From positions 2,542,001 to 2,606,000 of the forward strand of contig NZ_PTRA01000001.1 in NCBI RefSeq assembly GCF_002943425.1: 64,000 bases of DNA, given 5' to 3'. The stretch comes from Siphonobacter curvatus. Lineage in GTDB: Bacteria; Bacteroidota; Bacteroidia; Cytophagales; Spirosomataceae. Shown in pieces: positions 1 to 64,000 of this stretch. The position numbers and the translations under genes are program-made. The notes below the pieces were generated by a model that saw nothing but the letters and a program-made list of their open reading frames with translations, was not told the DNA's origin and searched no databases. Position 1 is the first letter of the stretch. Each line of letters starts with the position of its first letter.

Positions 1-515
1 GAATGACCGCTGTCGGCTACGCCATAGGCCTGGCCCATTTCCCGAAACGTAGGCGTCCCCCCAGGCTGACAGGTTTGATTGATGTATAATAGATTTTCCC
101 GCCGCTCGGGACTTTTGCTAACCGTCGCACACACGTACAAATCCAGCCAGCCGTCGGCGTTGATATCTACCACGGCTACTCCCGAGCACCAGCGGCCTTT
201 GCCCTCTACACCCGCTTTTTGCGTAATATTTTCAAAAGTCAGATGTCCCTTATTCAGGTACAACTGGTTAGCCACCTGATTACCCGTAAAGTACACGTCC
301 GCCAGACCATCGTTATTGAAATCGCCAATACCTACGCCCGCACCATTATACGTGTACTCAAAATCGAGCACGTTGATGGAATCATTCTCTACAATTCGGT
401 TGGCAAAGGTGATGCCCGTATCAGCGGCGGGCAGGTTACTGAATAGCGGCTGATCACAAGCCGCAAGGCCCCCCAGCAGTCCGGCTAGTCCTACCCAAAC
501 GGATAATTGTTTCAT
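1..515 (-). CDS. VCBS/FG-GAP repeat lipoprotein, N-terminal part (runs off the window)
   Basis: I translated this frame by hand from the minus strand; it stays open to base 1, so only the first 171 or so residues are present. It begins MKQLSVWVGLAG and has a lipobox (GGLAAC) that places a lipidated Cys near residue 20. Two FG-GAP/VCBS calcium-binding blades follow: GVGIGDFNNDGLADVYFTGN and AVVDINADGWLDLYV. This is the start of the ASPIC/UnbV-type VCBS proteins that Cytophagales often encode just downstream of SusC/SusD pairs, as here. They are surface-exposed and of unproven function, possibly glycan binding. An in-frame ATG at 530 would add MTFLR; 515 was preferred because it gives a cleaner signal peptide. 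A terminator-like hairpin separates it from the SusD gene, so it may be only partly co-transcribed. Confidence 0.85.
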   Translation of the reverse strand, partial: MKQLSVWVGLAGLLGGLAACDQPLFSNLPAADTGITFANRIVENDSINVLDFEYTYNGAGVGIGDFNNDGLADVYFTGNQVANQLYLNKGHLTFENITQKAGVEGKGRWCSGVAVVDINADGWLDLYVCATVSKSPERRENLLYINQTCQPGGTPTFREMGQAYGVADSGH

Positions 516-562
516 TCGTAAAAAGGTCATTCGGGAAATAGTGCCAGGTTAGGAATGGATAA

Positions 563-590
563 AACCCCGCGAATGCAAATCCGCGGGGTT
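563..590 (-). terminator. Hairpin terminator downstream of the SusD gene
   Basis: A perfect 9-bp GC-rich stem (AACCCCGCG with CGCGGGGTT) and 10-nt loop. On the minus strand it is followed by a short run of T. It lies 17 nt past the SusD stop codon and before the VCBS gene, so it could end or attenuate the SusC-SusD message. Confidence 0.6.
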
Positions 591-606
591 AAAGGGTTTG
601 GTCTAC

Positions 607-2370
607 TCAATAACCGGGATTCTGCTTCAGTACGTCCTGTCCCTGCAAGTCGATCTGAGCCTGCGGAATGGGCGAGTATTCATCCTGATTGGTGGTGAAT
701 TTCGCTCCCCCCAATGCACCCGATAACTTCCGGCCTTCGTAAGTGAGGTACGCATTGAGTTCCGTAGCCGCCGTTTTCCAGCGAACCAGATCAAAGAAGC
801 GATGGCCTTCTCCCGAAAGCTCCAGTTTGCGTTCAAAACGAACGGCGGTACGAGCCGCGGCCTTGTCGGTCCAGGCGGTATCGTAGGTGCCGATTACGTA
901 TTTGGCAGCGTCGGAGCCGTTGCTTCGTTTCACAAAACCCGCCGAATTGGCCGCCCGTTTGCGTACCAGATTGACATACTCGCGGGCTTTTTCCAGCGAT
1001 CCCACTTCAATTTCGGCTTCGGCTGCCATCAGCAATACATCCGCGAAACGGAGAATGGTGAAGTTAATGGCCGTGTAACCGGGCGTCCAGGAGCTGTTAT
1101 CCTGCAAAGAACCTACGTCTGACTTGTAGTACACGTATTTTTTCGGAGAATACGGTCCGCCGTACGACTGTTCCCGAATCCAGTCTTTGCCGGGAAAATC
1201 CTGCCAGTCGAGATACGGAATGCCCCGGCGACCAATCGAGTGATCGATTCGCGGATCGAGGTTGCCCGCGTCGGGTGTAAAGCTCTGGCTACTTTCCAGA
1301 CCCATGTCCGTTTTCACCTCATTTCCCGCATTATTGTATGATCCATCCAGCAAAGGCAATCCTTGGGCAGTGGTACGGAAAGAGTTGGCCAGCTCAAAGC
1401 TCGGCTGGAAGAAGCCGCAGCAATTACCCGGACCAGCCGTTCCCGTATTGTAAGGGAAGTTCAGGTCAAATTCCGGGTTCGCGTTATTGACGTTGCCCGT
1501 ATTAGCCGCCGCCTGAATAGCAAAGATGGATTCTTCGTGGTTGTCGTTTGAGGCCTTGAAGATGTCGGAATACTTGGCTACCAGTCCGTATTTCTTGCCA
1601 TTACTGGTTTTCCCATTCGCAATAATCAGGTCGTACAACGCTTTCGCCTCACTGAATTTGGACTGGTACATATACACCTTGGCTAAGTACGAAGCGGCCG
1701 CCCACTTGTTGGCCCGACCTACGGCCCCCTGCGTTTCCGGCAGGTTTGCGTAGGCGTACTTGAAATCCTCTTCAATTTTAGGCCAGAGGTCGGCGTTGTT
1801 AGGCACTTTTTCGATTCCCGTTCCGTAGTCAATGCTCTCATCGACGTAGGGCGTATTGCCAAATTCCCGCTTCAATTCAAAGTAATAATGGCCCCTTAAA
1901 AATCGCGTTTCGGCGGCGATTCGCTTCTGGTCCGCTTCGGGAATGGCGGAACCCGCCTTTGCCATGATTCGCAGTACCGCATTGGCCCGGGCCACGCCTT
2001 CGTAATTGCCATTCCATTTGTCCTGTACCGGTACGCTCGTCGTAATCGTTTCGAAGCGTTGAATCGGATTGATATCGGTGTAATCCCCCGGGTTTGTGCC
2101 CTTGTTGGCATCCCCACCCCGAATGCTACCCCAAAGCCAGTTGCTGGCACTCGCCAACCGCGTGGACCGTCCGTTGAGCTGAGCGTATACGGCGATGAGC
2201 TGGCCATCGAGTCCCTTGGTGGTGGCCAGTTGTGAATCCGTCAGTGCACCCGTCGCTGGAATTTCCAGAAAGTCGTCTTTACAAGACCAAACCAGGGCGG
2301 TTGTGGCCAAAATCAGGGTCGCCAGTGCAGTGCGTTTCTTTGTTAAGAGTTGTATGGTATCACTCATCAT
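607..2370 (-). CDS. SusD/RagB family nutrient-binding outer-membrane lipoprotein
   Basis: Surface lipoprotein that captures oligosaccharide and acts as the lid of the SusC channel. From the chosen ATG the protein is 587 aa. The lipobox LVWSC gives the acylated Cys at residue 30, followed by KDDFLEIPATG, typical of the mature SusD start. The TPR-like SusD fold is supported by ETRFLRGHYYFELKREFG near the N terminus and the C-terminal blocks RFADVLLMAAEAEIEVG and FERKLELSGEGHRFFDLVRW. The frame is open upstream to 2448, but that would overlap the SusC gene and put a non-signal-like stretch before the lipobox; the ATG pair at 2370/2367 leaves a 47-nt gap. It is co-directional with the SusC gene. 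The substrate cannot be read from sequence; the GH78 enzyme nearby hints at rhamnose-containing glycans. Confidence 0.92.
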   Translation of the reverse strand: MMSDTIQLLTKKRTALATLILATTALVWSCKDDFLEIPATGALTDSQLATTKGLDGQLIAVYAQLNGRSTRLASASNWLWGSIRGGDANKGTNPGDYTDINPIQRFETITTSVPVQDKWNGNYEGVARANAVLRIMAKAGSAIPEADQKRIAAETRFLRGHYYFELKREFGNTPYVDESIDYGTGIEKVPNNADLWPKIEEDFKYAYANLPETQGAVGRANKWAAASYLAKVYMYQSKFSEAKALYDLIIANGKTSNGKKYGLVAKYSDIFKASNDNHEESIFAIQAAANTGNVNNANPEFDLNFPYNTGTAGPGNCCGFFQPSFELANSFRTTAQGLPLLDGSYNNAGNEVKTDMGLESSQSFTPDAGNLDPRIDHSIGRRGIPYLDWQDFPGKDWIREQSYGGPYSPKKYVYYKSDVGSLQDNSSWTPGYTAINFTILRFADVLLMAAEAEIEVGSLEKAREYVNLVRKRAANSAGFVKRSNGSDAAKYVIGTYDTAWTDKAAARTAVRFERKLELSGEGHRFFDLVRWKTAATELNAYLTYEGRKLSGALGGAKFTTNQDEYSPIPQAQIDLQGQDVLKQNPGY

Positions 2371-2417
2371 AGTGTTCGATAAGAATAGTTTTCCTTTTGT
2401 TACCAGAAGGCTCCCGA

Positions 2418-5400
2418 TTAAAAAGCAAGGTTGATACCGGCTACCCAACTACGGGTTACGGGGTAGTTTCCAACGTCAATACCGAAATTGGTATCGGCGT
2501 TGCCCCCTACGGCTGGGTCCAGACCCTGATACTTGGTTATGGTAAAGAGGTTATTCGTTGAGATGTAAATTCTCAGTTTCTGCATCCGCAGCTTACTCAG
2601 CGTGGGTGCGGGCAGTGTATAGCCTAGGGAGAGGTTCTGTAAACGCAGGTACGAACCATTTTCTACGTAGAACGAGTTGGATTGCGTGTTGGTAGAGAAG
2701 TTCGAGGCACTTTCGAAAATGGGGATGCTTGCGTTCAGGTTATTAGGCGTCCAGGATTCTTTCACCCGTTCGCTGATGGCTGCTCCGGCGAATGAAGGAT
2801 AGAAATCCGTAAACCACTTCGATACGTTGAACACTTTATTACCCAGCGACGTATAGAGATAGGTTACAAAATCGAAGTTTTTGTAACGCAGAGTCAGATT
2901 CAAACCACCCACAAACTTCGGTACCGGGCTGCCCAAATAAGTACGGTCATCGGCATTGATTACGCCATCGTTGTTAAGGTCCTGGTAGCGGAAGCGTCCG
3001 GGACCGGCACCATCTTGTTGCGGAGCCCCATCTACTTCGGCCTGATCGCGGAACAGGTTCGTTACTTTGTACCCGTAGAACGAGGAGATGGAGTAGCCCA
3101 ATTGGTTACGGATGGGATTGATTCCCCGGAAACCTGGGTTTACCGAAGTAAGGTATTTGAGCCCCTGAGCCAGCGAAACGATTTTATTGTCCAGCCAACC
3201 CGCCGTTACGTTTACTTCGTAATTCAGATCACTGGTGATTTTTCCCCGATTGATGATTTGCAGGTCAATACCCTGGTTCCGCATCTGACCCGAGTTTACG
3301 TAGGGCAGCTGAGCAGAGGAACCCACTTCGGCAGTAACAGGAACCTGGAATAATAAGTCTTTCGTATTTTTCCGCCAGAGGTCCAGAATAACATCCAGTT
3401 TACCATCGAACAACGTAGCATCAAAGCCAATGTTGGAGGTAACGCTGCTTTCCCATTTAGCAAAAGGGTTCCCGATTTGCGAGCGGTAGTAGCCTTCGAG
3501 TGTACTGGAATTGGTACCGTTCAAATCGTACGCCGACTGGCCCAGGGTAGTAGCGTACAAGCTATACTGGTTGGTGGGGTTTACGTTGTTCGAGTTACCC
3601 ATGATACCCCAGCCTCCGCGAATTTTCAGATCCTGTAGAAAGCCGACATTTTTCAGGAAAGGTTCTTCCGAGATTCGCCAGGCAGCCGAGAAGGCGGGAA
3701 ATACCCCAAACCGATTAGCGGCAGCGAATTTAGACGAACCATCGCGGCGAACCAGCCCCGTCACCACGTATTTCCCTTCGTTGAAGGAGTATTTCAGGCG
3801 ACCAAACAACGAGTAGAACGTAGCTCCCCGGTACAAGTCACTGTTAGCCACCCGCGAGGATACGTTAGTGATTGTAACATAATTTTTATCAATCGAGAAT
3901 GGACTCTGACCGGAAGTACGGTTTTCGCGACCCGCTCCCGTATTCAGTGCTTCCTGCCCTACCAGTACATCGAAGTTATGCAGACCGAAGTCTTTTTTAA
4001 AGTTGGCCGTGTTCGTGAACGTCCAGGCAAAGTTGAAGCCGTAGGTTTCGTTGTAGCTGAAGGCCGAGTTGTTTTCCGAGTTTTCGTACTGACGACGGTT
4101 GTAACCCCAGTTACTATAACCCGTATAACTTCCTCCAATGCTACTCCGCAGGGTTAAATTCTGAATGGGGTCAAATTCAAGGTACGCGTTGCCAAAAGCA
4201 CTGGCACCAAAGCCCCGGTTGTCTTTCTGACCATCCCGCGAGGCCACGGGGTTACGGGGGTTGTTGAAGCCCTTCGCCGCCGTACCCGCATAACCCCCGA
4301 ATACGTCGTAAATGGGAATGATGGAGGGCATCCGGAACGCCGAGAGAATATCATTTTCATCCGCGGAAACCCCGGCTCCACCGTTTCCTCCCGACTGACC
4401 GAGCACCTGCCGGTAGGTAGCCTGGAAGTTCTGGCCGATGCGAAGGTTTTTCAGCACATCAAATTCCGTATTGGCCCGTATGCTGTACCGCTTGAAATCG
4501 TTGTATTTCAGGATACCCGCTTGCGTCTGAATACCCAGGCCTACGTAGTAACGACTGGATTCGGTACCACCCGAAAAACCCAGTGAGTGCCGCATCAGCG
4601 GAGCAGTACGAGTAATGGCTTTGTACCAATCCGTACCCTGCCGATTGGTGGCTACCACCTGATAAATATCGCCCGCATCAAAATTGACATTGTATTTGGC
4701 CCGTTCCGCATTCAGATCAATGTTACCCACGACGCCATAATTCTTTCCTACCATCAAATAGTCCGGAATAACGGGGTTCGCTCCATTCCCAAATTGCGGG
4801 TGAGTCCATTCATCATCGCCTACCTTCCAGCCGTTGTTCCGGTATGCATTCCAGGTCCAGTTGGCGAAATCCGTGGGATTCATCATTTGCTGACCTTTGC
4901 CGGGATCCGTCAAGCCAAATAAACCATCATACGTAACGGTTAATTTCCGGGCCTGCCGCTGACCTTTCTTCGTCGTATAAACGATTACCCCACTGGCCGC
5001 CCGGGCTCCGTAGATGGAAGCAGAGGCTGCATCCTTTAATACGGTAGTCGACTCAATATCGTCAGGGTTTAGAAACTCGGTAGAGCTGGTTGGTACTCCA
5101 TCAACGATGTACAAGGGTTCGTTGCCGCCAAAGGCACCAAAGCCCCGTACCCGCACCTGACTGGTCGTACCGGGCTGACCATTGGTGATAACGGTTACCC
5201 CCGCTACCCGTCCCTGCAACTGTTGCTCGACGTTACCAGAAGGCGTTACGGTCAGATCTTTAGTTTTTACGGTGGAAACGGCCCCAGTTGTTTCCCGACG
5301 GCTATCCGTCGTATAACCCGTAACCACTACTTCATTCAGCGAAGCGGCTTCTTCCTGAAGCGTGACATCGATACGCGTTTGATTGCCAACGACGATTTCT

Positions 5401-5666
5401 TGCGTTTTATAGCCAACGGCTGTAATCAGCAATACGGCATCCGTAGAGGTAAGGGTTACCGTAAACTCGCCGTTCGTGTTCGTATTGGCCCCGCTGGTGG
5501 TGCCTTTTATTAACACACTGGCTCCGGGAATGGGTTGGCCCGATGGCTCTACAATCTTACCCGTCACTTGACGGTTTTGAGCCCAGGCTTCTGCCACCCC
5601 ACAAAGTAATCCCAGAAGAGTAAGTATAAATACTACCCTTCCTAACTGGTATAAGTGGTTCATCAT
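2418..5666 (-). CDS. SusC/RagA family TonB-linked outer-membrane transporter
   Basis: TonB-dependent beta-barrel importer for oligosaccharides, paired with the SusD protein downstream. 1082 aa, a usual length. Signal peptide residues 1-29 (cleavage after AWA), then a carboxypeptidase-regulatory-like domain about 30-115 (ITAVGYKTQEIVV), the SusC signature LNEVVVTGYTTDSRRETTGA, and the plug domain with VRVRGFGAFGGNEPLYIVDG. The barrel runs to the C terminus, ending YPVTRSWVAGINLAF with the terminal aromatic expected of an outer-membrane barrel. No FecR/sigma-factor pair lies beside it. A Met-Met start leaves 5666 and 5663 equally possible. A candidate promoter lies about 35-65 nt upstream. Confidence 0.95.
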   Translation of the reverse strand: MMNHLYQLGRVVFILTLLGLLCGVAEAWAQNRQVTGKIVEPSGQPIPGASVLIKGTTSGANTNTNGEFTVTLTSTDAVLLITAVGYKTQEIVVGNQTRIDVTLQEEAASLNEVVVTGYTTDSRRETTGAVSTVKTKDLTVTPSGNVEQQLQGRVAGVTVITNGQPGTTSQVRVRGFGAFGGNEPLYIVDGVPTSSTEFLNPDDIESTTVLKDAASASIYGARAASGVIVYTTKKGQRQARKLTVTYDGLFGLTDPGKGQQMMNPTDFANWTWNAYRNNGWKVGDDEWTHPQFGNGANPVIPDYLMVGKNYGVVGNIDLNAERAKYNVNFDAGDIYQVVATNRQGTDWYKAITRTAPLMRHSLGFSGGTESSRYYVGLGIQTQAGILKYNDFKRYSIRANTEFDVLKNLRIGQNFQATYRQVLGQSGGNGGAGVSADENDILSAFRMPSIIPIYDVFGGYAGTAAKGFNNPRNPVASRDGQKDNRGFGASAFGNAYLEFDPIQNLTLRSSIGGSYTGYSNWGYNRRQYENSENNSAFSYNETYGFNFAWTFTNTANFKKDFGLHNFDVLVGQEALNTGAGRENRTSGQSPFSIDKNYVTITNVSSRVANSDLYRGATFYSLFGRLKYSFNEGKYVVTGLVRRDGSSKFAAANRFGVFPAFSAAWRISEEPFLKNVGFLQDLKIRGGWGIMGNSNNVNPTNQYSLYATTLGQSAYDLNGTNSSTLEGYYRSQIGNPFAKWESSVTSNIGFDATLFDGKLDVILDLWRKNTKDLLFQVPVTAEVGSSAQLPYVNSGQMRNQGIDLQIINRGKITSDLNYEVNVTAGWLDNKIVSLAQGLKYLTSVNPGFRGINPIRNQLGYSISSFYGYKVTNLFRDQAEVDGAPQQDGAGPGRFRYQDLNNDGVINADDRTYLGSPVPKFVGGLNLTLRYKNFDFVTYLYTSLGNKVFNVSKWFTDFYPSFAGAAISERVKESWTPNNLNASIPIFESASNFSTNTQSNSFYVENGSYLRLQNLSLGYTLPAPTLSKLRMQKLRIYISTNNLFTITKYQGLDPAVGGNADTNFGIDVGNYPVTRSWVAGINLAF

Positions 5667-5699
5667 GGTAATTGTATTAGGTTTTGAAGCTTTACTTCA

Positions 5700-5732
5700 C
5701 AATTTTATCCAATTATTCAACACAAGCAACAA
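5700..5732 (-). promoter_or_regulatory. Candidate promoter of the SusC-SusD operon
   Basis: Read on the minus strand: TTGTTG, 19 nt, then TAAAATTG, a one-mismatch copy of the Bacteroidota -7 element TAnnTTTG at the expected spacing. It would give a leader of about 30 nt. Based on pattern only. Confidence 0.35.
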
Positions 5733-6131
5733 TACTTTTAAAATATTTTTATAATTAATTATACTATACCAATTTATAATGATTCTTTGTAAGATAAAAT
5801 CCTATAAAACGTCGACGTTTCGTAAAAAATTAGCTGTCTAACCATTTCTTGATATACTTATTTAACTATAGATAATGTCCTAAAAATCAGAAATTAACGA
5901 TTTATATGTATGGAATTATTTTATTTGACTTAAATCAATGATCATATACAATGTACAATTTTAGCTTTTATTAACATTCACCTCTACCTCAAACTGGGGG
6001 AGCCTATAGAATTCGATTCAGGGTGCTAGGACAATGTCAAGTACACGCTAACTGCTATACGTACCTCGGGTATGAAAGTGAGGAATGAATAAATGAATGG
6101 TGCGTAATGCTCATTCCTGACCAAAAAAGAA

Positions 6132-6139
6132 GAACTTTG
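6132..6139 (+). promoter_or_regulatory. Possible -7 element of cvfB
   Basis: GAACTTTG followed by C, one mismatch to TAnnTTTG. It would start transcription near 6145, upstream of the ATG at 6185 and downstream of the earlier possible start at 6107, so it supports the shorter protein. No clear -33 TTG was found. Confidence 0.3.
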
Positions 6140-6150
6140 CAGCAGGAATT

Positions 6151-6169
6151 GTACAACCCAGGGTTGTAC
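6151..6169. promoter_or_regulatory. Perfect dyad in the cvfB leader, candidate operator or mRNA hairpin
   Basis: GTACAACCC-A-GGGTTGTAC: two perfect 9-nt arms around one central base, 15 nt before the cvfB ATG and just after the proposed transcription start. The layout fits a repressor operator; the one-base loop makes an RNA hairpin less likely. Confidence 0.45.
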
Positions 6170-6184
6170 CTCAATGATCGTTTT

Positions 6185-7015
6185 ATGATTTCTGTAGGAA
6201 AAAAAAATACACTGACGGCCCTCCGACTCACCAGCGTAGGAATGTTTTTAGGCAATGGTGAAGATGAATTACTTCTACCCAACAAATACATCCCGGAAGG
6301 GCTGGAAGAGGGGGATGAGATCGAAGTATTCGTGTACCGCGATTCGGAGGACCGGCTCATTGCTACCACCTTACAACCGTATCTGGAATTATACGAGTTT
6401 GGCGTGCTGAAAGTGAAATCGGCTGGTAAGTTCGGGGCTTTTCTGGACTGGGGACTGGAGAAAGATCTGCTGGTACCCTTCAGCGAACAACTGCATCCCT
6501 TGCAGGAAGGTGAATCGGTCGTGGTGGCACTCGTACCAGACGTAGAGACCGATCGCCTCATTGGTACCTGCAAAGTGGGTCAGTATCTGGAATACGAACG
6601 CATTCCCTTCGCTCCCGGCGATGAAGTGGACCTGTTGATCTACGAACGCAGTGACCTGGGTTATAATGCCATCATCAACAATCATTACCGGGGTTTGATT
6701 TACTACAACGAGGTATTTCAGCCGCTGACCATTGGCGATAAAGTAAAAGGTTATATCAAGCAAGTACGGGTTGATAAATCCATTGACCTTTCTCTCCAAC
6801 CGCAGGGGTACTACCACAGCATTGACGTCAATACGGAGAAAATTCTAAAGACGCTACAGGACCAAAGCGGCTTTCTTCCGCTTACGGACAATAGTGACCC
6901 TGCTGTGATTTATTCAACGCTGCAAATGAGCAAGAAGGCCTTCAAAAAAGCCATTGGAGCCCTGTACCGGGAGCGGGTCATTCGCCTGGAAGACGATGGC
7001 ATTTACATGAATTGA
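6185..7015 (+). CDS. cvfB: CvfB-family S1-like RNA-binding protein
   Basis: Cytoplasmic protein of the CvfB/YitL family: tandem S1-type OB folds and a C-terminal winged helix, thought to bind RNA and affect post-transcriptional control. From the ATG at 6185 it is 276 aa, the family length, and begins MISVGKKNTLTALRLTSVGM, which matches the usual family start; the frame is open from 6107 but the extra 26 residues are not family-like. S1 features include VKSAGKFGAFLDWGLEKDLL (second fold) and GYIKQVRVDKSIDLSLQPQG (third). The C terminus (MSKKAFKKAIGALYRERVIR) is the winged helix. It is a single-gene unit, with a dyad in its leader and a bidirectional terminator behind it. Confidence 0.88.
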   Translation: MISVGKKNTLTALRLTSVGMFLGNGEDELLLPNKYIPEGLEEGDEIEVFVYRDSEDRLIATTLQPYLELYEFGVLKVKSAGKFGAFLDWGLEKDLLVPFSEQLHPLQEGESVVVALVPDVETDRLIGTCKVGQYLEYERIPFAPGDEVDLLIYERSDLGYNAIINNHYRGLIYYNEVFQPLTIGDKVKGYIKQVRVDKSIDLSLQPQGYYHSIDVNTEKILKTLQDQSGFLPLTDNSDPAVIYSTLQMSKKAFKKAIGALYRERVIRLEDDGIYMN

Positions 7016-7233
7016 GTTTTCAGTTGGAGTCGTTAGGGTTTGAGTTGTGGGTTTAGAGTTTCGAGTGGCCGCAGTTGTTTAGGGTTGGTGCGGTATTGCG
7101 TTGAGGCATTCGTTTCTACGCTCGTCTACTTCCGAAAGGGGCAACTTCAGGTATCCAGAAAAGTCCACTGGTTTTTTGTGTATGCACTGCTGCACACCTT
7201 TTTGAATGACTGGATCGGTTACGCATAAAAAAT

Positions 7234-7269
7234 AAAAGGCTAGCCTGGATTAATCCGGGCTAGCCTTTT
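7234..7269. terminator. Bidirectional terminator between cvfB and the rhamnosidase gene
   Basis: A 12-bp perfect stem (AAAAGGCTAGCC with GGCTAGCCTTTT) whose A and T runs give a U-tract on both strands. The loop contains a further small palindrome. It serves the convergent genes on each side. Confidence 0.75.
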
Positions 7270-7289
7270 TTATACGGCTTGTAACCTAT

Positions 7290-9941
7290 TTATTCTTCGA
7301 TGACAAACGTATGATCGCCTGCTCCTACTTTGTAGCCTTCGCTCGGCTTTGTTACCGCTACCGGCTTGCCCGCTAAGGTTACTTTTTTCCCTTTCAGAAA
7401 AACAGAAGCCGTACTGTTGGCCGGAATACTAACCTTGTATTCGACGGTCTTACCGATCCGTTTCCAGGAAGAAACAATGCGACCATACGGACCCTCGTGC
7501 TGAGCTTCGAATTGCTCCAGCCCAGCTACGAAATTGGGATGTAGTAATACATTTTTGAAACCCGGCTGCGTCGGATCGGGCTTGATGCCTCCCAGCCCTT
7601 TGTAAATCCAGGCCCCAATTTCCCCGAACATAATATGGTTCAGTGAAATATCGGACTTGGCCTGAATGTCCCAATTCTCGTACAAGGTCGTTGCTCCATT
7701 TTTAATCCACCAGCCCCAGGAAGGATACTTTTCGTTGGAAGCCAGCGTGTACGCTACGTCCGCATGACCATTTTCGCTCAAGGCATTCAAAATGGCTTTC
7801 GTACCCAATAAACCTACGTCCAAAGCATTGCCATCGGCTTTCACCCGTTTCGCCAGATTGTCGGCCACTTTGGCTTTCAGGTTTTCAGGAACCACACCCC
7901 ACTGCAAGGGTACGGCCAGTTCCGTTTGCAGGCCTGATCCATAGATACCTGTTTGCGAATTGAGGTATTTAGCATTGATGGCGTCCTGAATTTTCTTTGC
8001 CAACGCAGCGTATTTGGCCTGCTCTTCCGTTTTATTGAGTAACCCAGCCGCTTTGCTTAGAATCGTAGCATCAACGAAGTAATAGATACTCGACGTCAGC
8101 TCAACCGGCGACTTGGATTTTACCGGTACCCAATCCCCCAGGCCCCAGGTTGTCAGGCCCGAAGGAGCGATTTCCGTAATGTGATCGACGTATCGTTTGA
8201 TGTTCTCGTAGTTATCAGACAACGGCTTGGCATCTCCGTAGAAGAGATACAGGTTCCAGGGAATGACCGCAATGGTACTCGTCCAGTCCGGACCGTTGGC
8301 CCAGTCGTAGCCCCAGCCGCTGGTGGGGATGATGGCTGGTAATACGCCATTGGACTGCTGCTCGTCGCGGTGGTCGGCCAGCCATTTTTCGTAGATGGTA
8401 ATGCCATCGAAGCTGTACAATCCCGTTTCGATAGCAATTTGTCCGTCGCCCGTCCAGCCGTTTTTCTCCCGTTGGGGGCAGTCGGTCGGATACCCGAACA
8501 GGTTGGACAAGTACGCATTGTTCGTGGCCGACCAGATTTTATCCAGCGTCGGATTCGAGGATTGCACCTGCCCTATCGGCGGCACATCACTGTGCATGAA
8601 ATAAGCCGTCAGGCTGGCTGGCGTCAGTTCGAGATCCCGATCCTGCGACGTTACTTCCACGTACTGAAAGCCCTTATAATTAAAGCGGGGCATGAACGTA
8701 TCTTCCCGGCCACTCAGGGTTACAATATCGGTCTGGAAAGGGTCCTGATTATCGGTGGGTCGATAGTGGGCGTCAATATTAGACAGGTCAACCCGACCGT
8801 TTTCGTACAAACGTTCGCCGTGTTTCAGGCGGACAACCGTACCCGATTTTCCCTTCACTTTCAATTCACTAACGCCCGCAATGTTTCGACCCATGTTATA
8901 CACCCAGGTCGTATCGTTGAGCCGTACCAGCGAGGCCGTCCGGATTTCTTCGACGTTGCGAATCGGGTGCAGGGCCTGAGCGACAATATGTTGCGAAGGA
9001 GCGGGTCGATTTATTCCGTTTTTCCACTTCGAATCGTCAAAATCTGGCGTATTCCAGCCAGCCTGTTCCAACCGGGCATCGTAATGCTCGGCGGTGTAGA
9101 TGCTATTGAATACAATCGGACTCAACGCCGTTTTCCAGGACGTATCACTTGAGATCGTTTCGGTACTGCCATCTTCATAGGTCACCCGTACATCCAGACA
9201 AAACGAGGGACGACTCCGCCAGGGAGCCTGATCGAAATACCATACCGCCGTTGACTGGTGATTGTACCAGCCATTTCCGAGCAGGATACCGATGGCATTT
9301 TTCCCTTCCTGTAGCTGTTTGGTTACGTCATAGGTCACATACAGGGTTCGGCGGTCAAACCGCGTGTACATGGGATCCAGGCGGTGATTACCAACTTTTT
9401 GACCGTTAATAAAGAGCTCGTACAGACCAGCGGCTGCCACATACGCCCGGGCCGAACGAATTTTCTTCGTCGTCTGGAAGGCTTTCCGAAAGTACGGGGC
9501 GGGCTTGATCTTACTATCGCGGGAATCCGAAATCCAGGAGCCTTTCCAGTTAAGCTGATTCATCAGGCCGGTTTCAAAACTCGCTACTGAGCTCAGGGGA
9601 GCAACTTTTCCGTCCTGATCCCACAGCACTACGGCCCAGTAATATTTGGTGTAGGGGTTCAGAGCTGGCCCCTTGTATACGGCCTGATTCAGACCAGAAG
9701 TAATTTTGCCCGATTGCCAAAGGGCTGCTTTCTGTACTTGCAAAGAATCGGTGCTCACAAAAAGCTGATACGCCGTTTGTCGGGCTCCGGGCCGTGAATC
9801 CTGCATGTGCCAGTTGAAGCGGGGTTGCGGAGCGTCAATGCCCAGCGGGTTTTTCAGGTGCTCGCAAGTCAGGTTTCCGCCTTGCTGAGCGTACAGAAAC
9901 GTAGAACTACCAACCAGAAGGGTTGTTAAAAATGATTTCAT
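7290..9941 (-). CDS. Alpha-L-rhamnosidase, glycoside hydrolase family 78
   Basis: Inverting glycosidase that releases terminal alpha-L-rhamnose. 883 aa from the ATG at 9941; the frame reaches a TTG two codons earlier, less likely to be the start. A short signal peptide (MKSFLTTLLVGSSTFLYAQ) predicts periplasmic or surface location. Order: Ig-like N-terminal domain (residues about 25-130), Bac_rhamnosid_N-type beta domain (about 140-300), the (alpha/alpha)6 catalytic barrel (about 440-770) and a C-terminal beta domain. The GH78 acidic motif is clear in YPTDCPQREKNGWTGDGQIA, and the second conserved block is SLNHIMFGEIGAWIYKGLGG, with the candidate general-base Glu. It lies near a SusC/SusD pair but has its own transcription unit, so a link to that locus is inferred only. 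Confidence 0.93.
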   Translation of the reverse strand: MKSFLTTLLVGSSTFLYAQQGGNLTCEHLKNPLGIDAPQPRFNWHMQDSRPGARQTAYQLFVSTDSLQVQKAALWQSGKITSGLNQAVYKGPALNPYTKYYWAVVLWDQDGKVAPLSSVASFETGLMNQLNWKGSWISDSRDSKIKPAPYFRKAFQTTKKIRSARAYVAAAGLYELFINGQKVGNHRLDPMYTRFDRRTLYVTYDVTKQLQEGKNAIGILLGNGWYNHQSTAVWYFDQAPWRSRPSFCLDVRVTYEDGSTETISSDTSWKTALSPIVFNSIYTAEHYDARLEQAGWNTPDFDDSKWKNGINRPAPSQHIVAQALHPIRNVEEIRTASLVRLNDTTWVYNMGRNIAGVSELKVKGKSGTVVRLKHGERLYENGRVDLSNIDAHYRPTDNQDPFQTDIVTLSGREDTFMPRFNYKGFQYVEVTSQDRDLELTPASLTAYFMHSDVPPIGQVQSSNPTLDKIWSATNNAYLSNLFGYPTDCPQREKNGWTGDGQIAIETGLYSFDGITIYEKWLADHRDEQQSNGVLPAIIPTSGWGYDWANGPDWTSTIAVIPWNLYLFYGDAKPLSDNYENIKRYVDHITEIAPSGLTTWGLGDWVPVKSKSPVELTSSIYYFVDATILSKAAGLLNKTEEQAKYAALAKKIQDAINAKYLNSQTGIYGSGLQTELAVPLQWGVVPENLKAKVADNLAKRVKADGNALDVGLLGTKAILNALSENGHADVAYTLASNEKYPSWGWWIKNGATTLYENWDIQAKSDISLNHIMFGEIGAWIYKGLGGIKPDPTQPGFKNVLLHPNFVAGLEQFEAQHEGPYGRIVSSWKRIGKTVEYKVSIPANSTASVFLKGKKVTLAGKPVAVTKPSEGYKVGAGDHTFVIEE

Positions 9942-10030
9942 AGGCAAGAGGACGTACGATTAAACTTCCGCAAGGTAACGTGTTTTAGGGGTAAAGCCGT
10001 ACCGTACTTTCGGCCCGGCTGGTTATAGGA

Positions 10031-10056
10031 AAGCCCGAAAACGAATTTTCGGGCTT
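10031..10056 (-). terminator. Hairpin terminator behind the small lipoprotein gene
   Basis: A perfect 11-bp stem (AAGCCCGAAAA with TTTTCGGGCTT) with a CGAA tetraloop, 25 nt past the lipoprotein stop codon on the minus strand. The U-tract is short, so termination may be weak. Confidence 0.6.
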
Positions 10057-10081
10057 GGTAAATGATTCAAGCGACAATGTT

Positions 10082-10528
10082 CTATTTACCAGGAATAAAT
10101 TCCAGATTGGCGGCCTGAGCTTTACCGTCCACCTGTACGTTCGCTTGCTGTAACGTCAGGCTGTTGCTGCTTAAGGTAACGAGTTTAAAGGCTCCGGCAA
10201 AACCACTGACATCAATATCCACTACCGTTTCGTCGGCATTCAGATACCAGGTTCCACCGTTGAGTACCTGCCCGCTTTCATTAAGGGCCCGTACGCGGTT
10301 ATTGGTCTGAAACTGAATGGACATGGCATAAATCGCATCCGTAAATACCCCCAGACGGCTTCGGTCGATGACTTTACCATCCACGTCGGTCACCCGGTTG
10401 AGTTTCCAGGACGTATTGATCAGCATGTCTTCTTTAGCGGAAGTTTTTGGCTGGTCAGGGTCTTTTTTGCAGGAAGCAAACGTAAAGAGCACCAAGCTCA
10501 GTAATCCCAAAACGAGTGTTTTCATCAT
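10082..10528 (-). CDS. Small lipocalin-like lipoprotein
   Basis: 148-aa envelope lipoprotein: signal MMKTLVLGLLSLVLFTFASC with the lipidated Cys at residue 20, a short KKDPDQPKTSAKED linker, then an all-beta domain starting INTSWKLNRVTDVDGKVID. The pattern NTSWKL..., a GGTWYLNADETVVDID strand pair and a LTLSS-like ending resemble lipocalin-like (META/DUF4488-type) domains of Bacteroidota, whose ligands are mostly unknown. It has its own well-formed promoter and terminator, so it is a single-gene unit, divergent from the T9SS protein gene. No partner gene suggests a function. Confidence 0.75.
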   Translation of the reverse strand: MMKTLVLGLLSLVLFTFASCKKDPDQPKTSAKEDMLINTSWKLNRVTDVDGKVIDRSRLGVFTDAIYAMSIQFQTNNRVRALNESGQVLNGGTWYLNADETVVDIDVSGFAGAFKLVTLSSNSLTLQQANVQVDGKAQAANLEFIPGK

Positions 10529-10576
10529 GAGCGTAGGAAAGGAAAGACGGGGACAAACTCCGTACTAACGTTCAGT

Positions 10577-10610
10577 CAAAAGTAGGGATTGCCTTTCCAC
10601 TCTGCAAAAA
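10577..10610 (-). promoter_or_regulatory. Promoter of the lipocalin-like lipoprotein gene
   Basis: On the minus strand TTTTTG, 20 nt, then TACTTTTG, an exact match to the Bacteroidota TTTG/TAnnTTTG consensus. Predicted leader about 40 nt. One of the best-formed promoters in the window. Confidence 0.6.
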
Positions 10611-10649
10611 GTGCCGTTATTTTGTTGCATTGAACCTAAATCTATCGGC

Positions 10650-12272
10650 TTGAAATCCATTTACGTTATTCGTCTGATTGCTTTTTGGGCCCTGCTGAAC
10701 AGCTGCTTTCTTTCCGCCTTCTCGCAGAATTGTCCCGCTCCCACGTTTCAGCCTTCCACGCAAAATGGAGTCATCAACTGGCAGCAGTTCCCGGATTTCA
10801 CCTTGCCTTTTACTTTGATTTATAGTGGACCACGGTTGAACGATACCCAGCAAACGCCCCTGCGTAAAGGATTTACTCACCTAGCAGCCTTTACCGGAGC
10901 GGACAGCAACCTGCCCAGGGCCAACCGGGCCTTGTTGTGGTACGGAACCGCTACGGGGATTGGTCAACCCTGGGATGTACTCGAATCGCCCTGGGCCAAT
11001 GACCTCAACCGATACCGCGATAAATGGGCGGGCGAGATGCGAGCCTTTGCCAATTTGTTTAACGACTCGCGGGGGAAGGCCCTTCCGGAAACGGACATTC
11101 TCATGGCCGATATTGAGCGGCATTACAATACCAACGATAGTATTCTCAGTCTTAAACGCCGCAATCTGGTTCCGCCTCCGTATGGTCAGCTCAACGATGC
11201 GGCCTTTCTGACGCGGTACCAGCGGGATATGCAGAATTTGTATGCGGCTCCCCTGAACTACCTCCGGGAAAATGGCCTCAGTACTTCGACGAAACTTACC
11301 GCCTACGCCGATACGCCCATCCGAAATACGTTTTTGAATATCGACGGAAATAGCTGGCAGGACTGGACTAGCAACGTCGAACGCATCCATTATCTGACCA
11401 AAGACACGTTGACCAATACGGTGGGTGGTTCGTTCTATAACCGGCAGGATTTCCTGCTGCCGTCGGCGTACTACCTCTACGAGTATCCGAATCCTTACGC
11501 GGGTAATTATCTGGCGTATCTGCTTTTCCAGGTGGAAGCCAATAAAGCCTGGTCTTCGAAAGACATTATCCCGATTGTCTGGTTACGCTACACGGGGAAC
11601 TGGATCAACCAGCCCATCCGCCCGTGGATGGCCGAAGCTACCGCCATTTTTCCGTTTTTTGCCGGAGCGAAAGGCCTGTGGCTTTGGGAAAGTCCGGGGA
11701 ACTCGGGTACCAATGAGAATCTGGCGAATTATGAATATTTCGTTCAGGGGCTGTATCGCGTTTCCCAATTCAAAGACTTTTTTACGGGAGGAATGGCCTA
11801 CACTCCCAAATCCGCCCGCGATCACTTTGCGGATCAGGACCCCATCTGGCGGGGCATCATCAAAAACAACCAGATCCTGATCGCCGCTCACAATCCGTAT
11901 GCCGCAGAAAACGCGACTACTACGCTTACGGCGGAAGTCGGAAACTGGAAACAAACGCTCACCTTACGCGGTCGGGAAACGCTCCTGTGTACGTATGATC
12001 TACCCGAATCGGCATTGAGTCTACTGGATTTTAAACCCACCCCCAATCCGGCTTCAAACCAACTTACGCTCGATATTTTCTCTTCCCAGAATCGCAGCGT
12101 CCGCGTACAACTGGTGGCCTTGTCCGGTCAAACCGTACACGAGCAGTCGGTCAGCCTTGGGAGTGGTTCCACTACCCTACCACTTTCTGTACAAAATCTG
12201 GCTCCTGGCATGTATTTAGTACGGCTCTGGGATGGAACTCATTCCGTTAGCAAGCGGATTATCGTCCGTTAA
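10650..12272 (+). CDS. Secreted protein with type IX secretion C-terminal sorting domain; catalytic domain not recognised
   Basis: 540 aa from a TTG at 10650, chosen because it opens a good signal peptide (MKSIYVIRLIAFWALL...SAFSQ); the frame extends to a GTG at 10611 that would precede it with non-signal residues. The body, residues about 20-450, is not a family I can name. Its alternating pattern, with ILMADIERHYN, TKLTAYADTP, IIPIVWLRYTGNW and AGAKGLWLWESPG, suggests a TIM-barrel glycosidase-like fold, but no catalytic pair can be assigned. The last 80 or so residues are a Por-secretion/T9SS type A tail (FKPTPNPASNQLTLDIFS ... LAPGMYLVRLWDG ... KRIIVR), so the protein crosses the outer membrane and is released or anchored to the surface. 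Confidence 0.75.
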   Translation: MKSIYVIRLIAFWALLNSCFLSAFSQNCPAPTFQPSTQNGVINWQQFPDFTLPFTLIYSGPRLNDTQQTPLRKGFTHLAAFTGADSNLPRANRALLWYGTATGIGQPWDVLESPWANDLNRYRDKWAGEMRAFANLFNDSRGKALPETDILMADIERHYNTNDSILSLKRRNLVPPPYGQLNDAAFLTRYQRDMQNLYAAPLNYLRENGLSTSTKLTAYADTPIRNTFLNIDGNSWQDWTSNVERIHYLTKDTLTNTVGGSFYNRQDFLLPSAYYLYEYPNPYAGNYLAYLLFQVEANKAWSSKDIIPIVWLRYTGNWINQPIRPWMAEATAIFPFFAGAKGLWLWESPGNSGTNENLANYEYFVQGLYRVSQFKDFFTGGMAYTPKSARDHFADQDPIWRGIIKNNQILIAAHNPYAAENATTTLTAEVGNWKQTLTLRGRETLLCTYDLPESALSLLDFKPTPNPASNQLTLDIFSSQNRSVRVQLVALSGQTVHEQSVSLGSGSTTLPLSVQNLAPGMYLVRLWDGTHSVSKRIIVR

Positions 12273-12344
12273 TTTCCGAGGAATCGTCAGCGGAACGCCG
12301 TCACTTCTCGATTTTTCATACGCTTTCATCTACCTTCTATTGCC

Positions 12345-14378
12345 ATGAATCGCCTTGTCCACGAAAGTTCTCCTTACCTCCGTCAGCACGCCCATAACCC
12401 CGTCGATTGGTATCCCTGGGGGGAAGAAGCCCTGCGAAAAGCCCGTGAAGAAGACAAACCCATTCTAGTGTCGATTGGCTACTCGGCCTGCCACTGGTGC
12501 CACGTGATGGAGCGGGAATCCTTCGAGCAGGAGAGCGTAGCCCGGCTTATGAACGAACATTTTGTTTGTATTAAAGTAGACCGGGAGGAACGCCCGGACG
12601 TGGACGCCATTTACATGGATGCAGTACAGGCCATGGGCATTCGAGGCGGCTGGCCGCTCAATGTATTTCTCATGCCGGACGCCAAGCCTTTTTACGGCGG
12701 GACGTATTTTCCAGCCCGTAACTGGATGAGCATCTGCCAGCAAATTGGGGAAGCGTTCCAGACGCAGCGTCAGGCTCTCCAAGATTCAGCGGAAGGATTT
12801 ACCAAGAACATGCATTATTCGGAAACGGAAAAATACGGACTGCCCGTACCGACGGGTCTGCCGGTTGACTTCACTCTGGAAGAACTCAAAACGACGTATA
12901 CCAAACTCGCCGCTTCCTTTGATGTCGAACGCGGCGGTACGAACGGAGCCCCCAAGTTTCCGATGCCCGTGATCTGGCTGTTTGCCCTGCGGTATTTCCA
13001 GCAGACGTACGAACCGGAAACCATACAAGCCGTACGCCATACGCTCGATCGCATGGCCCTGGGCGGTATTTACGATCAGATTGGCGGCGGATTTGCCCGG
13101 TACTCCACGGATGGCGAATGGTTTCTGCCCCACTTCGAGAAAATGTTATACGACAACGCCCAGCTCCTGAGCTTGTATTCGGAAGCCTGGCTGGCGACGA
13201 AGGAACCGTTGTACAAACGGGTCGTGTACCAAACCGTCGAATGGCTTCAGCGGGAAATGACTCATCCCGAGGGTGGTTTCTATTCGGCACTGGATGCGGA
13301 CAGCGAGGGAGAGGAAGGCAAGTTTTATACCTGGACGAAAACAGAAATTCTGGAAATCCTGGGGCCGGTCTGGGGTGAACTGGTGTGCGACTATTTCCAG
13401 GTTACCGAAGAAGGCAACTACCACGAAGAGTCGAGTGGACACGCGACGGGCAAGAACATTCTCTTTCCCCAGCGTACGCTCGAATCCTTTGAGCAGGAAC
13501 ACGAATTGATTTCCGGACAAATGGATGGACTTTTCGAGAAGTTACGGCAGGTTCGTGATTCCCGTATTCACCCAGGACTTGATGATAAGATTCTGACTTC
13601 CTGGAATGGTTTGATGCTGAAAGGACTCGTCGATGCCTACCGGACGTTTGGCGAAGGGGACTTTCTGGCTCTGGCTTTACAGAATGCTCAGTTCATCAAG
13701 GATCGTCTGCTGCAGGACGGACAGCTTTTTCATTCCTACAAAGAAGGTCAGGCCCGCATTCCGGGTTTTCTAGAAGATTACGCCGCCGTAGCGGACGCCT
13801 TTACCCATTTATACCAGGCCACCTTTGATGAAAGCTGGTTACGACTAGCTGAACAGCTGGCTGACTATGCCATTTCTCATTTCTGGGACGAAGCCGACGG
13901 TCTGTTTTTCTTTACCGATCGTACCGTTTCAGATGCCTTGATCGCCCGCAAGAAGGAGTTGTTCGACAACGTCATTCCTTCTTCCAACAGTATCATGGCG
14001 ACGGCTTTGTACACGCTCAGTCTGCTGCTCGATCGGCCCGATTTTGGCGAGCGTTCCCATCAGATGCTGCAAAAAGTCAAAGGGCTATTAGCGAGTAATC
14101 CGGAGTTTTTACCCCACTGGGCCAGTCTGGCGAGTTATCACAGTACTCCCACCGTTGAAATCGCCATTGTGGGGCCACTCGTACAGGAATATCGTCGGCA
14201 ACTGGAATCAAAATACTTGCCCAACAAGGTTCTTACGGGGGCTGAAGAATCCGGTACCCTCCCACTGTTACTGCACCGCGACTCAACAGAGGGTCGTACC
14301 ATGGTGTATGTGTGCTACAACCGGGCCTGTCAGCTTCCCGTGGATTCGGTAGCGGCGGCCTGGGAGCTGGTGGGATAA
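12345..14378 (+). CDS. yyaL: YyaL-family thioredoxin-domain protein (DUF255, SPATA20-like)
   Basis: 677-aa cytoplasmic protein of the conserved YyaL/SPATA20 family. The N-terminal thioredoxin-like domain (about 1-165) opens with [20 protein letters not shown] and carries the CxxC motif at Cys49-His-Trp-Cys52 in [11 protein letters not shown]. The rest is an (alpha/alpha)6-barrel resembling AGE/glycosidase folds ([49 protein letters not shown]). The biochemical role is unknown; the family is suspected in redox or sugar metabolism. The length is typical and no lesions are seen. It lies 72 nt after the T9SS gene on the same strand, with no evident functional link. Confidence 0.93.
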
Positions 14379-14414
14379 TTACTGGTTTTTAGTTGATAGT
14401 TGTTGATAAAAACG

Positions 14415-14458
14415 AAAAGGTAGTAAAGACCTGATGAGATAGGTCTCTACTACCTTTT
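14415..14458. terminator. Bidirectional terminator between yyaL and the EEP-family gene
   Basis: An 11-bp outer stem (AAAAGGTAGTA with TACTACCTTTT) and a 5-bp inner stem (AGACC/GGTCT), with A/T runs giving a U-tract on both strands; it ends the convergent genes on each side. Confidence 0.75.
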
Positions 14459-14490
14459 TACAGGCAGCTTAGGTATTTTGAAACCTCCCT

Positions 14491-15591
14491 TTAGGTACCC
14501 AGGGGGTTTTTGTCGGGTTTGGATTCGCCGTCACTTTCCGTGTCGGCGTTAATTTTTTCCGTAATCAACTCTTTTTCTTCCGAGCTGGCTTCCAGTTCGT
14601 TTTGCTCCTGCTCCTGTTCGGCTTTCGGGTTATACGTCAGTTTTATGAACATCGGAAAGTGATCTGACTCGACACTGGGCAATCGCTGAAGCTGTAATAA
14701 TTTAAAGTCCGACGAACAGAACACGTGATCGAGCGGAAAACGCAGAAAAGGAATCTTGGCGTGAAACGTACTGTAAAATCCCCTGCCCCGTCGGGGGTCT
14801 AGCAAGCCACTGGTTTTCAAGAACAGATCCGTCGTATAGCTCCAGGCCACGTCGTTCATATCTCCTGCCACAATCACTGGAATATCCGATTGCTTCGCTT
14901 GCCGCCCTACCATTAGTATTTCCTTATCCCGTTCGGTTGATCGTGGGTTTTCCTGCGGTACGGGCGGGGTTGGGTGCAGACAATACAGTTGAATGGGCTC
15001 GTCGGAACGTAACCAGACTTTGGCGTGAATGGATGGGATGTCCTCTTCCACCAGAAACTTCACCGACGCATCCGTCAGTTTCAACCGCGAGTACAGCAAC
15101 ATACCGTACGTGTTGTCAATCGGCTTGAGTACCCGGTGCGGATAGGATTCGTGCAAGGGCCGCATTTGTTCGGCCCACCACTGGTCCGTTTCGGCCAGCA
15201 ATACAATATCGGGCTCCATCTGATCGATCAAACGCAGTAGTTTTTCCGATACCCGATTGTACTGATAAACATTCGAAATCAGCAGACTGATGCTACGGTC
15301 GGAATTGGTCTCCCGCTGACTCAACAACTGCTTTCGGGCCAGAAATGTATACGGAAAGAGCTGATAGAAAAGGTAAATGAGATTCAAACCCAGTACTCCC
15401 AGAGTAATCCAGGTCAGGGGCTGCGAGGTTTCTCCCCAGAAGGCCCAGAGTACAATGAAGAGTAAAGTCAGCACGAATTTCTGGCTGCGGGGATACTCGA
15501 AAACGCGAAAAGTCCAATGATCGCTTCGAATCAGGGGGATGAGCGAAAAAAGAACGATTACGTAAGAACCAATGGTTAAGGCAATTGACAT
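14491..15591 (-). CDS. Membrane-anchored endonuclease/exonuclease/phosphatase (EEP) family protein
   Basis: 366 aa from the ATG at 15591 (a GTG at 15612 is possible). Three hydrophobic segments fill residues about 3-20, 38-52 and 58-78, followed by an EEP fold with the usual landmarks: LLISNVYQYN, DIVLLAETDQWWAEQ (metal-binding Glu), VIVAGDMNDVAWSYTT (catalytic Asp/Asn), FPLDHVFCS and the terminal ESDHFPMFIKL (Asp-His pair). Such proteins hydrolyse phosphodiesters of nucleic acids, phosphoinositides or similar; the substrate here is unknown. The last 40 residues are highly charged (EQEQEQNELEASSEEKELIT) and probably disordered. It stands alone between a terminator and a divergent oxidoreductase gene. 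Confidence 0.85.
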   Translation of the reverse strand: MSIALTIGSYVIVLFSLIPLIRSDHWTFRVFEYPRSQKFVLTLLFIVLWAFWGETSQPLTWITLGVLGLNLIYLFYQLFPYTFLARKQLLSQRETNSDRSISLLISNVYQYNRVSEKLLRLIDQMEPDIVLLAETDQWWAEQMRPLHESYPHRVLKPIDNTYGMLLYSRLKLTDASVKFLVEEDIPSIHAKVWLRSDEPIQLYCLHPTPPVPQENPRSTERDKEILMVGRQAKQSDIPVIVAGDMNDVAWSYTTDLFLKTSGLLDPRRGRGFYSTFHAKIPFLRFPLDHVFCSSDFKLLQLQRLPSVESDHFPMFIKLTYNPKAEQEQEQNELEASSEEKELITEKINADTESDGESKPDKNPLGT

Positions 15592-15753
15592 ATACTTAGA
15601 AAATACGAGCACGGCAGTTTGCTCTTGGGGTTAATCGTTCTTCTTTAAAAAAGTTTAAAAATTCGTTAGATAACTCTTTCTATGTCAAAGCAGAGTTGTA
15701 TTTTACCCAGGTTTTAGTTACTCTGTCACGCTACCTCATTTACCTCATTCTTT

Positions 15754-17130
15754 ATGAAAAACTCCCGGCGTACCTTTCTTCGAAACATGGGCGGCTCGGC
15801 GGCGGCTCTCTCGATGGCGTCCTGGATGCCCCTTGAGGCTCTAGGCTCGGCTTTCTCCCCCAATGATACGATTCAGGTCGGACTCATCGGAGCCGGCATC
15901 ATTGGACACTTTGACGTGGATACCATCCTGCAGGTGCCCGGCGTAGAGCTGGTAGCTGCTTGCGACTTGTATGATCCCCGCCTGGTACGAGCTAAGGAAA
16001 AATGGGGTAACAACCTATTTACGACTCGTGACTACCGCGAGATTTTAGCCCGTCCGGATATCGACGCCGTCATTGTAGCCGTTCCTGACCACTGGCACGA
16101 TCACATTTCCATCGCTGCTCTGGAGGCTGGCAAGCACGTCTATTGCGAAAAACCGATGGTTCATCACATCGAGGAAGGTGCTGCCGTAATCGCTGCCCAG
16201 AAAAAATCGGGAAAGGTATTTCAGGTAGGCAGTCAGGCTGCCAGTTCGGTAGGTGTGCTCGAGGCTCAAAAGTACATAAAAGACGGAGCTTTAGGAGAAA
16301 TTTCTTTTGTCGAAGCCACCAATGATCGCGTGGACGCTTTGGGAGCCTGGCAATATACCATTCCTTTTGACCTGGACCCGAAGCAGGTAGACTGGGACCG
16401 TTACCTGGGGGATGCTCCGAAACGGCCTTTTGAGGCCAATCGCTTTTTCCGCTGGCGAAACTATAAGGAATATGGCACGGGCGTGGCGGGCGATTTATTT
16501 GTACACCTGCTCACCACGCTGCATACCATTACGGGCTCGACAGGACCCAACCGAATTTTTGCTTTAGGTGATTTAAATTACTGGAAAGATGGCCGCGACG
16601 CCTACGATCTCGTAACCGGTGTAATGGATTACCCGAAAACGGATCAGCACCCCTCCTTTCAGTTTTTCACACGAGTAAATCTGGCCGACGGCGGGGGTGG
16701 TTCCCACCGCAGCCGGATTGTAGGAACGGAAGGTTCGCTGGAATTAAATGGAGATGGCTTTGTGCTACGTCGCTTCAAACGCCCGCAAGCTCCGCCTTTC
16801 AGTCTGAACTACGACGCCCTGATCACCTACCCCAAAGCGATGCAGGAAGCCTTTTTGAAGGAATACGACGCCAAATACCCCAAGGATAAGTTTAGTCGTG
16901 GGGTCGAAAAACAAACCGATATTGTCTTCAATGCTCCCGAAAAATACAACGCTCGGCTGTCTCACATGGAAGTATTCGTGAAAGCCATTCGGGAAAATAA
17001 ACCGGCCCTGGTTAAAGAAGATGCGACGTTTGGCTTGCGGGCGGCGGCTCCATCACTGGCCTGTAATTTGTCGGTAGAAAAGAAAAAGCCCATTGCCTGG
17101 GATCCTGATAAAATGAAAATTGTGGGATAA
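15754..17130 (+). CDS. Tat-exported Gfo/Idh/MocA family oxidoreductase
   Basis: 458-aa NAD(P)-dependent oxidoreductase, probably periplasmic. The N terminus has a twin-arginine signal (SRRTFLRNMGG...AAALSMASWM). The Rossmann motif VGLIGAGIIGHFDV begins near residue 42, and VPDHWHDHISIAALEAGKHV...CEKPM is the family hallmark with the catalytic Lys of EKP. The C-terminal domain includes GSHRSRIVGTEGSLELNGDG. Exported members are abundant in Bacteroidota and are linked to sugar or glycoside oxidation; the substrate is unknown. A second exported paralogue lies at 50943-52235. gpmA follows 42 nt downstream on the same strand. Confidence 0.9.
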   Translation: MKNSRRTFLRNMGGSAAALSMASWMPLEALGSAFSPNDTIQVGLIGAGIIGHFDVDTILQVPGVELVAACDLYDPRLVRAKEKWGNNLFTTRDYREILARPDIDAVIVAVPDHWHDHISIAALEAGKHVYCEKPMVHHIEEGAAVIAAQKKSGKVFQVGSQAASSVGVLEAQKYIKDGALGEISFVEATNDRVDALGAWQYTIPFDLDPKQVDWDRYLGDAPKRPFEANRFFRWRNYKEYGTGVAGDLFVHLLTTLHTITGSTGPNRIFALGDLNYWKDGRDAYDLVTGVMDYPKTDQHPSFQFFTRVNLADGGGGSHRSRIVGTEGSLELNGDGFVLRRFKRPQAPPFSLNYDALITYPKAMQEAFLKEYDAKYPKDKFSRGVEKQTDIVFNAPEKYNARLSHMEVFVKAIRENKPALVKEDATFGLRAAAPSLACNLSVEKKKPIAWDPDKMKIVG

Positions 17131-17172
17131 ACCGAGAAGCTACTCCTTGGGGCGTGGCTTTTCTTTGTTACT

Positions 17173-17796
17173 ATGAAAGATCGAATATTAGTACTGGTTC
17201 GGCACGGTCAATCCGAATGGAACCTTGAAAATAGATTCACAGGTGAAGTAGACGTGGAGCTTACCACCCACGGTCGGGACGAAGCCCGGCTCACGGCGTT
17301 AAAACTCAAAACCATTTCTTTTCAGGTCGCCTTCACTTCAGCCCTGAAGCGGGCCCAGGAAACACTGGCTATTATTCTCGAAGATATTCAGCAAACATCT
17401 ATTCCCGTGCATCAGTCGGCTGCGTTGAATGAGCGTAACTACGGAGATTTGCAGGGACTCAACAAAGCCGAAACTGCCGAAAAATACGGTATCGAACAGG
17501 TGGCCTTATGGCGAAGAAGTTACGACGTAGCCCCGCCCGGCGGCGAAAGTCTGAAAATGACGCAGGAGCGGGTGCTACCTTACTACCAGCAAGAAATTGT
17601 ACCCTGTTTACAGCAAGGGCAAAATGTGCTGATCGTGGCTCACGGCAATAGCTTGCGGTCCTTGGTGATGGCTCTCGAACACTTGAGTGAACAGGCCATC
17701 TCGCAGGTAGACATTCCGACGGGTGCTCCCCGCTTCTACCATTTCGATGAACACCTGCAACTGATCAAGGCCGATTACCTGACTGAATCGCATTAA
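17173..17796 (+). CDS. gpmA: 2,3-bisphosphoglycerate-dependent phosphoglycerate mutase
   Basis: Interconverts 3- and 2-phosphoglycerate in glycolysis; cytoplasmic. 207 aa, matching the short GpmA class. The phosphohistidine motif is LVRHGQSEWNLENRFTGEVD (His11), with TSALKRAQETL, the catalytic Glu in LNERNYGDLQGLNK, and the second His in VLIVAHGNSLRSLVM. A broad-specificity phosphatase relative is less likely because the WNLENRFTG and ERNYGDLQGLNK blocks are mutase-type. Its stop codon shares the four bases TTAA with the stop of the convergent histidine kinase gene. Confidence 0.92.
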   Translation: MKDRILVLVRHGQSEWNLENRFTGEVDVELTTHGRDEARLTALKLKTISFQVAFTSALKRAQETLAIILEDIQQTSIPVHQSAALNERNYGDLQGLNKAETAEKYGIEQVALWRRSYDVAPPGGESLKMTQERVLPYYQQEIVPCLQQGQNVLIVAHGNSLRSLVMALEHLSEQAISQVDIPTGAPRFYHFDEHLQLIKADYLTESH

Positions 17797-19946
17797 ACCA
17801 TTACCGAGCTTAACGTTCTGTTCAAAACCGCTTTGAGGTCTTTTTCCACAAAGGGCTTATTCAGGAAGTCGTTCATGCCCAGTTTGTGGTACCGTTCCTG
17901 CTCTTCCGCGGTAATTTGGGCGGTGAAGCCGATAATGGGAATGGAGGCTTTCTTACCATCACCGTGGCTTCGGATTTGCCGCGTTAATTCGACCCCATCC
18001 ATGATCGGCATCTGAATATCCGTAATGATCAAATCAAAGGGATGGGCGTCGAGCAACTCGTAGGCGACCTGACCGTTTGTAGCTTGCTGGAAGGTTACAT
18101 TTTTCTTCTTCAAGATAGTACTGAGCAATAGCAGGTTCATTTTATTATCATCGACGATGAGTACTTGTTTTCCCTGCAGCAGCTCATGAATTTCATGTTC
18201 TTCGTTGGAGATGGTTTTCATTTCTGGTTGGGTGGTTGATCTCATTGGAATTTCAACGGAAAAAGTGGAACCTACCCCTAGTTCACTCGTTACTTTAATA
18301 CTACCACCGGCTAGCTCCACAATGCGTTTGCAAATCGCCAGTCCCAGGCCTGTACCGACCGACCGCTCCACTTTTGAATCGTGTTCTAACTGTTGAAAAT
18401 CATTAAAAATAATCCCTAGATTTTCTTTCGAAATACCGATTCCCGTATCTTTAATTTGAAAAGTCCAGAGTACCTGATCTCCCATAATTGGGGCCAGAGA
18501 AGAGCTTAAGGTTACTGTACCTTGCGTAGGAGTAAACTTGATGGCATTGCTTAATAAGTTCATCAATACCTGCTTCATTCGAAAGCCATCCCCTAGCAAC
18601 GTAGTATCCGCATCAAAATGCAATTCGGTACGTAAAGTGATGTCCTTTTTATCGGCTTGAATACCAAGCATTGACCGCATTTCCTGGCAAATAAGGTACG
18701 GTTGAAAAGGTTTTTCACTTAATTCAATCTTGCCACTTTCGAGCTTTGAAAAGTCCAGAATGTCGTTGACAAGCGTCATCAGTATTCCCGAAGACGAACG
18801 AATGGCTTCCAGTTTGGGCTGTTGTTCTTTCGGCAAATCCGTTTTCACCATTTGCTCCGAAAAGCCAATAATGGAGTTAAGGGGTGTCCGAATTTCATGA
18901 CTGATGGTAGCCAGGAAATCGCCTTTCATTTTGGCATACTGCGTTACTTGTCTACTGTACTGTAACAAGGAAATTTCGTTTTTGTAGAGTCTCCAAATGG
19001 TGTACAAGATACTGCACGTCAGGAAGAAAATGATGGCAATGCTGCCTTGGGAAAGTAGATTCAATTCCTGGACGTCCGTAAGCGTACCCGCCACTAGTTG
19101 CTTTCGCTGCTGTTCGGCCTCTTCTTCTTCACTTTGCTTCAAGCCAGTCAGTGTCAGTTGAAGTTTCGAAAAAATCAGTCCGTTCAGACGCAGTAATTCT
19201 TTCTCCGTTGCGTTTAGTTCTTTTCGATAGGCCAGCAAATCCTTATAGTAATTGTCCATCGCCCTCAGATTCGTTTCGTACATCGCGGTAGTTTCCTTGA
19301 GTAGAGAATCCGATTTATTTTGCGTTGATGAAACTTTGATCTGATTGTTATACGAGTTTTTATTACTGATTGCTTCGGCCAAACGACCCCACAGTTTTTT
19401 GCGGGAGCGTTCCTGCGTCACTTTAACTGAGTCGACTTTTACAACTTGCTCCGAACGTCTGACTTTCACCTTGGGTTTAGGCACCAGAATCGGTTGTTCT
19501 TCTCGGATAGCAATTTCCTTCGTAGAAAGAATCAATAAACTATCGGTAAGCGTTTTCAGGTAGGAAAATTCTTTATTTTTATCCTTTTTTTGCGTCAGCA
19601 GTTGGCTCACACCTGCCGGTAATGTCTTTTCATCTTTCTGCTTTTTAAATTCTTCCAGAATCTGCGATACCGTCGCAATTTGCGATACAAATTGACGATG
19701 ATAGGACGTATCTCCGGTGACCGTAAACAATCGGCTATTATTTTCAGCGATGTACAGAATAGAGATACAGGTATCAATTTTCTGGTAGTTGTTTTTGATG
19801 TTACTCAGGCCCTCAATGTTGTGTTTAACTACGTTCGTTTTGTTCTTACGTACCAACACAATGAGGGCAAAAGTTGATAAGATAAGCAGTAGAAAAGCTA
19901 ACCAAAGAAACCGTTTACCAACTGTTGTTTTTGTGTCTTTCTCCAT
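17793..19946 (-). CDS. Hybrid sensor histidine kinase with C-terminal receiver domain
   Basis: 717 aa. TM1 about residues 12-31; a sensor region about 32-298 that is helical and coiled-coil rich (several [12 protein letters not shown]-like runs); TM2 about 299-318. The HisKA box [20 protein letters not shown] has the phospho-accepting His at 350; the ATPase has the N box [10 protein letters not shown] (about 462-471), G1 DTGIGI (500-505) and G2 GTGLGLAI (531-538). The receiver (about 594-715) has the acidic pair at DD599-600, the phospho-Asp in [11 protein letters not shown] (Asp643) and a C-terminal NKP. The long sensor is unassigned; length and helices resemble a CHASE3-like or four-helix sensor. 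No response regulator gene adjoins it, so output may pass by phosphorelay to a distant partner. Confidence 0.92.
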
Positions 19947-20027
19947 CTCCCGTCAAACTAATACTACAAGCTTAGTATTTTATACTCAGTTATTTAAACT
20001 TATTTAGTCCTTAAAATCAACGTAACT

Positions 20028-20035
20028 CAAAAGTA
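20028..20035 (-). promoter_or_regulatory. -7 promoter element of the histidine kinase gene
   Basis: TACTTTTG on the minus strand, an exact TAnnTTTG match, about 80 nt before the start codon; no TTG is found at the ideal spacing. The leader contains an inverted repeat (AATACTA/TAGTATT, 19960-19979) that could form a hairpin in the mRNA. Confidence 0.4.
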
Positions 20036-20067
20036 GTAAGTTTTTAATCATACTTTACAGTAAACAC

Positions 20068-20101
20068 AAAAAAACAGCACTCTTTTAAGTGCTGTTTTTT
20101 T
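20068..20101 (-). terminator. Strong intrinsic terminator of ruvC
   Basis: A perfect 14-bp stem (AAAAAAACAGCACT with AGTGCTGTTTTTTT) and 6-nt loop; on the minus strand it ends in a run of seven T, 21 nt past the ruvC stop. Confidence 0.85.
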
Positions 20102-20121
20102 AAAGAGTTAGTACTAGTTTA

Positions 20122-20700
20122 TTACTTGATACGATCTTGATTTTCAGATAAAAAAGCTGCCCAACTTCCCTTTTTAGCCTGTTTTATGCCTAAAGCTTTT
20201 TTACCCTTGTTTGACGCCAATGTGTTTTCGTGATAATAATGACAAATTGCTACGCCGAGAGCATCCGTAGCATCGAGTCGCTCCCCTTCGAGTTTCATTT
20301 TCAGAATACTTTCCAGCATATACGATACCTGCTCTTTGGAAGCATTTCCATTACCCGTTACGGATTGCTTTACGGTCTTGGGGGAATACTCTACGATGGG
20401 AATCTGTCGAGCCAGAGCGGCGGCCATCGCTACGCCCTGAGCACGACCCAACTTTAACATGGATTGTACGTTCTTTCCAAAAAAAGGAGCTTCGAGGGCC
20501 ATCTCATCCGGCGAAAACTCGTCGATGATGCCCGTAATCCGCTCAAAAATTTTACCCAGTTTTAACTCATGATTGTCGTACTTGGTGAGATTAATAACGC
20601 CGTACTGCAATAGCGTAATGTTCCCTTTCTCCACTAGAATCAGTGCGTAGCCCATGTACCTTGTGCCGGGGTCAACGCCTAAAATGATCTTTTCTGCCAT
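20122..20700 (-). CDS. ruvC: Crossover junction endodeoxyribonuclease RuvC
   Basis: Holliday-junction resolvase, acting as a dimer with RuvAB in recombinational repair. 192 aa, slightly longer than the E. coli enzyme because of a basic C-terminal tail (ASNKGKKALGIKQAKKGSW). The four catalytic acids are present: Asp10 in ILGVDPG, Glu70 in MALEAPFFG, and Asp143/Asp146 in RLDATDALG. The signature AQGVAMAAALARQIPIVEYS is intact. A strong terminator follows. It is divergent from the LPG-synthase-like gene. Confidence 0.97.
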   Translation of the reverse strand: MAEKIILGVDPGTRYMGYALILVEKGNITLLQYGVINLTKYDNHELKLGKIFERITGIIDEFSPDEMALEAPFFGKNVQSMLKLGRAQGVAMAAALARQIPIVEYSPKTVKQSVTGNGNASKEQVSYMLESILKMKLEGERLDATDALGVAICHYYHENTLASNKGKKALGIKQAKKGSWAAFLSENQDRIK

Positions 20701-20774
20701 AGCTTTGCAAAGGCTTTCTCAAAAAATGTACGGAGCACTCTGCCCTTCGTATGCTTTTTGTCAGCCTTATTCCT

Positions 20775-21770
20775 ATGCAAAATAACGTCAATTACGCGGC
20801 TTTTCGCCGATTTTTTCTCTTTCTGCTGCAGTGGGTATTACCGGTAGTGATTATCTGGCTGGTGATCCGAACACTTCAGCAAAAACAACAAGACCTGGGT
20901 AGCGTGTGGGAGGCCATCCAGGTAGCTTTTACCGGACAAAATGGCTGGTGGCTGGGACTGACCATACTGCTCACGGCTTTAAACTGGTCGATTGAAGCCT
21001 GGAAGTGGCAGGTACTCGCTCGAAAATTGGAATCACTCAGTTTTTACACGGCGTTGCGGGGTGTACTAGCCGGCCAGTCCCTGGGTTTTATTTCGCAGGC
21101 TAACGTAGGCGACCTGACCGGTAAAATGGGCTTCTTACAAGCGAAAAACCGACTCAATAGTATTGGAGCTTTTCTGCTCGGTAGTACGCTGCAGTTTCTG
21201 GTGACGTTATTCGCGGGTACGCTGGCTTATACGTACTTTCTGTACCGCATGCCCGAACATCCCGGTGTAGGGCACTTCATTGCTCTGGGCTTGCTTTGGT
21301 TAACGACGTTGTTAACGGTCTATGTGCTTTCGTTAAAACACAAGGCGGCCCCTACCCTTGAGCGTATTTCCTGGCTGGCGTCCTCAGCCCGATTTTTCCG
21401 CGTATTGGAGACGTATTCTTCCGGTGACGTTCGCTTTCTGGTTTTTTTGGCTTCCTTCCGTTTTCTGACGTATAGCATCCAGTTTCTGCTCGTCCTGTAT
21501 GGTTTTGGCGTATCGCTTCCGGTGCTCGATCAGCTGACGGTGGTTTGGCTGTTGTTTCTGACCAAGAGTGTTATTCCGGCGTTCAGTTTCCTGAGCGACC
21601 TGGGTATACGAACGTTCAGTACGCTTTATTTTTTCAGCTTTTACCGCGTTGATCCGGCCCTGGTAACCTCGGCCTCACTCACGATCTGGCTACTGAATAT
21701 CCTGTTGCCCGTACTGGTCGGCATTGTGTTTGTAGCTCAACTTCGGTATTTAAAAAATCAACCGGCATGA
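20775..21770 (+). CDS. Lysylphosphatidylglycerol synthase-type (UPF0104) transmembrane protein
   Basis: 331-aa polytopic inner-membrane protein with about eight hydrophobic segments, of the flippase-like domain found in the membrane part of MprF and in YbhN-type proteins (EAWKWQVLARKLESLSFYTALRGVLAGQSLGFISQANVGDL). No soluble aminoacyl-transferase domain is present, so it is not itself an MprF. An ATG at 20751 is in frame, but it overlaps the promoter-like TATGCTTTTTG; 20775 was preferred. Its stop overlaps the next gene's start (ATGA), so it is translationally coupled to the GT2 gene. The pair probably acts on a membrane lipid or lipid-linked sugar. Confidence 0.82.
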   Translation: MQNNVNYAAFRRFFLFLLQWVLPVVIIWLVIRTLQQKQQDLGSVWEAIQVAFTGQNGWWLGLTILLTALNWSIEAWKWQVLARKLESLSFYTALRGVLAGQSLGFISQANVGDLTGKMGFLQAKNRLNSIGAFLLGSTLQFLVTLFAGTLAYTYFLYRMPEHPGVGHFIALGLLWLTTLLTVYVLSLKHKAAPTLERISWLASSARFFRVLETYSSGDVRFLVFLASFRFLTYSIQFLLVLYGFGVSLPVLDQLTVVWLLFLTKSVIPAFSFLSDLGIRTFSTLYFFSFYRVDPALVTSASLTIWLLNILLPVLVGIVFVAQLRYLKNQPA

Positions 21771-22903
21771 GTATCCTATGGATCGGCTTGCTGCTGTTTG
21801 GCCCCGTGTTATGGTTTGTATTTAATGCCTTTCTCCTGAATGGCTGGTGGAAAATGCCCGTATACGTACCGCTGCACGCCAATCAGCAACTCACCATTAG
21901 TGTATTGATTCCGGTTCGGAATGAAGCCGAAAACATCATCGCTTTACTGGAGGATCTGGATCGGCAAAGCTATCCCGCTGATCGGTACGAAGTCATCGTC
22001 GCCGATGATCATTCTACGGATCGTACAGCCGAATTGGTACGGGCGTTTCAGTCGAAAGCCCGCTACGCTCTTACGTTGTTAACCCTAACGGAAGAAAACC
22101 ATTCTTCGCCCAAGAAAAGGGCCATTTCACAGGCCATCCAACAGGCGAAACACGCGTGGATTGTCACAACGGATGGCGACTGCCGCGTAGGTCCGCAGTG
22201 GCTACAGATCCTGGCTTCGTACCAGCAAACGACCCAGGCCCAATTGATTTCGGGACCAGTCACGTTTCACGACGAAGGTTCGCTCAGGAGTCGAATCCAG
22301 ATTGTTGAGTTTGCCAGTTTGGTCGGTTCAGCGGCGGTTGCCATGTTCTGGAAGAAACCCAATATGTGTAACGGAGCCAATTTATCGTACGCCCGCTCGG
22401 CCTTTCTGGAGGTCGATGGATTCCAGGGAAACGAAAATTTGGCCTCGGGTGATGATGAGTTTCTGATGCATAAAATGGCCGCCCGTTTTCCCGGCGAAGT
22501 CCATTTCCTGAAAAATTCGCTGGCACTGGTTCACACCGGAGCCCACCAGAGTTTCCGTTCGTTTTACCACCAGCGTCGCCGCTGGGCCAGTAAGTGGAAA
22601 CATTATACCGACTGGAAAGTATCCGCCCTGGCGATTTTCGTTTTTATGGCCAATGCCAGTACCATCGTTGGCCTAGGAGCTTACCTCGCGGGCAGTATCT
22701 CGGGCTTTGTATTGGCTAGTATCCTAGGTTTGAAGTTCTCCCTAGAATTTTTGTTTCTGGCGGGCGTACTCCACTTTCTCAGACAGTCAAAAAGTATTGC
22801 GTATATTCCGTTGGTGCAATTGATTTACCCGTTTTACGTTTGCTTTTTTGGATTGCTGGCTCAGGGCAAAGGGTACGAGTGGAAAGGACGGAAGTTACAG
22901 TAA
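21767..22903 (+). CDS. Membrane-associated family 2 glycosyltransferase
   Basis: 378 aa. An N-terminal membrane segment (about 3-24) precedes a GT-A domain with ISVLIPVRNEAENI, the nucleotide-binding VIVADDHSTDRT, a DxD-like TTDGDCRVGPQW and the acceptor motif QRRRWASKW (QxxRW), typical of processive or lipid-acting GT2 enzymes. Two to three C-terminal membrane helices (about 285-365) follow. It is translationally coupled to the upstream flippase-like gene. The likely role is addition of a sugar to a membrane lipid or carrier; donor and acceptor are unknown. Its stop codon abuts the end of the convergent lipoprotein gene with no gap. Confidence 0.9.
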   Translation: MSILWIGLLLFGPVLWFVFNAFLLNGWWKMPVYVPLHANQQLTISVLIPVRNEAENIIALLEDLDRQSYPADRYEVIVADDHSTDRTAELVRAFQSKARYALTLLTLTEENHSSPKKRAISQAIQQAKHAWIVTTDGDCRVGPQWLQILASYQQTTQAQLISGPVTFHDEGSLRSRIQIVEFASLVGSAAVAMFWKKPNMCNGANLSYARSAFLEVDGFQGNENLASGDDEFLMHKMAARFPGEVHFLKNSLALVHTGAHQSFRSFYHQRRRWASKWKHYTDWKVSALAIFVFMANASTIVGLGAYLAGSISGFVLASILGLKFSLEFLFLAGVLHFLRQSKSIAYIPLVQLIYPFYVCFFGLLAQGKGYEWKGRKLQ

Positions 22904-23296
22904 TCAGGGTCTGGTAATTTTTACGAAATCGCCGTCCATTTTTTTGCCAGCTAATTCGTATCCGGCCGTTGTTCTGGCCCTCGTTTTCCAAAGGCCACAG
23001 TCATTGCAGGTGACTTTACCAAATAAAACTTTGATCGTGGTCGTATCTACCGGCGTAATCACGCGTACCTGACTTTCACTTATATCTGAAATGAAGGCGA
23101 TTCCGTTATCGCCAAAACGTACAGAATCTAGCCTAGGCGTTTGCGTTTTACCTAACACATAGCTTTGGGCGATTTCTTTCGGCGTATAGTTCTGTAGTTG
23201 AATTTGTAAATAAGGTACGCAAAGCTCTTTCGTGCAACAGGCGGTTAGTACTACTGAGCACAGAGCCAGAAGGTACCACTGACTAAATCTTTTCAT
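22904..23296 (-). CDS. Small lipoprotein of unknown function
   Basis: 130 aa. Signal MKRFSQWYLLALCSVVLTAC, with the lipidated Cys at residue 20 and a second Cys immediately after it. The mature part (CTKELCVPYLQIQLQNYTPKEIAQSYVLGK...) has four more Cys, including KVTCNDCGLWK, and looks like one compact beta domain. I recognise no family. It ends exactly where the convergent GT2 gene ends. Confidence 0.65.
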   Translation of the reverse strand: MKRFSQWYLLALCSVVLTACCTKELCVPYLQIQLQNYTPKEIAQSYVLGKTQTPRLDSVRFGDNGIAFISDISESQVRVITPVDTTTIKVLFGKVTCNDCGLWKTRARTTAGYELAGKKMDGDFVKITRP

Positions 23297-23352
23297 AGCA
23301 GTAGAGGTTGTTTTACGATATTTGACACCAAATCTGATTAACCCGTTGCACT

Positions 23353-24000
23353 GTGGCTTTCTTCTTCCATAAAGTTACTCCGATCCTGCGATCCATTTAC
23401 CCGGAAATGACCTGGCGGATCCCGTCATCGGAGCCTACAATTTATCTCACCTTTGATGATGGACCAATTCCTGAAGCGACAGAATTTGTCCTGCAAGAGC
23501 TGGCCAACTTTGAGGCAAAGGCTACGTTTTTCTGTATTGGCGATAATATACGTAAACATCCTTCCATTTTTCAGCAACTACTGGCACAGGGCCACTCCGT
23601 AGGCAATCATACGTTCAACCATCTCAAAGGCTGGAATACAGACGATGAAACGTATTTTGCTAACGTAGCTCAATGTCAGGATTTACTACCGCCTACGCGA
23701 CTGTTTCGTCCCCCCTATGGTCGCATTCGGAAACGGCAGGCAGCCTATCTGAAAGAGCATCATCAACTCATCATGTGGGACGTTCTGACGGGCGATTACT
23801 CGCCTTCACTGAAACCCGAGCAGGTCTTACGGGGTACGACTAAAGCCTGCGAATCGGGTAGTCTGGTCGTTTTTCACGACAGTATTAAAGCCTGGAAGAA
23901 TATGAGCTATGCTCTCCCCCGTACGCTGGACTACCTGGCGGAACGAAATTTCAAGTTTGCGGCTTTACCCATGGGCAACGCCGAAGGCGGTAGTCGCTAA
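23353..24000 (+). CDS. Polysaccharide deacetylase family protein (NodB homology)
   Basis: 215-aa metal-dependent deacetylase, carbohydrate esterase family 4. The NodB motifs are ordered: LTFDDGP (residues 32-38, catalytic and metal Asp), GHSVGNHTFNHL (metal-binding His pair), RPPYGR, IMWDVLTGDYS and LVVFHDS. The start is GTG at 23353; there is no signal peptide, so it is probably cytoplasmic or poorly exported. Likely substrates are N-acetylated sugars of peptidoglycan or of an exopolysaccharide; the adjacent GT2 gene favours a surface glycan. It stands between divergent and co-directional neighbours with gaps over 50 nt. Confidence 0.9.
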   Translation: MAFFFHKVTPILRSIYPEMTWRIPSSEPTIYLTFDDGPIPEATEFVLQELANFEAKATFFCIGDNIRKHPSIFQQLLAQGHSVGNHTFNHLKGWNTDDETYFANVAQCQDLLPPTRLFRPPYGRIRKRQAAYLKEHHQLIMWDVLTGDYSPSLKPEQVLRGTTKACESGSLVVFHDSIKAWKNMSYALPRTLDYLAERNFKFAALPMGNAEGGSR

Positions 24001-24137
24001 AAATGAACCGTTTTGTACTTAATCGGGACGAATCGTAGATTTCTTCCGTTAGAGTAAAATGGTTTTTGCATTTTCCCATTTGAACTACATACCTCCGACA
24101 GATCAAAGCCGGAGTGTACGGATGAGCCCTGAAAACA

Positions 24138-26663
24138 ATGAATAAATGGTACCTGGCAATTTTGTTGCTTTCGTTGGCTTGCGTAACGCAGGCTCAACAT
24201 GTCATTAAAGGTCGAATTACCGACGCCACAACGGGCGATCCGATTCCCTTCGCAGCAGTAGGATTAAAAGGCGGTTCAGCCGGTGGCAATACTGATTTTG
24301 ACGGAAACTACAGCTTTGCGGCCCGACAACTCAGCGATTCCATTTTTGTCAGCTACATTGGTTACCAACGGGCGACCAAAGCCGTACAACCCGGTCTAGC
24401 CGAACAAACCATTGATTTTCAACTCATGGCGGGGTCTTCGCAGCTACGGGAAGTGCGGGTATACGCTAAGGGAGAAAACCCGGCGTTCCGCATTATTCGC
24501 AACGCCGTAGCCGCCAAATCAACGCACGACTGGCGGAATTTAAAAGCGTATGAATACGAGAGTTACGTCAAAAATGAGTTTGATGTCAACAAGATTTCGG
24601 ATCAGTTTCGGAAAGGCCCTATCGGTAAAAAAATCACCGGACCGCTCGAAAAACTCCAGAAAATTGCTGGAGACGATGGCAAACCCATTATTCCCATTTT
24701 CCTCTCGGAAAGCTTTTCAGACTACTACCACCGCCGCAATCCCGAGCTGACCAAAGAACGCATCAACAAAACCAAGATTACGGGTGTGGGTATTACGGAT
24801 GGCAGCACCTTTTCGCAGTTCATTGGTAGTGCCTTCCAGCAGTATAACTTTTACGAAAACTGGCTTCCCATTCTTCGAAAAGAGTTCATTTCACCCATTG
24901 CCGATGGCTGGCGAGGTAGTTACGATTATTTCCTTGGCGATACGATTCAGATTGATAATGCCCCCTGCTACGAAATAGAAGTGACGCCGCGTCGGGCTCA
25001 GGATCTGGCTTTTGTGGGCAAAATCTGGATTGATACGGCCGATTACGCCCTGCGTCAGGTGGACTTACGGATTTCGGGGGATGCCAACATCAATTACGTG
25101 GAAAGCATCGCGATTCAGCAGCAACTGACGGTTGTCGAAGATTCAACCACGAAACAACGAGCCTGGCTTCCCAAGCAGACTCGCGTACTGATTGATGTGA
25201 AGGAGTTTACGAAGAATTCCGTGGGTTTTCTGGCGAAATTTTTCGTCTCCAATCGCAACTTTAAAATCAATCAACCCCGGGAAGCGACTTTCTATAATCC
25301 AGCGGTTGAACTAGCAGATCATTACCGGGAACAAAAGGATAATTACTGGCAACAGATTCGACCGGATTCATTAACGGCCGAGGAAAGAACGGCGTATTCC
25401 CTGATTGATTCCGTCAAGAATATTCCCATTGTTCGGTCGTATACCCAGATTTTATCCATCATTGCGAATGGGTATCAGCGAATTTATAACGGCATTGAAC
25501 TGGGTCCCTTTTTGAGTACGGGAGCCTTCAACACCATCGAAGGACTACGCTTACGGGCGGGCTTCCGAACGAACGCCGAGTTCAGTAAGGTATGGGTATT
25601 GAGCGGGTATCTGGCCTACGGATTCAAGGATAATGTCATGAAATACGGTGCTGACGCTAAATACATCATCAGCCGTAAACCCTGGGCTGAGATAGGAGCT
25701 AGTACCAGTTACGATTTAGAACAGATTGGTCTGACGACTGAAGCCGTAGGGAACAATAGCCTCTTTGCCACCTATTCCCGCTTTGGCCGCTATCGGCGGG
25801 GGTATTACCAACGTGAGTACATGTCCTACATTCGGGCCGAACTTATCAAAGGTCTGACGCCCATGATTGGGATTCGTCGACGTAGTTTTGAACCGTTGTA
25901 CAACTTCGCTTACGTGAACAATGGGGATCCGTCCGGTCAATCGGGTACGTACCAGAATACGGAGCTCATAACGGAGTTACGGATTGCGAAAAACGAACTC
26001 TTCATTTACAACGACAACGACCGGGTCAGTCTAGGTACGGCTCAGTCGCCCATCTATACACTGCGGTATTCCCTCGGCCTTCAAAACACGCTAGGTGGCG
26101 ATTTCAATTACCATCGGTTTACGCTTACGATGGCTGATAATTTTCGGGTGGGTATTCTGGGAAGAAGCTTTTACACGCTTTCGGCGGGATATACGCCTTC
26201 CACGCTACCCTATCCCCTGCTCTTTCCGCATTTAGGAAACCAGTCCCTTTTTTACGTGGGCAACGCCTTTAACATGATGAACTACTTCGAGTTCTTATCC
26301 GATCGGTACGCCTCTCTGAAGTATGAACACAACTTTGAAGGGTTGCTCTTCAACCGGCTTCCGGCCATCAAACGTTTGAAATGGCGGACGTTACTCAACG
26401 TCAATGTATTGTATGGTGGAGCCCGACAGGCTAATCGGGACATTATTCCCGATTACGATTTGCAGGGGAACCCAATTCCCGGTTTTGGTTCGCTGAATCC
26501 CAGTACGCCGTACGTAGAAGTAGGCTACGGAATCGATAATATTTTCAAGTTTTTCCGGATCGAAGCCATTCACCGACTAACGTACCTGAATCAGCCCACG
26601 ACCATCGACGGTGTTAAAATCAATCGTTTTGCGGTGAAAGCTTCGGCGTATTTCACGCTATAA
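24138..26663 (+). CDS. DUF5686 outer-membrane protein with carboxypeptidase-regulatory-like domain
   Basis: 841 aa, a usual length for this Bacteroidota family. Signal peptide (MNKWYLAILLLSLACVTQAQ), then a CarboxypepD_reg-like domain (about 21-105; GRITDATTGDPIPFAAVGLK ... VSYIGYQRATK), then DUF5686 (about 110-841), with AYEYESYVKNEFDVNKI near its start and amphipathic beta strands at the C terminus ending in RFAVKASAYFTL, consistent with an outer-membrane barrel. The function is not established. The last 11 nt overlap the end of the antiparallel ABC ATPase gene. Confidence 0.9.
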   Translation: MNKWYLAILLLSLACVTQAQHVIKGRITDATTGDPIPFAAVGLKGGSAGGNTDFDGNYSFAARQLSDSIFVSYIGYQRATKAVQPGLAEQTIDFQLMAGSSQLREVRVYAKGENPAFRIIRNAVAAKSTHDWRNLKAYEYESYVKNEFDVNKISDQFRKGPIGKKITGPLEKLQKIAGDDGKPIIPIFLSESFSDYYHRRNPELTKERINKTKITGVGITDGSTFSQFIGSAFQQYNFYENWLPILRKEFISPIADGWRGSYDYFLGDTIQIDNAPCYEIEVTPRRAQDLAFVGKIWIDTADYALRQVDLRISGDANINYVESIAIQQQLTVVEDSTTKQRAWLPKQTRVLIDVKEFTKNSVGFLAKFFVSNRNFKINQPREATFYNPAVELADHYREQKDNYWQQIRPDSLTAEERTAYSLIDSVKNIPIVRSYTQILSIIANGYQRIYNGIELGPFLSTGAFNTIEGLRLRAGFRTNAEFSKVWVLSGYLAYGFKDNVMKYGADAKYIISRKPWAEIGASTSYDLEQIGLTTEAVGNNSLFATYSRFGRYRRGYYQREYMSYIRAELIKGLTPMIGIRRRSFEPLYNFAYVNNGDPSGQSGTYQNTELITELRIAKNELFIYNDNDRVSLGTAQSPIYTLRYSLGLQNTLGGDFNYHRFTLTMADNFRVGILGRSFYTLSAGYTPSTLPYPLLFPHLGNQSLFYVGNAFNMMNYFEFLSDRYASLKYEHNFEGLLFNRLPAIKRLKWRTLLNVNVLYGGARQANRDIIPDYDLQGNPIPGFGSLNPSTPYVEVGYGIDNIFKFFRIEAIHRLTYLNQPTTIDGVKINRFAVKASAYFTL

Positions 26664-27426
26664 AAGAATCGCCTAACTGTTGCTGAATTTCCCGGACAAT
26701 AGCCAGTCCACTAGCTAGAAACTCCCGCACGTAGGTCGTAGCTGGATACTGAAGCAATTCGGCAGGCGTGCCCGTTTGCAGGAGCTTACCTTCCTGCATT
26801 ACGCCCATTCGCTGAGCGATGGTCAGGGCATCGAGTAAATCGTGGGTTACGAACAGACAGGCCAGCCCCGTTTCCTGAATAATCCGTTTGAGTTCCTGCT
26901 TTAGCTTCTGACGATTGAGCGTATCCAGATTCGAAAAAGGCTCATCCAGCAGGAGTACTTTAGGTTCGTCGGCAATGGCCCGGGCAATAGCCGTACGCTG
27001 TTTTTCCCCGCCCGACACTTCCCGGGGAAGCTTGTGTTGAACTGCTTCCAGTCCGATTAAAGCCAGCAGCTCATCGAGACGTTCGCGTTGGTATTCTTTG
27101 GTATACTCCCGTAGGGCGTAAGCAATATTTTCCCGGATGGTGTGATTGGGCAGAAGCTTGTACTCCTGCGGTACGAGTTTAATCTCCGCATGACCTGGGA
27201 TGAGGTACTTCGCTGAAGAAGAAATCTCCTTGCCTTCCAGCCATAATTCCCCCGCATCCGCCGGAGTCAGGCAGGCTAACACGTTCAGGAGCGTGCTTTT
27301 ACCGGCCCCACTGGCCCCGATCATGGCAAAAATTTCACCCGCCCGCAAGTCCAGCGAAAGGTCTTCAATAATGAGGTGCTCGCCTACGCTTTTCTGTAAG
27401 TGTTGGGCTTGTAAAAGTGAATTCAT
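26653..27426 (-). CDS. ABC transporter ATP-binding protein (PotA/ModC-like)
   Basis: 257-aa ATPase: Walker A GASGAGKST near residue 36, Q loop LVPQEYKL, signature VSGGEKQRTAIARA, Walker B VLLLDEPFSNLD and switch His in FVTHD. The arrangement DEPFSNLDTLNRQKLKQELK and the C-terminal LQTGTPAELLQYPATTYVREF resemble importer ATPases of the PotA/ModC/CysA group, yet no substrate-binding protein or importer permease is nearby. It is the last of three co-directional genes (ATPase, permease, ATPase) with an 18-nt gap, so it may be co-transcribed with the exporter without sharing its task. Confidence 0.88.
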   Translation of the reverse strand: MNSLLQAQHLQKSVGEHLIIEDLSLDLRAGEIFAMIGASGAGKSTLLNVLACLTPADAGELWLEGKEISSSAKYLIPGHAEIKLVPQEYKLLPNHTIRENIAYALREYTKEYQRERLDELLALIGLEAVQHKLPREVSGGEKQRTAIARAIADEPKVLLLDEPFSNLDTLNRQKLKQELKRIIQETGLACLFVTHDLLDALTIAQRMGVMQEGKLLQTGTPAELLQYPATTYVREFLASGLAIVREIQQQLGDSFIA

Positions 27427-27444
27427 CCCACAAAAATGGGGAAT

Positions 27445-29115
27445 TTACTGGAACTGGCTCCAGCGAAGTCGCCGATAACTTTTCAGCGTACTCCACAACA
27501 ATACGCCGTAGAGTAAGACCATGAACAAGCCGCCACCGGACACTTTCGTTGCTCCCCAGTGGATTAGACCGCATACAGGCAGTACCAGCATGATCATGAT
27601 CAACATCAGGGTTGTACGTCCGGCATCCGCTTTCACTTTGGGCTCCTGCGAAAACGGTACCTTCCAGTTCGAATTCTTTGTCCAGGCTTCCAGGCTGGTT
27701 ATGAAAAGAGCAAACAGATAGCCCGCCAGCAGATCATCGATGATGTGCCATCCCCAGATACTCAGTAGCAACACGGAAGAAACCAGATAGAACGGCGTAT
27801 AGAATTTCAATATAGCGGCCTTGAAATTTCCCAGAATCAGCTCGCTCGGTTCGGCAACGGGGGCCGCGTCGTATACCCAGGAGGCTTTGTAATCGTCGGA
27901 CTGATAGGTATTCGCGTAGAAGGTTCCGGCCACCACCTGTAATACATAAATGCCCACCAGATAAAGAGCTCCTTCCCGAATCTGATCGAGTGACTGGCGG
28001 CCATTCAGCACCGGTCCGATGATCACAAACAGTAGTGGAACGATGGAGCCCATAGCCGGATACGTCCGCATCTTAAAGCGACGATCGCGACCCGTAATCT
28101 TCCAGGATAACTCGAAGGTGGCTCGCTCGGCGGGACTGTTCGTAACTGCTTCTGCCAGCCAGGGCAGTAATCCCCGCCGGGATTTTTCAACGACCACTTT
28201 ATCCTCTTCTGATCCTGTAGAGGCCAGACCCGCCAGTTTTTTGGTAAATGAAGGAGCCAGGTATTTACTGTTCACGTAGATCAATGCTGGTGGTACCAAA
28301 ATGGCCAGAGCCGACAGAATCAGGTGAGGCGTATCGTACTGTTGCTGATAAAACATATCCGCCAAACCCGCCAGCCAGGCGGAGGGGACAGCGTAATACC
28401 ACGTTCGAATGGTATTCTCCGCTTCCATCACTTCACCGAGACGAATCATGCGAGGCATAATCTGATAGCCCGCCGTGAATAAAATCGACATGGCAATCTG
28501 GATGTAACTGATGATGTCTTTGACCCGTTCCTGACTCGAAAAACGCACCACCAGCATATAGAGTAAGGTCGTCAGAAAAACGGCAATCAGAACGGCCTGC
28601 AGACTTAGTAACACAAAAACGGGTACGATTACCCATCCATATTTAATGCCTACAAATACAGTCGGCAATAGAATAATGCTTAGCGTCAGCAGGGTAATAT
28701 AGCCCGTTAGGTGTACCAGTCGAGCCATCCAGATAGTACGGTCGCTTACGGGTCGAGGTAATAAAATCAGATTATCCGTTGTATCGAGTAACAATTCCGA
28801 ATAGTCGGTAATGAGGGTAAGGGCCACCCAGGCAATGACGTAGCCCAGTACGATGGTCAGAGCCAGCAGTAATGAAGGAGCGATGAATAGGAAAGAACCG
28901 ATGAGCCCGCCCAGCAGAGCATTGATGCCATACACCATCAGCAGACGTTGACTGGACTCTTTTTCCTGGTAGCGTTTGCCCAGTGAAGCGTGATTGCGAC
29001 GGTTATCCATCGTAAACTTGACTTCCACGATGTTTCGCATCATAGCATAATCCACGCCAAGCATACGGAACAGCCCCTGGAGTCGATCCAGTAACCAAAG
29101 TATAGAAGAGGTCAT
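27445..29115 (-). CDS. ABC-2 type exporter permease-like membrane protein
   Basis: 556-aa integral membrane protein with about ten hydrophobic segments, arranged as a first bundle (about 60-300), a charged cytoplasmic stretch (about 300-360, GSEEDKVVVEKSRRGLLPWL) and a second bundle. It lies 11 nt behind the ATPase gene at 29127, the classic ATPase-permease order of an exporter, so that pair is the likely functional unit. I recognise no substrate-specific subfamily. Phrases such as VEVKFTMDNRRNHASLGKRY near the N terminus may be the coupling helix. Confidence 0.8.
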   Translation of the reverse strand: MTSSILWLLDRLQGLFRMLGVDYAMMRNIVEVKFTMDNRRNHASLGKRYQEKESSQRLLMVYGINALLGGLIGSFLFIAPSLLLALTIVLGYVIAWVALTLITDYSELLLDTTDNLILLPRPVSDRTIWMARLVHLTGYITLLTLSIILLPTVFVGIKYGWVIVPVFVLLSLQAVLIAVFLTTLLYMLVVRFSSQERVKDIISYIQIAMSILFTAGYQIMPRMIRLGEVMEAENTIRTWYYAVPSAWLAGLADMFYQQQYDTPHLILSALAILVPPALIYVNSKYLAPSFTKKLAGLASTGSEEDKVVVEKSRRGLLPWLAEAVTNSPAERATFELSWKITGRDRRFKMRTYPAMGSIVPLLFVIIGPVLNGRQSLDQIREGALYLVGIYVLQVVAGTFYANTYQSDDYKASWVYDAAPVAEPSELILGNFKAAILKFYTPFYLVSSVLLLSIWGWHIIDDLLAGYLFALFITSLEAWTKNSNWKVPFSQEPKVKADAGRTTLMLIMIMLVLPVCGLIHWGATKVSGGGLFMVLLYGVLLWSTLKSYRRLRWSQFQ

Positions 29116-29126
29116 AAGGGATCGAG

Positions 29127-29900
29127 TTATTGTAAGGCCTGTAAGAATTCTGAAGCCTTGCTCTGCGTGGTATCGTCGCCGGTAAGTCCCTGGAAAATGC
29201 GTTCGAGCGAACCCGAATGAGCCTGAGCTTTCAATTCTTCAAAACTGCCGTTGGCAATCACCTGCCCCTGATTGATGATGACGATGCGATCGGAAATCTT
29301 TTCGACCACGTCCATGATGTGCGAGGAGTAGAAGATCGTTTTTCCAGCCGTTTTGAGCTGAGCCAGAATTTCCTTGACCAGGATCACGGCGTTGGCATCC
29401 AGTCCGGATAAGGGTTCATCCAGAAAGATGATTTCGGGATTATGAATGAGGCCGGAGATGAGCAGTACCTTCTGTCGCATGCCTTTGGAAAAGGTATTCA
29501 TGCGACTGTTGATATGATTGGACAGACCGACCAGATGCAGTAAATCTTCCGCTTTCCGTTGAATCACGGCGTCGCTCATGCTGTACAGACGGCCAATGAA
29601 GGTGAGGTATTCCACGGGAGTCAGTACTTCGTAGAGAGCCGCATTTTCGGGAACGTACCCGACTTGTTTCTTGATTTCGAGAGCCTCCGTCCGGATGTCC
29701 TGTCCGAGCACCCGTACTTCGCCGGTAAAACTGGGAATCATCCCCAGCAGAATTTTGATAGTCGTGGATTTCCCCGCTCCGTTGGGACCAATGTAGCCGA
29801 CGATCTCTCCGGCTTGTACTTCCAGATTAATGCCTTTGAGTACGAGCTGGCCATCGTTGTAAGCGTTTTGCAGGTTTTCAATCGAAATAACGGTAGACAT
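29127..29900 (-). CDS. ABC transporter ATP-binding protein (CcmA/YhaQ-type exporter ATPase)
   Basis: 257-aa ATPase: Walker A GPNGAGKST (about 37-45), Q loop YVPENAALY, signature FSKGMRQKVLL (the SKGM variant typical of ABC-2 exporters), Walker B IIFLDEPLSGLD and switch His YSSHIMD. First gene of a three-gene minus-strand operon, 11 nt before the multi-TM permease. It probably energises export of a lipid, peptide or drug; the substrate is unknown. Confidence 0.92.
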   Translation of the reverse strand: MSTVISIENLQNAYNDGQLVLKGINLEVQAGEIVGYIGPNGAGKSTTIKILLGMIPSFTGEVRVLGQDIRTEALEIKKQVGYVPENAALYEVLTPVEYLTFIGRLYSMSDAVIQRKAEDLLHLVGLSNHINSRMNTFSKGMRQKVLLISGLIHNPEIIFLDEPLSGLDANAVILVKEILAQLKTAGKTIFYSSHIMDVVEKISDRIVIINQGQVIANGSFEELKAQAHSGSLERIFQGLTGDDTTQSKASEFLQALQ

Positions 29901-30023
29901 AGGGGTGGGTTTGGTTAGGTATTCGTTTGCTAAGCGTTTGTTCTCTATTTCGTTTCACTTTAGGGATGAGCCTTTTACCACGGAGATGCCTACAAACAGA
30001 ATACCTTTCGTCTTGCAATCCAT

Positions 30024-31238
30024 TCAGCCCCCTACGGTACTACCTTCGCCCACCCACTTTTTCATACCTGAAACTACATCAAACTTCAAACTCGAAACAG
30101 TACTTTTTACAACAACTGGCGTTTCCATCGTAGGGACGGTCATTCCGTAGTTCGAGCGTTTTTTCTTCCCGCTTATGGTTACCAGAACGAAGACTAACAT
30201 CAGGAAAGCCAGTACTGCCAGCAATACTTTCCAAAACGATACGGGCCGTTTGCCGTCAATGCTTCCCGTTTGACCATTGATTAGAAACTGGTACGTTTTC
30301 CCATTGTACTGGTAAGCACAAATCCAGAGCGGGAGAATCAGGTGTTTGAAGGTTTGGTTGGCATACTGCGTACGCACGCTCAGATTTCGGTACGTATCGT
30401 CGGATAACAAGTCCGCACAGGCCGATTCAATGCGTTGATCTACCTGTTGTTTCGCCACCGCAAAGCCTTCCTGCGGATCAACCTTATATACCTCCGACTC
30501 CCAACCCAGCAGGACTTTAGGTTCGTAATTAACGACCTGATCCAGCAGAAAAGGATACACGCCCTGGATGGTTTGCTGGGGTAACTGCCGCGAAGCCAGA
30601 ATCAGTACATCGTCAAAAAATTGGTCGTAGGTACCATTGCGGTACCACCAGCGGGTGCGGCGTACCTGCTGCGTTCGAACGTTCCCATTTGGATCGCGTA
30701 CGCGTTCGGTTTCGTAGTAGTACGTACCCGCGTCTCCCTCCCATTCCGAATGCGTCTGCACATCGTAAGTCCAGAAGGGAATGTAGATGCCGTGCAACGT
30801 ATCGAGTCGGGCCAGGTTTTTCAAATCATTCGGTGCCCAGATGCTCTGACCAATCCATTTTTTAAAGGATTCCGAAGCCTGATTCCGGGAGATTCGAAAG
30901 GGAACAATACCCTGCGGCTCGAACAGCCGGGTTTTCGTGGCTTCGGGGTTAACGTTCTGCGAACCACAAAAACCGCAGCTAATCGTTGGCGTGTCGTAAT
31001 TGACCACTGTTTTGGCCCCACACCGCTGACAGGAAAACAACCGCCGTTCCACCGTATGTTCCGTATCCGTACGGGCCCGGTTGAAGTCCAGTTCTTCAAT
31101 TCGATCGTTGCCCAGGGTAAGTTTTTCGGTATAGCCACAGTGATTACAGGTCATGGCTTCTTTTTCGGCACTGTACTGCAACTGGGCACCGCAACTGGGG
31201 CAAGGGCAATGAAGAATATCGTCAAGTTCGCGTTCCAT
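30024..31238 (-). CDS. Membrane-anchored TFIIB-type zinc-ribbon protein (YdjG-like)
   Basis: 404 aa from the ATG at 31238 (a GTG at 31262 is possible). The first 90 residues hold two zinc ribbons, CPSCGAQLQYSA...CNHCGY and CQRCGAKTVVNY...CGFCGS. A beta-rich middle (FRISRNQASESFKKWIG, YIPFWTYDVQTHSEWEGDAG) follows, then a membrane segment about 335-356 (FWKVLLAVLAFLMLVFVLV) and a short basic, Ser/Thr-rich tail. NCBI uses the name TFIIB-type zinc ribbon for such proteins, including Bacillus YdjG, which recruits PspA and the SPFH protein YdjI to the membrane. Here a PspA-like and an SPFH gene lie within 5 kb, which supports the comparison; the assignment is inference. Confidence 0.82.
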   Translation of the reverse strand: MERELDDILHCPCPSCGAQLQYSAEKEAMTCNHCGYTEKLTLGNDRIEELDFNRARTDTEHTVERRLFSCQRCGAKTVVNYDTPTISCGFCGSQNVNPEATKTRLFEPQGIVPFRISRNQASESFKKWIGQSIWAPNDLKNLARLDTLHGIYIPFWTYDVQTHSEWEGDAGTYYYETERVRDPNGNVRTQQVRRTRWWYRNGTYDQFFDDVLILASRQLPQQTIQGVYPFLLDQVVNYEPKVLLGWESEVYKVDPQEGFAVAKQQVDQRIESACADLLSDDTYRNLSVRTQYANQTFKHLILPLWICAYQYNGKTYQFLINGQTGSIDGKRPVSFWKVLLAVLAFLMLVFVLVTISGKKKRSNYGMTVPTMETPVVVKSTVSSLKFDVVSGMKKWVGEGSTVGG

Positions 31239-31570
31239 AGGGGAAATGAGTGTTTCGTGCACGTTTCAGACGTTTCTAATTCGTCGCCGATCCGAACCAC
31301 CAAACGTATTTATCTTCCCGAAAAAACGCATTTTTTTGAAATCCTTTCAACAGTCAACCTAATTTTCCCGGATTCTGTCAAGTCCTGCATCCGTTCGTAT
31401 GAATGCATGGGGTACAAAAAGGCAGGATTGTGGACCTTTGAAAGGAAGAAAGCGGGACTGGAAAGCATAGCAAGCGTGCAGGATCAAAATTTTAAGTAGA
31501 AAAACGGAGAGATTGCTCTGGAATACTACCTTGCCAGTCAAGCTTCATAATTTTACTAACTGGAAATGCT
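31239..31570. other. Divergent intergenic region at the head of the envelope-stress-like cluster
   Basis: 332 bp between the zinc-ribbon gene (minus) and the coiled-coil gene (plus). It holds the minus-strand -7 element at 31301-31308 and three closely spaced GTTTC copies (31251-31277) in the leader. Possible plus-strand -7-like words (GACCTTTG at 31433, TAATTTTA near 31548) each have one mismatch. No protein gene seen. Confidence 0.4.
31301..31308 (-). promoter_or_regulatory. -7 promoter element of the zinc-ribbon gene
   Basis: TACGTTTG on the minus strand, an exact TAnnTTTG match, about 62 nt upstream of the ATG at 31238. The -33 region shows T-rich sequence but no exact TTG. Confidence 0.4.
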
Positions 31571-32242
31571 ATGTCAGAAAATAAAGGTTTAGGCCGTAAG
31601 ATTTTAAACATCTTTTTTGAGGAAGCTCCCGAAGCGGCGAAAGGAACACCGGTAGCTCCGGCCACGCCTTCGCAACCCGTTCCAGCTCCAATACCGAGAT
31701 CTGTAACACCCAGTGGTACTACCGATGCTAAGTTCATCGATCACTTTGCTTCCGTACTGGAAAAGAATAATCTGCCCGGCCCCGATTATTTCGAATTCCG
31801 GGCTACGCTGAAAAATCTGACCAACCTCGGACTGAGTGAAGAGCAACAATTTCAGGCGGCCTGGGCCAGTTTCAAAGCCCTCAGTGGCGGTACCGATCCA
31901 TCCGGACTGGTCACCACGGCCAATCAATACCTAAGCGTCCTGCAAAAAGATCGTGAGGCTTTTTTGAAAAGTGTCGATCTGGCAGTTACCGAAAAAGTAG
32001 GCGGCTTACAGAACGAACAAAAAACGCTGGAACAGCAAAACGAAGCCCTAGCGAAGCAGATCCTTGATATTCAGAATCAGATCAACGCCAATAAGGAACG
32101 GCTGGCCCGGATCAGTGGCGAAGTGGACGAGCAGAGTGGAAAGCTCACGCAAAACCGGGCCAACTACGAAGCGACCTTCCAGCAATTTACCGAGCAGATT
32201 AAAAACGATACGCTAAAAATTGGTCAGTATCTAAAATCATAA
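31571..32242 (+). CDS. Soluble coiled-coil protein, first gene of the PspA-like operon
   Basis: 223 aa, not a family I can name. A short N-terminal segment (MSENKGLGRKILNIFFE), a Pro/Ala/Thr-rich flexible linker (about 20-50), a helical domain (about 52-125, SVLEKNNLPGPDYFEFRATL...) and a long coiled coil (about 130-215) with heptad-like EQKTLEQQNEALAKQILDIQ. No signal peptide or TM, so cytoplasmic. It sits 21 nt before the PspA-like gene, and the coiled coils suggest the two proteins interact. Confidence 0.7.
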   Translation: MSENKGLGRKILNIFFEEAPEAAKGTPVAPATPSQPVPAPIPRSVTPSGTTDAKFIDHFASVLEKNNLPGPDYFEFRATLKNLTNLGLSEEQQFQAAWASFKALSGGTDPSGLVTTANQYLSVLQKDREAFLKSVDLAVTEKVGGLQNEQKTLEQQNEALAKQILDIQNQINANKERLARISGEVDEQSGKLTQNRANYEATFQQFTEQIKNDTLKIGQYLKS

Positions 32243-32263
32243 CCTCAAAAACGCTACACATTC

Positions 32264-33280
32264 ATGGCTGATTTCTCACAATTGGGCGGTGGTACCGATG
32301 ATGCCGCCAAAAAATCATTCTGGAGTCGTCCGGAGGGAGTCGTCGGTTTTGTTTTCCTGATTGCCTTGGCCGGATTTGGGCTGGCGTATTTTAACCGGGT
32401 GGTTGAGTTTCTAATCAAAGTGACGGAAAATACCTTGTATCTCGCAGCTTTGCTGGCGGTGCTGGGCGTACTGATTTTTCTTTTTACCAGTAAAGACGTT
32501 CGTACGGCGGTTTTCTTTCTTTATAAAACTTTGATGCGGAAAATCACGGGTCTGGTGATTCAGCTCGACCCGATTGCGATCATGAAAATCTACGTGCAGG
32601 ATCTGAAAGATAAACGCCGGAAAATGCAGGGTCAGATTGATCAGCTGGCGGGACAATTGGTGAAGCTGAACCGGAAAATCAACGAAAACAACGATGCCAT
32701 CAAGCAGAAGTTTGCGGAAGCGAACAAGGCTCAAAGCCTGGCCGACAAGCCCGGTATGAAGGAGGCGGCTTCGCTGGCTACAATTGAAGGAGCGGGTCTA
32801 CAGGAAATGAACGAGAAACTGCTGCCCCTGCAACGCAATATGAAAACCGTACTGGCTTTTATGGAAAAGGTCAATACGAGTGCGGATTACATCATTAAGG
32901 AAACCGAAATCAAGGTTAAGCTGAAAGAAGCCGAATACCAGATTGTCAAGGAAAGCTCGAACGCCCTGCGAACGGCGGTGAGTATCTTTAAAGGGAATCC
33001 GGACAAGAAGTTTTACTTTGACGAATCCATGGAATACATTCAGGATGACATGAGCCAGAAACTCGGCGAAATGAAGCGGGCGATGGATCTGTCGATGGAT
33101 TTCATCAACTCAGTGGATATTCAAAACGGGGTATTATCCGATAAAGGTCAGGCCATGCTGGAAGCCTATAACAAAGGTGACTTCAAGCTGATCCAGTTGG
33201 ACTCTCCCACCCCTAGTTCGCCCAGTAACCGACCGATTAATCCCCCCAAGGATGAAGGCTATCGGAGCCTGTTGGAATAA
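32264..33280 (+). CDS. Two-TM, PspA-like coiled-coil membrane protein
   Basis: 338 aa. Hydrophobic segments at about 25-44 (GVVGFVFLIALAGFGLAYFN) and 54-76 (LYLAALLAVLGVLIFLF), then a largely helical region about 95-290 with PspA/ESCRT-III-like heptads (YVQDLKDKRRKMQGQIDQLA, VKLNRKINENNDAIKQKFAE). A Pro-rich tail (SPTPSSPSNRPINPPKDEG) ends the protein. PspA itself has no TM; a membrane-tethered PspA-like helix bundle is a variant. The assignment rests on helical pattern and context (zinc ribbon and SPFH neighbours), not on a recognised full domain. Second gene of the operon. Confidence 0.65.
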   Translation: MADFSQLGGGTDDAAKKSFWSRPEGVVGFVFLIALAGFGLAYFNRVVEFLIKVTENTLYLAALLAVLGVLIFLFTSKDVRTAVFFLYKTLMRKITGLVIQLDPIAIMKIYVQDLKDKRRKMQGQIDQLAGQLVKLNRKINENNDAIKQKFAEANKAQSLADKPGMKEAASLATIEGAGLQEMNEKLLPLQRNMKTVLAFMEKVNTSADYIIKETEIKVKLKEAEYQIVKESSNALRTAVSIFKGNPDKKFYFDESMEYIQDDMSQKLGEMKRAMDLSMDFINSVDIQNGVLSDKGQAMLEAYNKGDFKLIQLDSPTPSSPSNRPINPPKDEGYRSLLE

Positions 33281-33331
33281 TTTTCATACCCATACAACCG
33301 ATTCTCAATTTCAACTTATCCCTTTATTCAT

Positions 33332-34372
33332 ATGCAACGACTCACCGTAACGGGCCGACTGCTCATTACCGCCCTTATCCTGGCAGCCATTTACTTTGGC
33401 TTTAAGTACGTAGGCGGAGTTGATTTACTCAAATCGCTTCGCAAGGAAAATACGGAGGAAACGACCAGCCGCTCCTCGAACGAAGGTTCCGAAAGTGCCT
33501 CCTCCGAAGGGGTTGATGAGGAACAAACTACCACAACTTCCTCCTCGGCCACGCAATCCAACAAGCCCAGTTTCGATTACGAAGCTCCGGTACCCCAGGG
33601 TGGTACGCTGAAGGGCGTCGTAGAATTGGGAGCCAGCGGATTTAACTCCTTCATTATTCGGATAGACGATCAGAAAAACTGGAAACTCGAAAAAGCTGAG
33701 TTTGGCAACAGTTTGGTCATTGAAAACATGGCTACCGACGACGACGTACGGGCCGGTCTGAAAAAGTACATCGGCGGGATGCTCGACTTCGGCGTGGGTG
33801 GTCGTGATATCCACTTTGTGGTGAGTTCAGGAGCCGTCAAGGCGGACGTGACTCAACGCATCATCCGCGTACTAAAGTCGCTCAATTACTTTGTGAACAC
33901 CGTCTCAGCAGAACAGGAAGGTAAACTGGCCCTGCGAAGTGTACTTCCGACTGAGTTTTATGACTCGGCTTTCGTGGTAGACATTGGATCGGGTAATACG
34001 AAGATCTCCTGGAAAGAAGGAAATAAAACATCGGCTCTGGAAAGCTACGGTTCCAAGTATTTTCAGGAAGGGAAAAGCGATAATACGGTTTACGACGAAG
34101 TGAAAGCCAAAGCCAAGCAAATACCAAGTAGTCATCGTAAAACCTGCTTCATCATTGGTGGTGTGCCATTCGAGCTGGCGAAAGCGGTTCGTAAAGGTAA
34201 AGAGCGGTATACCGTACTGGATACTGCCGACGCCTACAAACTCGACAATGCTAAAACCCGGGCTGGTTTGAATATCTACAAAGCCATTGCGGATGGTACG
34301 GGTTGTGAAAAATTCGTATTCGACTGGGATGCCAACTTTACGATCGGCTTCCTGCTGGATTTGCCGAAGTAA
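33332..34372 (+). CDS. Membrane-anchored Ppx/GppA-like ASKHA-fold protein
   Basis: 346 aa. One membrane segment (about 8-25) is followed by a Ser/Thr/Glu-rich flexible linker (about 38-85), then a domain whose landmarks line up with exopolyphosphatase/GppA: GVVELGASGFNSFIIRID (phosphate-1 position, DIGSNS in Ppx), a helix then IHFVVSSGAVKADVTQRIIR, VSAEQEGKLALRSV (catalytic ISGEEEARLI position), FVVDIGSGNTKISWKEG (phosphate-2), CFIIGGVPFELAKAV (the GG loop), and an ending RAGLNIYKAIADGTGCEKFV...GFLLDL like the Ppx C-terminal helix. The first loop has Glu and no exact DxGSNS, so catalysis may be altered or lost. Positive charges on both sides of the TM leave topology open. Third gene of the operon, 51 nt behind the PspA-like gene. 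Confidence 0.7.
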   Translation: MQRLTVTGRLLITALILAAIYFGFKYVGGVDLLKSLRKENTEETTSRSSNEGSESASSEGVDEEQTTTTSSSATQSNKPSFDYEAPVPQGGTLKGVVELGASGFNSFIIRIDDQKNWKLEKAEFGNSLVIENMATDDDVRAGLKKYIGGMLDFGVGGRDIHFVVSSGAVKADVTQRIIRVLKSLNYFVNTVSAEQEGKLALRSVLPTEFYDSAFVVDIGSGNTKISWKEGNKTSALESYGSKYFQEGKSDNTVYDEVKAKAKQIPSSHRKTCFIIGGVPFELAKAVRKGKERYTVLDTADAYKLDNAKTRAGLNIYKAIADGTGCEKFVFDWDANFTIGFLLDLPK

Positions 34373-34401
34373 TTTGAAAAAAGATTGCGTTACGTTTGAT
34401 C

Positions 34402-34582
34402 GTTTAAAAAGTTTGAAGGTGGCCAGGGGTTTGACCCCTGGCTATTCGTATTAAACCCCTCTAGGGTTTTGAAACAGGTTTGGAATTTACGTTGGTAGTA
34501 TACTGCCCTTTCAAACCCTCGAACTTTTTTAAACCTTGTCATACTACTCAAACATTATTCAAACCTTAAACTTTTCAAACCT
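34402..34582. repeat. Intergenic block of inverted repeats inside the stress-like cluster
   Basis: Three copies of a GTTTAAAAAGTTTGAAGG-like word alternate in orientation: 34402-34419 forward, 34517-34534 and 34563-34582 reversed, with small indels. Between them lie a 9-bp hairpin (34422-34442) and a weaker AAACCC/GGGTTT dyad (34453-34469). The block separates the ASKHA gene from the polytopic protein gene. Confidence 0.5.
34422..34442 (+). terminator. Hairpin 50 nt behind the ASKHA gene, possible terminator or processing stem
   Basis: GCCAGGGGT pairs perfectly with ACCCCTGGC over a TTG loop. No T-run follows on the plus strand, so intrinsic termination would be weak; an mRNA-processing or stabilising stem is equally possible. 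Confidence 0.4.
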
Positions 34583-34608
34583 ACTAAAACCCCTTCCACC
34601 CTCTATCC

Positions 34609-35112
34609 ATGACGCTTCAGGATTTGTTCCGATCCGTTTCTCAGCAGCCGGGGCCTTTCGCCTTAGTATTGATGTGTATTCCATTGCTGGCCTTACTGGT
34701 TAATCTCTGGTCGGGGCGAACGCCGGAGGAGATTTTGCGGTGGAAATATGCGTATACTGTACTGGTTTACGCGGCGGCCATTCCGGGGGTCTTTGCTTTC
34801 ACGCTGAATATCTATCTTTTTCTCTTTGAACGACAGAGCGTCTGGACGATGAACCTGATTACGCAGGTCTTACCGATGATTAGCATGGGAGCTACCCTCT
34901 GGATGATCCGGCAAAAAATTCCGTTTTCGTACGTTCCCGGTTTTGGTAAATTGTCAGGGTTTCTGACCCTCATTGCCGCTCTAATCGGGGTGCTGTTTTT
35001 TCTGGATCGGCTGCATTTTTACGCCGTTACGTACGTTCCGTTTGCATACTTACTGATAGGCTTTGTGGGCGTGTTACTACTCATCCGCTTCGCCTGGAGC
35101 CGTTTGTTCTAG
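34609..35112 (+). CDS. Small polytopic membrane protein of unknown function
   Basis: 167 aa, almost entirely hydrophobic, with four or five predicted helices (about 18-35, 48-72, 84-100, 117-131, 140-160). A single basic loop (RTPEEILRWKYAYT) is its only obvious polar stretch. I recognise no family. It lies 236 nt behind the ASKHA gene, past a block of inverted repeats, and directly before a long terminator, so membership of the same operon is likely but not certain. Confidence 0.7.
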   Translation: MTLQDLFRSVSQQPGPFALVLMCIPLLALLVNLWSGRTPEEILRWKYAYTVLVYAAAIPGVFAFTLNIYLFLFERQSVWTMNLITQVLPMISMGATLWMIRQKIPFSYVPGFGKLSGFLTLIAALIGVLFFLDRLHFYAVTYVPFAYLLIGFVGVLLLIRFAWSRLF

Positions 35113-35160
35113 CAACACAAAAGCCCCGAAAGAATGGTCTTTCGGGGCTTTTGTGTTGCT
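35111..35160. terminator. Very long bidirectional terminator between the polytopic-protein and SPFH genes
   Basis: Two perfect 23-nt arms (35111-35133 and 35138-35160) around an ATGG loop, with a GAAAGCCCCG-type GC core and A/T runs on both sides. The left arm begins inside the stop codon of the plus-strand gene. It serves both convergent genes. Confidence 0.85.
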
Positions 35161-35178
35161 TACAACTGAAGAGAACCC

Positions 35179-36159
35179 TTACAGTTTTGCCAGTAATTCC
35201 GCTTTTTTAGCCGTGAACTCCTCTTCCGTTAAAATACCGGCGGCTTTCAGATCGCCTAGTTGTTTGAGTAAACCCATAATGTCTTCCTTCGACTGAGTCG
35301 GTTGAGCGGGCTGTGAAGCAGGAGCTACTGCTCCGGCCATCATGCCGCCCAGGTTCATCCCTACGATACTGGCCGCCGTACCCGAGTTTTCCGCCGCCTT
35401 TTCGATGGACATCCCCGCCTGAAACTGCTGGAAACGGGCCATATCCCCGACCATATTCATTTGTGTGGTCTTGTCGAGGAAGGCTTCTACTTCGGGAGGT
35501 AAAGACGTGTTTTCGATGTAGAACTTCACAATCTGGAGACCGTACTGATCGAAGTCGTTCCCCAGTAACGGTAGCAGCTTTTCCCCCAGTTCCGTATAGT
35601 TACGGGCCAGATCCAGTACCGAAACATTGGCTTCGGCAATGGCATCGGAGAATTTGGAGAAGATCGCTGAACGCAACTGTTCTTCAATATCGCCTACCCG
35701 TACCTGCGGATTGGTACCGGAAAATTCCTTGAGAAACTTTTTCGCTTCATTCACCCGGAACGTATACGTACCAAAAGCTCGAATCCGTACCTGCTTGAAT
35801 TCAGCATCACGAACGATGATCGGGTTGGCCGTACCCCACTTCAGGTTAGTAAACTGTTTCGTGTTCACAAAGTACACGTCCACCTTGAAGGGCGATTCAA
35901 ACCCGTATTTCCAAGACCGCAGTGTCGTCAGAATGGGCATGTTGGCCGTCGTCAGCTCGTGTCGTCCGGGCTGGAACACGTCGGCAATCTGACCCTCATT
36001 CATGAAAATGGCTACCTGACTTTCGCGTACGGTCAGTTGAGCCCCATATTTAATGTCATTGCCCTTGTCGGGAAATTTCCAGATGATGGTATCCGACGTA
36101 TCGTCGACCCATTCAATGACATTGATAAATTCATTTCGGATGAAATCAAAAATACCCAT
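35179..36159 (-). CDS. SPFH (band-7) protein with C-terminal SHOCT motif, YdjI-like
   Basis: 326 aa from the ATG at 36159; the frame reaches a TTG three codons earlier. It begins MGIFDFIRNEFINVIEWVDD and has an SPFH core (QLTVRESQVAIFMNEGQIAD ... QFTNLKWGTANPIIVRDAEF ... FGTYTFRVNEAKKFLKEFSG), a helical repeat (about 160-230) and a C-terminal zinc-ribbon-free SHOCT helix pair (DIMGLLKQLGDLKAAGILTEEEFTAKKAELL). This arrangement is that of Bacillus YdjI (virion core/SPFH), which works with PspA and the zinc-ribbon protein YdjG at damaged membrane. Here it has its own promoter on the opposite strand to the PspA-like operon. No TM segment is present; it probably associates with membrane through partners. 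Confidence 0.88.
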   Translation of the reverse strand: MGIFDFIRNEFINVIEWVDDTSDTIIWKFPDKGNDIKYGAQLTVRESQVAIFMNEGQIADVFQPGRHELTTANMPILTTLRSWKYGFESPFKVDVYFVNTKQFTNLKWGTANPIIVRDAEFKQVRIRAFGTYTFRVNEAKKFLKEFSGTNPQVRVGDIEEQLRSAIFSKFSDAIAEANVSVLDLARNYTELGEKLLPLLGNDFDQYGLQIVKFYIENTSLPPEVEAFLDKTTQMNMVGDMARFQQFQAGMSIEKAAENSGTAASIVGMNLGGMMAGAVAPASQPAQPTQSKEDIMGLLKQLGDLKAAGILTEEEFTAKKAELLAKL

Positions 36160-36191
36160 AGTGCACAAAAGAAGGTTTAAACTCAGTGAAT

Positions 36192-36199
36192 CAAAGCTA
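36192..36199 (-). promoter_or_regulatory. -7 promoter element of the SPFH gene
   Basis: TAGCTTTG on the minus strand, an exact TAnnTTTG match, giving a leader of about 27 nt. No exact -33 TTG. Confidence 0.45.
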
Positions 36200-36436
36200 T
36201 TAAAAGTTGAGGCTTTCCACCAGCCCTAGAAGTGATTTCTGCGGATTTTTTAATTTCGTCAAATCCTTCCCTTTGCGATTAATTTTCTTGCCTTATTAAA
36301 ACTTCATCAATGAAATCCTGTCCTTTTATAAAGAATTTAATACGAATACACATCACTGATTGTCAGTATATTACTAGTATTTTTTGCAATTTTCCAAGAA
36401 ATAAAATAAGGTTTTCCATTAGAAGATTTGTCAATA

Positions 36437-36468
36437 TTGTCAATCTGACACATCTTGCATTATATTTC
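36437..36468 (+). promoter_or_regulatory. Candidate xylB-xylA promoter with overlapping operator-like repeats
   Basis: TTG (36437-36439), 21 nt, then TATATTTC (36461-36468), one mismatch from TAnnTTTG. Transcription would begin only a few nt before the ATG at 36480, so the message may be nearly leaderless. Two TTGTCAAT copies 9 bp apart (36428 and 36437) and the dyad TGTCA-ATC-TGACA (36438-36450) overlap the -33 region, as expected for a repressor or activator site. Confidence 0.42.
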
Positions 36469-36479
36469 TCTGCTAACAC

Positions 36480-37967
36480 ATGCTTCTTCTAGGAATTGAC
36501 GTAGGTACCTCTTCGATTAAAGTCTCGGTTGTAGACGCCGATAGTCAGCAGGTTGTGGCTTCGGCTTCGTACCCTGATCTCGAAAATCCCATCTCTACGC
36601 CCCAGCCGGGCTTTGCCGAACAGGACCCGGCCATGTGGTGGAATTGCGTGCAACAGGCGATTCTGAAAGCCAATGCAACGGGAGCTTATAACCCCAAAGA
36701 CATCGGGGCCATCGGTATTGCCTATCAGATGCACGGGCTAGTTGTCGTAGATCGGAATGAACAGGTACTCCGGCCTTCTATCATTTGGTGCGATAGCCGG
36801 GCTGTTTCCTACGGAGAAGCTGCCTTTCAAAAAATAGGCTCGGAAAAAGCCCTGAGTCATTTGCTCAACTCGCCCGGTAATTTCACGGCCGCCAAGCTGG
36901 CTTGGGTGAAAGCCAATGAACCCAAAATCTACGGTAGTATTTACCAGATTATGTTGCCCGGCGATTACATCGCGATGATGCTGACGGGTTCCATTACGAC
37001 CTCTAACTCGGCGTTGTCGGAAGGTATTTTCTGGGATTTTCAGTCGAATCAGGTTTCCGAAGATGTACTGGATGCCTTTGGCTTTCCCAAATCGATTTTA
37101 CCCGAACTGCATCCTTTGTTTTCTGTACACGGAGAAGTGAAAAGCTCCATTGCCGATTTACTGGGTCTGAAAGCAGGTATTCCGGTTACGTACAAGTCCG
37201 GGGATCAGCCGAATAATGCTCTTTCCCTAAACGTGCTCGATCCCGGTGAATTTGCGGCGACGGCGGGTACTTCCGGCGTAGTATACGCGGTAACCGATCA
37301 GGTCAAATACGATTCTCAGAACCGCGTTAATACCTTCGCTCACGTCAACCACCAGCGGGATGACCAGACGCGACTGGGTATTCTGCTGTGCATCAACGGT
37401 ACGGGGATTCTGAATCGCTGGGTACGCGATCAGTTTGGCTCCGGTTTAACCTACAGCCAGCTCAACGAACTAGCTGCCACCGTGCCGGCGGGCAGTCAGG
37501 GGGTACAGATCCTTCCTTTTGGGAATGGAGCCGAACGCGTACTGGAAAATCGTACGGTTTCCAGTACCATTTCTGGGTTAGATTTCAATTACCACACGCG
37601 AAGTCACGTGTTCCGGGCGGCACAGGAAGGCATTGCTTTTTCGCTTAAATATGGGATGGATATCATGGCTACCATGGGAAGCCCGGCCAAGGTAGTACGG
37701 GCGGGTAAAGCCAATATGTTCTTGAGTGATGTTTTTACGGAATCATTCGTAAACGTTACTCAAACGCCCGTGGAGCTGTACGACACTGACGGCTCTAAAG
37801 GGGCGGCTCTCGGAGCAGGCGTTGGTCTGGGCTACTTCCAGGCTCCCAAAGAAGCCTTTAGTCGTTTAACGAAAGTCGCTACAGTAGAACCGAATGCATC
37901 GCAGGCGGATCAGTATCAGGAATTTTACGCGAACTGGCTTTCGCTATTAAAAAAATATTTGCAGTAG
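36480..37967 (+). CDS. xylB: Xylulokinase
   Basis: Phosphorylates D-xylulose to xylulose 5-phosphate for the pentose phosphate pathway; cytoplasmic. 495 aa of the FGGY kinase family: N-terminal [20 protein letters not shown], the family motif [24 protein letters not shown], and the catalytic Asp region [20 protein letters not shown] followed by [13 protein letters not shown]. The second half contains [20 protein letters not shown] and [16 protein letters not shown]. It is coupled to xylose isomerase 70 nt downstream, which fixes the substrate as xylulose. Confidence in the assignment is high. Confidence 0.95.
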
Positions 37968-38037
37968 CTATTGGCGAATGATTCGCCGCATTGAAACCAT
38001 ACACTCATTCATTACTCACTTTTTAAACGCTTTTACA

Positions 38038-39369
38038 ATGGCCGTTTTACTAGGCGAAAAGGAATATTTCCCGGGCATCGGGGAAATCAAGTACGAAGGT
38101 CCGGAATCCATGAATCCGTTGGCATTCCGTTGGTACGATGAAAACCGTGTTGTCGCGGGAAAAACGCTGAAAGAACATTTCAAGTTTGGCATGGCGTACT
38201 GGCATACCCTCAGTGGCGATGGTTCTGATCCCTTTGGCTCAGCAACGCACCTGCACCCCTGGGATCAGGCAGCGGACCCCATTCAACGCCTGAAAGATAA
38301 AGCGGATGCTGCTTTTGAATTTCTTACCAAACTGGGCCTGCCCTACTTCTGCTTCCATGACGTAGACGTAGCGGATTATACGCCCAATGTTGAAGAATTC
38401 GAAGCTCGCCTGCAAGCTTGGGTGGATTATGTGAAACCCAAAATGGAGCAGTCAGGTGCGAAGTTGCTTTGGGGTACGGCCAACCTGTTCTCACACGTTC
38501 GGTATATGAACGGTGCCGCTACCAACCCTGATTTTGCAGTGCTGGCTCACGGTGGTGCTCAGGTGAAAGCGGCGATCGACGCAACGATTGCTCTGGGTGG
38601 TGAAAACTACGTATTCTGGGGCGGTCGTGAAGGGTACATGACCCTGCTCAATACGGATATGAAACGCGAGCAGGAACACCTGGCTCGTTTCTTACACGTA
38701 GCGAAAGATTACGCTCGTAGTAAAGGCTTTAAAGGAACGTTCTTCATCGAACCTAAGCCGATGGAACCAACGAAGCACCAGTACGATTACGATGCGGCTA
38801 CGGTGATCGGTTTCCTGCGTCAGTACGGTTTGATGGACGATTTCAAGCTGAACCTGGAAGTAAACCATGCTACGCTGGCCGGTCATACTTTCGCTCACGA
38901 ATTGCAAGTGGCTGTAGACGCCGGTCTGCTGGGTAGTATCGATGCGAACCGGGGTGATTACCAAAATGGTTGGGATACGGATCAATTCCCGAACGATATT
39001 TATGAACTGACGGAATCCCTGCTGGTGATTCTGGAAGGCGGCGGATTACAGGGTGGTGGTGTGAACTTCGATGCGAAGCGTCGTCGGAACTCCACGGACC
39101 CCGCTGATTTATTCTATGCTCACATTGGAGCCATGGACGTATTTGCTAAAGCCATGATCATTGCCGATCAGATCCTGACTTCTTCGGAGTACAAGCAAAT
39201 TCGTGCGGATCGCTACGCTAGCTTCGATTCAGGCAAAGGCAAGGAATTTGAAAACGGTACGCTCGGTCTGGCGGATCTACGTGATCTGGCGATCGAACTG
39301 GGCGAGCCCGAAGTTCGTTCAGGTCGTCAGGAATACCTGGAGAACCTGATCAACCGTTACATTCTGTAA
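38038..39369 (+). CDS. xylA: Xylose isomerase
   Basis: Interconverts D-xylose and D-xylulose; cytoplasmic, metal-dependent TIM barrel. 443 aa from the ATG at 38038, which starts [20 protein letters not shown] as in other group II enzymes; the frame is open from 37978 but the extra 20 residues are not family-like. The catalytic and metal motifs are all present: [13 protein letters not shown] (catalytic His/Asp), [50 protein letters not shown] and [19 protein letters not shown]. Expressed with xylB from the upstream promoter, with a terminator after it. No xylose transporter or xylR lies nearby in the window. Confidence 0.98.
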
Positions 39370-39388
39370 GGATCGATCCTCTATACGG

Positions 39389-39416
39389 AAAAAGCCACCT
39401 CTATGGGTGGCTTTTT
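39389..39416. terminator. Terminator of xylB-xylA
   Basis: AAAAAGCCACC pairs with GGTGGCTTTTT (11 bp, loop TCTATG), followed by T on the plus strand and by a T-run on the minus strand, so it may also serve the small minus-strand gene that follows. Confidence 0.82.
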
Positions 39417-39441
39417 TCATAGGGGTTAATTCAATTACGGT

Positions 39442-39666
39442 TTATACCTGATCGGACTGGCGGCTTTGCTCCCGGTCCCGATTTTGATCTTGATTTTGTC
39501 CCTGGCGACGGGTCATATCATCTTGCTGCATGTTTTCCCGATCCATGCCTTGTTGACGGCCCCCGGATTGTCCAGACTGTTGCGATTGTTGGTTGCCTTG
39601 GTTGCGATCCTGTTGCTGCTGGCCACCTTGTTGGTTGCCCTGCTGCGAGTTTGATTGATTCATCAT
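39442..39666 (-). CDS. Small Gln/Asn/Gly-rich disordered hydrophilic protein
   Basis: 74 aa, starting MMNQSNSQQGNQQGGQQQQD, with roughly a third Gln and many Asn, Gly, Asp and Arg. The composition is hydrophilin-like: no hydrophobic core, signal peptide or TM. Such proteins are often induced by desiccation or osmotic stress; the assignment to stress is by composition only. The antisense frame is also open but hydrophobic and low in complexity, an expected shadow. Upstream lies a perfect 32-bp palindrome. A Met-Met start leaves 39666 or 39663. Confidence 0.6.
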   Translation of the reverse strand: MMNQSNSQQGNQQGGQQQQDRNQGNQQSQQSGQSGGRQQGMDRENMQQDDMTRRQGQNQDQNRDREQSRQSDQV

Positions 39667-39746
39667 GATTTAAATAATTGAGGTTTTGTTGCATAGCAGA
39701 CGATTACTCGTCAGTAAGCCATGTCAAACATTCATGCCACAGCATT

Positions 39747-39778
39747 TTTCCATGAAAAAATATATTTTTTCATGGAAA
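39747..39778. promoter_or_regulatory. Perfect 32-bp palindrome upstream of the small hydrophilic-protein gene
   Basis: Arms TTTCCATGAAAAAATA and its exact reverse complement meet with no spacer. The site lies about 80-110 nt upstream of the minus-strand gene starting at 39666 and behind the next hydrophilic-protein gene. It could be an operator for a large dimer or an RNA hairpin; no T-run follows, so a terminator is unlikely. Confidence 0.5.
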
Positions 39779-39840
39779 TAAGACCTCAATCTTTCCAGGT
39801 CTTGTTCGGCAATACTCAATTTTCCTCAGGTCAAGGTATA

Positions 39841-39873
39841 AAAAAAGAGCCCGAATGATTCGGGCTCTTTTTT
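39841..39873 (-). terminator. Intrinsic terminator of the second small hydrophilic-protein gene
   Basis: A 16-bp perfect stem with a single unpaired centre (AAAAAAGAGCCCGAAT against ATTCGGGCTCTTTTTT), ending in T on the minus strand, 11 nt past the stop codon at 39884. Confidence 0.85.
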
Positions 39874-39883
39874 TATAATCAGA

Positions 39884-40243
39884 TTATACTAAAGGAATAT
39901 CACGTTCGGGGCGAGCTTGGTCGCCAGCGAGTTCGTCGTCTTCTGGATAACGTTCTTCCAGATCCTTGTATTTCCGATCATGGGTTGCATTTGCGTCGTT
40001 CAAGAAAGCCTGTGTTTTGTTGGCATCTTCGCCGTAGGCTGGTTCTTCTTCTGTATCGCGTTCAATAGTATCGGCATCCTGTTCCGGATCATAAGGACCA
40101 CCCACGGGTTTTTCGATGGGCTGCGTAATGGTGCTGTTATGACCTGCTTCGGCCGAAGATCCTTGATTGTTGGCTAAGTTCGTATCGTTGGCAGCTGTAC
40201 CTAAGTTAGTACCCGCGTGTTTTTCGTTATGGCGATTAAACAT
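39884..40243 (-). CDS. Small acidic disordered hydrophilic protein
   Basis: 119 aa, rich in Glu, Asp, Asn and Ala with few hydrophobic residues: MFNRHNEKHAGTNLGTAAND... DTIERDTEEEPAYGEDANKT... PEDDELAGDQARPERD. No signal peptide, TM or recognised family. Low hydrophobicity and short length suggest an intrinsically disordered stress protein. It is co-directional with the smaller Q-rich gene but has its own terminator, so the two are likely separate units of one stress set. Confidence 0.65.
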   Translation of the reverse strand: MFNRHNEKHAGTNLGTAANDTNLANNQGSSAEAGHNSTITQPIEKPVGGPYDPEQDADTIERDTEEEPAYGEDANKTQAFLNDANATHDRKYKDLEERYPEDDELAGDQARPERDIPLV

Positions 40244-40315
40244 GATTGTATTGTTTAGTGGTTATGGATATGCCTAGTAGTTAAAAAAAGCAATGCCACC
40301 CCTTTTCCATAGCCG

Positions 40316-40323
40316 TATTTTTG
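40316..40323 (+). promoter_or_regulatory. -7 promoter element of the DUF3431 gene, possibly leaderless
   Basis: TATTTTTG, an exact TAnnTTTG match, ends 4 nt before the ATG at 40328, so the transcript would begin at or next to the start codon. The -33 region shows no exact TTG. Confidence 0.42.
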
Positions 40324-40327
40324 TCGC

Positions 40328-41005
40328 ATGTTATACGAATTAGTAGTTGCTCATTACCAGGAAAATCTTAACTGGCTGCGGAAAGTCCCGCCCGCCATTC
40401 ACCGAAGGCTGTATCACAAAGATTCAGCTCATACGGAGTCTGCCGGGATTCTTCTGCCTAACGAAGGACGGGAAGCACACACCTACCTGCATCATATCGT
40501 TGAACGGTACGATTCGCTGGCTGAAATCACGGTTTTTAGCCAGGGGAAGCCCTTTGACCACGCCTACGACTTTCACGCGACCCTCCGAAAAATAGCCAGT
40601 AATTCAGAACCCATCCGACCTTTTGAATGGTTGGGACACCTGATTGATACGGATGATTGGGAGGGCCGGCGGCTCTTTCAAACCTGGAGTAAAAACGAGG
40701 ATGGTCGCGGGCTGGATTTAAAAGGATTTCACCAAAAAGTATTAGGTACGGATGGTCCGGAACGGTATACCTTCGTACTGGGGGCTCAGTTCATCATTCA
40801 TCGGGAAATTATTCAACAAAAGCCGAAAAGTTTTTACCAGAATGCCCTGGAAGTATCCATTCATTTCCCGGATGCGGCCCATTGTTACGAGCGAAGTTGG
40901 GACAAAGTCTTTGACGTTCAGGGAATTCCCGAGGAAGTACTCCAGGGAAGGGAGACGGTTTATCTGAAACGTATGAAAAATCAACAAATATTAAACTCTG
41001 AGTAA
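40328..41005 (+). CDS. DUF3431 domain-containing protein
   Basis: 225 aa; DUF3431 occupies most of it. The family pattern is clear: LVVAHYQENLNWLRKVPPAI, RLYHKDS, GILLPNEGREAHTYLHHIVE and YDSLAEITVFSQGKPFDHAY, with FVLGAQFIIHREIIQ near the end. The domain is related in pattern to GT-A-type glycosyltransferases, but its activity is not established. There is no signal peptide. It has its own promoter and sits just before a lipoprotein gene on the same strand with a 69-nt gap. Confidence 0.85.
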   Translation: MLYELVVAHYQENLNWLRKVPPAIHRRLYHKDSAHTESAGILLPNEGREAHTYLHHIVERYDSLAEITVFSQGKPFDHAYDFHATLRKIASNSEPIRPFEWLGHLIDTDDWEGRRLFQTWSKNEDGRGLDLKGFHQKVLGTDGPERYTFVLGAQFIIHREIIQQKPKSFYQNALEVSIHFPDAAHCYERSWDKVFDVQGIPEEVLQGRETVYLKRMKNQQILNSE

Positions 41006-41013
41006 GGAAGCTC

Positions 41014-41051
41014 TACCTTTGGAAAGACAATAGATTAATACATTATATTTT
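41014..41051 (+). promoter_or_regulatory. Two overlapping promoter candidates for the lipoprotein gene
   Basis: TACCTTTG (41014-41021), an exact TAnnTTTG, would start transcription near 41028. The same TTG could instead serve as a -33 element for TATATTTT (41044-41051) 22 nt on. Only mapping would show which is used. Confidence 0.38.
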
Positions 41052-41074
41052 ATAAGCGATTCACAGTTTTTCGT

Positions 41075-41839
41075 ATGTTTCGGGTATCTAATTTCACGCT
41101 CTTTTTTCTCCTGTCGCTTTTTCTTTTTAGCTCTTGTGCCAAAGGCAGAGAAGAACTCTTTTCGTTTCCTAAAACTTTGACAAAGTCTTCAGTAAGACCT
41201 GTAGGTAAAGTGAGACTATTCTATGATAAAAAAGAAATTCTGGATCAGGCTATCATTAATCAGTTTTTAAACGATACTACATCCCAACCGTTTGCACTTT
41301 TACCCGGACAGCCTATAGGTTCTTTTTTGGGTAATGGAAATTTCCCTAACCCGTCGAAGCCTGATCCGCAAACCCGGAAGGATTACCTTTCCTATTCATC
41401 GGCTACGTCCGACGAAATTATTTTTACTTTTTTAACGAAAGACTCTTTACGGTTAGGTCAGGTAAATTACTTCGTGACGCATCAGGGCAATAGGTTCACC
41501 TTCACGAGTGCCCCATTGCATGAATCTTACTTACCCGAAAGCTCTTTATCCCCTATCAATGGAAACCTATACGAAACTTTCTATCCCGACTATGTCAATA
41601 AAAAAGCGGCAGTGCCGCATGTAGCTCCATCCACTACAAGTAAGGTACATATTATAAATGCTTCCGGTACATACAATGTCATTCATTTACCTATACTTTG
41701 TAGCTTCTACAAACGTCAAGGTTATCAGCAAGCGATTCGGGGTTCTGTTGCAGCCTTTGACGAGACTTATCCTTCCCGGATGCAACAAGGAGACACGTTA
41801 ATCATTCAGGAATACATGCAAGAACTGAAGACAAAGTAA
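41075..41839 (+). CDS. Lipoprotein of unknown function
   Basis: 254 aa. Signal MFRVSNFTLFFLLSLFLFSSC gives a lipidated Cys at residue 21; the mature chain (AKGREELFSFPKTLTKSSVR...) is beta-rich with no recognised domain. Codon use and base composition are more AT-rich than the neighbours, which hints at acquisition or relaxed constraint. It is followed by a convergent serine hydrolase gene with a long hairpin between them. Confidence 0.6.
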   Translation: MFRVSNFTLFFLLSLFLFSSCAKGREELFSFPKTLTKSSVRPVGKVRLFYDKKEILDQAIINQFLNDTTSQPFALLPGQPIGSFLGNGNFPNPSKPDPQTRKDYLSYSSATSDEIIFTFLTKDSLRLGQVNYFVTHQGNRFTFTSAPLHESYLPESSLSPINGNLYETFYPDYVNKKAAVPHVAPSTTSKVHIINASGTYNVIHLPILCSFYKRQGYQQAIRGSVAAFDETYPSRMQQGDTLIIQEYMQELKTK

Positions 41840-41906
41840 TCGTAGTCTGGAAATGTCCCAGAGTGAATCAGACTTTGTTACTTGATAGGGCACCCAGGAA
41901 TGCTCG

Positions 41907-41946
41907 TCCGAAAATGTCGCCTTAGCAGTAAATCGACATTTTCGGA
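41907..41946. terminator. Hairpin between the convergent lipoprotein and serine-hydrolase genes
   Basis: TCCGAAAATGTCG pairs perfectly over 13 bp with CGACATTTTCGGA, loop 14 nt. The trailing T content is modest on both strands, so this is a likely but weak bidirectional terminator. Confidence 0.55.
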
Positions 41947-41954
41947 TTCTTATT

Positions 41955-43181
41955 TTACTTCTTCGGAAAAGCTTCCAGTACTTTCTTAATAAATCCATCC
42001 AGGGCTTTCTGATCAATCCAGCGAGCAACTACCACCAGCTCGTGTTCAGGATCAACGTAGATAATGTTTGTTCCGTTACCTACGTGCGTGAATGCCGTAA
42101 CCGGAGCACTGGGCAGATACTTGCCCTCCGTATTCAGAAACCAGTTCATGTAACCATAGGTAGGCTGAGCAGTCGTGGGCGTGCGGGCCTGACTTACCCA
42201 GTTTTCCGAGAGGAGCTGCCGATCCTTCCAGCGGCCCTTATGCAAGGTCAGTAAGCCGAAGCGAGCCATATCGTAAGCATTGATGAACATTCCCCCTCCC
42301 CAGTGGCCTCCTCCGCTTACAGATTGTACGGGCTGACCGTCGAGTACGATCCAGGCGTTTCGGTACCCCGTCCACCGCCAGGTATTGGATGCACCAATCG
42401 GGTCCATGATCTGGGTTTTGAGCACTTCGGGGAGCGGTTTTCGCCATATACTCGTAGCCGCCAGAGCCAATGCATTTACCCGAACATCATTGTATTCGTA
42501 GACACTACCCGGCGTGTGTCGTTTCCGGTTCAACCACTCGGAGGACTGAGCGGCCGGGCGATCTGCCCATTCGGGTTTGCCCCAGAGGGTACCTTCCCAA
42601 TCGCTCGTTTGCCGAAGCAGGTGGTCCCAGGTAATCGTACGGTTATGAGGTGTATCAAAGGGCCGCAGTAATTCCGGTTGACCTAGTTCGTCCGCGGGTC
42701 GTAAGAGAGGTTGGCCATAGACTTCAATGGGAGGTACGTAAGGAGCTACGGTGTCGTGTACACTACGAATCAGTCCTTGATCAACGGCCAAACCAACGAC
42801 GGAAGAAAGGAAGCTTTTCGTAACGCTGTGCGTCATATCGCAACGCAGCGGCTCCCCCCAGTTTGCAATCAGGTATCCTCTATAGATGATAAGTCCGGTA
42901 GGTTCGCCCCGTTCGGCAAAAGGGCCAATCGCAAAACCGTACGGCTCTTTCCCAAAGCTTTGGTAATGGGATTGCTCCATGCTACGGGGATTTTTACTTT
43001 CATTGGCCTTCGCAAACGCTACGGCTTCCTGCATCCGGGCGGCATCCAGTCCGAATTCCTGCGGCGTTCGATGTTCCCACTGCTGAGCCGTTGGGAAATA
43101 GGGAGCTTCTGAGATTTTCTTTTTCTGGGCAAAAGCAGCCCCTATGCTTAAGCAGAGCAAAGCCAATAGAAGTCGGAACAT
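41955..43181 (-). CDS. Serine hydrolase of the beta-lactamase/penicillin-binding family
   Basis: 408 aa, periplasmic: signal MFRLLLALLCLSIGAAFAQ. The nucleophile is Ser119 in HSVTKSF (SxxK, Lys122), and the tyrosine motif is SVYEYNDVRVNALAL, where the usual Y-x-N is Y-N-D. A third motif may be THVGNG. WNHLLRQTSDWEG-like (ITWDHLLRQTSDWEGTLWG) is the family's conserved helix. The likely activity is an esterase, D-amino-peptidase or related; true beta-lactamase activity is not implied. It is a single-gene unit with a large gene-free region upstream. Confidence 0.85.
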   Translation of the reverse strand: MFRLLLALLCLSIGAAFAQKKKISEAPYFPTAQQWEHRTPQEFGLDAARMQEAVAFAKANESKNPRSMEQSHYQSFGKEPYGFAIGPFAERGEPTGLIIYRGYLIANWGEPLRCDMTHSVTKSFLSSVVGLAVDQGLIRSVHDTVAPYVPPIEVYGQPLLRPADELGQPELLRPFDTPHNRTITWDHLLRQTSDWEGTLWGKPEWADRPAAQSSEWLNRKRHTPGSVYEYNDVRVNALALAATSIWRKPLPEVLKTQIMDPIGASNTWRWTGYRNAWIVLDGQPVQSVSGGGHWGGGMFINAYDMARFGLLTLHKGRWKDRQLLSENWVSQARTPTTAQPTYGYMNWFLNTEGKYLPSAPVTAFTHVGNGTNIIYVDPEHELVVVARWIDQKALDGFIKKVLEAFPKK

Positions 43182-44259
43182 ACGCTTGTTTATCTTTCCG
43201 GACGAAACTACTCCTCTTCTTTTCGATTATGGCAGGTTTAAGATTAACCATGAAAAAGCGTAGATCAATTCGTCACCTCAGAAGTTGAACCCTGTTTAGA
43301 TGATTCTTCTGAAAAAGAGAGTAATAAGAACTCTTCTTACGGAAGTATTGAGCAATTTTTTATTACTGCTTTACTGAAAACCCAGAAAAAAGCTCTATAC
43401 TTGAGCCATAGTAAGCGTTCCGCCATACGCTTCACGATTGACCGCCACTACTCGTGAGAAAAGGCATGTAGCTTTGAGCTACTTGCTCCCGATATCGCAA
43501 GGTATTGGGAGTTTTATTTCCAAACCCTCTCGCTTCTCGTTTTTGCTCTGAATTTTGTCTTCTGTATCAGGTAGTAGCCTTTGCTTTACCACAAGCACTG
43601 CTTCGCCCAAAAAGGAATGAATTTAAGTCTTTTGTTGAGAGTACTGGTCTATAAGGTTGATTAAGCGGTTTATTCTCCTAACGAAGTACTGTATGGACAC
43701 AAAAAATAAAGCTTCCTCCGATTCTTCAGAAGAAGCCTTACTTGGATACATATAGGTAGGTGGATAAAAAACTCAGATTAAAACAAACACACTACTTCCT
43801 CAACAAGGTCTTTCTATAGTGGAAACTCATAATCACTTGAATCATTCCCTGGATGATTGGAGAGAATGAAGGTATATTAACTAGAAAGCCCCACCGGTCT
43901 GATAGTAGAGATTTCTATACAGCTTTTCTGTAATCGAGACGACACAAATGTAACGGATATAAATATACGACAAAAGGCTTAATTCTATTAGATCTGTACC
44001 CTAGTTTTTTAGGGGGTTGCAGTGATGTTGGATGAGAAAGCGTTCATTTCAACTCCACAGCCCTAATGCTAAGTAAGCCAGTGCTAAGCAAAAGTTGGTT
44101 TCTATTTTATACCCTGATCTAGGCTATAGTACAGCTTTTAAACGATAGAATCCATTTATATTCGTCGTTGAATTCCGTCTGATACATCCTTGAATTTATA
44201 TATTTCCGCTCTTTCGAACCGTCAGTAAAACGTCCCTTTATTCTCTACTTTTCGCCTTT
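43182..44259. other. About 1.1 kb without a supported protein gene; holds a structured RNA candidate
   Basis: All six frames are broken by stops; the longest hand-read piece is a 20-codon frame at 43693 (MDTKNKASSD...). No transposase, integrase or tRNA is seen. The region is AT-rich and includes the candidate structured RNA (43408-43515), the serine-hydrolase promoter side and the uncertain start of the nuclease gene at the right end. It may be a decayed insertion, but no ends could be defined. Confidence 0.5.
43408..43515 (+). ncRNA. Candidate structured non-coding RNA with terminator
   Basis: Four consecutive hairpins can be drawn within 110 nt: AAGCGT/ACGCTT (43413-43432), TCACGA/TCGTGA (43432-43457; shares one base with the first), GTAGCT-TTG-AGCTAC (43468-43482) and CTCCCGATA/TATTGGGAG (43486-43511, one G-U pair) followed by TTTT, a terminator. 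A plus-strand promoter candidate lies before it: TTTA (43370), 22 nt, TATACTTG (43396-43403). Orientation is not certain, because on the minus strand a weak GCTC/GAGC stem precedes six T at 43386-43391. The family is unknown; covariance search is decisive. Confidence 0.4.
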
Positions 44260-45075
44260 TTGCTACTGGCAGATTCCTGTAGCAGAAAGCCTCTGGTTGC
44301 ACCCACAAATGACCGTACACTGCCGTTACAAGCTTACCTGGGGCTTCCGTCCCGACAGTCAGGGAATTTACCCAATGATAGTTCGGAGTACTTGCTCTAC
44401 AAACCGGCGTTTGTTGTTTCTTACCAGCCTGCCAAAGGAGTAGCCCGGTGGGTAAGCTGGCATCTGCAAAGCAGTGATTTAGGTACTGCTGATCGTCAGG
44501 ATGATTTCAGACCCGACGAGGATTTACCCCGTAACTTTCCTCTGATCAAACCTACCGATTATACCAATAGTGGATTTGACCGTGGCCACCTGTGTCCATC
44601 GGGCGATCGAACGGCTACGCAGACCGCCAACTCCGCTACGTTTGTCATGTCGAACATGATTCCTCAGGCCCCTAGTTTAAACCGGGGAATCTGGAATGAT
44701 GTAGAGGAGTATTGTCGGACCAAAGTAAAATTAGGTTACGAGGCCTACCTCTACGCGGGTGGCTATGGAGCGGGTGGTAAAGGCTCCAACGGATCAGCCA
44801 CGACGATTGCCAAAGGGAAAGTAAGCGTGCCTGGTCGCTGCTGGAAAGTGATTCTGATTATGCCCGAAGGCGACAATGATTACGCTCGCCTGGAAAAGGA
44901 GTCGATCGAAGTGATTGCCGTTGATATGCCCAATTCTCAGGACGTTGCCGGTACGGGTTGGCGACGCTGGCAGCTATCGGTTCGGCAACTGGAAGGACTA
45001 ACGGGCCTTGACTTCTTTTCGGCCCTTCCCCGTTCCACCCAGGACCGAATTGAAAATCATACGCCAACCTTTTGA
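44260..45075 (+). CDS. DNA/RNA non-specific endonuclease (NucA/DRGH type), start uncertain
   Basis: 271 aa from a TTG at 44260; the catalytic core has the NUC motif FDRGHLCPSGDRT (His nucleophile base), with SATFVMSNMIPQAPSLNRGIW and WNDVEEYCRTKV following, as in the NucA family. The enzyme cuts DNA and RNA and is probably secreted or anchored: the frame continues upstream from 44194 as SKTSLYSLLFAFLLLADSCS, a lipoprotein-like signal, but it contains no ATG, GTG or TTG before 44260. Either a rare start (such as ATT) is used, or the TTG gives a truncated signal, or the gene has lost its start. A second DRGH nuclease lies at 48240-49205. Confidence 0.82.
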   Translation: MLLADSCSRKPLVAPTNDRTLPLQAYLGLPSRQSGNLPNDSSEYLLYKPAFVVSYQPAKGVARWVSWHLQSSDLGTADRQDDFRPDEDLPRNFPLIKPTDYTNSGFDRGHLCPSGDRTATQTANSATFVMSNMIPQAPSLNRGIWNDVEEYCRTKVKLGYEAYLYAGGYGAGGKGSNGSATTIAKGKVSVPGRCWKVILIMPEGDNDYARLEKESIEVIAVDMPNSQDVAGTGWRRWQLSVRQLEGLTGLDFFSALPRSTQDRIENHTPTF

Positions 45076-45188
45076 GAAAATCCGCAGTAATCGGACCATC
45101 AAAAGCTACTGTGTGTGGGGAAGGGCAATTCCTTCTCCCGTTTCAACTTTTGAAACTAGTTGAATAACGTTTCATTGAAAAAGCAAAA

Positions 45189-45229
45189 ATCCCTCTTAAC
45201 TACCTGCCGAGCAAGCAACTAAGAGGGAT
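45189..45229 (-). terminator. Intrinsic terminator of tRNA-Leu
   Basis: ATCCCTCTTA pairs with TAAGAGGGAT (10 bp), and TTTT follows on the minus strand. It lies 7 nt beyond the tRNA 3' end. Confidence 0.82.
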
Positions 45230-45235
45230 GACCAG

Positions 45236-45319
45236 TACCCAGAGCCGGAGTCGAACCGGCATGTCCGTGAAGACAATGGTGTTTGAGACCATCGCGTCTA
45301 CCGATTCCGCCATCTGGGC
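45236..45319 (-). tRNA. tRNA-Leu(CAA)
   Basis: 84 nt, read on the minus strand. Acceptor stem GCCCAGA with TCTGGGT (first pair G-U), D arm GCGGAATCGGTAGACGC, anticodon stem ATGGT/ACCAT with loop CTCAAAC and anticodon CAA, a long variable arm (TGTCTTCACGGACA) as expected for a class II leucine tRNA, and T arm CCGGTTCGACTCCGG. The discriminator is A and the CCA is not encoded. A strong terminator follows. Confidence 0.95.
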
Positions 45320-45454
45320 AACTCGCGTATTCGCGTTTGGGAGTGCAAGTATACACCTTGAAAAGGCCCTTTGGCAAGTTTTCCAGAGAAAACTTTTTGC
45401 TTTTTTCAGAACCAGCTGACGTCCAAACGTTTAAAATGGCTTGCAGCTTCGGCC

Positions 45455-46693
45455 TTATTCATATCGCAGGGCCTCAATCGGGTCGAGGCGGGAGGCTTTC
45501 CAGGCGGGATAAAATCCAGAGAGTAAACCGACGATCACACAGACGACAATGCCAATGATCATCCAACCCCAGGGAACAATGAAACTGGCGGTACCTTGAC
45601 TGATCAGTTGTGAAACTACGTTACCAAAGACCAAAGCCAGTACTAGTCCGGCCAGTCCACCCAATACGCAGATGACGATAGCCTCAATTAAGAACTGCTG
45701 ACGAATGCGTTTGGGCGTCGCTCCCAGCGATTTACGTATACCAATTTCCTGCGTACGTTCGGTAACCGACACCAGCATAATGTTCATCAGAGCAATACTG
45801 GCACCCAGCAAGGTGATGAAGCCAATCCCAAGACCGCCCAGGGTCAATTGCTCGTTAATTTCCTTGAAATTCTGGGATACGGCATCGGCTCGTTCAACCT
45901 GAAAGGAATCTTCCTGCGTAATGGCATCTTTACGGATGAGTCGCATCAGGCCTCGGGCTTCGTCCATGAGCAGCTCCACCCGGTTCAGGCCGGGTACGCT
46001 GGTAGTAATGCCAAAGGACAAACTGCGGGTACCCGCCAGCTGACGAGCCGTTTCGATAGGAATGAACACTTGGCGATCGTCCCCGCCACCGGTGAGATTA
46101 CCCTTTCGTTCCAGTAAACCGACAATCCTGAATTTCGAACCCAGCACACTGATTTCCTTTCCGACTGGCTTGGTCGTCCCAAACAAATTCGTGGCAATCT
46201 CTGCTCCCAGAATAGCTACTTTGGTTGAATTGGAAATATCGTTAGCCGAAAAATTACGCCCGTCCTGAATCTTGTAACTTTTCACGGCAAAGAAATTTTC
46301 ATCCACGCCCGTAACCGACACATTGGGATTACTCTTCTTGCTCTCATATTTGATTTGGGCAGTTCCCGTAACCATGGTCGACAGGGATACTGTGGCCCCA
46401 AAACCAAAGCGTTGCTTGTACTCCTGGGCTTCCCGGTACAGAATGGGGCCAAACACTTTTCGACGGCGTCCACCGATCCGAATGCCCATTTCTTCGCCTT
46501 CCGTTATATCAAACGTGTTCGCTCCCAGTCCGGCAAAGCTATTATCAATACTACTTTGGATGCCATCAATCGCCGTCAGGATTCCAACCAAACTACTGAT
46601 TCCAACGGCAATGATGAGCGAGGTCAGTACGGTCCGAAGCAGATTAGTACGGATCGAACGCAGGCCTTCGCGTATGTTCTCAAGAAAATCCAT
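45455..46693 (-). CDS. MacB/LolC-like ABC transporter permease (FtsX superfamily)
   Basis: 412 aa. A helix at about 19-40 anchors a periplasmic MacB-PCD-like domain (about 45-255; VTGVDENFFAVKSYKIQDGR, VAILGAEIATNLFGTTKPVG), followed by the FtsX domain with three TMs (about 285-310, 335-360, 375-400) and the motif ERTQEIGIRKSLGATPKRIR and SRLDPIEALRYE at the end. The ATPase partner is not adjacent in the window. The pair would move a lipoprotein, lipid or macrolide-like substrate across the inner membrane; which is unknown. Fusion or truncation is not evident. Confidence 0.9.
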   Translation of the reverse strand: MDFLENIREGLRSIRTNLLRTVLTSLIIAVGISSLVGILTAIDGIQSSIDNSFAGLGANTFDITEGEEMGIRIGGRRRKVFGPILYREAQEYKQRFGFGATVSLSTMVTGTAQIKYESKKSNPNVSVTGVDENFFAVKSYKIQDGRNFSANDISNSTKVAILGAEIATNLFGTTKPVGKEISVLGSKFRIVGLLERKGNLTGGGDDRQVFIPIETARQLAGTRSLSFGITTSVPGLNRVELLMDEARGLMRLIRKDAITQEDSFQVERADAVSQNFKEINEQLTLGGLGIGFITLLGASIALMNIMLVSVTERTQEIGIRKSLGATPKRIRQQFLIEAIVICVLGGLAGLVLALVFGNVVSQLISQGTASFIVPWGWMIIGIVVCVIVGLLSGFYPAWKASRLDPIEALRYE

Positions 46694-46912
46694 GAATTAA
46701 GGTAACTAATCTCGTTGAAGCTCCTCGTACTGGTCCGCAATTTTAGCGACTTTGATTCTGAAAAAATTGATTAAATTGAGGATTCAACTGTTCATGAATC
46801 ATCCTAGATTGGACGATTAAAATTTCACTAAACAGATCAATACGGCTGATCCTAACGTTACTTTCAAACTACTGATCAAAGTTCGTGGCTGTTTTTGAAA
46901 ATTACTGCACCA

Positions 46913-48175
46913 ATGAAACGACTAATCCTTCCGTTTATCCTTTTCCTGCTGGTTTGCGGTTCAGTACGGGCCTCTCAAATCCTGATTCCGATGGACGAGT
47001 CCCAGAAAAATCACCTGAAAGCCTATGGATTGACCTATTGGGTTCTGAAAAACTACGAAACGGAAGTAGAGTGGCTGTTGAATTACCGGGGTGGAAGTTT
47101 CATGTTTCCCGAAAACCAGAAATTTCAGAATGAGCTGGTCATTCGGGGTATTTCCTACGAAGTCATTTCGGATGGGCAGGCTCAGCAAATCCGGCAGGAA
47201 TTGCAACAACCCGACGTCAATATGGACGTAGTCAAACTCCAGAAAGCCCCAAAAATTGCCGTATATAGTCCGAAGGTTAGTCAGCCCTGGGACGACGCCG
47301 TAACGCTGGTACTGACCTATGCCGAAATTCCTTACGAGACCGTCTATGACGACGAGGTTATGAGTGGAAAGCTGCCGACTTACGACTGGCTACACCTGCA
47401 CCACGAAGACTTTACGGGCCAGATGGGCAAATTCTGGCAACACCGAAACTATCCTTATTACCAAACCCAGAAACGGGAAGGTCAGCAAACCGCTAGCAAG
47501 TACGGCTTACAAACGATTCCTCAACTGAAGTTTAACGTAGCTAAAAAGATTCAGGAATTTGTATCCGGTGGGGGCTATATGTTTGCCATGTGTAACGCTA
47601 CGGATACCTATGATGTGGCTTTGGCTGCTAATGGAGTCGATTTTGTGGATGCATTCTATGATGGTACACCCGCGGACCCGAACATCAACCAGAAACTGGA
47701 TTTTTCTCAAACGTTCGCATTTAAGGATTTTAAAGTGATTCTGGACCCGTATCAGATTGAGTTTTCGACCATCGATAGTCAGCCCGACGAACGTCGATTG
47801 ATGGAGTCGAACGATTACTTCCAGTTGTTTCAATTCTCCGCCAAATGGGACGCCGTACCTACCATGCTTACGCAAAACCACGAAACGACGATCAAAGGAT
47901 TCATGGGTCAGACGACGGCTTTTAAGAAAGAATTCATCAAACCAGAAGTACAGGTCCTGGGCGAAAATCGTTCGGTTGGCGAGGCTCGCTACATCCACGG
48001 TACGTACGGCAAAGGCTTCTGGACCTTTTACGGCGGTCACGATCCGGAGGATTACCGGCACGAAGTGGGCGAAGAACCCACGGACTTGAACCTCCATCCG
48101 ACTTCACCCGGCTATCGCCTCATTTTGAATAACATTCTCTTCCCGGCGGCCAAGAAGAAAAAGATGAAAACCTAG
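46913..48175 (+). CDS. Periplasmic protein of a Bacteroidota family often mislabelled asparagine synthetase B
   Basis: 420 aa from the ATG at 46913; a TTG at 46895 is less likely. Signal MKRLILPFILFLLVCGSVRA, then the hallmark start SQILIPMDESQKNHLKAYGL, TYWVLKNYETEVEWLLNYRG and GSFMFPENQKFQNELVIRGI. I see none of the glutaminase or synthetase motifs of AsnB and no Cys2 nucleophile, so the asnB name in databases is not supported here. ARYIHGTYGKGFWTFYGGHD near the end is the most conserved-looking block and could hold a binding site. The fold may be glutamine-amidotransferase-like in parts (GYMFAMCNATDTYDV), but this is only a suggestion. Confidence 0.72.
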   Translation: MKRLILPFILFLLVCGSVRASQILIPMDESQKNHLKAYGLTYWVLKNYETEVEWLLNYRGGSFMFPENQKFQNELVIRGISYEVISDGQAQQIRQELQQPDVNMDVVKLQKAPKIAVYSPKVSQPWDDAVTLVLTYAEIPYETVYDDEVMSGKLPTYDWLHLHHEDFTGQMGKFWQHRNYPYYQTQKREGQQTASKYGLQTIPQLKFNVAKKIQEFVSGGGYMFAMCNATDTYDVALAANGVDFVDAFYDGTPADPNINQKLDFSQTFAFKDFKVILDPYQIEFSTIDSQPDERRLMESNDYFQLFQFSAKWDAVPTMLTQNHETTIKGFMGQTTAFKKEFIKPEVQVLGENRSVGEARYIHGTYGKGFWTFYGGHDPEDYRHEVGEEPTDLNLHPTSPGYRLILNNILFPAAKKKKMKT

Positions 48176-48182
48176 TGGCCTG

Positions 48183-48226
48183 GCACAAAAAAAGGTACGG
48201 ACTCGCATCCGTACCTTTTTTTGTGC
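48183..48226. terminator. Bidirectional terminator between convergent genes
   Basis: Two perfect 19-nt arms around a CTCGCA loop, with a seven-A run in one arm and a seven-T run in the other, 8 nt past the plus-strand stop codon and 14 nt before the minus-strand stop codon. Confidence 0.88.
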
Positions 48227-48239
48227 TAGGCCCTCCCTC

Positions 48240-49205
48240 CTATTTCTCCCGACTAAACCAGGCTTTCACATCGTGCTGGGCTTCGAATTTGGCCTGTTGT
48301 GCCTTGGGTAATTTCGCGAAGAAATCGATACCCGTTTTCTTTTCCACTTCATCAATAGAGGTCGTGAAATCCTGCATATTGACGTTTACCCAGCCTTTAT
48401 TCCCGATTAAAAAGGCAATAGCTTCCTGTCGCTTCGGATCATAAATGAGCTTGTAATAATATTCGGGTACGGCGATGTCAGTACTCTTACCAATAGTCGG
48501 CAATCCTTTGCGTAGTACGGGTCCCGTTACAATGACCAGATCTCCGCGTTTCTTGGTCCAGCTGCGTACCCGTTGCTCGATATGGCTCCAAATGCCCGTA
48601 TTGAAATCATGGGCCTGCGGCGACATATTACTCATGTAGAAGCTTTCATTTTTCAGCTTTTGATCGTAGTTGAAATCACCCGCCGGAGCCAGGTGTCCAC
48701 GATCGTAACCCGTATTGGTGTAATCGTTTGGTAAAGCCGTTTTCGTTTCTACCAGCGGATCGGGCTGAAAACTATCCGCCCGGCGGGCATTTCCTTTCTT
48801 ATTCAACAGAAAATGAACCACCCACGCGGCTTGCTCGTACGGTTCCTCATAATCAAGAATGTAGCCTCTCCGGCGAATGATCTGGGCGTTTTTGTCGTAA
48901 GCGGGCAGGTAGTCCTCCAGGCTTCCCAAAGAAGTAGAAGCCGAACCCGTATTCTCCTGACTGTCGCTGGCTTCTGAATCATACGACTCATCCGACGAGC
49001 GTTTCCGACGGTCGGTTCTTTCTTCGTTTGAATCAGCCGTAGAAGAACGTCTGGGTTTCTTAATGCCAACCAGCTCGTAGAAATCCGCCTTGATCATTTC
49101 GAGCGGATGCGGCTTATTACAATACCTCAGAACCAGACCGATTCCGATTAAAAACAAAAGAAAAACAAGGCGATTATTACGCATCCCTCTGGTACGTGGC
49201 ATCAT
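48240..49205 (-). CDS. Membrane-anchored DNA/RNA non-specific endonuclease (DRGH type)
   Basis: 321 aa. One N-terminal membrane segment (about 11-26, RLVFLLFLIGIGLVLRYC) and a charged, Ser-rich linker (about 50-95, DSNEERTDRRKRSSDESYDS) precede the nuclease core from about residue 100: NDYTNTGYDRGHLAPAGDFN (catalytic His), SFYMSNMSPQAHDFNTGIWS and HIEQRVRSWTKKRGDLVIVT. The motif set is the same as that of the enzyme 3.2 kb away (44260), but the N terminus differs. It is probably attached to the inner membrane with the catalytic part outside the cytoplasm. Candidate starts are 49205, 49202 and 49184. Confidence 0.88.
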   Translation of the reverse strand: MMPRTRGMRNNRLVFLLFLIGIGLVLRYCNKPHPLEMIKADFYELVGIKKPRRSSTADSNEERTDRRKRSSDESYDSEASDSQENTGSASTSLGSLEDYLPAYDKNAQIIRRRGYILDYEEPYEQAAWVVHFLLNKKGNARRADSFQPDPLVETKTALPNDYTNTGYDRGHLAPAGDFNYDQKLKNESFYMSNMSPQAHDFNTGIWSHIEQRVRSWTKKRGDLVIVTGPVLRKGLPTIGKSTDIAVPEYYYKLIYDPKRQEAIAFLIGNKGWVNVNMQDFTTSIDEVEKKTGIDFFAKLPKAQQAKFEAQHDVKAWFSREK

Positions 49206-49346
49206 GAATGGGTAAAAAGTGTAATTAAAAACGACGCAAAGATGAGTTGATTTTATGGGGTTCGAGTAAAAATAAGAGATAAAATGCGGGCAAGTTTTTT
49301 TAGTCAGGGCTCGTACTATCTTCGCAGAAACCCTTTACTCCATTCT

Positions 49347-50171
49347 ATGACGCTCGAAACCATTCAGGAGGCCAGTCAGGCCATCCGCAATCAATTTCCT
49401 GATTTTCACCCTACGTTAGGGATCATTTTGGGTACGGGTCTGGGCCATCTGGCCAGTGAAGTACAGGTTCTTGGAGCGATTCCTTATGATCAGATTCCGC
49501 ACTTTCCTTTGTCCACTGTCGAGTCCCATTCGGGTAAGCTACTACTAGGTACGCTAGCGAGCCAGTCGGTGGTTTGTTTACAGGGACGCTTTCACTATTA
49601 CGAAGGGTATTCCATGCAGCAGGTGACCTTCCCAGTTCGGGTAATGCACGCCCTGGGCATTCGGCATTTATTCGTTTCCAATGCGGCGGGCGGCCTGAAC
49701 CCGGCCTTCCGTACCAGCGATCTGATGATCATCGACGACCATATTGCTCTGTTTCTACCCGAAAGTCCGTTGCGGGGGTTCAACCCACCGGAGTTCGGTC
49801 CCCGTTTCCCGGATATGAGTGCTCCCTACGATGCCGTGTGGATTCAACAAGCGAAAACGATTCTCAATGACCTCGGTCTGCCGCCGCATACGGGCGTGTA
49901 TACCAGCGTACAGGGACCGCAACTCGAAAGTAAAGCCGAGTACCGTCTGTTACGTCAACTGGGATCAGACGCCGTGGGAATGAGTACCGTACCCGAAGTA
50001 CTGGTGGCCCGACAAATGGGCATGCGGGTGTTCGCCTGCTCCGTAATCACGGATTTGTGTATTCCTGAAACGTTGAAAGAAGCTAAACTCTCCGAAATAC
50101 TGGCCGCTGCGGCGAAAGCGGAACCGCATTTGAGTCAGCTTTTCAAACGGTTGATTGAACAGATGGACTGA
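49347..50171 (+). CDS. Purine-nucleoside phosphorylase
   Basis: Phosphorolysis of inosine/guanosine in purine salvage; cytoplasmic trimer of the PNP type. 274 aa from the ATG at 49347; the frame is open from 49284, but the promoter-like ACTATCTTCG (49315-49324) lies inside that extension, and the family starts at [20 protein letters not shown]. Motifs: [29 protein letters not shown] (phosphate site), [35 protein letters not shown], and the base-binding [20 protein letters not shown] and [13 protein letters not shown]. Confidence in class is high; specificity for guanosine or inosine is not decided. Confidence 0.94.
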
Positions 50172-50351
50172 GTTGCAGAAATTAAAGTTTTGTCATTCCA
50201 ACGCCAGTGGTTTGGATGGGGTCATTTGTAGACTGGAAAAGTTCTGTAATGCATGAAGCTCGCCTATACGTTAAAAACGATCACGCAAGCTTTTTAAAGG
50301 AACAGACTTTAAGTCAGACTTATGTACTCAACCACACAAACCTTTTTACGT

Positions 50352-50837
50352 ATGAAGAACTGGTTCGGACTACTGATCTTATCTATCCTGTTTCTGGGTT
50401 GTCAATCCAAAGAGAATTTACCTAAAGAAACGTATACTATATTACCTAATCATTATATTGATCTTTTGGGCCCCGATACTCTTCGTCGTAGTAGATTTCT
50501 TATTCTTGAGAAAGCTCCTACCTACGTAGCATATTATAACGCTGACGATCATGATTTAAAGAATTGCTACGATTGTGGTTCTCCGGTTATTATTTTCGAA
50601 TTTGATCCGAGTCTTCTGTCCTTTCGTTATAGTACCGCCCGTGAATTAAAAACTGCCAACGTTATTTCAGGTTGGAGTAGTGGAATCGGTGGTCCTCAAG
50701 GATCTCGGGTTCAGTCTGGTACCATTACTGGCCAGAAGCAAGGCCCCCATCAATGGCTCATTTCGATGGATCTGCCTGCGGATTCATCTATTTACTTTAA
50801 AGGTTTCAAGAAAACGGCTTTGTATAAGGTACGGTAA
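50352..50837 (+). CDS. Small lipoprotein of unknown function
   Basis: 161 aa from the ATG at 50352; the frame extends to 50322 without a signal-like start. Signal MKNWFGLLILSILFLGC gives a lipidated Cys at residue 17. The mature part is beta-rich (TYTILPNHYIDLLGPDTLRR, NCYDCGSPVIIFEFDP, SIYFKGFKKTALYKVR) with a C-x2-C pair; no family is recognised. Base composition is more AT-rich than neighbours. It is followed 105 nt later by the second oxidoreductase gene, which has its own promoter. Confidence 0.6.
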   Translation: MKNWFGLLILSILFLGCQSKENLPKETYTILPNHYIDLLGPDTLRRSRFLILEKAPTYVAYYNADDHDLKNCYDCGSPVIIFEFDPSLLSFRYSTARELKTANVISGWSSGIGGPQGSRVQSGTITGQKQGPHQWLISMDLPADSSIYFKGFKKTALYKVR

Positions 50838-50894
50838 TACCGGGTATAGAGGCTTAAAAAGCAGCAAGGAACTCCCTCATCCAAACACTCTGCG

Positions 50895-50902
50895 TATATT
50901 TG
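50895..50902 (+). promoter_or_regulatory. -7 promoter element of the second Gfo/Idh/MocA gene
   Basis: TATATTTG, an exact TAnnTTTG match, 40 nt before the ATG at 50943; no exact -33 TTG. Confidence 0.45.
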
Positions 50903-50942
50903 ACTCAAAGCCTCAGGCTTTCGTCTTATATCTCTAGCCTCT

Positions 50943-52235
50943 ATGAACCGAAGAACTTTTCTGGAAAGCACGTCCAAAGCTTCCCTGGCCTTCTCGGCTA
51001 CGCCCCTGCTTTCGTCCTTTATCCGTACCGAAAAGTACAAGACTGCTCTGATCGGCTCGGGCTGGTGGGGAATGAATATTCTGCGTTGTGCCGTTCAGGC
51101 GGGGCAGTCGAAAGTAGTAGCCCTGTGCGATGTCGATACACGTCAGATCAAATCCGCCCAGCAGGAACTTAGCAAACTGACCAGCGATCAGCCCAAGGTC
51201 TACCGCGATTACCGCGAAATGCTGGCTAAGGAAAAACCAGAAATTGTGATTGTCGCTACTCCTGACCACTGGCATCCGCTCTGCTGCATTGCGGCGATCG
51301 AATCCGGGGCTCACGTGTACGTGGAAAAACCCATCGGGCATACGCTAATGGAGGGCCGGGCGATGGTTAATGCCGCCCGTAAGCACAACTGTGTCGTACA
51401 GGTAGGTACGCACCGCCGGGTTTCGCCCCACAACGTTTCCGGAATGGATTTTCTGAAATCCGGTAAAGCCGGCAAGGTGGGCATGGTACGGGCCTTCGTG
51501 CACTACGGTGGTGGCCCCGGCGAGAAAACGCCCGCCCAGGAGCCGCCGAAAGAACTCGACTGGGATTTCTGGTGCGGACCCGCTCCGCTCGGCGAGTATC
51601 ACGCCAGTATGCATCCGAAAGGTTTCCGGTTACACCTCGATTACGCCAATGGGCAATTGGGCGACTGGGGTATCCACTGGCTCGACCAGATTCTGTGGTG
51701 GAGCGAAGATCCCTTTCCGAAACAGGTGTACTCGACGGGTGGCCGGGCCATTCGTCGCGACGACACCAATGCTCCCGACCATCAGGTAGCCGTCTGGAAA
51801 TTTGATGATTTTACGGTGGAATGGGAACACCGCCTGTTCGCTGGCAACGAAGCCGAAAAAGCCAATGTAGGCTGCTATTTCTACGGCACGGAAGGTACCT
51901 TCCACATGGGCTGGACGGACGGGTGGACGTTTTACCCATCGAACAAAAACAAACCCGTCATCCACCAGGACCCTTCCCTCGATTTACCTGATCAGCAGAA
52001 TATCGCCGGACTCTGGCGTAATTTCCTTGATTGTATTTCTACGGGTAAACGCCCCGTTTGCGACATCGAAATCGGGCATCGCTCCACTAATATGGCCCTA
52101 CTGGGTATGCTGTCCTATAAACTCGGTCGCAGTATCAATTGGGATGGCCAGAAAGAACTGGTCCTCAACGATGATGAAGCCAATAAACTACTCCGCCGCG
52201 ATTACCGGGGGCAGTGGCAGTATCCTTCGGTTTAG
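50943..52235 (+). CDS. Exported Gfo/Idh/MocA family oxidoreductase
   Basis: 430 aa. The N terminus NRRTFLESTSKASLAFSATP resembles a Tat signal, as in the paralogue at 15754. Rossmann motif ALIGSGWWGMNILRCAVQAG near residue 36, the hallmark VATPDHWHPLCCIAAIESGA ... VYVEKPIGHT with the catalytic Lys, a HYGGGPGEKTPAQEPPKELD loop and a C-terminal GTEGTFHMGWTDGW. Substrate unknown; probably a sugar or glycoside. Its stop codon lies inside the left arm of a repeat-like element (52232-52380). Confidence 0.9.
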   Translation: MNRRTFLESTSKASLAFSATPLLSSFIRTEKYKTALIGSGWWGMNILRCAVQAGQSKVVALCDVDTRQIKSAQQELSKLTSDQPKVYRDYREMLAKEKPEIVIVATPDHWHPLCCIAAIESGAHVYVEKPIGHTLMEGRAMVNAARKHNCVVQVGTHRRVSPHNVSGMDFLKSGKAGKVGMVRAFVHYGGGPGEKTPAQEPPKELDWDFWCGPAPLGEYHASMHPKGFRLHLDYANGQLGDWGIHWLDQILWWSEDPFPKQVYSTGGRAIRRDDTNAPDHQVAVWKFDDFTVEWEHRLFAGNEAEKANVGCYFYGTEGTFHMGWTDGWTFYPSNKNKPVIHQDPSLDLPDQQNIAGLWRNFLDCISTGKRPVCDIEIGHRSTNMALLGMLSYKLGRSINWDGQKELVLNDDEANKLLRRDYRGQWQYPSV

Positions 52236-52380
52236 TTGATGGTTTATAGGTGTTGGTTGTTTGTAGGCAGAGTTCGGTAGGCATTATTATCATTGCAAGC
52301 CTAAATAGACCCCACTACGAACAACCAACCATTTAAACTCATACAAGACTATTCACCCACTGTTAAAAACCATCAACTAA
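52232..52380. repeat. MITE-like or hairpin intergenic element, copy 1
   Basis: Terminal inverted repeats TTAGTTGATGGTTT (52232-52245) and AAACCATCAACTAA (52367-52380), 14 of 14, with a nested second pair GTTGGTTGTT (52252-52261) / AACAACCAAC (52320-52329). The left arm overlaps the stop codon of the oxidoreductase gene. It lies between convergent genes. The related copy at 53577-53724 has the same nested layout. Confidence 0.55.
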
Positions 52381-52389
52381 CAACCAAAT

Positions 52390-52710
52390 TTACATTTCCC
52401 ACTCATCCATCCAGCGTTGCAAGGCTCCTTTGAGTTCGCGTAAAGCGTGAAAGTCTTTCGCCTGCTCGGCCTGATGGATGCCTGCTTCATAAATCGCTTT
52501 GGCTTTGTCTTCCTCACCCGCCTCGGCCCAGAATTGCCCCGCGTGATAATACGTAGGAACGTATCCGGGGAAATCCTGTACTAATTTATCGTAGCCCTCG
52601 CCTGCTTTCTGAGGGTCAGACTTCTGGTATTCGAGCGTTAAGGCATACCAGTTAAAGGGATCATTCGGTTCTTCTTGACAAAACACCAGTAATTGTTCGA
52701 GTCGATTCAT
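52390..52710 (-). CDS. Small tetratricopeptide-repeat protein
   Basis: 106-aa cytoplasmic protein made of TPR-type helix pairs: EPNDPFNWYALTLEYQKSDP, then AGEGYDKLVQDFPGYVPTYY and HAGQFWAEAGEEDKAKAIYE, each with the TPR-like W/Y, A and P positions, ending ALRELKGALQRWMDEWEM. TPR proteins mediate protein-protein contacts; the partner is unknown. It is divergent from etfB across a 117-nt region containing a perfect dyad. Confidence 0.8.
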   Translation of the reverse strand: MNRLEQLLVFCQEEPNDPFNWYALTLEYQKSDPQKAGEGYDKLVQDFPGYVPTYYHAGQFWAEAGEEDKAKAIYEAGIHQAEQAKDFHALRELKGALQRWMDEWEM

Positions 52711-52730
52711 ACAATCTTTCTTATAAATTA

Positions 52731-52744
52731 GTATGCTTGCATAC
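52731..52744. promoter_or_regulatory. Palindrome between the TPR and etfB genes, candidate operator
   Basis: GTATGC-TT-GCATAC, perfect 6-bp arms around TT in the divergent 117-nt region, 84 nt before the etfB ATG and 20 nt before the TPR start. Short dyads of this sort are common operator shapes for TetR- or MarR-type regulators; no such gene is adjacent. Confidence 0.38.
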
Positions 52745-52827
52745 GTTTATTCAAAAACAATTTTAACTTCGCATTCGATAGAATCGTGTTTGTTTCCTAT
52801 CAAAACCTCTTTTATTACAAATAAGCT

Positions 52828-53565
52828 ATGAAAATTCTGGTTTGTCTCAGTATCGTTCCGGATACGACAGCGAAAATATCGTTCACCGACGGTGACACCA
52901 AGCTGAATAAAACCGGCGTTCAATTTATTGCCGGACCTTACGACGATTACGCCCTGAGCCGGGCCGTTGATTTAAAAGAACAACTAGGCGGTACGGTAAC
53001 CGTACTTAACGTAGGCGATGCCGACGGCGAACCCATCATTCGGAAGGCTCTGGCGGTTGGAGCCGACGACGCCATCCGCGTGAATGCCGAACCCCGGGAC
53101 GCGTATTTTGTGGCTGAACAAATTGCCGCCATCGCCCAGCGTGAATCCTATGACTTGATTCTCATGGGTCGTGAATCCATTGATTTCAACGGTGGTCAGG
53201 TGCACGGCATTGTCGGCGAAATGCTAGGCTTGCCCTCCTATTCGCCCGTTATGAAACTGGAGATCACGGGCCATACCGCCCAGCTTACCCGAGAGATTGA
53301 AGGCGGCAAGGAACTACTAGAAGCTCCCCTTCCGCTGGTACTCGGTTGTCAGGAACCCATTGCCGAGTGGAAAATCCCTAATATGCGGGGAATCATGACG
53401 GCCCGTACCAAACCCCTCAACGTAGTGGAGCCTACGGGTCAGGATTCCCTGACGCAGGCCACCCGTTTCGAACTACCCCCAGCCAAAGGAGCCGTAAAAA
53501 TGATTCCGGCGGCAGAAGCCGAAACGCTCATTACCTTACTTCGTACGGAAGCGAAGGTGCTGTAA
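52828..53565 (+). CDS. etfB: Electron transfer flavoprotein subunit beta
   Basis: 245 aa, cytoplasmic. EtfAB moves electrons from acyl-CoA dehydrogenases to the quinone pool; EtfB binds AMP. Sequence: MKILVCLSIVPDTTAKISFT, the signature LKEQLGGTVTVLNVGDADGE...ADDAIRV, LILMGRESIDFNGGQVHGIV and IPNMRGIMTARTKPLNVVEP. The gene is followed by etfA, but the two are separated by an unusual 192-nt hairpin-forming insert rather than the few bases expected. Confidence 0.96.
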   Translation: MKILVCLSIVPDTTAKISFTDGDTKLNKTGVQFIAGPYDDYALSRAVDLKEQLGGTVTVLNVGDADGEPIIRKALAVGADDAIRVNAEPRDAYFVAEQIAAIAQRESYDLILMGRESIDFNGGQVHGIVGEMLGLPSYSPVMKLEITGHTAQLTREIEGGKELLEAPLPLVLGCQEPIAEWKIPNMRGIMTARTKPLNVVEPTGQDSLTQATRFELPPAKGAVKMIPAAEAETLITLLRTEAKVL

Positions 53566-53576
53566 TTGGTTTTTTG

Positions 53577-53724
53577 GTTGATTGTTATTGGTTGTTCGTT
53601 GGGGTATTCGGTTTAGACGATCTTAATTACTTACAGTGATGTCATATTCAATAGGCTGCAAGACCAGGAACTACTCTTCGCCACCAGTCAATACCCAAAT
53701 GGTTATCCATCAACAACAATCAAC
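53577..53724. repeat. MITE-like or hairpin intergenic element, copy 2
   Basis: Left arm GTTGATTGTTATTG (53577-53590) and right arm CAACAACAATCAAC (53711-53724) pair at 13 of 14 positions, and GGGTATT pairs with AATACCC inside. The left-arm sequence GTTGAT.GTT...TTGGTTGTT resembles copy 1 at 52232. It splits the etfB-etfA operon. A half-copy (TTTAGTTGATAGTTG) is seen at 14388-14402 behind yyaL. Confidence 0.5.
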
Positions 53725-53757
53725 TAAACCTATCCTAAACGCTAAACATTCCTCCCT

Positions 53758-54723
53758 ATGTCCGTCCTCATTTTTGCTGAATTAGATCAGGGCGAGGTTA
53801 AAGTGGCCTCCCTGGAAGCGTTATACTACGGGGCTAACGTAGCTCAAGAACTCCAGACCTCAGCTACGGCTCTGGTCATTGGTACCACGTCAGCAGACTT
53901 AGCTTCGCTGGGTCAGTATGGCGTCACGAAAGTGCTGCACGTCAGCGATGAAAAGCTCAATGCAGCGAATGCCCTGGCGTATGCCAGTGTACTGGCCGCT
54001 GCCGTCGAGGTAGAACAGGCGTCCGTCATTGTCATTGCCAAATCGTCGTTAGGAGATACGCTGGCGGCCCGTTCAGCGGGTAAACTCAAAGCGGGATTGG
54101 TATCAAACGTTACCGAATTGCCCGATACGAGTAATGGATTCCGGGTAAAACATAGCATTTACACGGGGAAAGCCTTTGCCATTACCGAAATGCGGGAGGG
54201 CCGAAAAATTCTGACGCTTAAGAAAAACGTCGTTTCCCCCGAATTAAGTCAGGCTACGGCCAGTGTCGAAAGTTTTAGCCCTTCGATTCCGGAAACTGAT
54301 TTTGTAGCTAAAGTCATTCAAACCGAAAAGGCAACCGGCGAGATTTCGCTTTCGGATGCGGACATTATTGTTTCCGGGGGTCGCGGGATGAAAGGGCCTG
54401 AGCATTGGAAACCCCTCGAAGAATTAGCCGAAGCTTTGCACGCGGCAACCGGCTGTTCCAAACCCGTATCTGACCTGGACTGGCGACCGCACCACGAGCA
54501 TATTGGGCAAACGGGCCTGAAAGTCAGCCCGAACGTCTACATTGCCTGTGGTATTTCCGGAGCCATTCAGCACCTGGCCGGGGTCAATGGTTCGAAAGTA
54601 ATTGTCGTAATTAATAAGGATCCGGAAGCCCCTTTCTTCAAAGCTGCCGATTATGGCATCGTGGGTGACGTTTTTGACATACTCCCCCGCCTGACAAAAG
54701 CGGCCCGAGAACAATTGGTATAG
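53758..54723 (+). CDS. etfA: Electron transfer flavoprotein subunit alpha
   Basis: 321 aa. N-terminal MSVLIFAELDQGEVKVASLE, and the FAD-binding C-terminal domain with DIIVSGGRGMKGPEHWKPLE, GCSKPVSDLDWRPHHEHIGQ and the Etf alpha signature ACGISGAIQHLAGVNGSKVI...NKDPEAPFFKAADYGIVGD. Second subunit of the heterodimer, with the same strand and order as etfB, though 192 nt away. Probable partners elsewhere are acyl-CoA dehydrogenases and ETF:quinone oxidoreductase. Confidence 0.96.
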   Translation: MSVLIFAELDQGEVKVASLEALYYGANVAQELQTSATALVIGTTSADLASLGQYGVTKVLHVSDEKLNAANALAYASVLAAAVEVEQASVIVIAKSSLGDTLAARSAGKLKAGLVSNVTELPDTSNGFRVKHSIYTGKAFAITEMREGRKILTLKKNVVSPELSQATASVESFSPSIPETDFVAKVIQTEKATGEISLSDADIIVSGGRGMKGPEHWKPLEELAEALHAATGCSKPVSDLDWRPHHEHIGQTGLKVSPNVYIACGISGAIQHLAGVNGSKVIVVINKDPEAPFFKAADYGIVGDVFDILPRLTKAAREQLV

Positions 54724-54808
54724 TCTTTTCGTTAGCATTCTGGTAGTCCTTTTAGGGCTTTGTCGGGTAATAAGGCTCGTCCGGTTTCCAAAACTCGGCG
54801 GGTCTTGT

Positions 54809-54816
54809 TACTTTTG
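54809..54816 (+). promoter_or_regulatory. -7 promoter element of the bifunctional-nuclease gene
   Basis: TACTTTTG, an exact TAnnTTTG, 31 nt before the GTG start at 54847. A TTTC about 21 nt upstream may be the -33. Because the element lies inside the longer open frame, it supports the shorter protein. Confidence 0.5.
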
Positions 54817-54846
54817 CCTACCTTTCTAAATAGAGGTCGTATACCA

Positions 54847-55449
54847 GTGGAAAAAATCAAGTTAGAGATTTTAGGTCTTTCTCCGAGTCAGTCACAGACC
54901 GGATCATTTGCGTTGATATTGGGCGAAGAATTCGGAAACCGCCGATTACCCATCATCATCGGTATGTTTGAAGCTCAGGCGATCGCCATAGAAATTGAGA
55001 AAATTACACCTAACCGACCCATGACGCACGATTTGTTTAAGTCGTTTGCTCAGGGCTTTCACTATAAAGTCACGGAAATTGTCATTTCGGATTTGCGGGA
55101 AGGTATTTTCTTTGCTCAGATTGTTTGCACCGATGGCCTGAAAGAACGCGTAATTGACGCCCGCCCTTCGGATGCCATTGCCATTGGCCTGCGATTCAAC
55201 GTTCCCATCTATACCTTCGAAAACTTACTGTCAGAAGCGGGCATCGTAGCCAACGAAGGCAGTAGTAGCGAACGTTCTTCTGAATCAGCGGCTCCTTCCA
55301 GTACCGGTAGCAGCAAATCCAAGCCCTTCCCCGATCAACTGAAGGATAACTCCATGGAAGATTTGCAGCGTATGCTTGATCAGGCCCTCAGTAACGAGGA
55401 GTACGAAAAAGCCGCTCAGATTCGGGATGAAATCAGTCGGCGTAACTAA
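54847..55449 (+). CDS. Bifunctional nuclease family protein (DUF151) with C-terminal UVR motif
   Basis: 200 aa from a GTG at 54847; the open frame from 54760 contains the promoter element, so the longer start is unlikely. The BFN domain begins KIKLEILGLSPSQSQTGSFA and contains RRLPIIIGMFEAQAIAIEIE, the block PMTHDLFKSFAQGFHYKVTE and ARPSDAIAIGLRFNVPIYTF. The C terminus has a Ser-rich linker and a UVR motif (LQRMLDQALSNEEYEKAAQI). Members bind or cleave nucleic acid in plants and bacteria; the exact role in Bacteroidota is not known. Followed by ftsX with its own promoter. Confidence 0.9.
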   Translation: MEKIKLEILGLSPSQSQTGSFALILGEEFGNRRLPIIIGMFEAQAIAIEIEKITPNRPMTHDLFKSFAQGFHYKVTEIVISDLREGIFFAQIVCTDGLKERVIDARPSDAIAIGLRFNVPIYTFENLLSEAGIVANEGSSSERSSESAAPSSTGSSKSKPFPDQLKDNSMEDLQRMLDQALSNEEYEKAAQIRDEISRRN

Positions 55450-55540
55450 GAGCAGTAAAGTATTCGTTCTTTACGCTTCGCGGGTTCCGTTAAAATCCCT
55501 TAAATTCTCTGTTTCGCTGCTCTTCGTATTCGGAAAGCTC

Positions 55541-55548
55541 TATTTTTG
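55541..55548 (+). promoter_or_regulatory. -7 promoter element of ftsX
   Basis: TATTTTTG, an exact TAnnTTTG, 15 nt before the ATG at 55564, giving a leader of about 10 nt. Confidence 0.5.
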
Positions 55549-55563
55549 TACTGATTGTTTCGT

Positions 55564-56448
55564 ATGGCCACTACTCAACGACGAAAGAAATACTTACCCA
55601 ATCTGACCGTTACTGTCAGTCTCACGATTGCCCTATTTCTAATGGGTTTATGTGGTTTATTGACGGTGATGGGACGAAAGTTGTCAGAGGTAGTCAAACA
55701 GAATATCGAAGTTCAGGTATACCTGAACAAGGATCTGACCAATGATCAGGCGGAACAAATTCGGCGAACCATTGTGGCAAAGCCTTACGTAGCTACCCGC
55801 GAGGGAAAACCTCAGGTAACGTACGTATCCAAGGAGGAAGCCGCCGAAAAGTTTATTAAAGATACGGGTGAAAACTTCAAGGATTTCCTCGGTGAAAACC
55901 CATTACGGGACGGCGTTTTTATCAAAATCCAGGAAGATTACTTTTCTGAAGCTGGACTGAAACAAATCAAGCAGGACCTTCAAAAAATTCCGGGCGTATT
56001 TGAAGCGACGTACGTGGAAAATTTTGTGGAGGATGTCAATAAAAACATCACCAAAATCTACCTCGTACTCTCCGTCTTTGTGGTTTTATTGCTGATTATC
56101 ATTGTAGTACTTGTGAATAATACCATTAAATTAGCCCTCTATTCCCAGCGATTTACCATTCGCAGTATGCAGTTGGTTGGGGCGACAAACGGATTTATTC
56201 GGAAACCCTTTTTGTACCGGGGTATTGTTCAGGGGCTATTAAGTGCCCTTTTTGCCTGCGGCTTACTGGCGGTTATCGTCAATCTGGGTTTCAAATACAT
56301 TGATGGCATTTACCTACTTCTGGGTGACTGGAAAAAGCTAGCTACCTTAGCCGTATCACTAGCCTTCATAGGAATGCTCATTGGATTTATTAGTACCTTT
56401 CAATCGGTGGAACGGTATTTACGTTCTTCCATAGATCGGTTGTATTGA
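55564..56448 (+). CDS. ftsX: Cell division protein FtsX
   Basis: 294 aa from the ATG at 55564 (a TTG at 55555 is upstream). The FtsX signature is a cytoplasmic N terminus, TM1 about 18-40, a periplasmic domain (about 45-165; VYLNKDLTNDQAEQIRRTIV, YVSKEEAAEKFIKDTGENF) and three further TMs (about 172-195, 220-245, 262-285) in the FtsX permease domain (QRFTIRSMQLVGATNGFIRK). With FtsE it controls peptidoglycan hydrolases at the septum; ftsE is not in the window. Its neighbours downstream are core envelope genes. Confidence 0.93.
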   Translation: MATTQRRKKYLPNLTVTVSLTIALFLMGLCGLLTVMGRKLSEVVKQNIEVQVYLNKDLTNDQAEQIRRTIVAKPYVATREGKPQVTYVSKEEAAEKFIKDTGENFKDFLGENPLRDGVFIKIQEDYFSEAGLKQIKQDLQKIPGVFEATYVENFVEDVNKNITKIYLVLSVFVVLLLIIIVVLVNNTIKLALYSQRFTIRSMQLVGATNGFIRKPFLYRGIVQGLLSALFACGLLAVIVNLGFKYIDGIYLLLGDWKKLATLAVSLAFIGMLIGFISTFQSVERYLRSSIDRLY

Positions 56449-56497
56449 GTGATTTTTCATACGTCTGGCCCGTGTGGCTCATAACTAATTTTAACTT

Positions 56498-56773
56498 ATG
56501 GCAACAGAAACGAAAGTAGCTCCCAGCGTGAATCCTTACACGACTCCCGCTACGCCCGTAAGCCCCGCTCCTGCTCAGGCCATGCCTTTTCAACGGAGCA
56601 ATTACCTGTGGATGATCATTGGCGTAGTGACCATTCTGGTCGGCTTTTTGGTTATGAATATGGATAAAGAGCCTTTTGGTTTTGGTTTTATGGGCCTGAC
56701 GCTCGGACCGCTAGTTGTAGTGGTGGGTTATATCATTGAGTTTTACGCTATTCTGCAGAAACCTAAAGCTTAA
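56498..56773 (+). CDS. DUF3098 family small membrane protein
   Basis: 91 aa. A Pro/Ala/Thr-rich N terminus, then two TM helices (about 37-55, 63-85) with LWMIIGVVTILVGFLVMNMD and LTLGPLVVVVGYIIEFYAIL. DUF3098 proteins are found across Bacteroidota, often next to ftsX or uppP as here; function unknown, perhaps an accessory to cell division or undecaprenyl metabolism. Terminated by a hairpin. Confidence 0.85.
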   Translation: MATETKVAPSVNPYTTPATPVSPAPAQAMPFQRSNYLWMIIGVVTILVGFLVMNMDKEPFGFGFMGLTLGPLVVVVGYIIEFYAILQKPKA

Positions 56774-56797
56774 GTTTTTCTTAGAATTAACTTTTCG

Positions 56798-56824
56798 GTA
56801 CTAGGAGCCCAGTGTTCCTAGTAC
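56798..56824 (+). terminator. Terminator between the DUF3098 gene and uppP
   Basis: GTACTAGGA pairs with TCCTAGTAC (9 bp) and is followed by TTTTCTTT. The next ATG is 46 nt away, so it may end or attenuate the upstream message. Confidence 0.72.
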
Positions 56825-56869
56825 TTTTCTTTAGTATCTTTCCGCCCTTTCCCATCAATCAACCTGTTC

Positions 56870-57664
56870 ATGTCCATTCTTCACGCCATTATTCTGGCCA
56901 TTATTGAAGGTCTTACTGAATTTCTTCCCATTTCTTCAACCGGACACATGATTCTGTACTCTTCCTTCGCCGGAATTGCTTCAGAACCGTTCGTGAAACT
57001 CTTTACCGTTGCGATTCAGTTTGGGGCCATTTTATCGGTACTGGTGTTGTATATCAAGCGTTTTTTCCGGAGTATTCAGTTTTATATCAAGCTTTTCGTC
57101 GCCTTTATTCCGGCAGCCGTATTTGGGCTTTTACTTAGTGATGTCATTGACAGTCTGCTGGAAAGTGCCATGGGGGTAGCCGTTTCCTTACTCATTGGTG
57201 GGATCATTCTGCTGTTCGTGGACAAATGGTTTGATCGGCCCCGCATCGATGATTCAGAAGATATTGACCTTTGGAATGCCTTTAAAATTGGTCTTTTCCA
57301 GTGTATCGCCATGATTCCCGGCGTATCCCGTTCAGGAGCTTCCATCGTGGGCGGTATGAGTCAGGGCATTAGCCGGAAAGCCGCCGCTGAATTTTCGTTC
57401 TTTTTGGCGGTACCTACCATGTTTGCCGCCACCGGTAAGAAAATGCTGGATTACTTTATGGATGGCAATACGCTGACCACCGACCAGTGGCAACTATTTG
57501 CCATCGGAAACGTGGTTGCGTTTATCGTCGCCATGCTGGCCATTCGCTTTTTCATTAGCTTTTTAACGAAGTACGGCTTTAAAGTTTTCGGCTGGTACCG
57601 AATCATCATGGGATTAATCATCATTGGCTTACTGCTAAGCGGTATGCAAATGGAAGTAGTGTAG
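56870..57664 (+). CDS. uppP: Undecaprenyl-diphosphate phosphatase
   Basis: Recycles the lipid carrier for peptidoglycan and O-antigen synthesis; inner-membrane enzyme. 264 aa, polytopic. Family motifs: [20 protein letters not shown] (EGxTE and PISSTGH), and [20 protein letters not shown] (PGxSRSG). Followed by truB after 2 nt and by ribF, so the three are probably one operon. Confidence 0.97.
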
Positions 57665-57666
57665 CA

Positions 57667-58386
57667 ATGACGAATGAAACAACAGAACCGGTTGCTGACC
57701 CCGGCGAAGTCCTATTGATTGATAAGCCCCTGGGCTGGACTTCCTTTGCGGTGGTAAAGAAGCTGAAGTGGGCAGCTCAATACAAGAAAATTGGTCACGC
57801 CGGTACACTCGATCCCCTGGCTACGGGCCTGCTGATCTGCTGTACTGGAAAAATGACCAAGCAGATTGAAAGCTATCAGGCGGCCGAAAAAGAATATACG
57901 GGTACGTTTGTACTGGGCAAAACGACACCTTCGGTGGATTTAGAAACGCCATTCGACGCGGAATATCCTATCGAACACATTACAGCCCAGATCCTGGAAT
58001 CGGCTCGGCAGGCATTGACCGGAGCCATTTCCCAAACCCCTCCGATCTTTTCTGCGGTTAAAGTGGACGGGAAACGAGCTTATGAGCTGGCTCGTAGCGG
58101 ACAGGAAGCAGAAATTAAATCCAAAATTATTACTGTATCGACCTTTGAAATTGATCAGAGCCGATTTCCTGAACTGGATTTTCGGATTGTCTGTTCCAAA
58201 GGCACGTATATCCGTAGTCTGGTCCGGGATTTCGGCGTACTCTGTCAGTCTGGAGCGTATTTAAAAAGTCTGCGTCGTACCCGCATCGGGGATTTCAACG
58301 TCGCGGACGCGGTCTCACTCGAACAGTTCGTGGAGACGCACCGCCCCGGTAGCACGCTGTACGAACCCCGCATCAGACCCCTTTAA
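57667..58386 (+). CDS. truB: tRNA pseudouridine(55) synthase TruB
   Basis: Makes pseudouridine 55 in the T arm of most tRNAs. 239 aa, complete for the catalytic core, without a long PUA tail. The catalytic Asp49 is in KIGHAGTLDPLATGLLICCT; other motifs are QTPPIFSAVKVDGKRAYELA, VCSKGTYIRSLVRDFG and GAYLKSLRRTRIGDFNVADA. It starts 2 nt after uppP and ends 5 nt before ribF, a likely translationally coupled set. Confidence 0.97.
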   Translation: MTNETTEPVADPGEVLLIDKPLGWTSFAVVKKLKWAAQYKKIGHAGTLDPLATGLLICCTGKMTKQIESYQAAEKEYTGTFVLGKTTPSVDLETPFDAEYPIEHITAQILESARQALTGAISQTPPIFSAVKVDGKRAYELARSGQEAEIKSKIITVSTFEIDQSRFPELDFRIVCSKGTYIRSLVRDFGVLCQSGAYLKSLRRTRIGDFNVADAVSLEQFVETHRPGSTLYEPRIRPL

Positions 58387-58391
58387 AATCT

Positions 58392-59336
58392 ATGCAAGTA
58401 CATCATGGCATTGAGCACTTTCGGAGACTTTCGAACGCCGTAGTGACAAGTGGGACATTCGATGGCGTGCATCTAGGCCATCAGAAAATATTACAGCGGT
58501 TGATTGAATCAGCCCGACAGTCGCAGGGTGAATCGGTGGTCCTTACGTTTTGGCCCCATCCCCGTACGGTCGTTGCGGCAGACAGTGCCGATCTGAAATT
58601 GCTGAATACGCTCGAAGAGAAGATTGAATCGCTGGCGGCGTCGGGTATCGATCACTTAGTCGTGATTCCCTTTAATCGGGATTTTTCGCTACTAACCTCG
58701 GACCAATTCATTCGTAACATCCTCATTGATACCATCGGTACCAAACGTCTTGTCATTGGGTACGACCACCGCTTTGGGCGGAATCGCGAAGGGGGTTTCG
58801 ACTATTTACAGGCTCACGCTCACGAATACGGATTTACGGTCGAGGAAATTCCAAGCCAGGATGTGGAGCACCTGGCCGTTAGTTCAACTCGCATTCGACA
58901 GGCCTTACTTTCGGGCGACGTAAGTACGGCAGCCAACTTCCTGGGTCGTCCCTATACGCTGAGTGGTACGGTTGTCAAAGGGCGACAGCTGGGTCGGCAA
59001 CTGGGTTATCCCACGGCTAACCTGGAATTACCCGAGTCCTATAAGCTAGTACCCGCGGATGGTGTATACGCCGTTCGCGTACGCTGGCGAAACGACTGGT
59101 ACGGCGGCATGCTCAGCATCGGTACGAACCCAACCGTAGAAGGAACGATTCGAACCATTGAGGTGAATATCTTCGATTTTGATCAGGAGATTTACGGGGA
59201 AAAGCTCACGCTTGAATTCGTATCTTGGTTACGGGGGCAGGTAAAGTACGAAGGTCTGGAACCTCTTATCACCCAAATCGGACAAGATAAGGTTGATTCG
59301 CTAGCGATTTTGCACAGCCATTCCTATACCAAGTAA
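58392..59336 (+). CDS. ribF: Bifunctional riboflavin kinase/FAD synthetase
   Basis: Converts riboflavin to FMN and FAD. 314 aa. The N-terminal FAD synthetase domain has the nucleotidyltransferase motif VVTSGTFDGVHLGHQKILQR and VIGYDHRFGRNREGGFDYLQ, with the ISSTxxR-like VSSTRIRQALLSGDVSTAA. The C-terminal riboflavin kinase domain has RQLGRQLGYPTANLELPESY and GMLSIGTNPTVEGTIRTIEV. Last gene of the uppP-truB-ribF set; a bidirectional terminator follows. No FMN riboswitch is seen upstream. Confidence 0.96.
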   Translation: MQVHHGIEHFRRLSNAVVTSGTFDGVHLGHQKILQRLIESARQSQGESVVLTFWPHPRTVVAADSADLKLLNTLEEKIESLAASGIDHLVVIPFNRDFSLLTSDQFIRNILIDTIGTKRLVIGYDHRFGRNREGGFDYLQAHAHEYGFTVEEIPSQDVEHLAVSSTRIRQALLSGDVSTAANFLGRPYTLSGTVVKGRQLGRQLGYPTANLELPESYKLVPADGVYAVRVRWRNDWYGGMLSIGTNPTVEGTIRTIEVNIFDFDQEIYGEKLTLEFVSWLRGQVKYEGLEPLITQIGQDKVDSLAILHSHSYTK

Positions 59337-59381
59337 AGTTTAAAAGACGACGCCTTACCGCTGTCTTTACACTCAGATTTC

Positions 59382-59426
59382 AAAGCAAATCGCCCGAACG
59401 TTAGGAACGTTCAGGCGATTTGCTTT
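59382..59426. terminator. Bidirectional terminator between ribF and pheA
   Basis: A 13-bp outer stem (AAAGCAAATCGCC with GGCGATTTGCTTT), one mismatch, then GAACGT/ACGTTC inside; a T-run follows on the plus strand and three T on the minus strand. It serves convergent genes. Confidence 0.85.
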
Positions 59427-59444
59427 TTTGTTAGCTTGGGTCTG

Positions 59445-60521
59445 CTAATCTACCAGCTTTACGTAGCTACCCAGCCACTTGATTTCGGATTGGATCTGCC
59501 GAAAAATCTTTTGAACCTTGTCGTCTTTCGCGTGTCCTTCAAATTCCATCAGGAACCAGAAACCAAACCGGTCCCCCTGCCGACTGGGATGACTCGCCAG
59601 TTTCGTTAGGTTGATGTCGTACACCTCAAACTCCCGCAGGAATCGGGAAAGCGTACCCGATTTATCTGAATTCGGAAACTGTACAATTACCGTCGTTTTA
59701 TCATTTCCCGAAGGCATGGTATCGAATTCTTTGGCCAGAATCAAAAAACGGGTACGGTTAACGATAGAATCCTGGATGTTATTAAACAAAACGGGTACGC
59801 CATAAATCTTTCCGGCAATATCCGAGCAGATCGCAGCGGCGTAAGGATCTTCCGATGCCATTTTGGCAGCTTTGGATGTTGATTCCACCGGGATAATCTC
59901 TACTGAATACCCGCTGAAATAGTCATCCAGGAATCGCTTACACTGCCGGAACCCGATATCCTTGGAATAGATCCGCTGAATTTCACTCAGCTTTTCGGCC
60001 TTCGTAGCGAATGCAAAGTGAATCGGCTTAACGATTTCGGCCGCAATCCGGATGTCTTTTTCGTTGAGGTTATCAACGGTTTCAAAGACTAAGCCTTCCT
60101 GATTGTTTTCAATGGGAACAATGCCAAATTTCGCCCGCCCTGTCTCTACTGATTCGAATACGGATCGAATTGTGGGTAGAGCGTCATACTCACTCATGGC
60201 ACCGAACCGGGATTCGGCGGCCTGGTGGGTAAAACTTCCTTCGGGACCCAGATACGCAATTCGCTCGGGTAATTCAATATTACGAGCAACGGCAAAAATT
60301 TCCTGGAAAATGGCTTCGATGGCGTCCGAACGCAGCAAGCCATCGGATTGATGGGCCAGTCGGTCTACAATAGCCTTTTCCCGCTCGGGGCGATAAATCA
60401 GGGCTTGCGATGATCGTTTGAGTTCACCAACCTGCTGCACAACGTTCATCCGGGCATTCATCAGAACCAACAACTGATTGTCGATGGCATCAATCTGATT
60501 CCGTAATTCTTCTAAAGTCAC
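59445..60521 (-). CDS. pheA: Chorismate mutase/prephenate dehydratase (P-protein)
   Basis: Bifunctional enzyme of phenylalanine synthesis, cytoplasmic. 358 aa: chorismate mutase (1-85; RNQIDAIDNQLLVLMNARMN), prephenate dehydratase (about 92-270; AYLGPEGSFTHQAAESRFG, GIVPIENNQEGLVFETVDNL, and the TRF motif in DSIVNRTRFLILAK) and a C-terminal ACT domain (about 280-358; LSRFLREFEVYDINLTKLAS). The ESRP Phe-binding motif of the ACT domain reads ASHPSRQGDRFGFWFLMEFE, so feedback by Phe may be altered, though this could be normal for the group. It is the last gene of the minus-strand operon after the GT2 gene (23-nt gap). Confidence 0.95.
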   Translation of the reverse strand: MTLEELRNQIDAIDNQLLVLMNARMNVVQQVGELKRSSQALIYRPEREKAIVDRLAHQSDGLLRSDAIEAIFQEIFAVARNIELPERIAYLGPEGSFTHQAAESRFGAMSEYDALPTIRSVFESVETGRAKFGIVPIENNQEGLVFETVDNLNEKDIRIAAEIVKPIHFAFATKAEKLSEIQRIYSKDIGFRQCKRFLDDYFSGYSVEIIPVESTSKAAKMASEDPYAAAICSDIAGKIYGVPVLFNNIQDSIVNRTRFLILAKEFDTMPSGNDKTTVIVQFPNSDKSGTLSRFLREFEVYDINLTKLASHPSRQGDRFGFWFLMEFEGHAKDDKVQKIFRQIQSEIKWLGSYVKLVD

Positions 60522-60544
60522 AGTACATGAGGGTTTATTCGGTA

Positions 60545-61501
60545 TTACTTCAAGCCACGTAGCTTCCGGGAGATTTCAAGCTGCCGTTTCGTTAGGATTT
60601 TTTCCTTGAACAAATTCGTCCAGGGTTTCCGATACGTTGCCGGGTCGTATTTAACCGCTCGCATTGTATAGCGTAGCCGCGGCCAGAACTTTGTCTCGAA
60701 ATCTACGGTATCGGGCAATAACCAGTAAAATTCGGCCATCGTTTTCTTGAACCGTTCCGAAAACTGGTAACCGGTTTCGCGGTCCAGATGTTCGTACATA
60801 TTGATTCGGTTCAATAAAAAGTGAGCTTCCCAGCGATGGTCAGTATTACTTTGTCCACCGCTATGCTTGCGGTACACAGACATCACTTCATCCACGTAAC
60901 CAGCCGGGCCGCGTTGCGTCATCAAAATATTCAAGGGAATATCTCCGCTCTTCGATTCCACCATCCAGGCGGGCAGCTTAGGTAGAAACGTTTTCCGCAA
61001 TACGATACTGGCCGTAGCCATAAACCAGGTCTCCTTGTTTCCGATGAGATCATCGACCGTTACCACTTTCTTTTGCGTATGGTCGTTGAGCAGGTACGCC
61101 GGGGCACTCCCATCCTGGTAACGAACTTCTGCGTTGTGGAAACTCATCGAAAACTCCGGGTGCTGATCCAGAAAATCTACCTGTTTCTGTAGCTTCAGCG
61201 GGTTAATCCAGAAATCGTCTCCTTCGCACAGAGCCAGGTATTCGCCCTGACAGGCATCGTACGTATCAATAAAATTGTAGATCGCTCCGCGATTGGTCTG
61301 ATTCAGTAACAACCGGATTTTATCCGGATAGCGTTGCTGATATTCCTTTAATACCTCCTGTGTATTGTCTTTGGAGGCGTCATCGCCCACCACGATTTCA
61401 AACTCAAAGTTGGTTTTCTGAGCTAAAAAACTATCCAGGGCCTCCGCAATAAAAGGGCCGTGGTTGTAGGTAATGCAATAAACACTAAGCTTGGGCTTCA
61501 T
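60545..61501 (-). CDS. Family 2 glycosyltransferase
   Basis: 318 aa, soluble, no TM. The GT-A domain starts LSVYCITYNHGPFIAEALDS, with IVVGDDASKDNTQEVLKEYQ (nucleotide-binding), AIYNFIDTYDACQGEYLALC, and EGDDFWINPLKLQKQVDFLD (DxD-type metal motif in CEGDD). The C-terminal part is helical. It resembles glycosyltransferases of capsule, O-antigen or glycoprotein clusters. In the same operon as the PhyH, methyltransferase and GNAT genes upstream; a modified surface sugar is the simplest reading. Confidence 0.9.
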   Translation of the reverse strand: MKPKLSVYCITYNHGPFIAEALDSFLAQKTNFEFEIVVGDDASKDNTQEVLKEYQQRYPDKIRLLLNQTNRGAIYNFIDTYDACQGEYLALCEGDDFWINPLKLQKQVDFLDQHPEFSMSFHNAEVRYQDGSAPAYLLNDHTQKKVVTVDDLIGNKETWFMATASIVLRKTFLPKLPAWMVESKSGDIPLNILMTQRGPAGYVDEVMSVYRKHSGGQSNTDHRWEAHFLLNRINMYEHLDRETGYQFSERFKKTMAEFYWLLPDTVDFETKFWPRLRYTMRAVKYDPATYRKPWTNLFKEKILTKRQLEISRKLRGLK

Positions 61502-61527
61502 AGAAAAAAAGTCATGAGTGAACAGAA

Positions 61528-62040
61528 TCAGCGACTCTGAAACTCATTGCGAAGAAGGCTCATACCCATCACATCCGTAAACTGACCATTCTTGAACAGG
61601 GCCTTGCGGTACAGACCTTCCTGCTGAAAACCGAAGGATTCGTACAAGCGAATGGCCCGATCATTCTCGGGAAGTACGGTCAGATAGATCCGATGCAAAT
61701 TCAAATCATTGAATCCATGACGAAGGATCTCCTCCGTAGCTAAGCGTCCGATGCCTTTCGACTGATGATTTTTTTCACCAATCATAATGCTATACTCCGC
61801 CTGCTGGTTAACTCGGTCTATTTGGGTTAACTGAACGGTACCTATCAGCATGGCGTCGTCCACAATGGCCAATCGCACGGCCTGATCACGGTGCTGCTGA
61901 TAATAAGCAAACCAGTTCCGGTCAGCCTCCAGGCCAATGTACCGAAACTGGTTTGTTAGATACTGCATTACCTCCGGATCATTTCGCCAGCGATTGATGG
62001 ACGGAACGTCTTCGATGATGATTTCTCTGAACTGAATCAT
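61528..62040 (-). CDS. GNAT-family N-acetyltransferase (RimJ/RimL-like)
   Basis: 170 aa. GNAT fold: IEDVPSINRWRNDPEVMQYL near the start, acetyl-CoA motif YSIMIGEKNHQSKGIGRLAT (QSKGIG replaces the usual QxxGxG), followed by EEILRHGFNDLNLHRIYLTV and LPENDRAIRLYESFGFQQEG. The pattern WRNDPEV resembles PseH/WbdK-like sugar acetylases as well as RimJ; in a glycan cluster, acetylation of a nucleotide-linked amino sugar is likely. The start ATG overlaps the methyltransferase stop codon by one base (TAATG), so translation is coupled. Confidence 0.85.
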   Translation of the reverse strand: MIQFREIIIEDVPSINRWRNDPEVMQYLTNQFRYIGLEADRNWFAYYQQHRDQAVRLAIVDDAMLIGTVQLTQIDRVNQQAEYSIMIGEKNHQSKGIGRLATEEILRHGFNDLNLHRIYLTVLPENDRAIRLYESFGFQQEGLYRKALFKNGQFTDVMGMSLLRNEFQSR

Positions 62041-62777
62041 TATTTATTTTCAGCCACTACGTACACACTGCTGCACAGATCCGGATATACCATACCCAGT
62101 TGGAAACAGCCCTCCATATATTTATCGTCGATGATACCTGCTTCGAGGGCTTTATCCAATTGGAAGTTTGCCAGACCTTTGAAGAAAATACCACCCCGGT
62201 GCACGACGCTTAAGCCCGCTTCCAGTACATCTTTTTCAAGGGTATCGAGGGAATACGTAATGCGGTGACCGTGCTTTACGTCAGCGGGCGTCAGAGCGGC
62301 ATTGTGCGTCAGAAAGCCCATTTTCACGGCAATCTGACGAGAGCCTGCGTTGGCGTTAGGTACAATCAGGTACAGACGCCCCGTTGGGGTCAGGAACTGA
62401 CGTACGCGAGCCATAATTTCAACCGGATTAATCAGGTGTTCCAGTACGTGCATGATGAAAATGGCATCGTACTTTTCGTCCGATTCAAACGTTTCAAAAA
62501 GTCCGTTGATGAACTTTACTTTATCGCCTACCCGACCTTTGGTAATTGCCAGAAACTCCTCAGCGGCATCTACTACCGTCAGATCATCGAAACGCTTGGC
62601 AAGAATGCTGGTAAACTCGCCGTACATGCAACCCAATTCCAAGGCCTTTCCTTCCCGCATGAATGGTTCCAGGGTACGCATCATATAATGACGCATCCGG
62701 CGGTCAAATTCATAATCGTCGTAATCGGCAGTGATTTTATTCAGGTTTTCGTACTCAGCCTGCAGCGTCTGATCCAT
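62040..62777 (-). CDS. Class I SAM-dependent methyltransferase
   Basis: 245 aa, soluble. SAM-binding motif ALELGCMYGEFTSILAKRFD (ELGC.xGEFT, motif I), VDAAEEFLAIT (motif II acidic), AIFIMHVLEHLINPVEIMAR (motif IV, typical of glycan and quinone methyltransferases) and GRLYLIVPNANAGSRQIAVK. The first 55 residues form a cap. Overlaps the GNAT gene by one base. In this operon it may methylate a sugar or an intermediate. Confidence 0.88.
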   Translation of the reverse strand: MDQTLQAEYENLNKITADYDDYEFDRRMRHYMMRTLEPFMREGKALELGCMYGEFTSILAKRFDDLTVVDAAEEFLAITKGRVGDKVKFINGLFETFESDEKYDAIFIMHVLEHLINPVEIMARVRQFLTPTGRLYLIVPNANAGSRQIAVKMGFLTHNAALTPADVKHGHRITYSLDTLEKDVLEAGLSVVHRGGIFFKGLANFQLDKALEAGIIDDKYMEGCFQLGMVYPDLCSSVYVVAENK

Positions 62778-62807
62778 AATCGTTGGTTGAATTGTTTAAA
62801 TGAGAAA

Positions 62808-62833
62808 CCCTTTCCAGCAGTTGCTGGAAAGGG
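62808..62833 (-). terminator. Hairpin between the PhyH and methyltransferase genes
   Basis: CCCTTTCCAGCA pairs with TGCTGGAAAGGG (12 bp) around GT, and TTTCTC follows on the minus strand. It may end the PhyH message, or attenuate transcription into the downstream operon, since no clear separate promoter lies in the 30 nt before the methyltransferase start. Confidence 0.62.
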
Positions 62834-62931
62834 ATTGGGTTTATTTTACTTCCGTATGTTGATCCGTCGGTCCTTTCAAAAAAGGTGCTTACGGATAATT
62901 CACTTCTGAATTGGCCTGCAATTTAATGCAA

Positions 62932-63747
62932 TTAACCTTGTCCCGGAATATATAAGCGTTTTTCTGGTACTTGATACCACTCATCTAGGTCGGCAGGTAC
63001 GCGGGAGTTATAGCCCAGCAACTGTTTCACCAGCGGTGAGAAAGTAGCCGTACGCTCGTAACCGAAGTAGCGTGAGTAGTCAAACTGAGGTTTGAAGAAA
63101 GGCTTGGTAAACATCGGCGTCAAACCACGACGAATCTGATCGGTCTGGTTGGTACCAGCGGCGTGCCATACGTTCGAGTTGAACAAAACGATACTACCCT
63201 TTTTCGCTACCGCCTGTTCAGCTACGGCGAAAAATTGTTCGTCCGAAGGCTTTTCGGCGTATTTGTGGGAACCACTCATGAACCAGGTCGCTCCGTTTTC
63301 GGGCGTAAAGTCGTCGAGCATCACCAGCATATTCAGCATCAGATGCAAATCACCGCTCCAGGTACGAATGTCGCGGTGTACATTTCCTACGTAGGAAGAG
63401 GTTTCGGCCTTGAAGTTCATAACGCCCCCGAACGAGTTGAGGATGTATGGACCGTTATCGAAATAGGCCGTCATGTACTCGTGCAGAGGCATCTGCTCGA
63501 GGAACTTCATGAACGCACCTTCAAAAACTACCAAGTGGTGCGAGGTTCCGGCCGTGCGGTTTACAACGCCATTTTTAATCTGAATCTGACGGCACTCTTC
63601 CGTCGCTATATCCTGAGCCTTGATGAGTTCTTCACGGAAGTCATCTTCCAGTACTTCATTAAAAATCACCCAGCCCTTGGTGTCCATTTCTGACCGAAAG
63701 GTGTCCAGGTCCATAAGCTTGGGTTCTGTAGCTAATGCATTGTCCAT
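62932..63747 (-). CDS. Phytanoyl-CoA dioxygenase (PhyH) family protein
   Basis: 271 aa, Fe(II)/2-oxoglutarate-dependent oxygenase. The HxD pair is in VHRDIRTWSG, the distal His in VWHAAGTNQTDQI, and the 2-oxoglutarate Arg in QIRRGLTPMF; the rest (SETKGWVIFNEVLEDDFREE, TSHHLVVFEGAFMKFLEQMP) is as usual. It has an exact -7 element and starts the minus-strand run that continues into the methyltransferase, GNAT and GT2 genes, although a hairpin separates it from them. It probably hydroxylates a sugar, lipid or peptide; the substrate is unknown. Confidence 0.9.
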   Translation of the reverse strand: MDNALATEPKLMDLDTFRSEMDTKGWVIFNEVLEDDFREELIKAQDIATEECRQIQIKNGVVNRTAGTSHHLVVFEGAFMKFLEQMPLHEYMTAYFDNGPYILNSFGGVMNFKAETSSYVGNVHRDIRTWSGDLHLMLNMLVMLDDFTPENGATWFMSGSHKYAEKPSDEQFFAVAEQAVAKKGSIVLFNSNVWHAAGTNQTDQIRRGLTPMFTKPFFKPQFDYSRYFGYERTATFSPLVKQLLGYNSRVPADLDEWYQVPEKRLYIPGQG

Positions 63748-63769
63748 GACAGATTGGATTTGGTTTTCG

Positions 63770-63777
63770 CAAAGATA
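63770..63777 (-). promoter_or_regulatory. -7 promoter element of the PhyH gene
   Basis: TATCTTTG on the minus strand, an exact TAnnTTTG match, 22 nt before the ATG at 63747; no exact -33 TTG at the preferred spacing. Confidence 0.5.
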
Positions 63778-63965
63778 AACGGGATCAATTGTTGGAGGGG
63801 TGCCACAAAGTCATCCCATTAAAAAATAATTATCAGTTTTTTAATGACCTGCTGAGTATAAAGACTCTGCTTCGGCCAGTTCCTGGTACCAATCTCCGCG
63901 AATTTTAGCTCGTTCATGCTGGCTACTAAACTGGAATCGAATGCGGTTTGTTTTGGAAAAACAAA

Positions 63966-63997
63966 AACGCCTGATGAGGAGGTTCTCATCAGGCGTT
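63966..63997 (-). terminator. Terminator of a minus-strand gene beyond the right edge
   Basis: AACGCCTGATGAG pairs perfectly with CTCATCAGGCGTT (13 bp, loop GAGGTT); on the minus strand it is followed by TTTGTTTTT. It shows that a gene ends just outside the window. Nothing coding was seen in 63748-63965. Confidence 0.82.
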
Positions 63998-64000
63998 GAA

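Follow-up and report, generated by a model that had tools for sequence, protein, structure and literature searches.

The locus examined here raises the question of whether six neighbouring genes of Siphonobacter curvatus act as one envelope-stress module or belong to separate units. The preliminary description, made from a window of 64,000 nucleotides (the whole stretch of DNA that was analysed), had tentatively combined them into a single module. All six open reading frames are present where it had placed them, and are arranged as follows:

30024-31262, minus strand: zinc-ribbon gene, 412 aa; two CxxC...CxxC ribbons and a single C-terminal TM segment (residues 346-364)
31571-32242, plus strand: CC gene, 223 aa; soluble coiled coil with 0 TM segments, opening the operon
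32264-33280, plus strand: PSPL gene, 338 aa; TM hairpin (25-43 and 57-75) followed by a PspA/Vipp1-like helical domain (~80-240)
33332-34372, plus strand: ASKHA gene, 346 aa; anchor TM (~4-22), Ser/Ala/Thr/Glu-rich linker and Ppx/GppA-fold domain (~86-346)
34609-35112, plus strand: POLY gene, 167 aa; small protein with four TM segments, closing the operon at the window locus
35113-35158, no strand: perfect inverted repeat between POLY and SPFH; 21-base arms and a 4-base loop
35179-36159, minus strand: SPFH gene, 326 aa; Band_7_1 domain with a SHOCT tail; in other genera it leads the SPFH-zinc ribbon pair

These frames are real genes rather than chance frames, because they are conserved at the protein level in other genera: CC, PSPL, ASKHA and POLY over many genera, and SPFH and the zinc ribbon with 70-74% and 50-55% identity, respectively, in other genera of the same family. 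The SPFH protein matches the Pfam families Band_7_1 (PF13421, E 1.5e-88) and SHOCT (PF09851, E 3.2e-8). The inverted repeat, which was read by eye from the gap sequence and is absent from the pattern-scan list, is a probable bidirectional terminator. No full match to the Bacteroidota-type promoter pattern was found within 29900-36500, and Rfam gave nothing at the gathering threshold.

The operon at 31571-35112 (CC-PSPL-ASKHA-POLY) is a conserved unit that recurs across Cytophagales, with POLY being less strictly retained. Among 80 named ASKHA loci, the flanks of ASKHA contain PSPL in 68, CC in 66 and POLY in 46; POLY was unseen in the other 34, and 12 have no flanking PSPL, seven of these 12 being cut by contig ends. 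Of the 36 loci retrieved at order and class level that have a PSPL match, 31 contain CC, and POLY adjoins the divergent PSPL of another genome (G010, locus L182). In the family sample of 61 genomes, PSPL occurs in 40 of the 44 ASKHA genomes and is adjacent to ASKHA in 31 of these 40, while in the order sample ASKHA is found in 17 of 118 genomes, 14 of which also have PSPL. ASKHA has been joined to at least two PSPL types, the forced minimum on a quick PSPL tree that carries long-branch warnings and was used solely for label clustering and for this count. No PSPL match was found in plasmids, and a plasmid home for the gene was rejected on that account.

The zinc-ribbon and SPFH genes do not share this conservation: their linkage to the operon fails because none is found outside Siphonobacter. 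Neither was found in the 25 PSPL loci from elsewhere in the order, six of which are truncated by a contig end, and among the 80 named ASKHA loci they are confined to the five Siphonobacter loci, four occurrences each, with none in the remaining 75. In all nine family genomes of other genera that have both genes, the two are direct neighbours, with 18-318 bases between the SPFH match and the start of the zinc-ribbon match downstream of it. In all nine other-genus genomes that have SPFH and PSPL, SPFH lies at least 80 kb from PSPL or on another contig. SPFH and the zinc ribbon are an independent pair, split by the operon in Siphonobacter, and were rejected as operon members on linkage. The proposed module consequently stands for CC, PSPL, ASKHA and POLY, but not for the zinc ribbon and SPFH. 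As had also been remarked, no TPM gene is linked; the TPM genes of this genome lie far away, at C1:548-550 kb and on C2.

The identification of the 32264 protein as PspA-like was borne out by profile-profile comparison. Aligned with Bacteroidota PspA by hhalign, PSPL gave a probability of 93% (E 2.9e-7, 95 columns), against 10% and 14% for CC controls, and the region in common with PspA/IM30 comprises a homologous N-terminal region, the DP motif and the first coiled coil. As to an ESCRT-III-like fold, a Foldseek search with the PSPL model ranked Vipp1 first, yet with an E value of 9.5e-3; in VIA-align, eukaryotic BAR domains (Z 12.7) scored above Vipp1/PspA (Z 10-10.6), helical bundles being folds that match widely. 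In Pfam, the window PSPL was unlisted for PF04012 up to E 1, a PSPL relative (locus L041) reached 19 bits against a gathering score of 33.9, and the window genome has no PF04012 match at 0.001. A PSPL profile search of the PDB returned four weak matches (E 0.03-0.066), mostly generic coiled coils, with neither PspA nor Vipp1 among the four. The N-terminal helix of CC is conserved, and its moment (0.58 versus 0.44, sd 0.11, in shuffles) is suggestive of an amphipathic helix. As a PspA/Vipp1-like protein, PSPL would be held in the inner membrane by the TM hairpin that it carries itself, its helical domain presumably cytosolic and CC its cytosolic partner; together they would probably form a scaffold that stabilizes or remodels the membrane, with a possible role in membrane repair. 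Several other identities were considered and set aside. A Mod(r) match of CC (1.6e-5, below the cut-off), which would have pointed to ESCRT-I, was taken as coiled-coil resemblance; PADLOC model matches of CC and the zinc ribbon to defence genes reflect weak coiled-coil or zinc-ribbon resemblance; and matches to phage families are mostly of the same kind, the sole strong PHROG match being the SHOCT tail.

The Ppx/GppA fold proposed for the 33332 protein was likewise supported by its model, which matched 1t6d in Foldseek (E 1.8e-13) and 6pc0 in VIA-align (Z 23.3, rmsd 3.1, 248 residues aligned), while its score against PF02541 was 21.5 bits, under the 27-bit gathering score. Residues E196, D217, G219 and G221 are invariant in 46 of 46 rows, and the phosphate-loop residues are intact. 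These residues align to the Aquifex enzyme (E 0.021), and Glu196 is the putative catalytic Glu of the Ppx/GppA family. At the phosphate-1 position, where Asp is expected in this family, all 46 rows carry Glu98. Two ordinary Ppx/GppA genes are located elsewhere in the window genome.

In other genomes, the genes that come after CC-PSPL encode a binding protein-OmpA fusion, a permease and an ABC ATPase. Of the 25 other order loci, 14 have the fusion linked, and 13 of these also have the permease and ATPase (locus L042 stops at a contig edge); no full-length match to binding protein-OmpA occurs in the window genome. Every PSPL genome of two samples carries ASKHA, the binding protein-OmpA gene or both (25/25 in the order sample and 42/42 in the family sample, which overlap), and one genome (G060) has two PSPL genes, one beside each partner. 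At class level, five genomes (f27) have PSPL, mostly together with CC, and neither head occurs in their nine 19-kb loci. All 15 order-sample genomes with binding protein-OmpA (14 full-length, one broken) have PSPL, hinting at a strict dependence of the transporter on CC-PSPL; this was broken by the family sample, in which the transporter lies apart from CC-PSPL in five of seven genomes, one of the five (G502) having no PSPL match at 1e-30. The N-terminal anchor of ASKHA is homologous to that of the binding protein-OmpA fusion, with a mean anchor score of 47.1. A set of 407 control N-termini averaged 21.3 (sd 3.1), no member reaching the ASKHA median, and four later-found binding proteins scored 44.9-70.4 against 20.3 for shuffles. 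The reading that we prefer is that ASKHA serves the PspA-like scaffold as an alternative head.

The explanation that we favour, tentatively and with slightly less than even confidence, is that the operon is a real unit in which a CC/PSPL scaffold is combined with a swappable head encoded by the third gene, SPFH and the zinc ribbon being an independent pair. On a membrane anchor that stays the same, the head encoded by this gene would differ between genomes: some have a protein that binds a solute and peptidoglycan and works with an ABC transporter, and the window genome has a Ppx/GppA-fold domain that would bind, and maybe hydrolyse, a phosphorylated ligand. The head would then report the condition of the envelope to the scaffold. 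What the comparisons establish is the conservation of the operon, the PspA-like and Ppx-like assignments, the common anchor and the separate SPFH-zinc ribbon pair; from these, the topology, the ligand, the signalling and the part played in membrane repair are inferred. Counter-points to this explanation are that PF04012 is unmatched by PSPL, that BAR domains rank above Vipp1/PspA, that the transporter can lie apart, that the f27 loci are without heads, and that among the 80 ASKHA loci 12 have no flanking PSPL and 34 show no POLY.

A single PSP-like module of all six genes, in which SPFH and the zinc ribbon act as tethers for the PspA-like protein in the manner of YdjI and YdjG, would accord with the recurrence of the arrangement in Siphonobacter genomes and with the presence of PSPL in 13 of 14 SPFH genomes versus 29 of the 47 genomes lacking SPFH (Fisher one-sided p 0.024, uncorrected for kinship); in B. 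subtilis, PspA is tied to the membrane by YdjI, YdjG and YdjH (PMC8581546). We nevertheless regard such a module as very unlikely in view of the missing linkage outside the genus and the remote TPM genes described above; moreover, 29 of the 42 PSPL genomes have no SPFH match, and PSPL may need no tether because it carries its own TM anchor. It is unlikely, too, that ASKHA, PSPL and the transporter are merely co-inherited neighbours with separate jobs (phosphatase, membrane protein and importer) that form no complex. ASKHA loci lacking a flanking PSPL, the detached transporters and the headless f27 loci would fit this explanation, but the co-occurrence of the genes even where they are unlinked, the common anchor and the joining of ASKHA to more than one PSPL type point to a functional tie.

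The favoured explanation leaves the side of the membrane on which the head acts to be weighed. The anchor common to ASKHA and the binding protein-OmpA fusion suggests, without proof, that the ASKHA head is periplasmic and not cytosolic. A cytosolic head that reads polyphosphate, ppGpp or ATP and relays the signal to a PSPL scaffold lying on its own side of the membrane is somewhat unlikely, although known-substrate Ppx/GppA enzymes are cytosolic, the phosphate loops are intact and ASKHA adjoins a vWA-PP2C-kinase triad, presumably cytosolic, in two loci (L184 and L185). The charges flanking the anchor of ASKHA are equivocal (higher positive charge on the N-side in 49/89, equal in 26/89), but in the binding protein-OmpA fusion the same anchor bears a payload of periplasmic type, and there the N-side has the more positive charge in 15/15; the Ser/Ala/Thr/Glu-rich linker is a further, weakly telling point against a cytosolic head. 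The linker has 0.17 glycosylation motifs per protein, an uninformative number. A disulphide argument for the periplasm was dropped: Cys272 (40/46) and Cys325 (32/46) are not a strict pair because both occur together in only 29/46. ASKHA may act in the periplasm as a sensor of phosphate compounds that have leaked out. More specifically, it might sense nucleotides or polyphosphate leaking through a damaged inner membrane and turn on the TM-anchored PspA-like repair scaffold, so that the system would have its own leak sensor, with heads that can be exchanged; we consider this proposal quite unlikely as it stands. A periplasmic Ppx/GppA-type domain would be unusual.

A 2024 survey (PMC11237479) describes as unknown the way in which PspA homologues that have no AAA ATPase associated with them control their assembly, and in our judgement damage sensing by such scaffolds is likewise open. 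Here, a scaffold with its own TM anchor would be combined with alternative heads on one conserved anchor, and sensing could therefore be dissected by head swaps.

Among the closest known systems are the PspA/Snf7-TM operons with an AAA+ ATPase, ABC ATPase, permease and PBPB-OmpA (e.g. OGG56892.1), and the link between CC-PSPL and the binding protein-OmpA transporter has already been published in that survey (PMC11237479, mSystems 2024). The window operon differs in having ASKHA and POLY where the transporter sits, and, unlike the PspA/Snf7-TM operons, none of the six window-locus genes encodes an AAA+ protein; the words ASKHA and exopolyphosphatase are absent from the main text of PMC11237479. 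The B. subtilis PspA-YdjG-YdjH-YdjI system resembles the locus by domain type, in having a Band_7_1 SPFH protein and a zinc-ribbon membrane protein, which are adjacent in relatives, and, in Siphonobacter only, a PspA-like protein nearby (PMC8581546). However, no PF04012 PspA or TPM gene is linked, the PspA-like protein has a TM hairpin of its own, and in the nine other-genus genomes compared SPFH is not linked to the PspA-like operon. Relative to the Ppx/GppA proteins (6pc0, 1t6d and 3mdq), ASKHA retains the fold, the phosphate-2 and GG motifs and the putative catalytic Glu, but has a membrane anchor and linker, Glu98 and no C-terminal domain. The next fold matches of ASKHA after Ppx/GppA are the NTPDases (apyrases), such as Legionella NTPDase1 (Z 16.4-18.5), although identity in the structural alignments is 10-14% and no NTPDase sequence match is among its PDB hits. 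NTPDases are ASKHA phosphohydrolases that act outside the cytosol.

The six genes at 30024-36159 are real and lie where the preliminary description placed them, and its transmembrane (TM) counts match prediction:

30024-31262, minus strand: zinc-ribbon membrane protein, one TM segment
31571-32242, plus strand: soluble coiled-coil protein (CC), none
32264-33280, plus strand: PspA/Vipp1-like protein (PSPL), two
33332-34372, plus strand: anchored Ppx/GppA-fold protein (ASKHA), one
34609-35112, plus strand: polytopic protein (POLY), four
35179-36159, minus strand: SPFH (Band_7_1) protein with a SHOCT tail, none

Pfam backs the SPFH protein and its SHOCT tail. The zinc ribbon, CC and PSPL have sub-threshold Pfam matches only, ASKHA reaches 21.5 of 27 bits against Ppx-GppA (1.7e-4) and POLY is without any match in the Pfam scan. 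CC, PSPL, ASKHA and POLY form a single plus-strand run with gaps of 21, 51 and 236 bases, which a perfect 21-base inverted repeat ends ahead of the convergent SPFH gene. Inside the 236-base gap, at about 34420-34445, is a small inverted repeat that is rich in G+C and has no T tract.

CC-PSPL-ASKHA is a PspA-like module and a real conserved unit. The ASKHA alignment comprises 366 relatives in named genomes; among the best 80 of the 366, retained for locus counts, the ASKHA flanks contain PSPL in 68, CC in 66 and POLY in 46, and PSPL lies about 8 kb away in two further loci. ASKHA and PSPL occur together in 40 of 61 genomes of the family (Spirosomataceae), adjacent in 31, with about 7 kb between them in three, and farther apart or on other contigs in six. 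In three genomes (G010, G004 and G055) ASKHA has no PSPL nearby, yet a CC-like gene adjoins it. Of 118 genomes sampled from the order (Cytophagales), 25 have a PSPL relative, and 25 loci were fetched from the 24 besides the window's, six of them ending at contig edges (L027, L028, L030, L038, L042 and L043).

Several variations were seen around this unit. G010 also carries a very divergent PSPL with POLY (L182:7023-9561), apart from its CC-ASKHA pair and adjoining a lipoprotein-like gene in divergent orientation. In 18 of the best 80 of 366 named loci, the last 19 bases of POLY are shared with a gene for a protein of 221-235 residues (for example L155:10597-11262, a copy with no match in a Pfam scan), and a gene for such a protein has the equivalent place at L025:11701-12408; it is possibly a fifth operon member elsewhere, which the window is without. 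Locus L107, from Flavobacterium sp. SUN052, holds the full CC-PSPL-ASKHA-POLY set at 54-77% identity, reflecting either horizontal transfer or a misnamed genome. At L184:5137-10754 and L185:8097-13843, ASKHA-CC lies directly downstream of genes for a vWA protein (212 residues), a PP2C phosphatase and a serine/threonine kinase, identified in L184 and present as the same clusters in L185; we take this triad to resemble the TerY-P triad of Ter stress systems. In one genus, two genomes have a Na/Pi cotransporter with a PhoU domain close to CC-PSPL (L173:6932-8623, where the domains were scanned, and L175:11627-13318, the same cluster).

PSPL is PspA-like by sequence profile, as the preliminary description proposed, below the Pfam threshold and with a TM hairpin of its own. 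A 13-protein PSPL profile retrieves proteins of other Bacteroidota at 1e-11 to 1e-6, eight of which, legible in translated frame, we take by eye to be PspA. Against a profile of seven such PspA, PSPL matches at 93% (E 2.9e-7), and the match takes in the DP motif and the residues that precede the coiled coil; the controls gave 10% (CC versus the same PspA) and 14% (PSPL versus CC). PF04012 has no match in the window genome, and PspA was not among the matches of the PSPL profile in solved structures. The predicted PSPL model has a mean pLDDT of 69, about 86 in its long hairpin. Foldseek places Vipp1 first (E 9.5e-3) and aligns PspA 4whe with a TM-score of 0.77 of target (E 0.27); in VIA-align, BAR domains come top (Z 12.7), with Vipp1/PspA at Z 10-10.6. 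The predicted fold is thus consistent with Vipp1/PspA, but not specific to it.

The Ppx/GppA likeness of ASKHA also held. Its predicted model is good (pLDDT 83, pTM 0.72), and the best structural matches are Ppx/GppA proteins (Foldseek 1.8e-13; Z 23.3 to 6pc0), with NTPDases next (Z up to 18.5). E98, G100, E196, D217, G219, G221, G276 and G277 are invariant in 46 aligned members. The genome has two ordinary Ppx/GppA genes at other places, which makes ASKHA an extra, divergent member.

A second partner of CC-PSPL is a transporter. After CC-PSPL, 14 of the 25 order loci encode a protein whose C-terminal part is an OmpA domain, and 13 of these continue with a permease and an ABC ATPase; the fourteenth, L042, ends at a contig edge. 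In L039, PSPL without CC precedes the OmpA protein. A TauA/SsuA/NMT1-type binding domain was recognised in two of four scanned OmpA proteins (L045 and L038); in L031 and L041 OmpA is the sole family-level match, and their binding domain rests on full-length alignment (L038 and L045 are 24% identical to L031). L031 and L032 have the order CC-PSPL-ASKHA-binding protein-permease-ATPase. Genome G060 has two PSPL genes, ASKHA adjoining one and the transporter the other; its two modules, one per type, are L026 and L039. The ASKHA-type PSPL clusters with the window's family, which suggests acquisition by transfer.

ASKHA and the binding protein are homologous over their first 45 residues, where the mean local score is 47.1. 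Controls, 407 TM-bearing N-termini of other genes in the same loci, average 21.3 (s.d. 3.1), and none of the 407 reaches the ASKHA median; shuffles give 20.3, and four later-found binding proteins 44.9-70.4. ASKHA and/or the binding protein is encoded in 25/25 order-sample and 42/42 family-sample PSPL genomes (the samples overlap), and on a quick tree of 38 PSPL proteins with long branches, the ASKHA partner requires at least two separate joins. Owing to the shared N-terminus, co-occurrence, the arrangement in the order and the separate joins, we read the two proteins as alternative heads on a common anchor. However, the transporter is apart from CC-PSPL in five of seven family genomes carrying it (near a contig start in G544), and one of the five, G502, has no PSPL match. 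Moreover, nine 19-kb loci searched in five genomes of the class (Bacteroidia) have PSPL in all and CC in six, but neither head, and PSPL is missing from the ASKHA flanks in 12 of the best 80 of 366 loci, seven of the 12 cut by contig ends.

Binding protein and OmpA domains function in the periplasm, and the flank charges of the binding protein anchor fit N-in in 15/15. A periplasmic ASKHA head is suggested, because ASKHA bears the same anchor. Its own flank charges are ambiguous (N-side more positive in 49/89, equal in 26/89) and Cys conservation favours neither membrane side; we therefore place more weight on a phosphorylated-ligand head than on either side. The head would read a phosphorylated ligand on behalf of the PspA-like scaffold.

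The preliminary description had joined all six genes in one module, a grouping that the comparison does not support. CC and PSPL are indeed linked to ASKHA, but the SPFH and zinc-ribbon genes are linked to the operon only in Siphonobacter: neither was found in the 25 order loci around PSPL (six cut by contig ends), and each occurs in 4 of the best 80 of 366 ASKHA loci, only among five Siphonobacter loci (L076-L080; the L076 ASKHA is a 99% match to the window's). Across the 61 family genomes, SPFH occurs in 14 and the zinc ribbon in 13, all within those 14. In nine genomes of other genera with both, the two adjoin on one strand, SPFH upstream, with 18-318 bases between matches, and in nine with SPFH and PSPL these sit on separate contigs or 80 kb or more from each other. 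Siphonobacter retains the order, with the operon between on the opposite strand; from the other genera we infer, as the simplest history, that the operon came to lie within an older pair. PSPL occurs in 13/14 genomes with SPFH versus 29/47 without (p 0.024, kinship ignored), weak evidence of a tie. Downstream of the zinc-ribbon gene, and in its orientation, lies an ABC transporter (window 26653-31262), and an ABC ATPase match likewise follows the pair in L213 and L214; SPFH, zinc ribbon and ABC genes may therefore form a conserved series.

The SPFH-zinc ribbon pair is similar to YdjI and YdjG from Bacillus subtilis (PMC8581546), without linked PspA or TPM. A 2024 mSystems survey reports PspA and Snf7-TM proteins with an AAA+ ATPase, in operons with an ABC ATPase, a permease and a PBPB-OmpA protein (PMC11237479). 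The transporter link is therefore already known, and PSPL may belong to the same kind of protein. The words ASKHA and exopolyphosphatase occur 0 times in that survey's main text, and a literature search at the level of titles and abstract openings recognised no description of an ASKHA-headed PspA-like operon. The module would be a variant of reported PspA operons, in which, as far as that main text goes, the transporter link is the known part and the ASKHA-headed form the new one.
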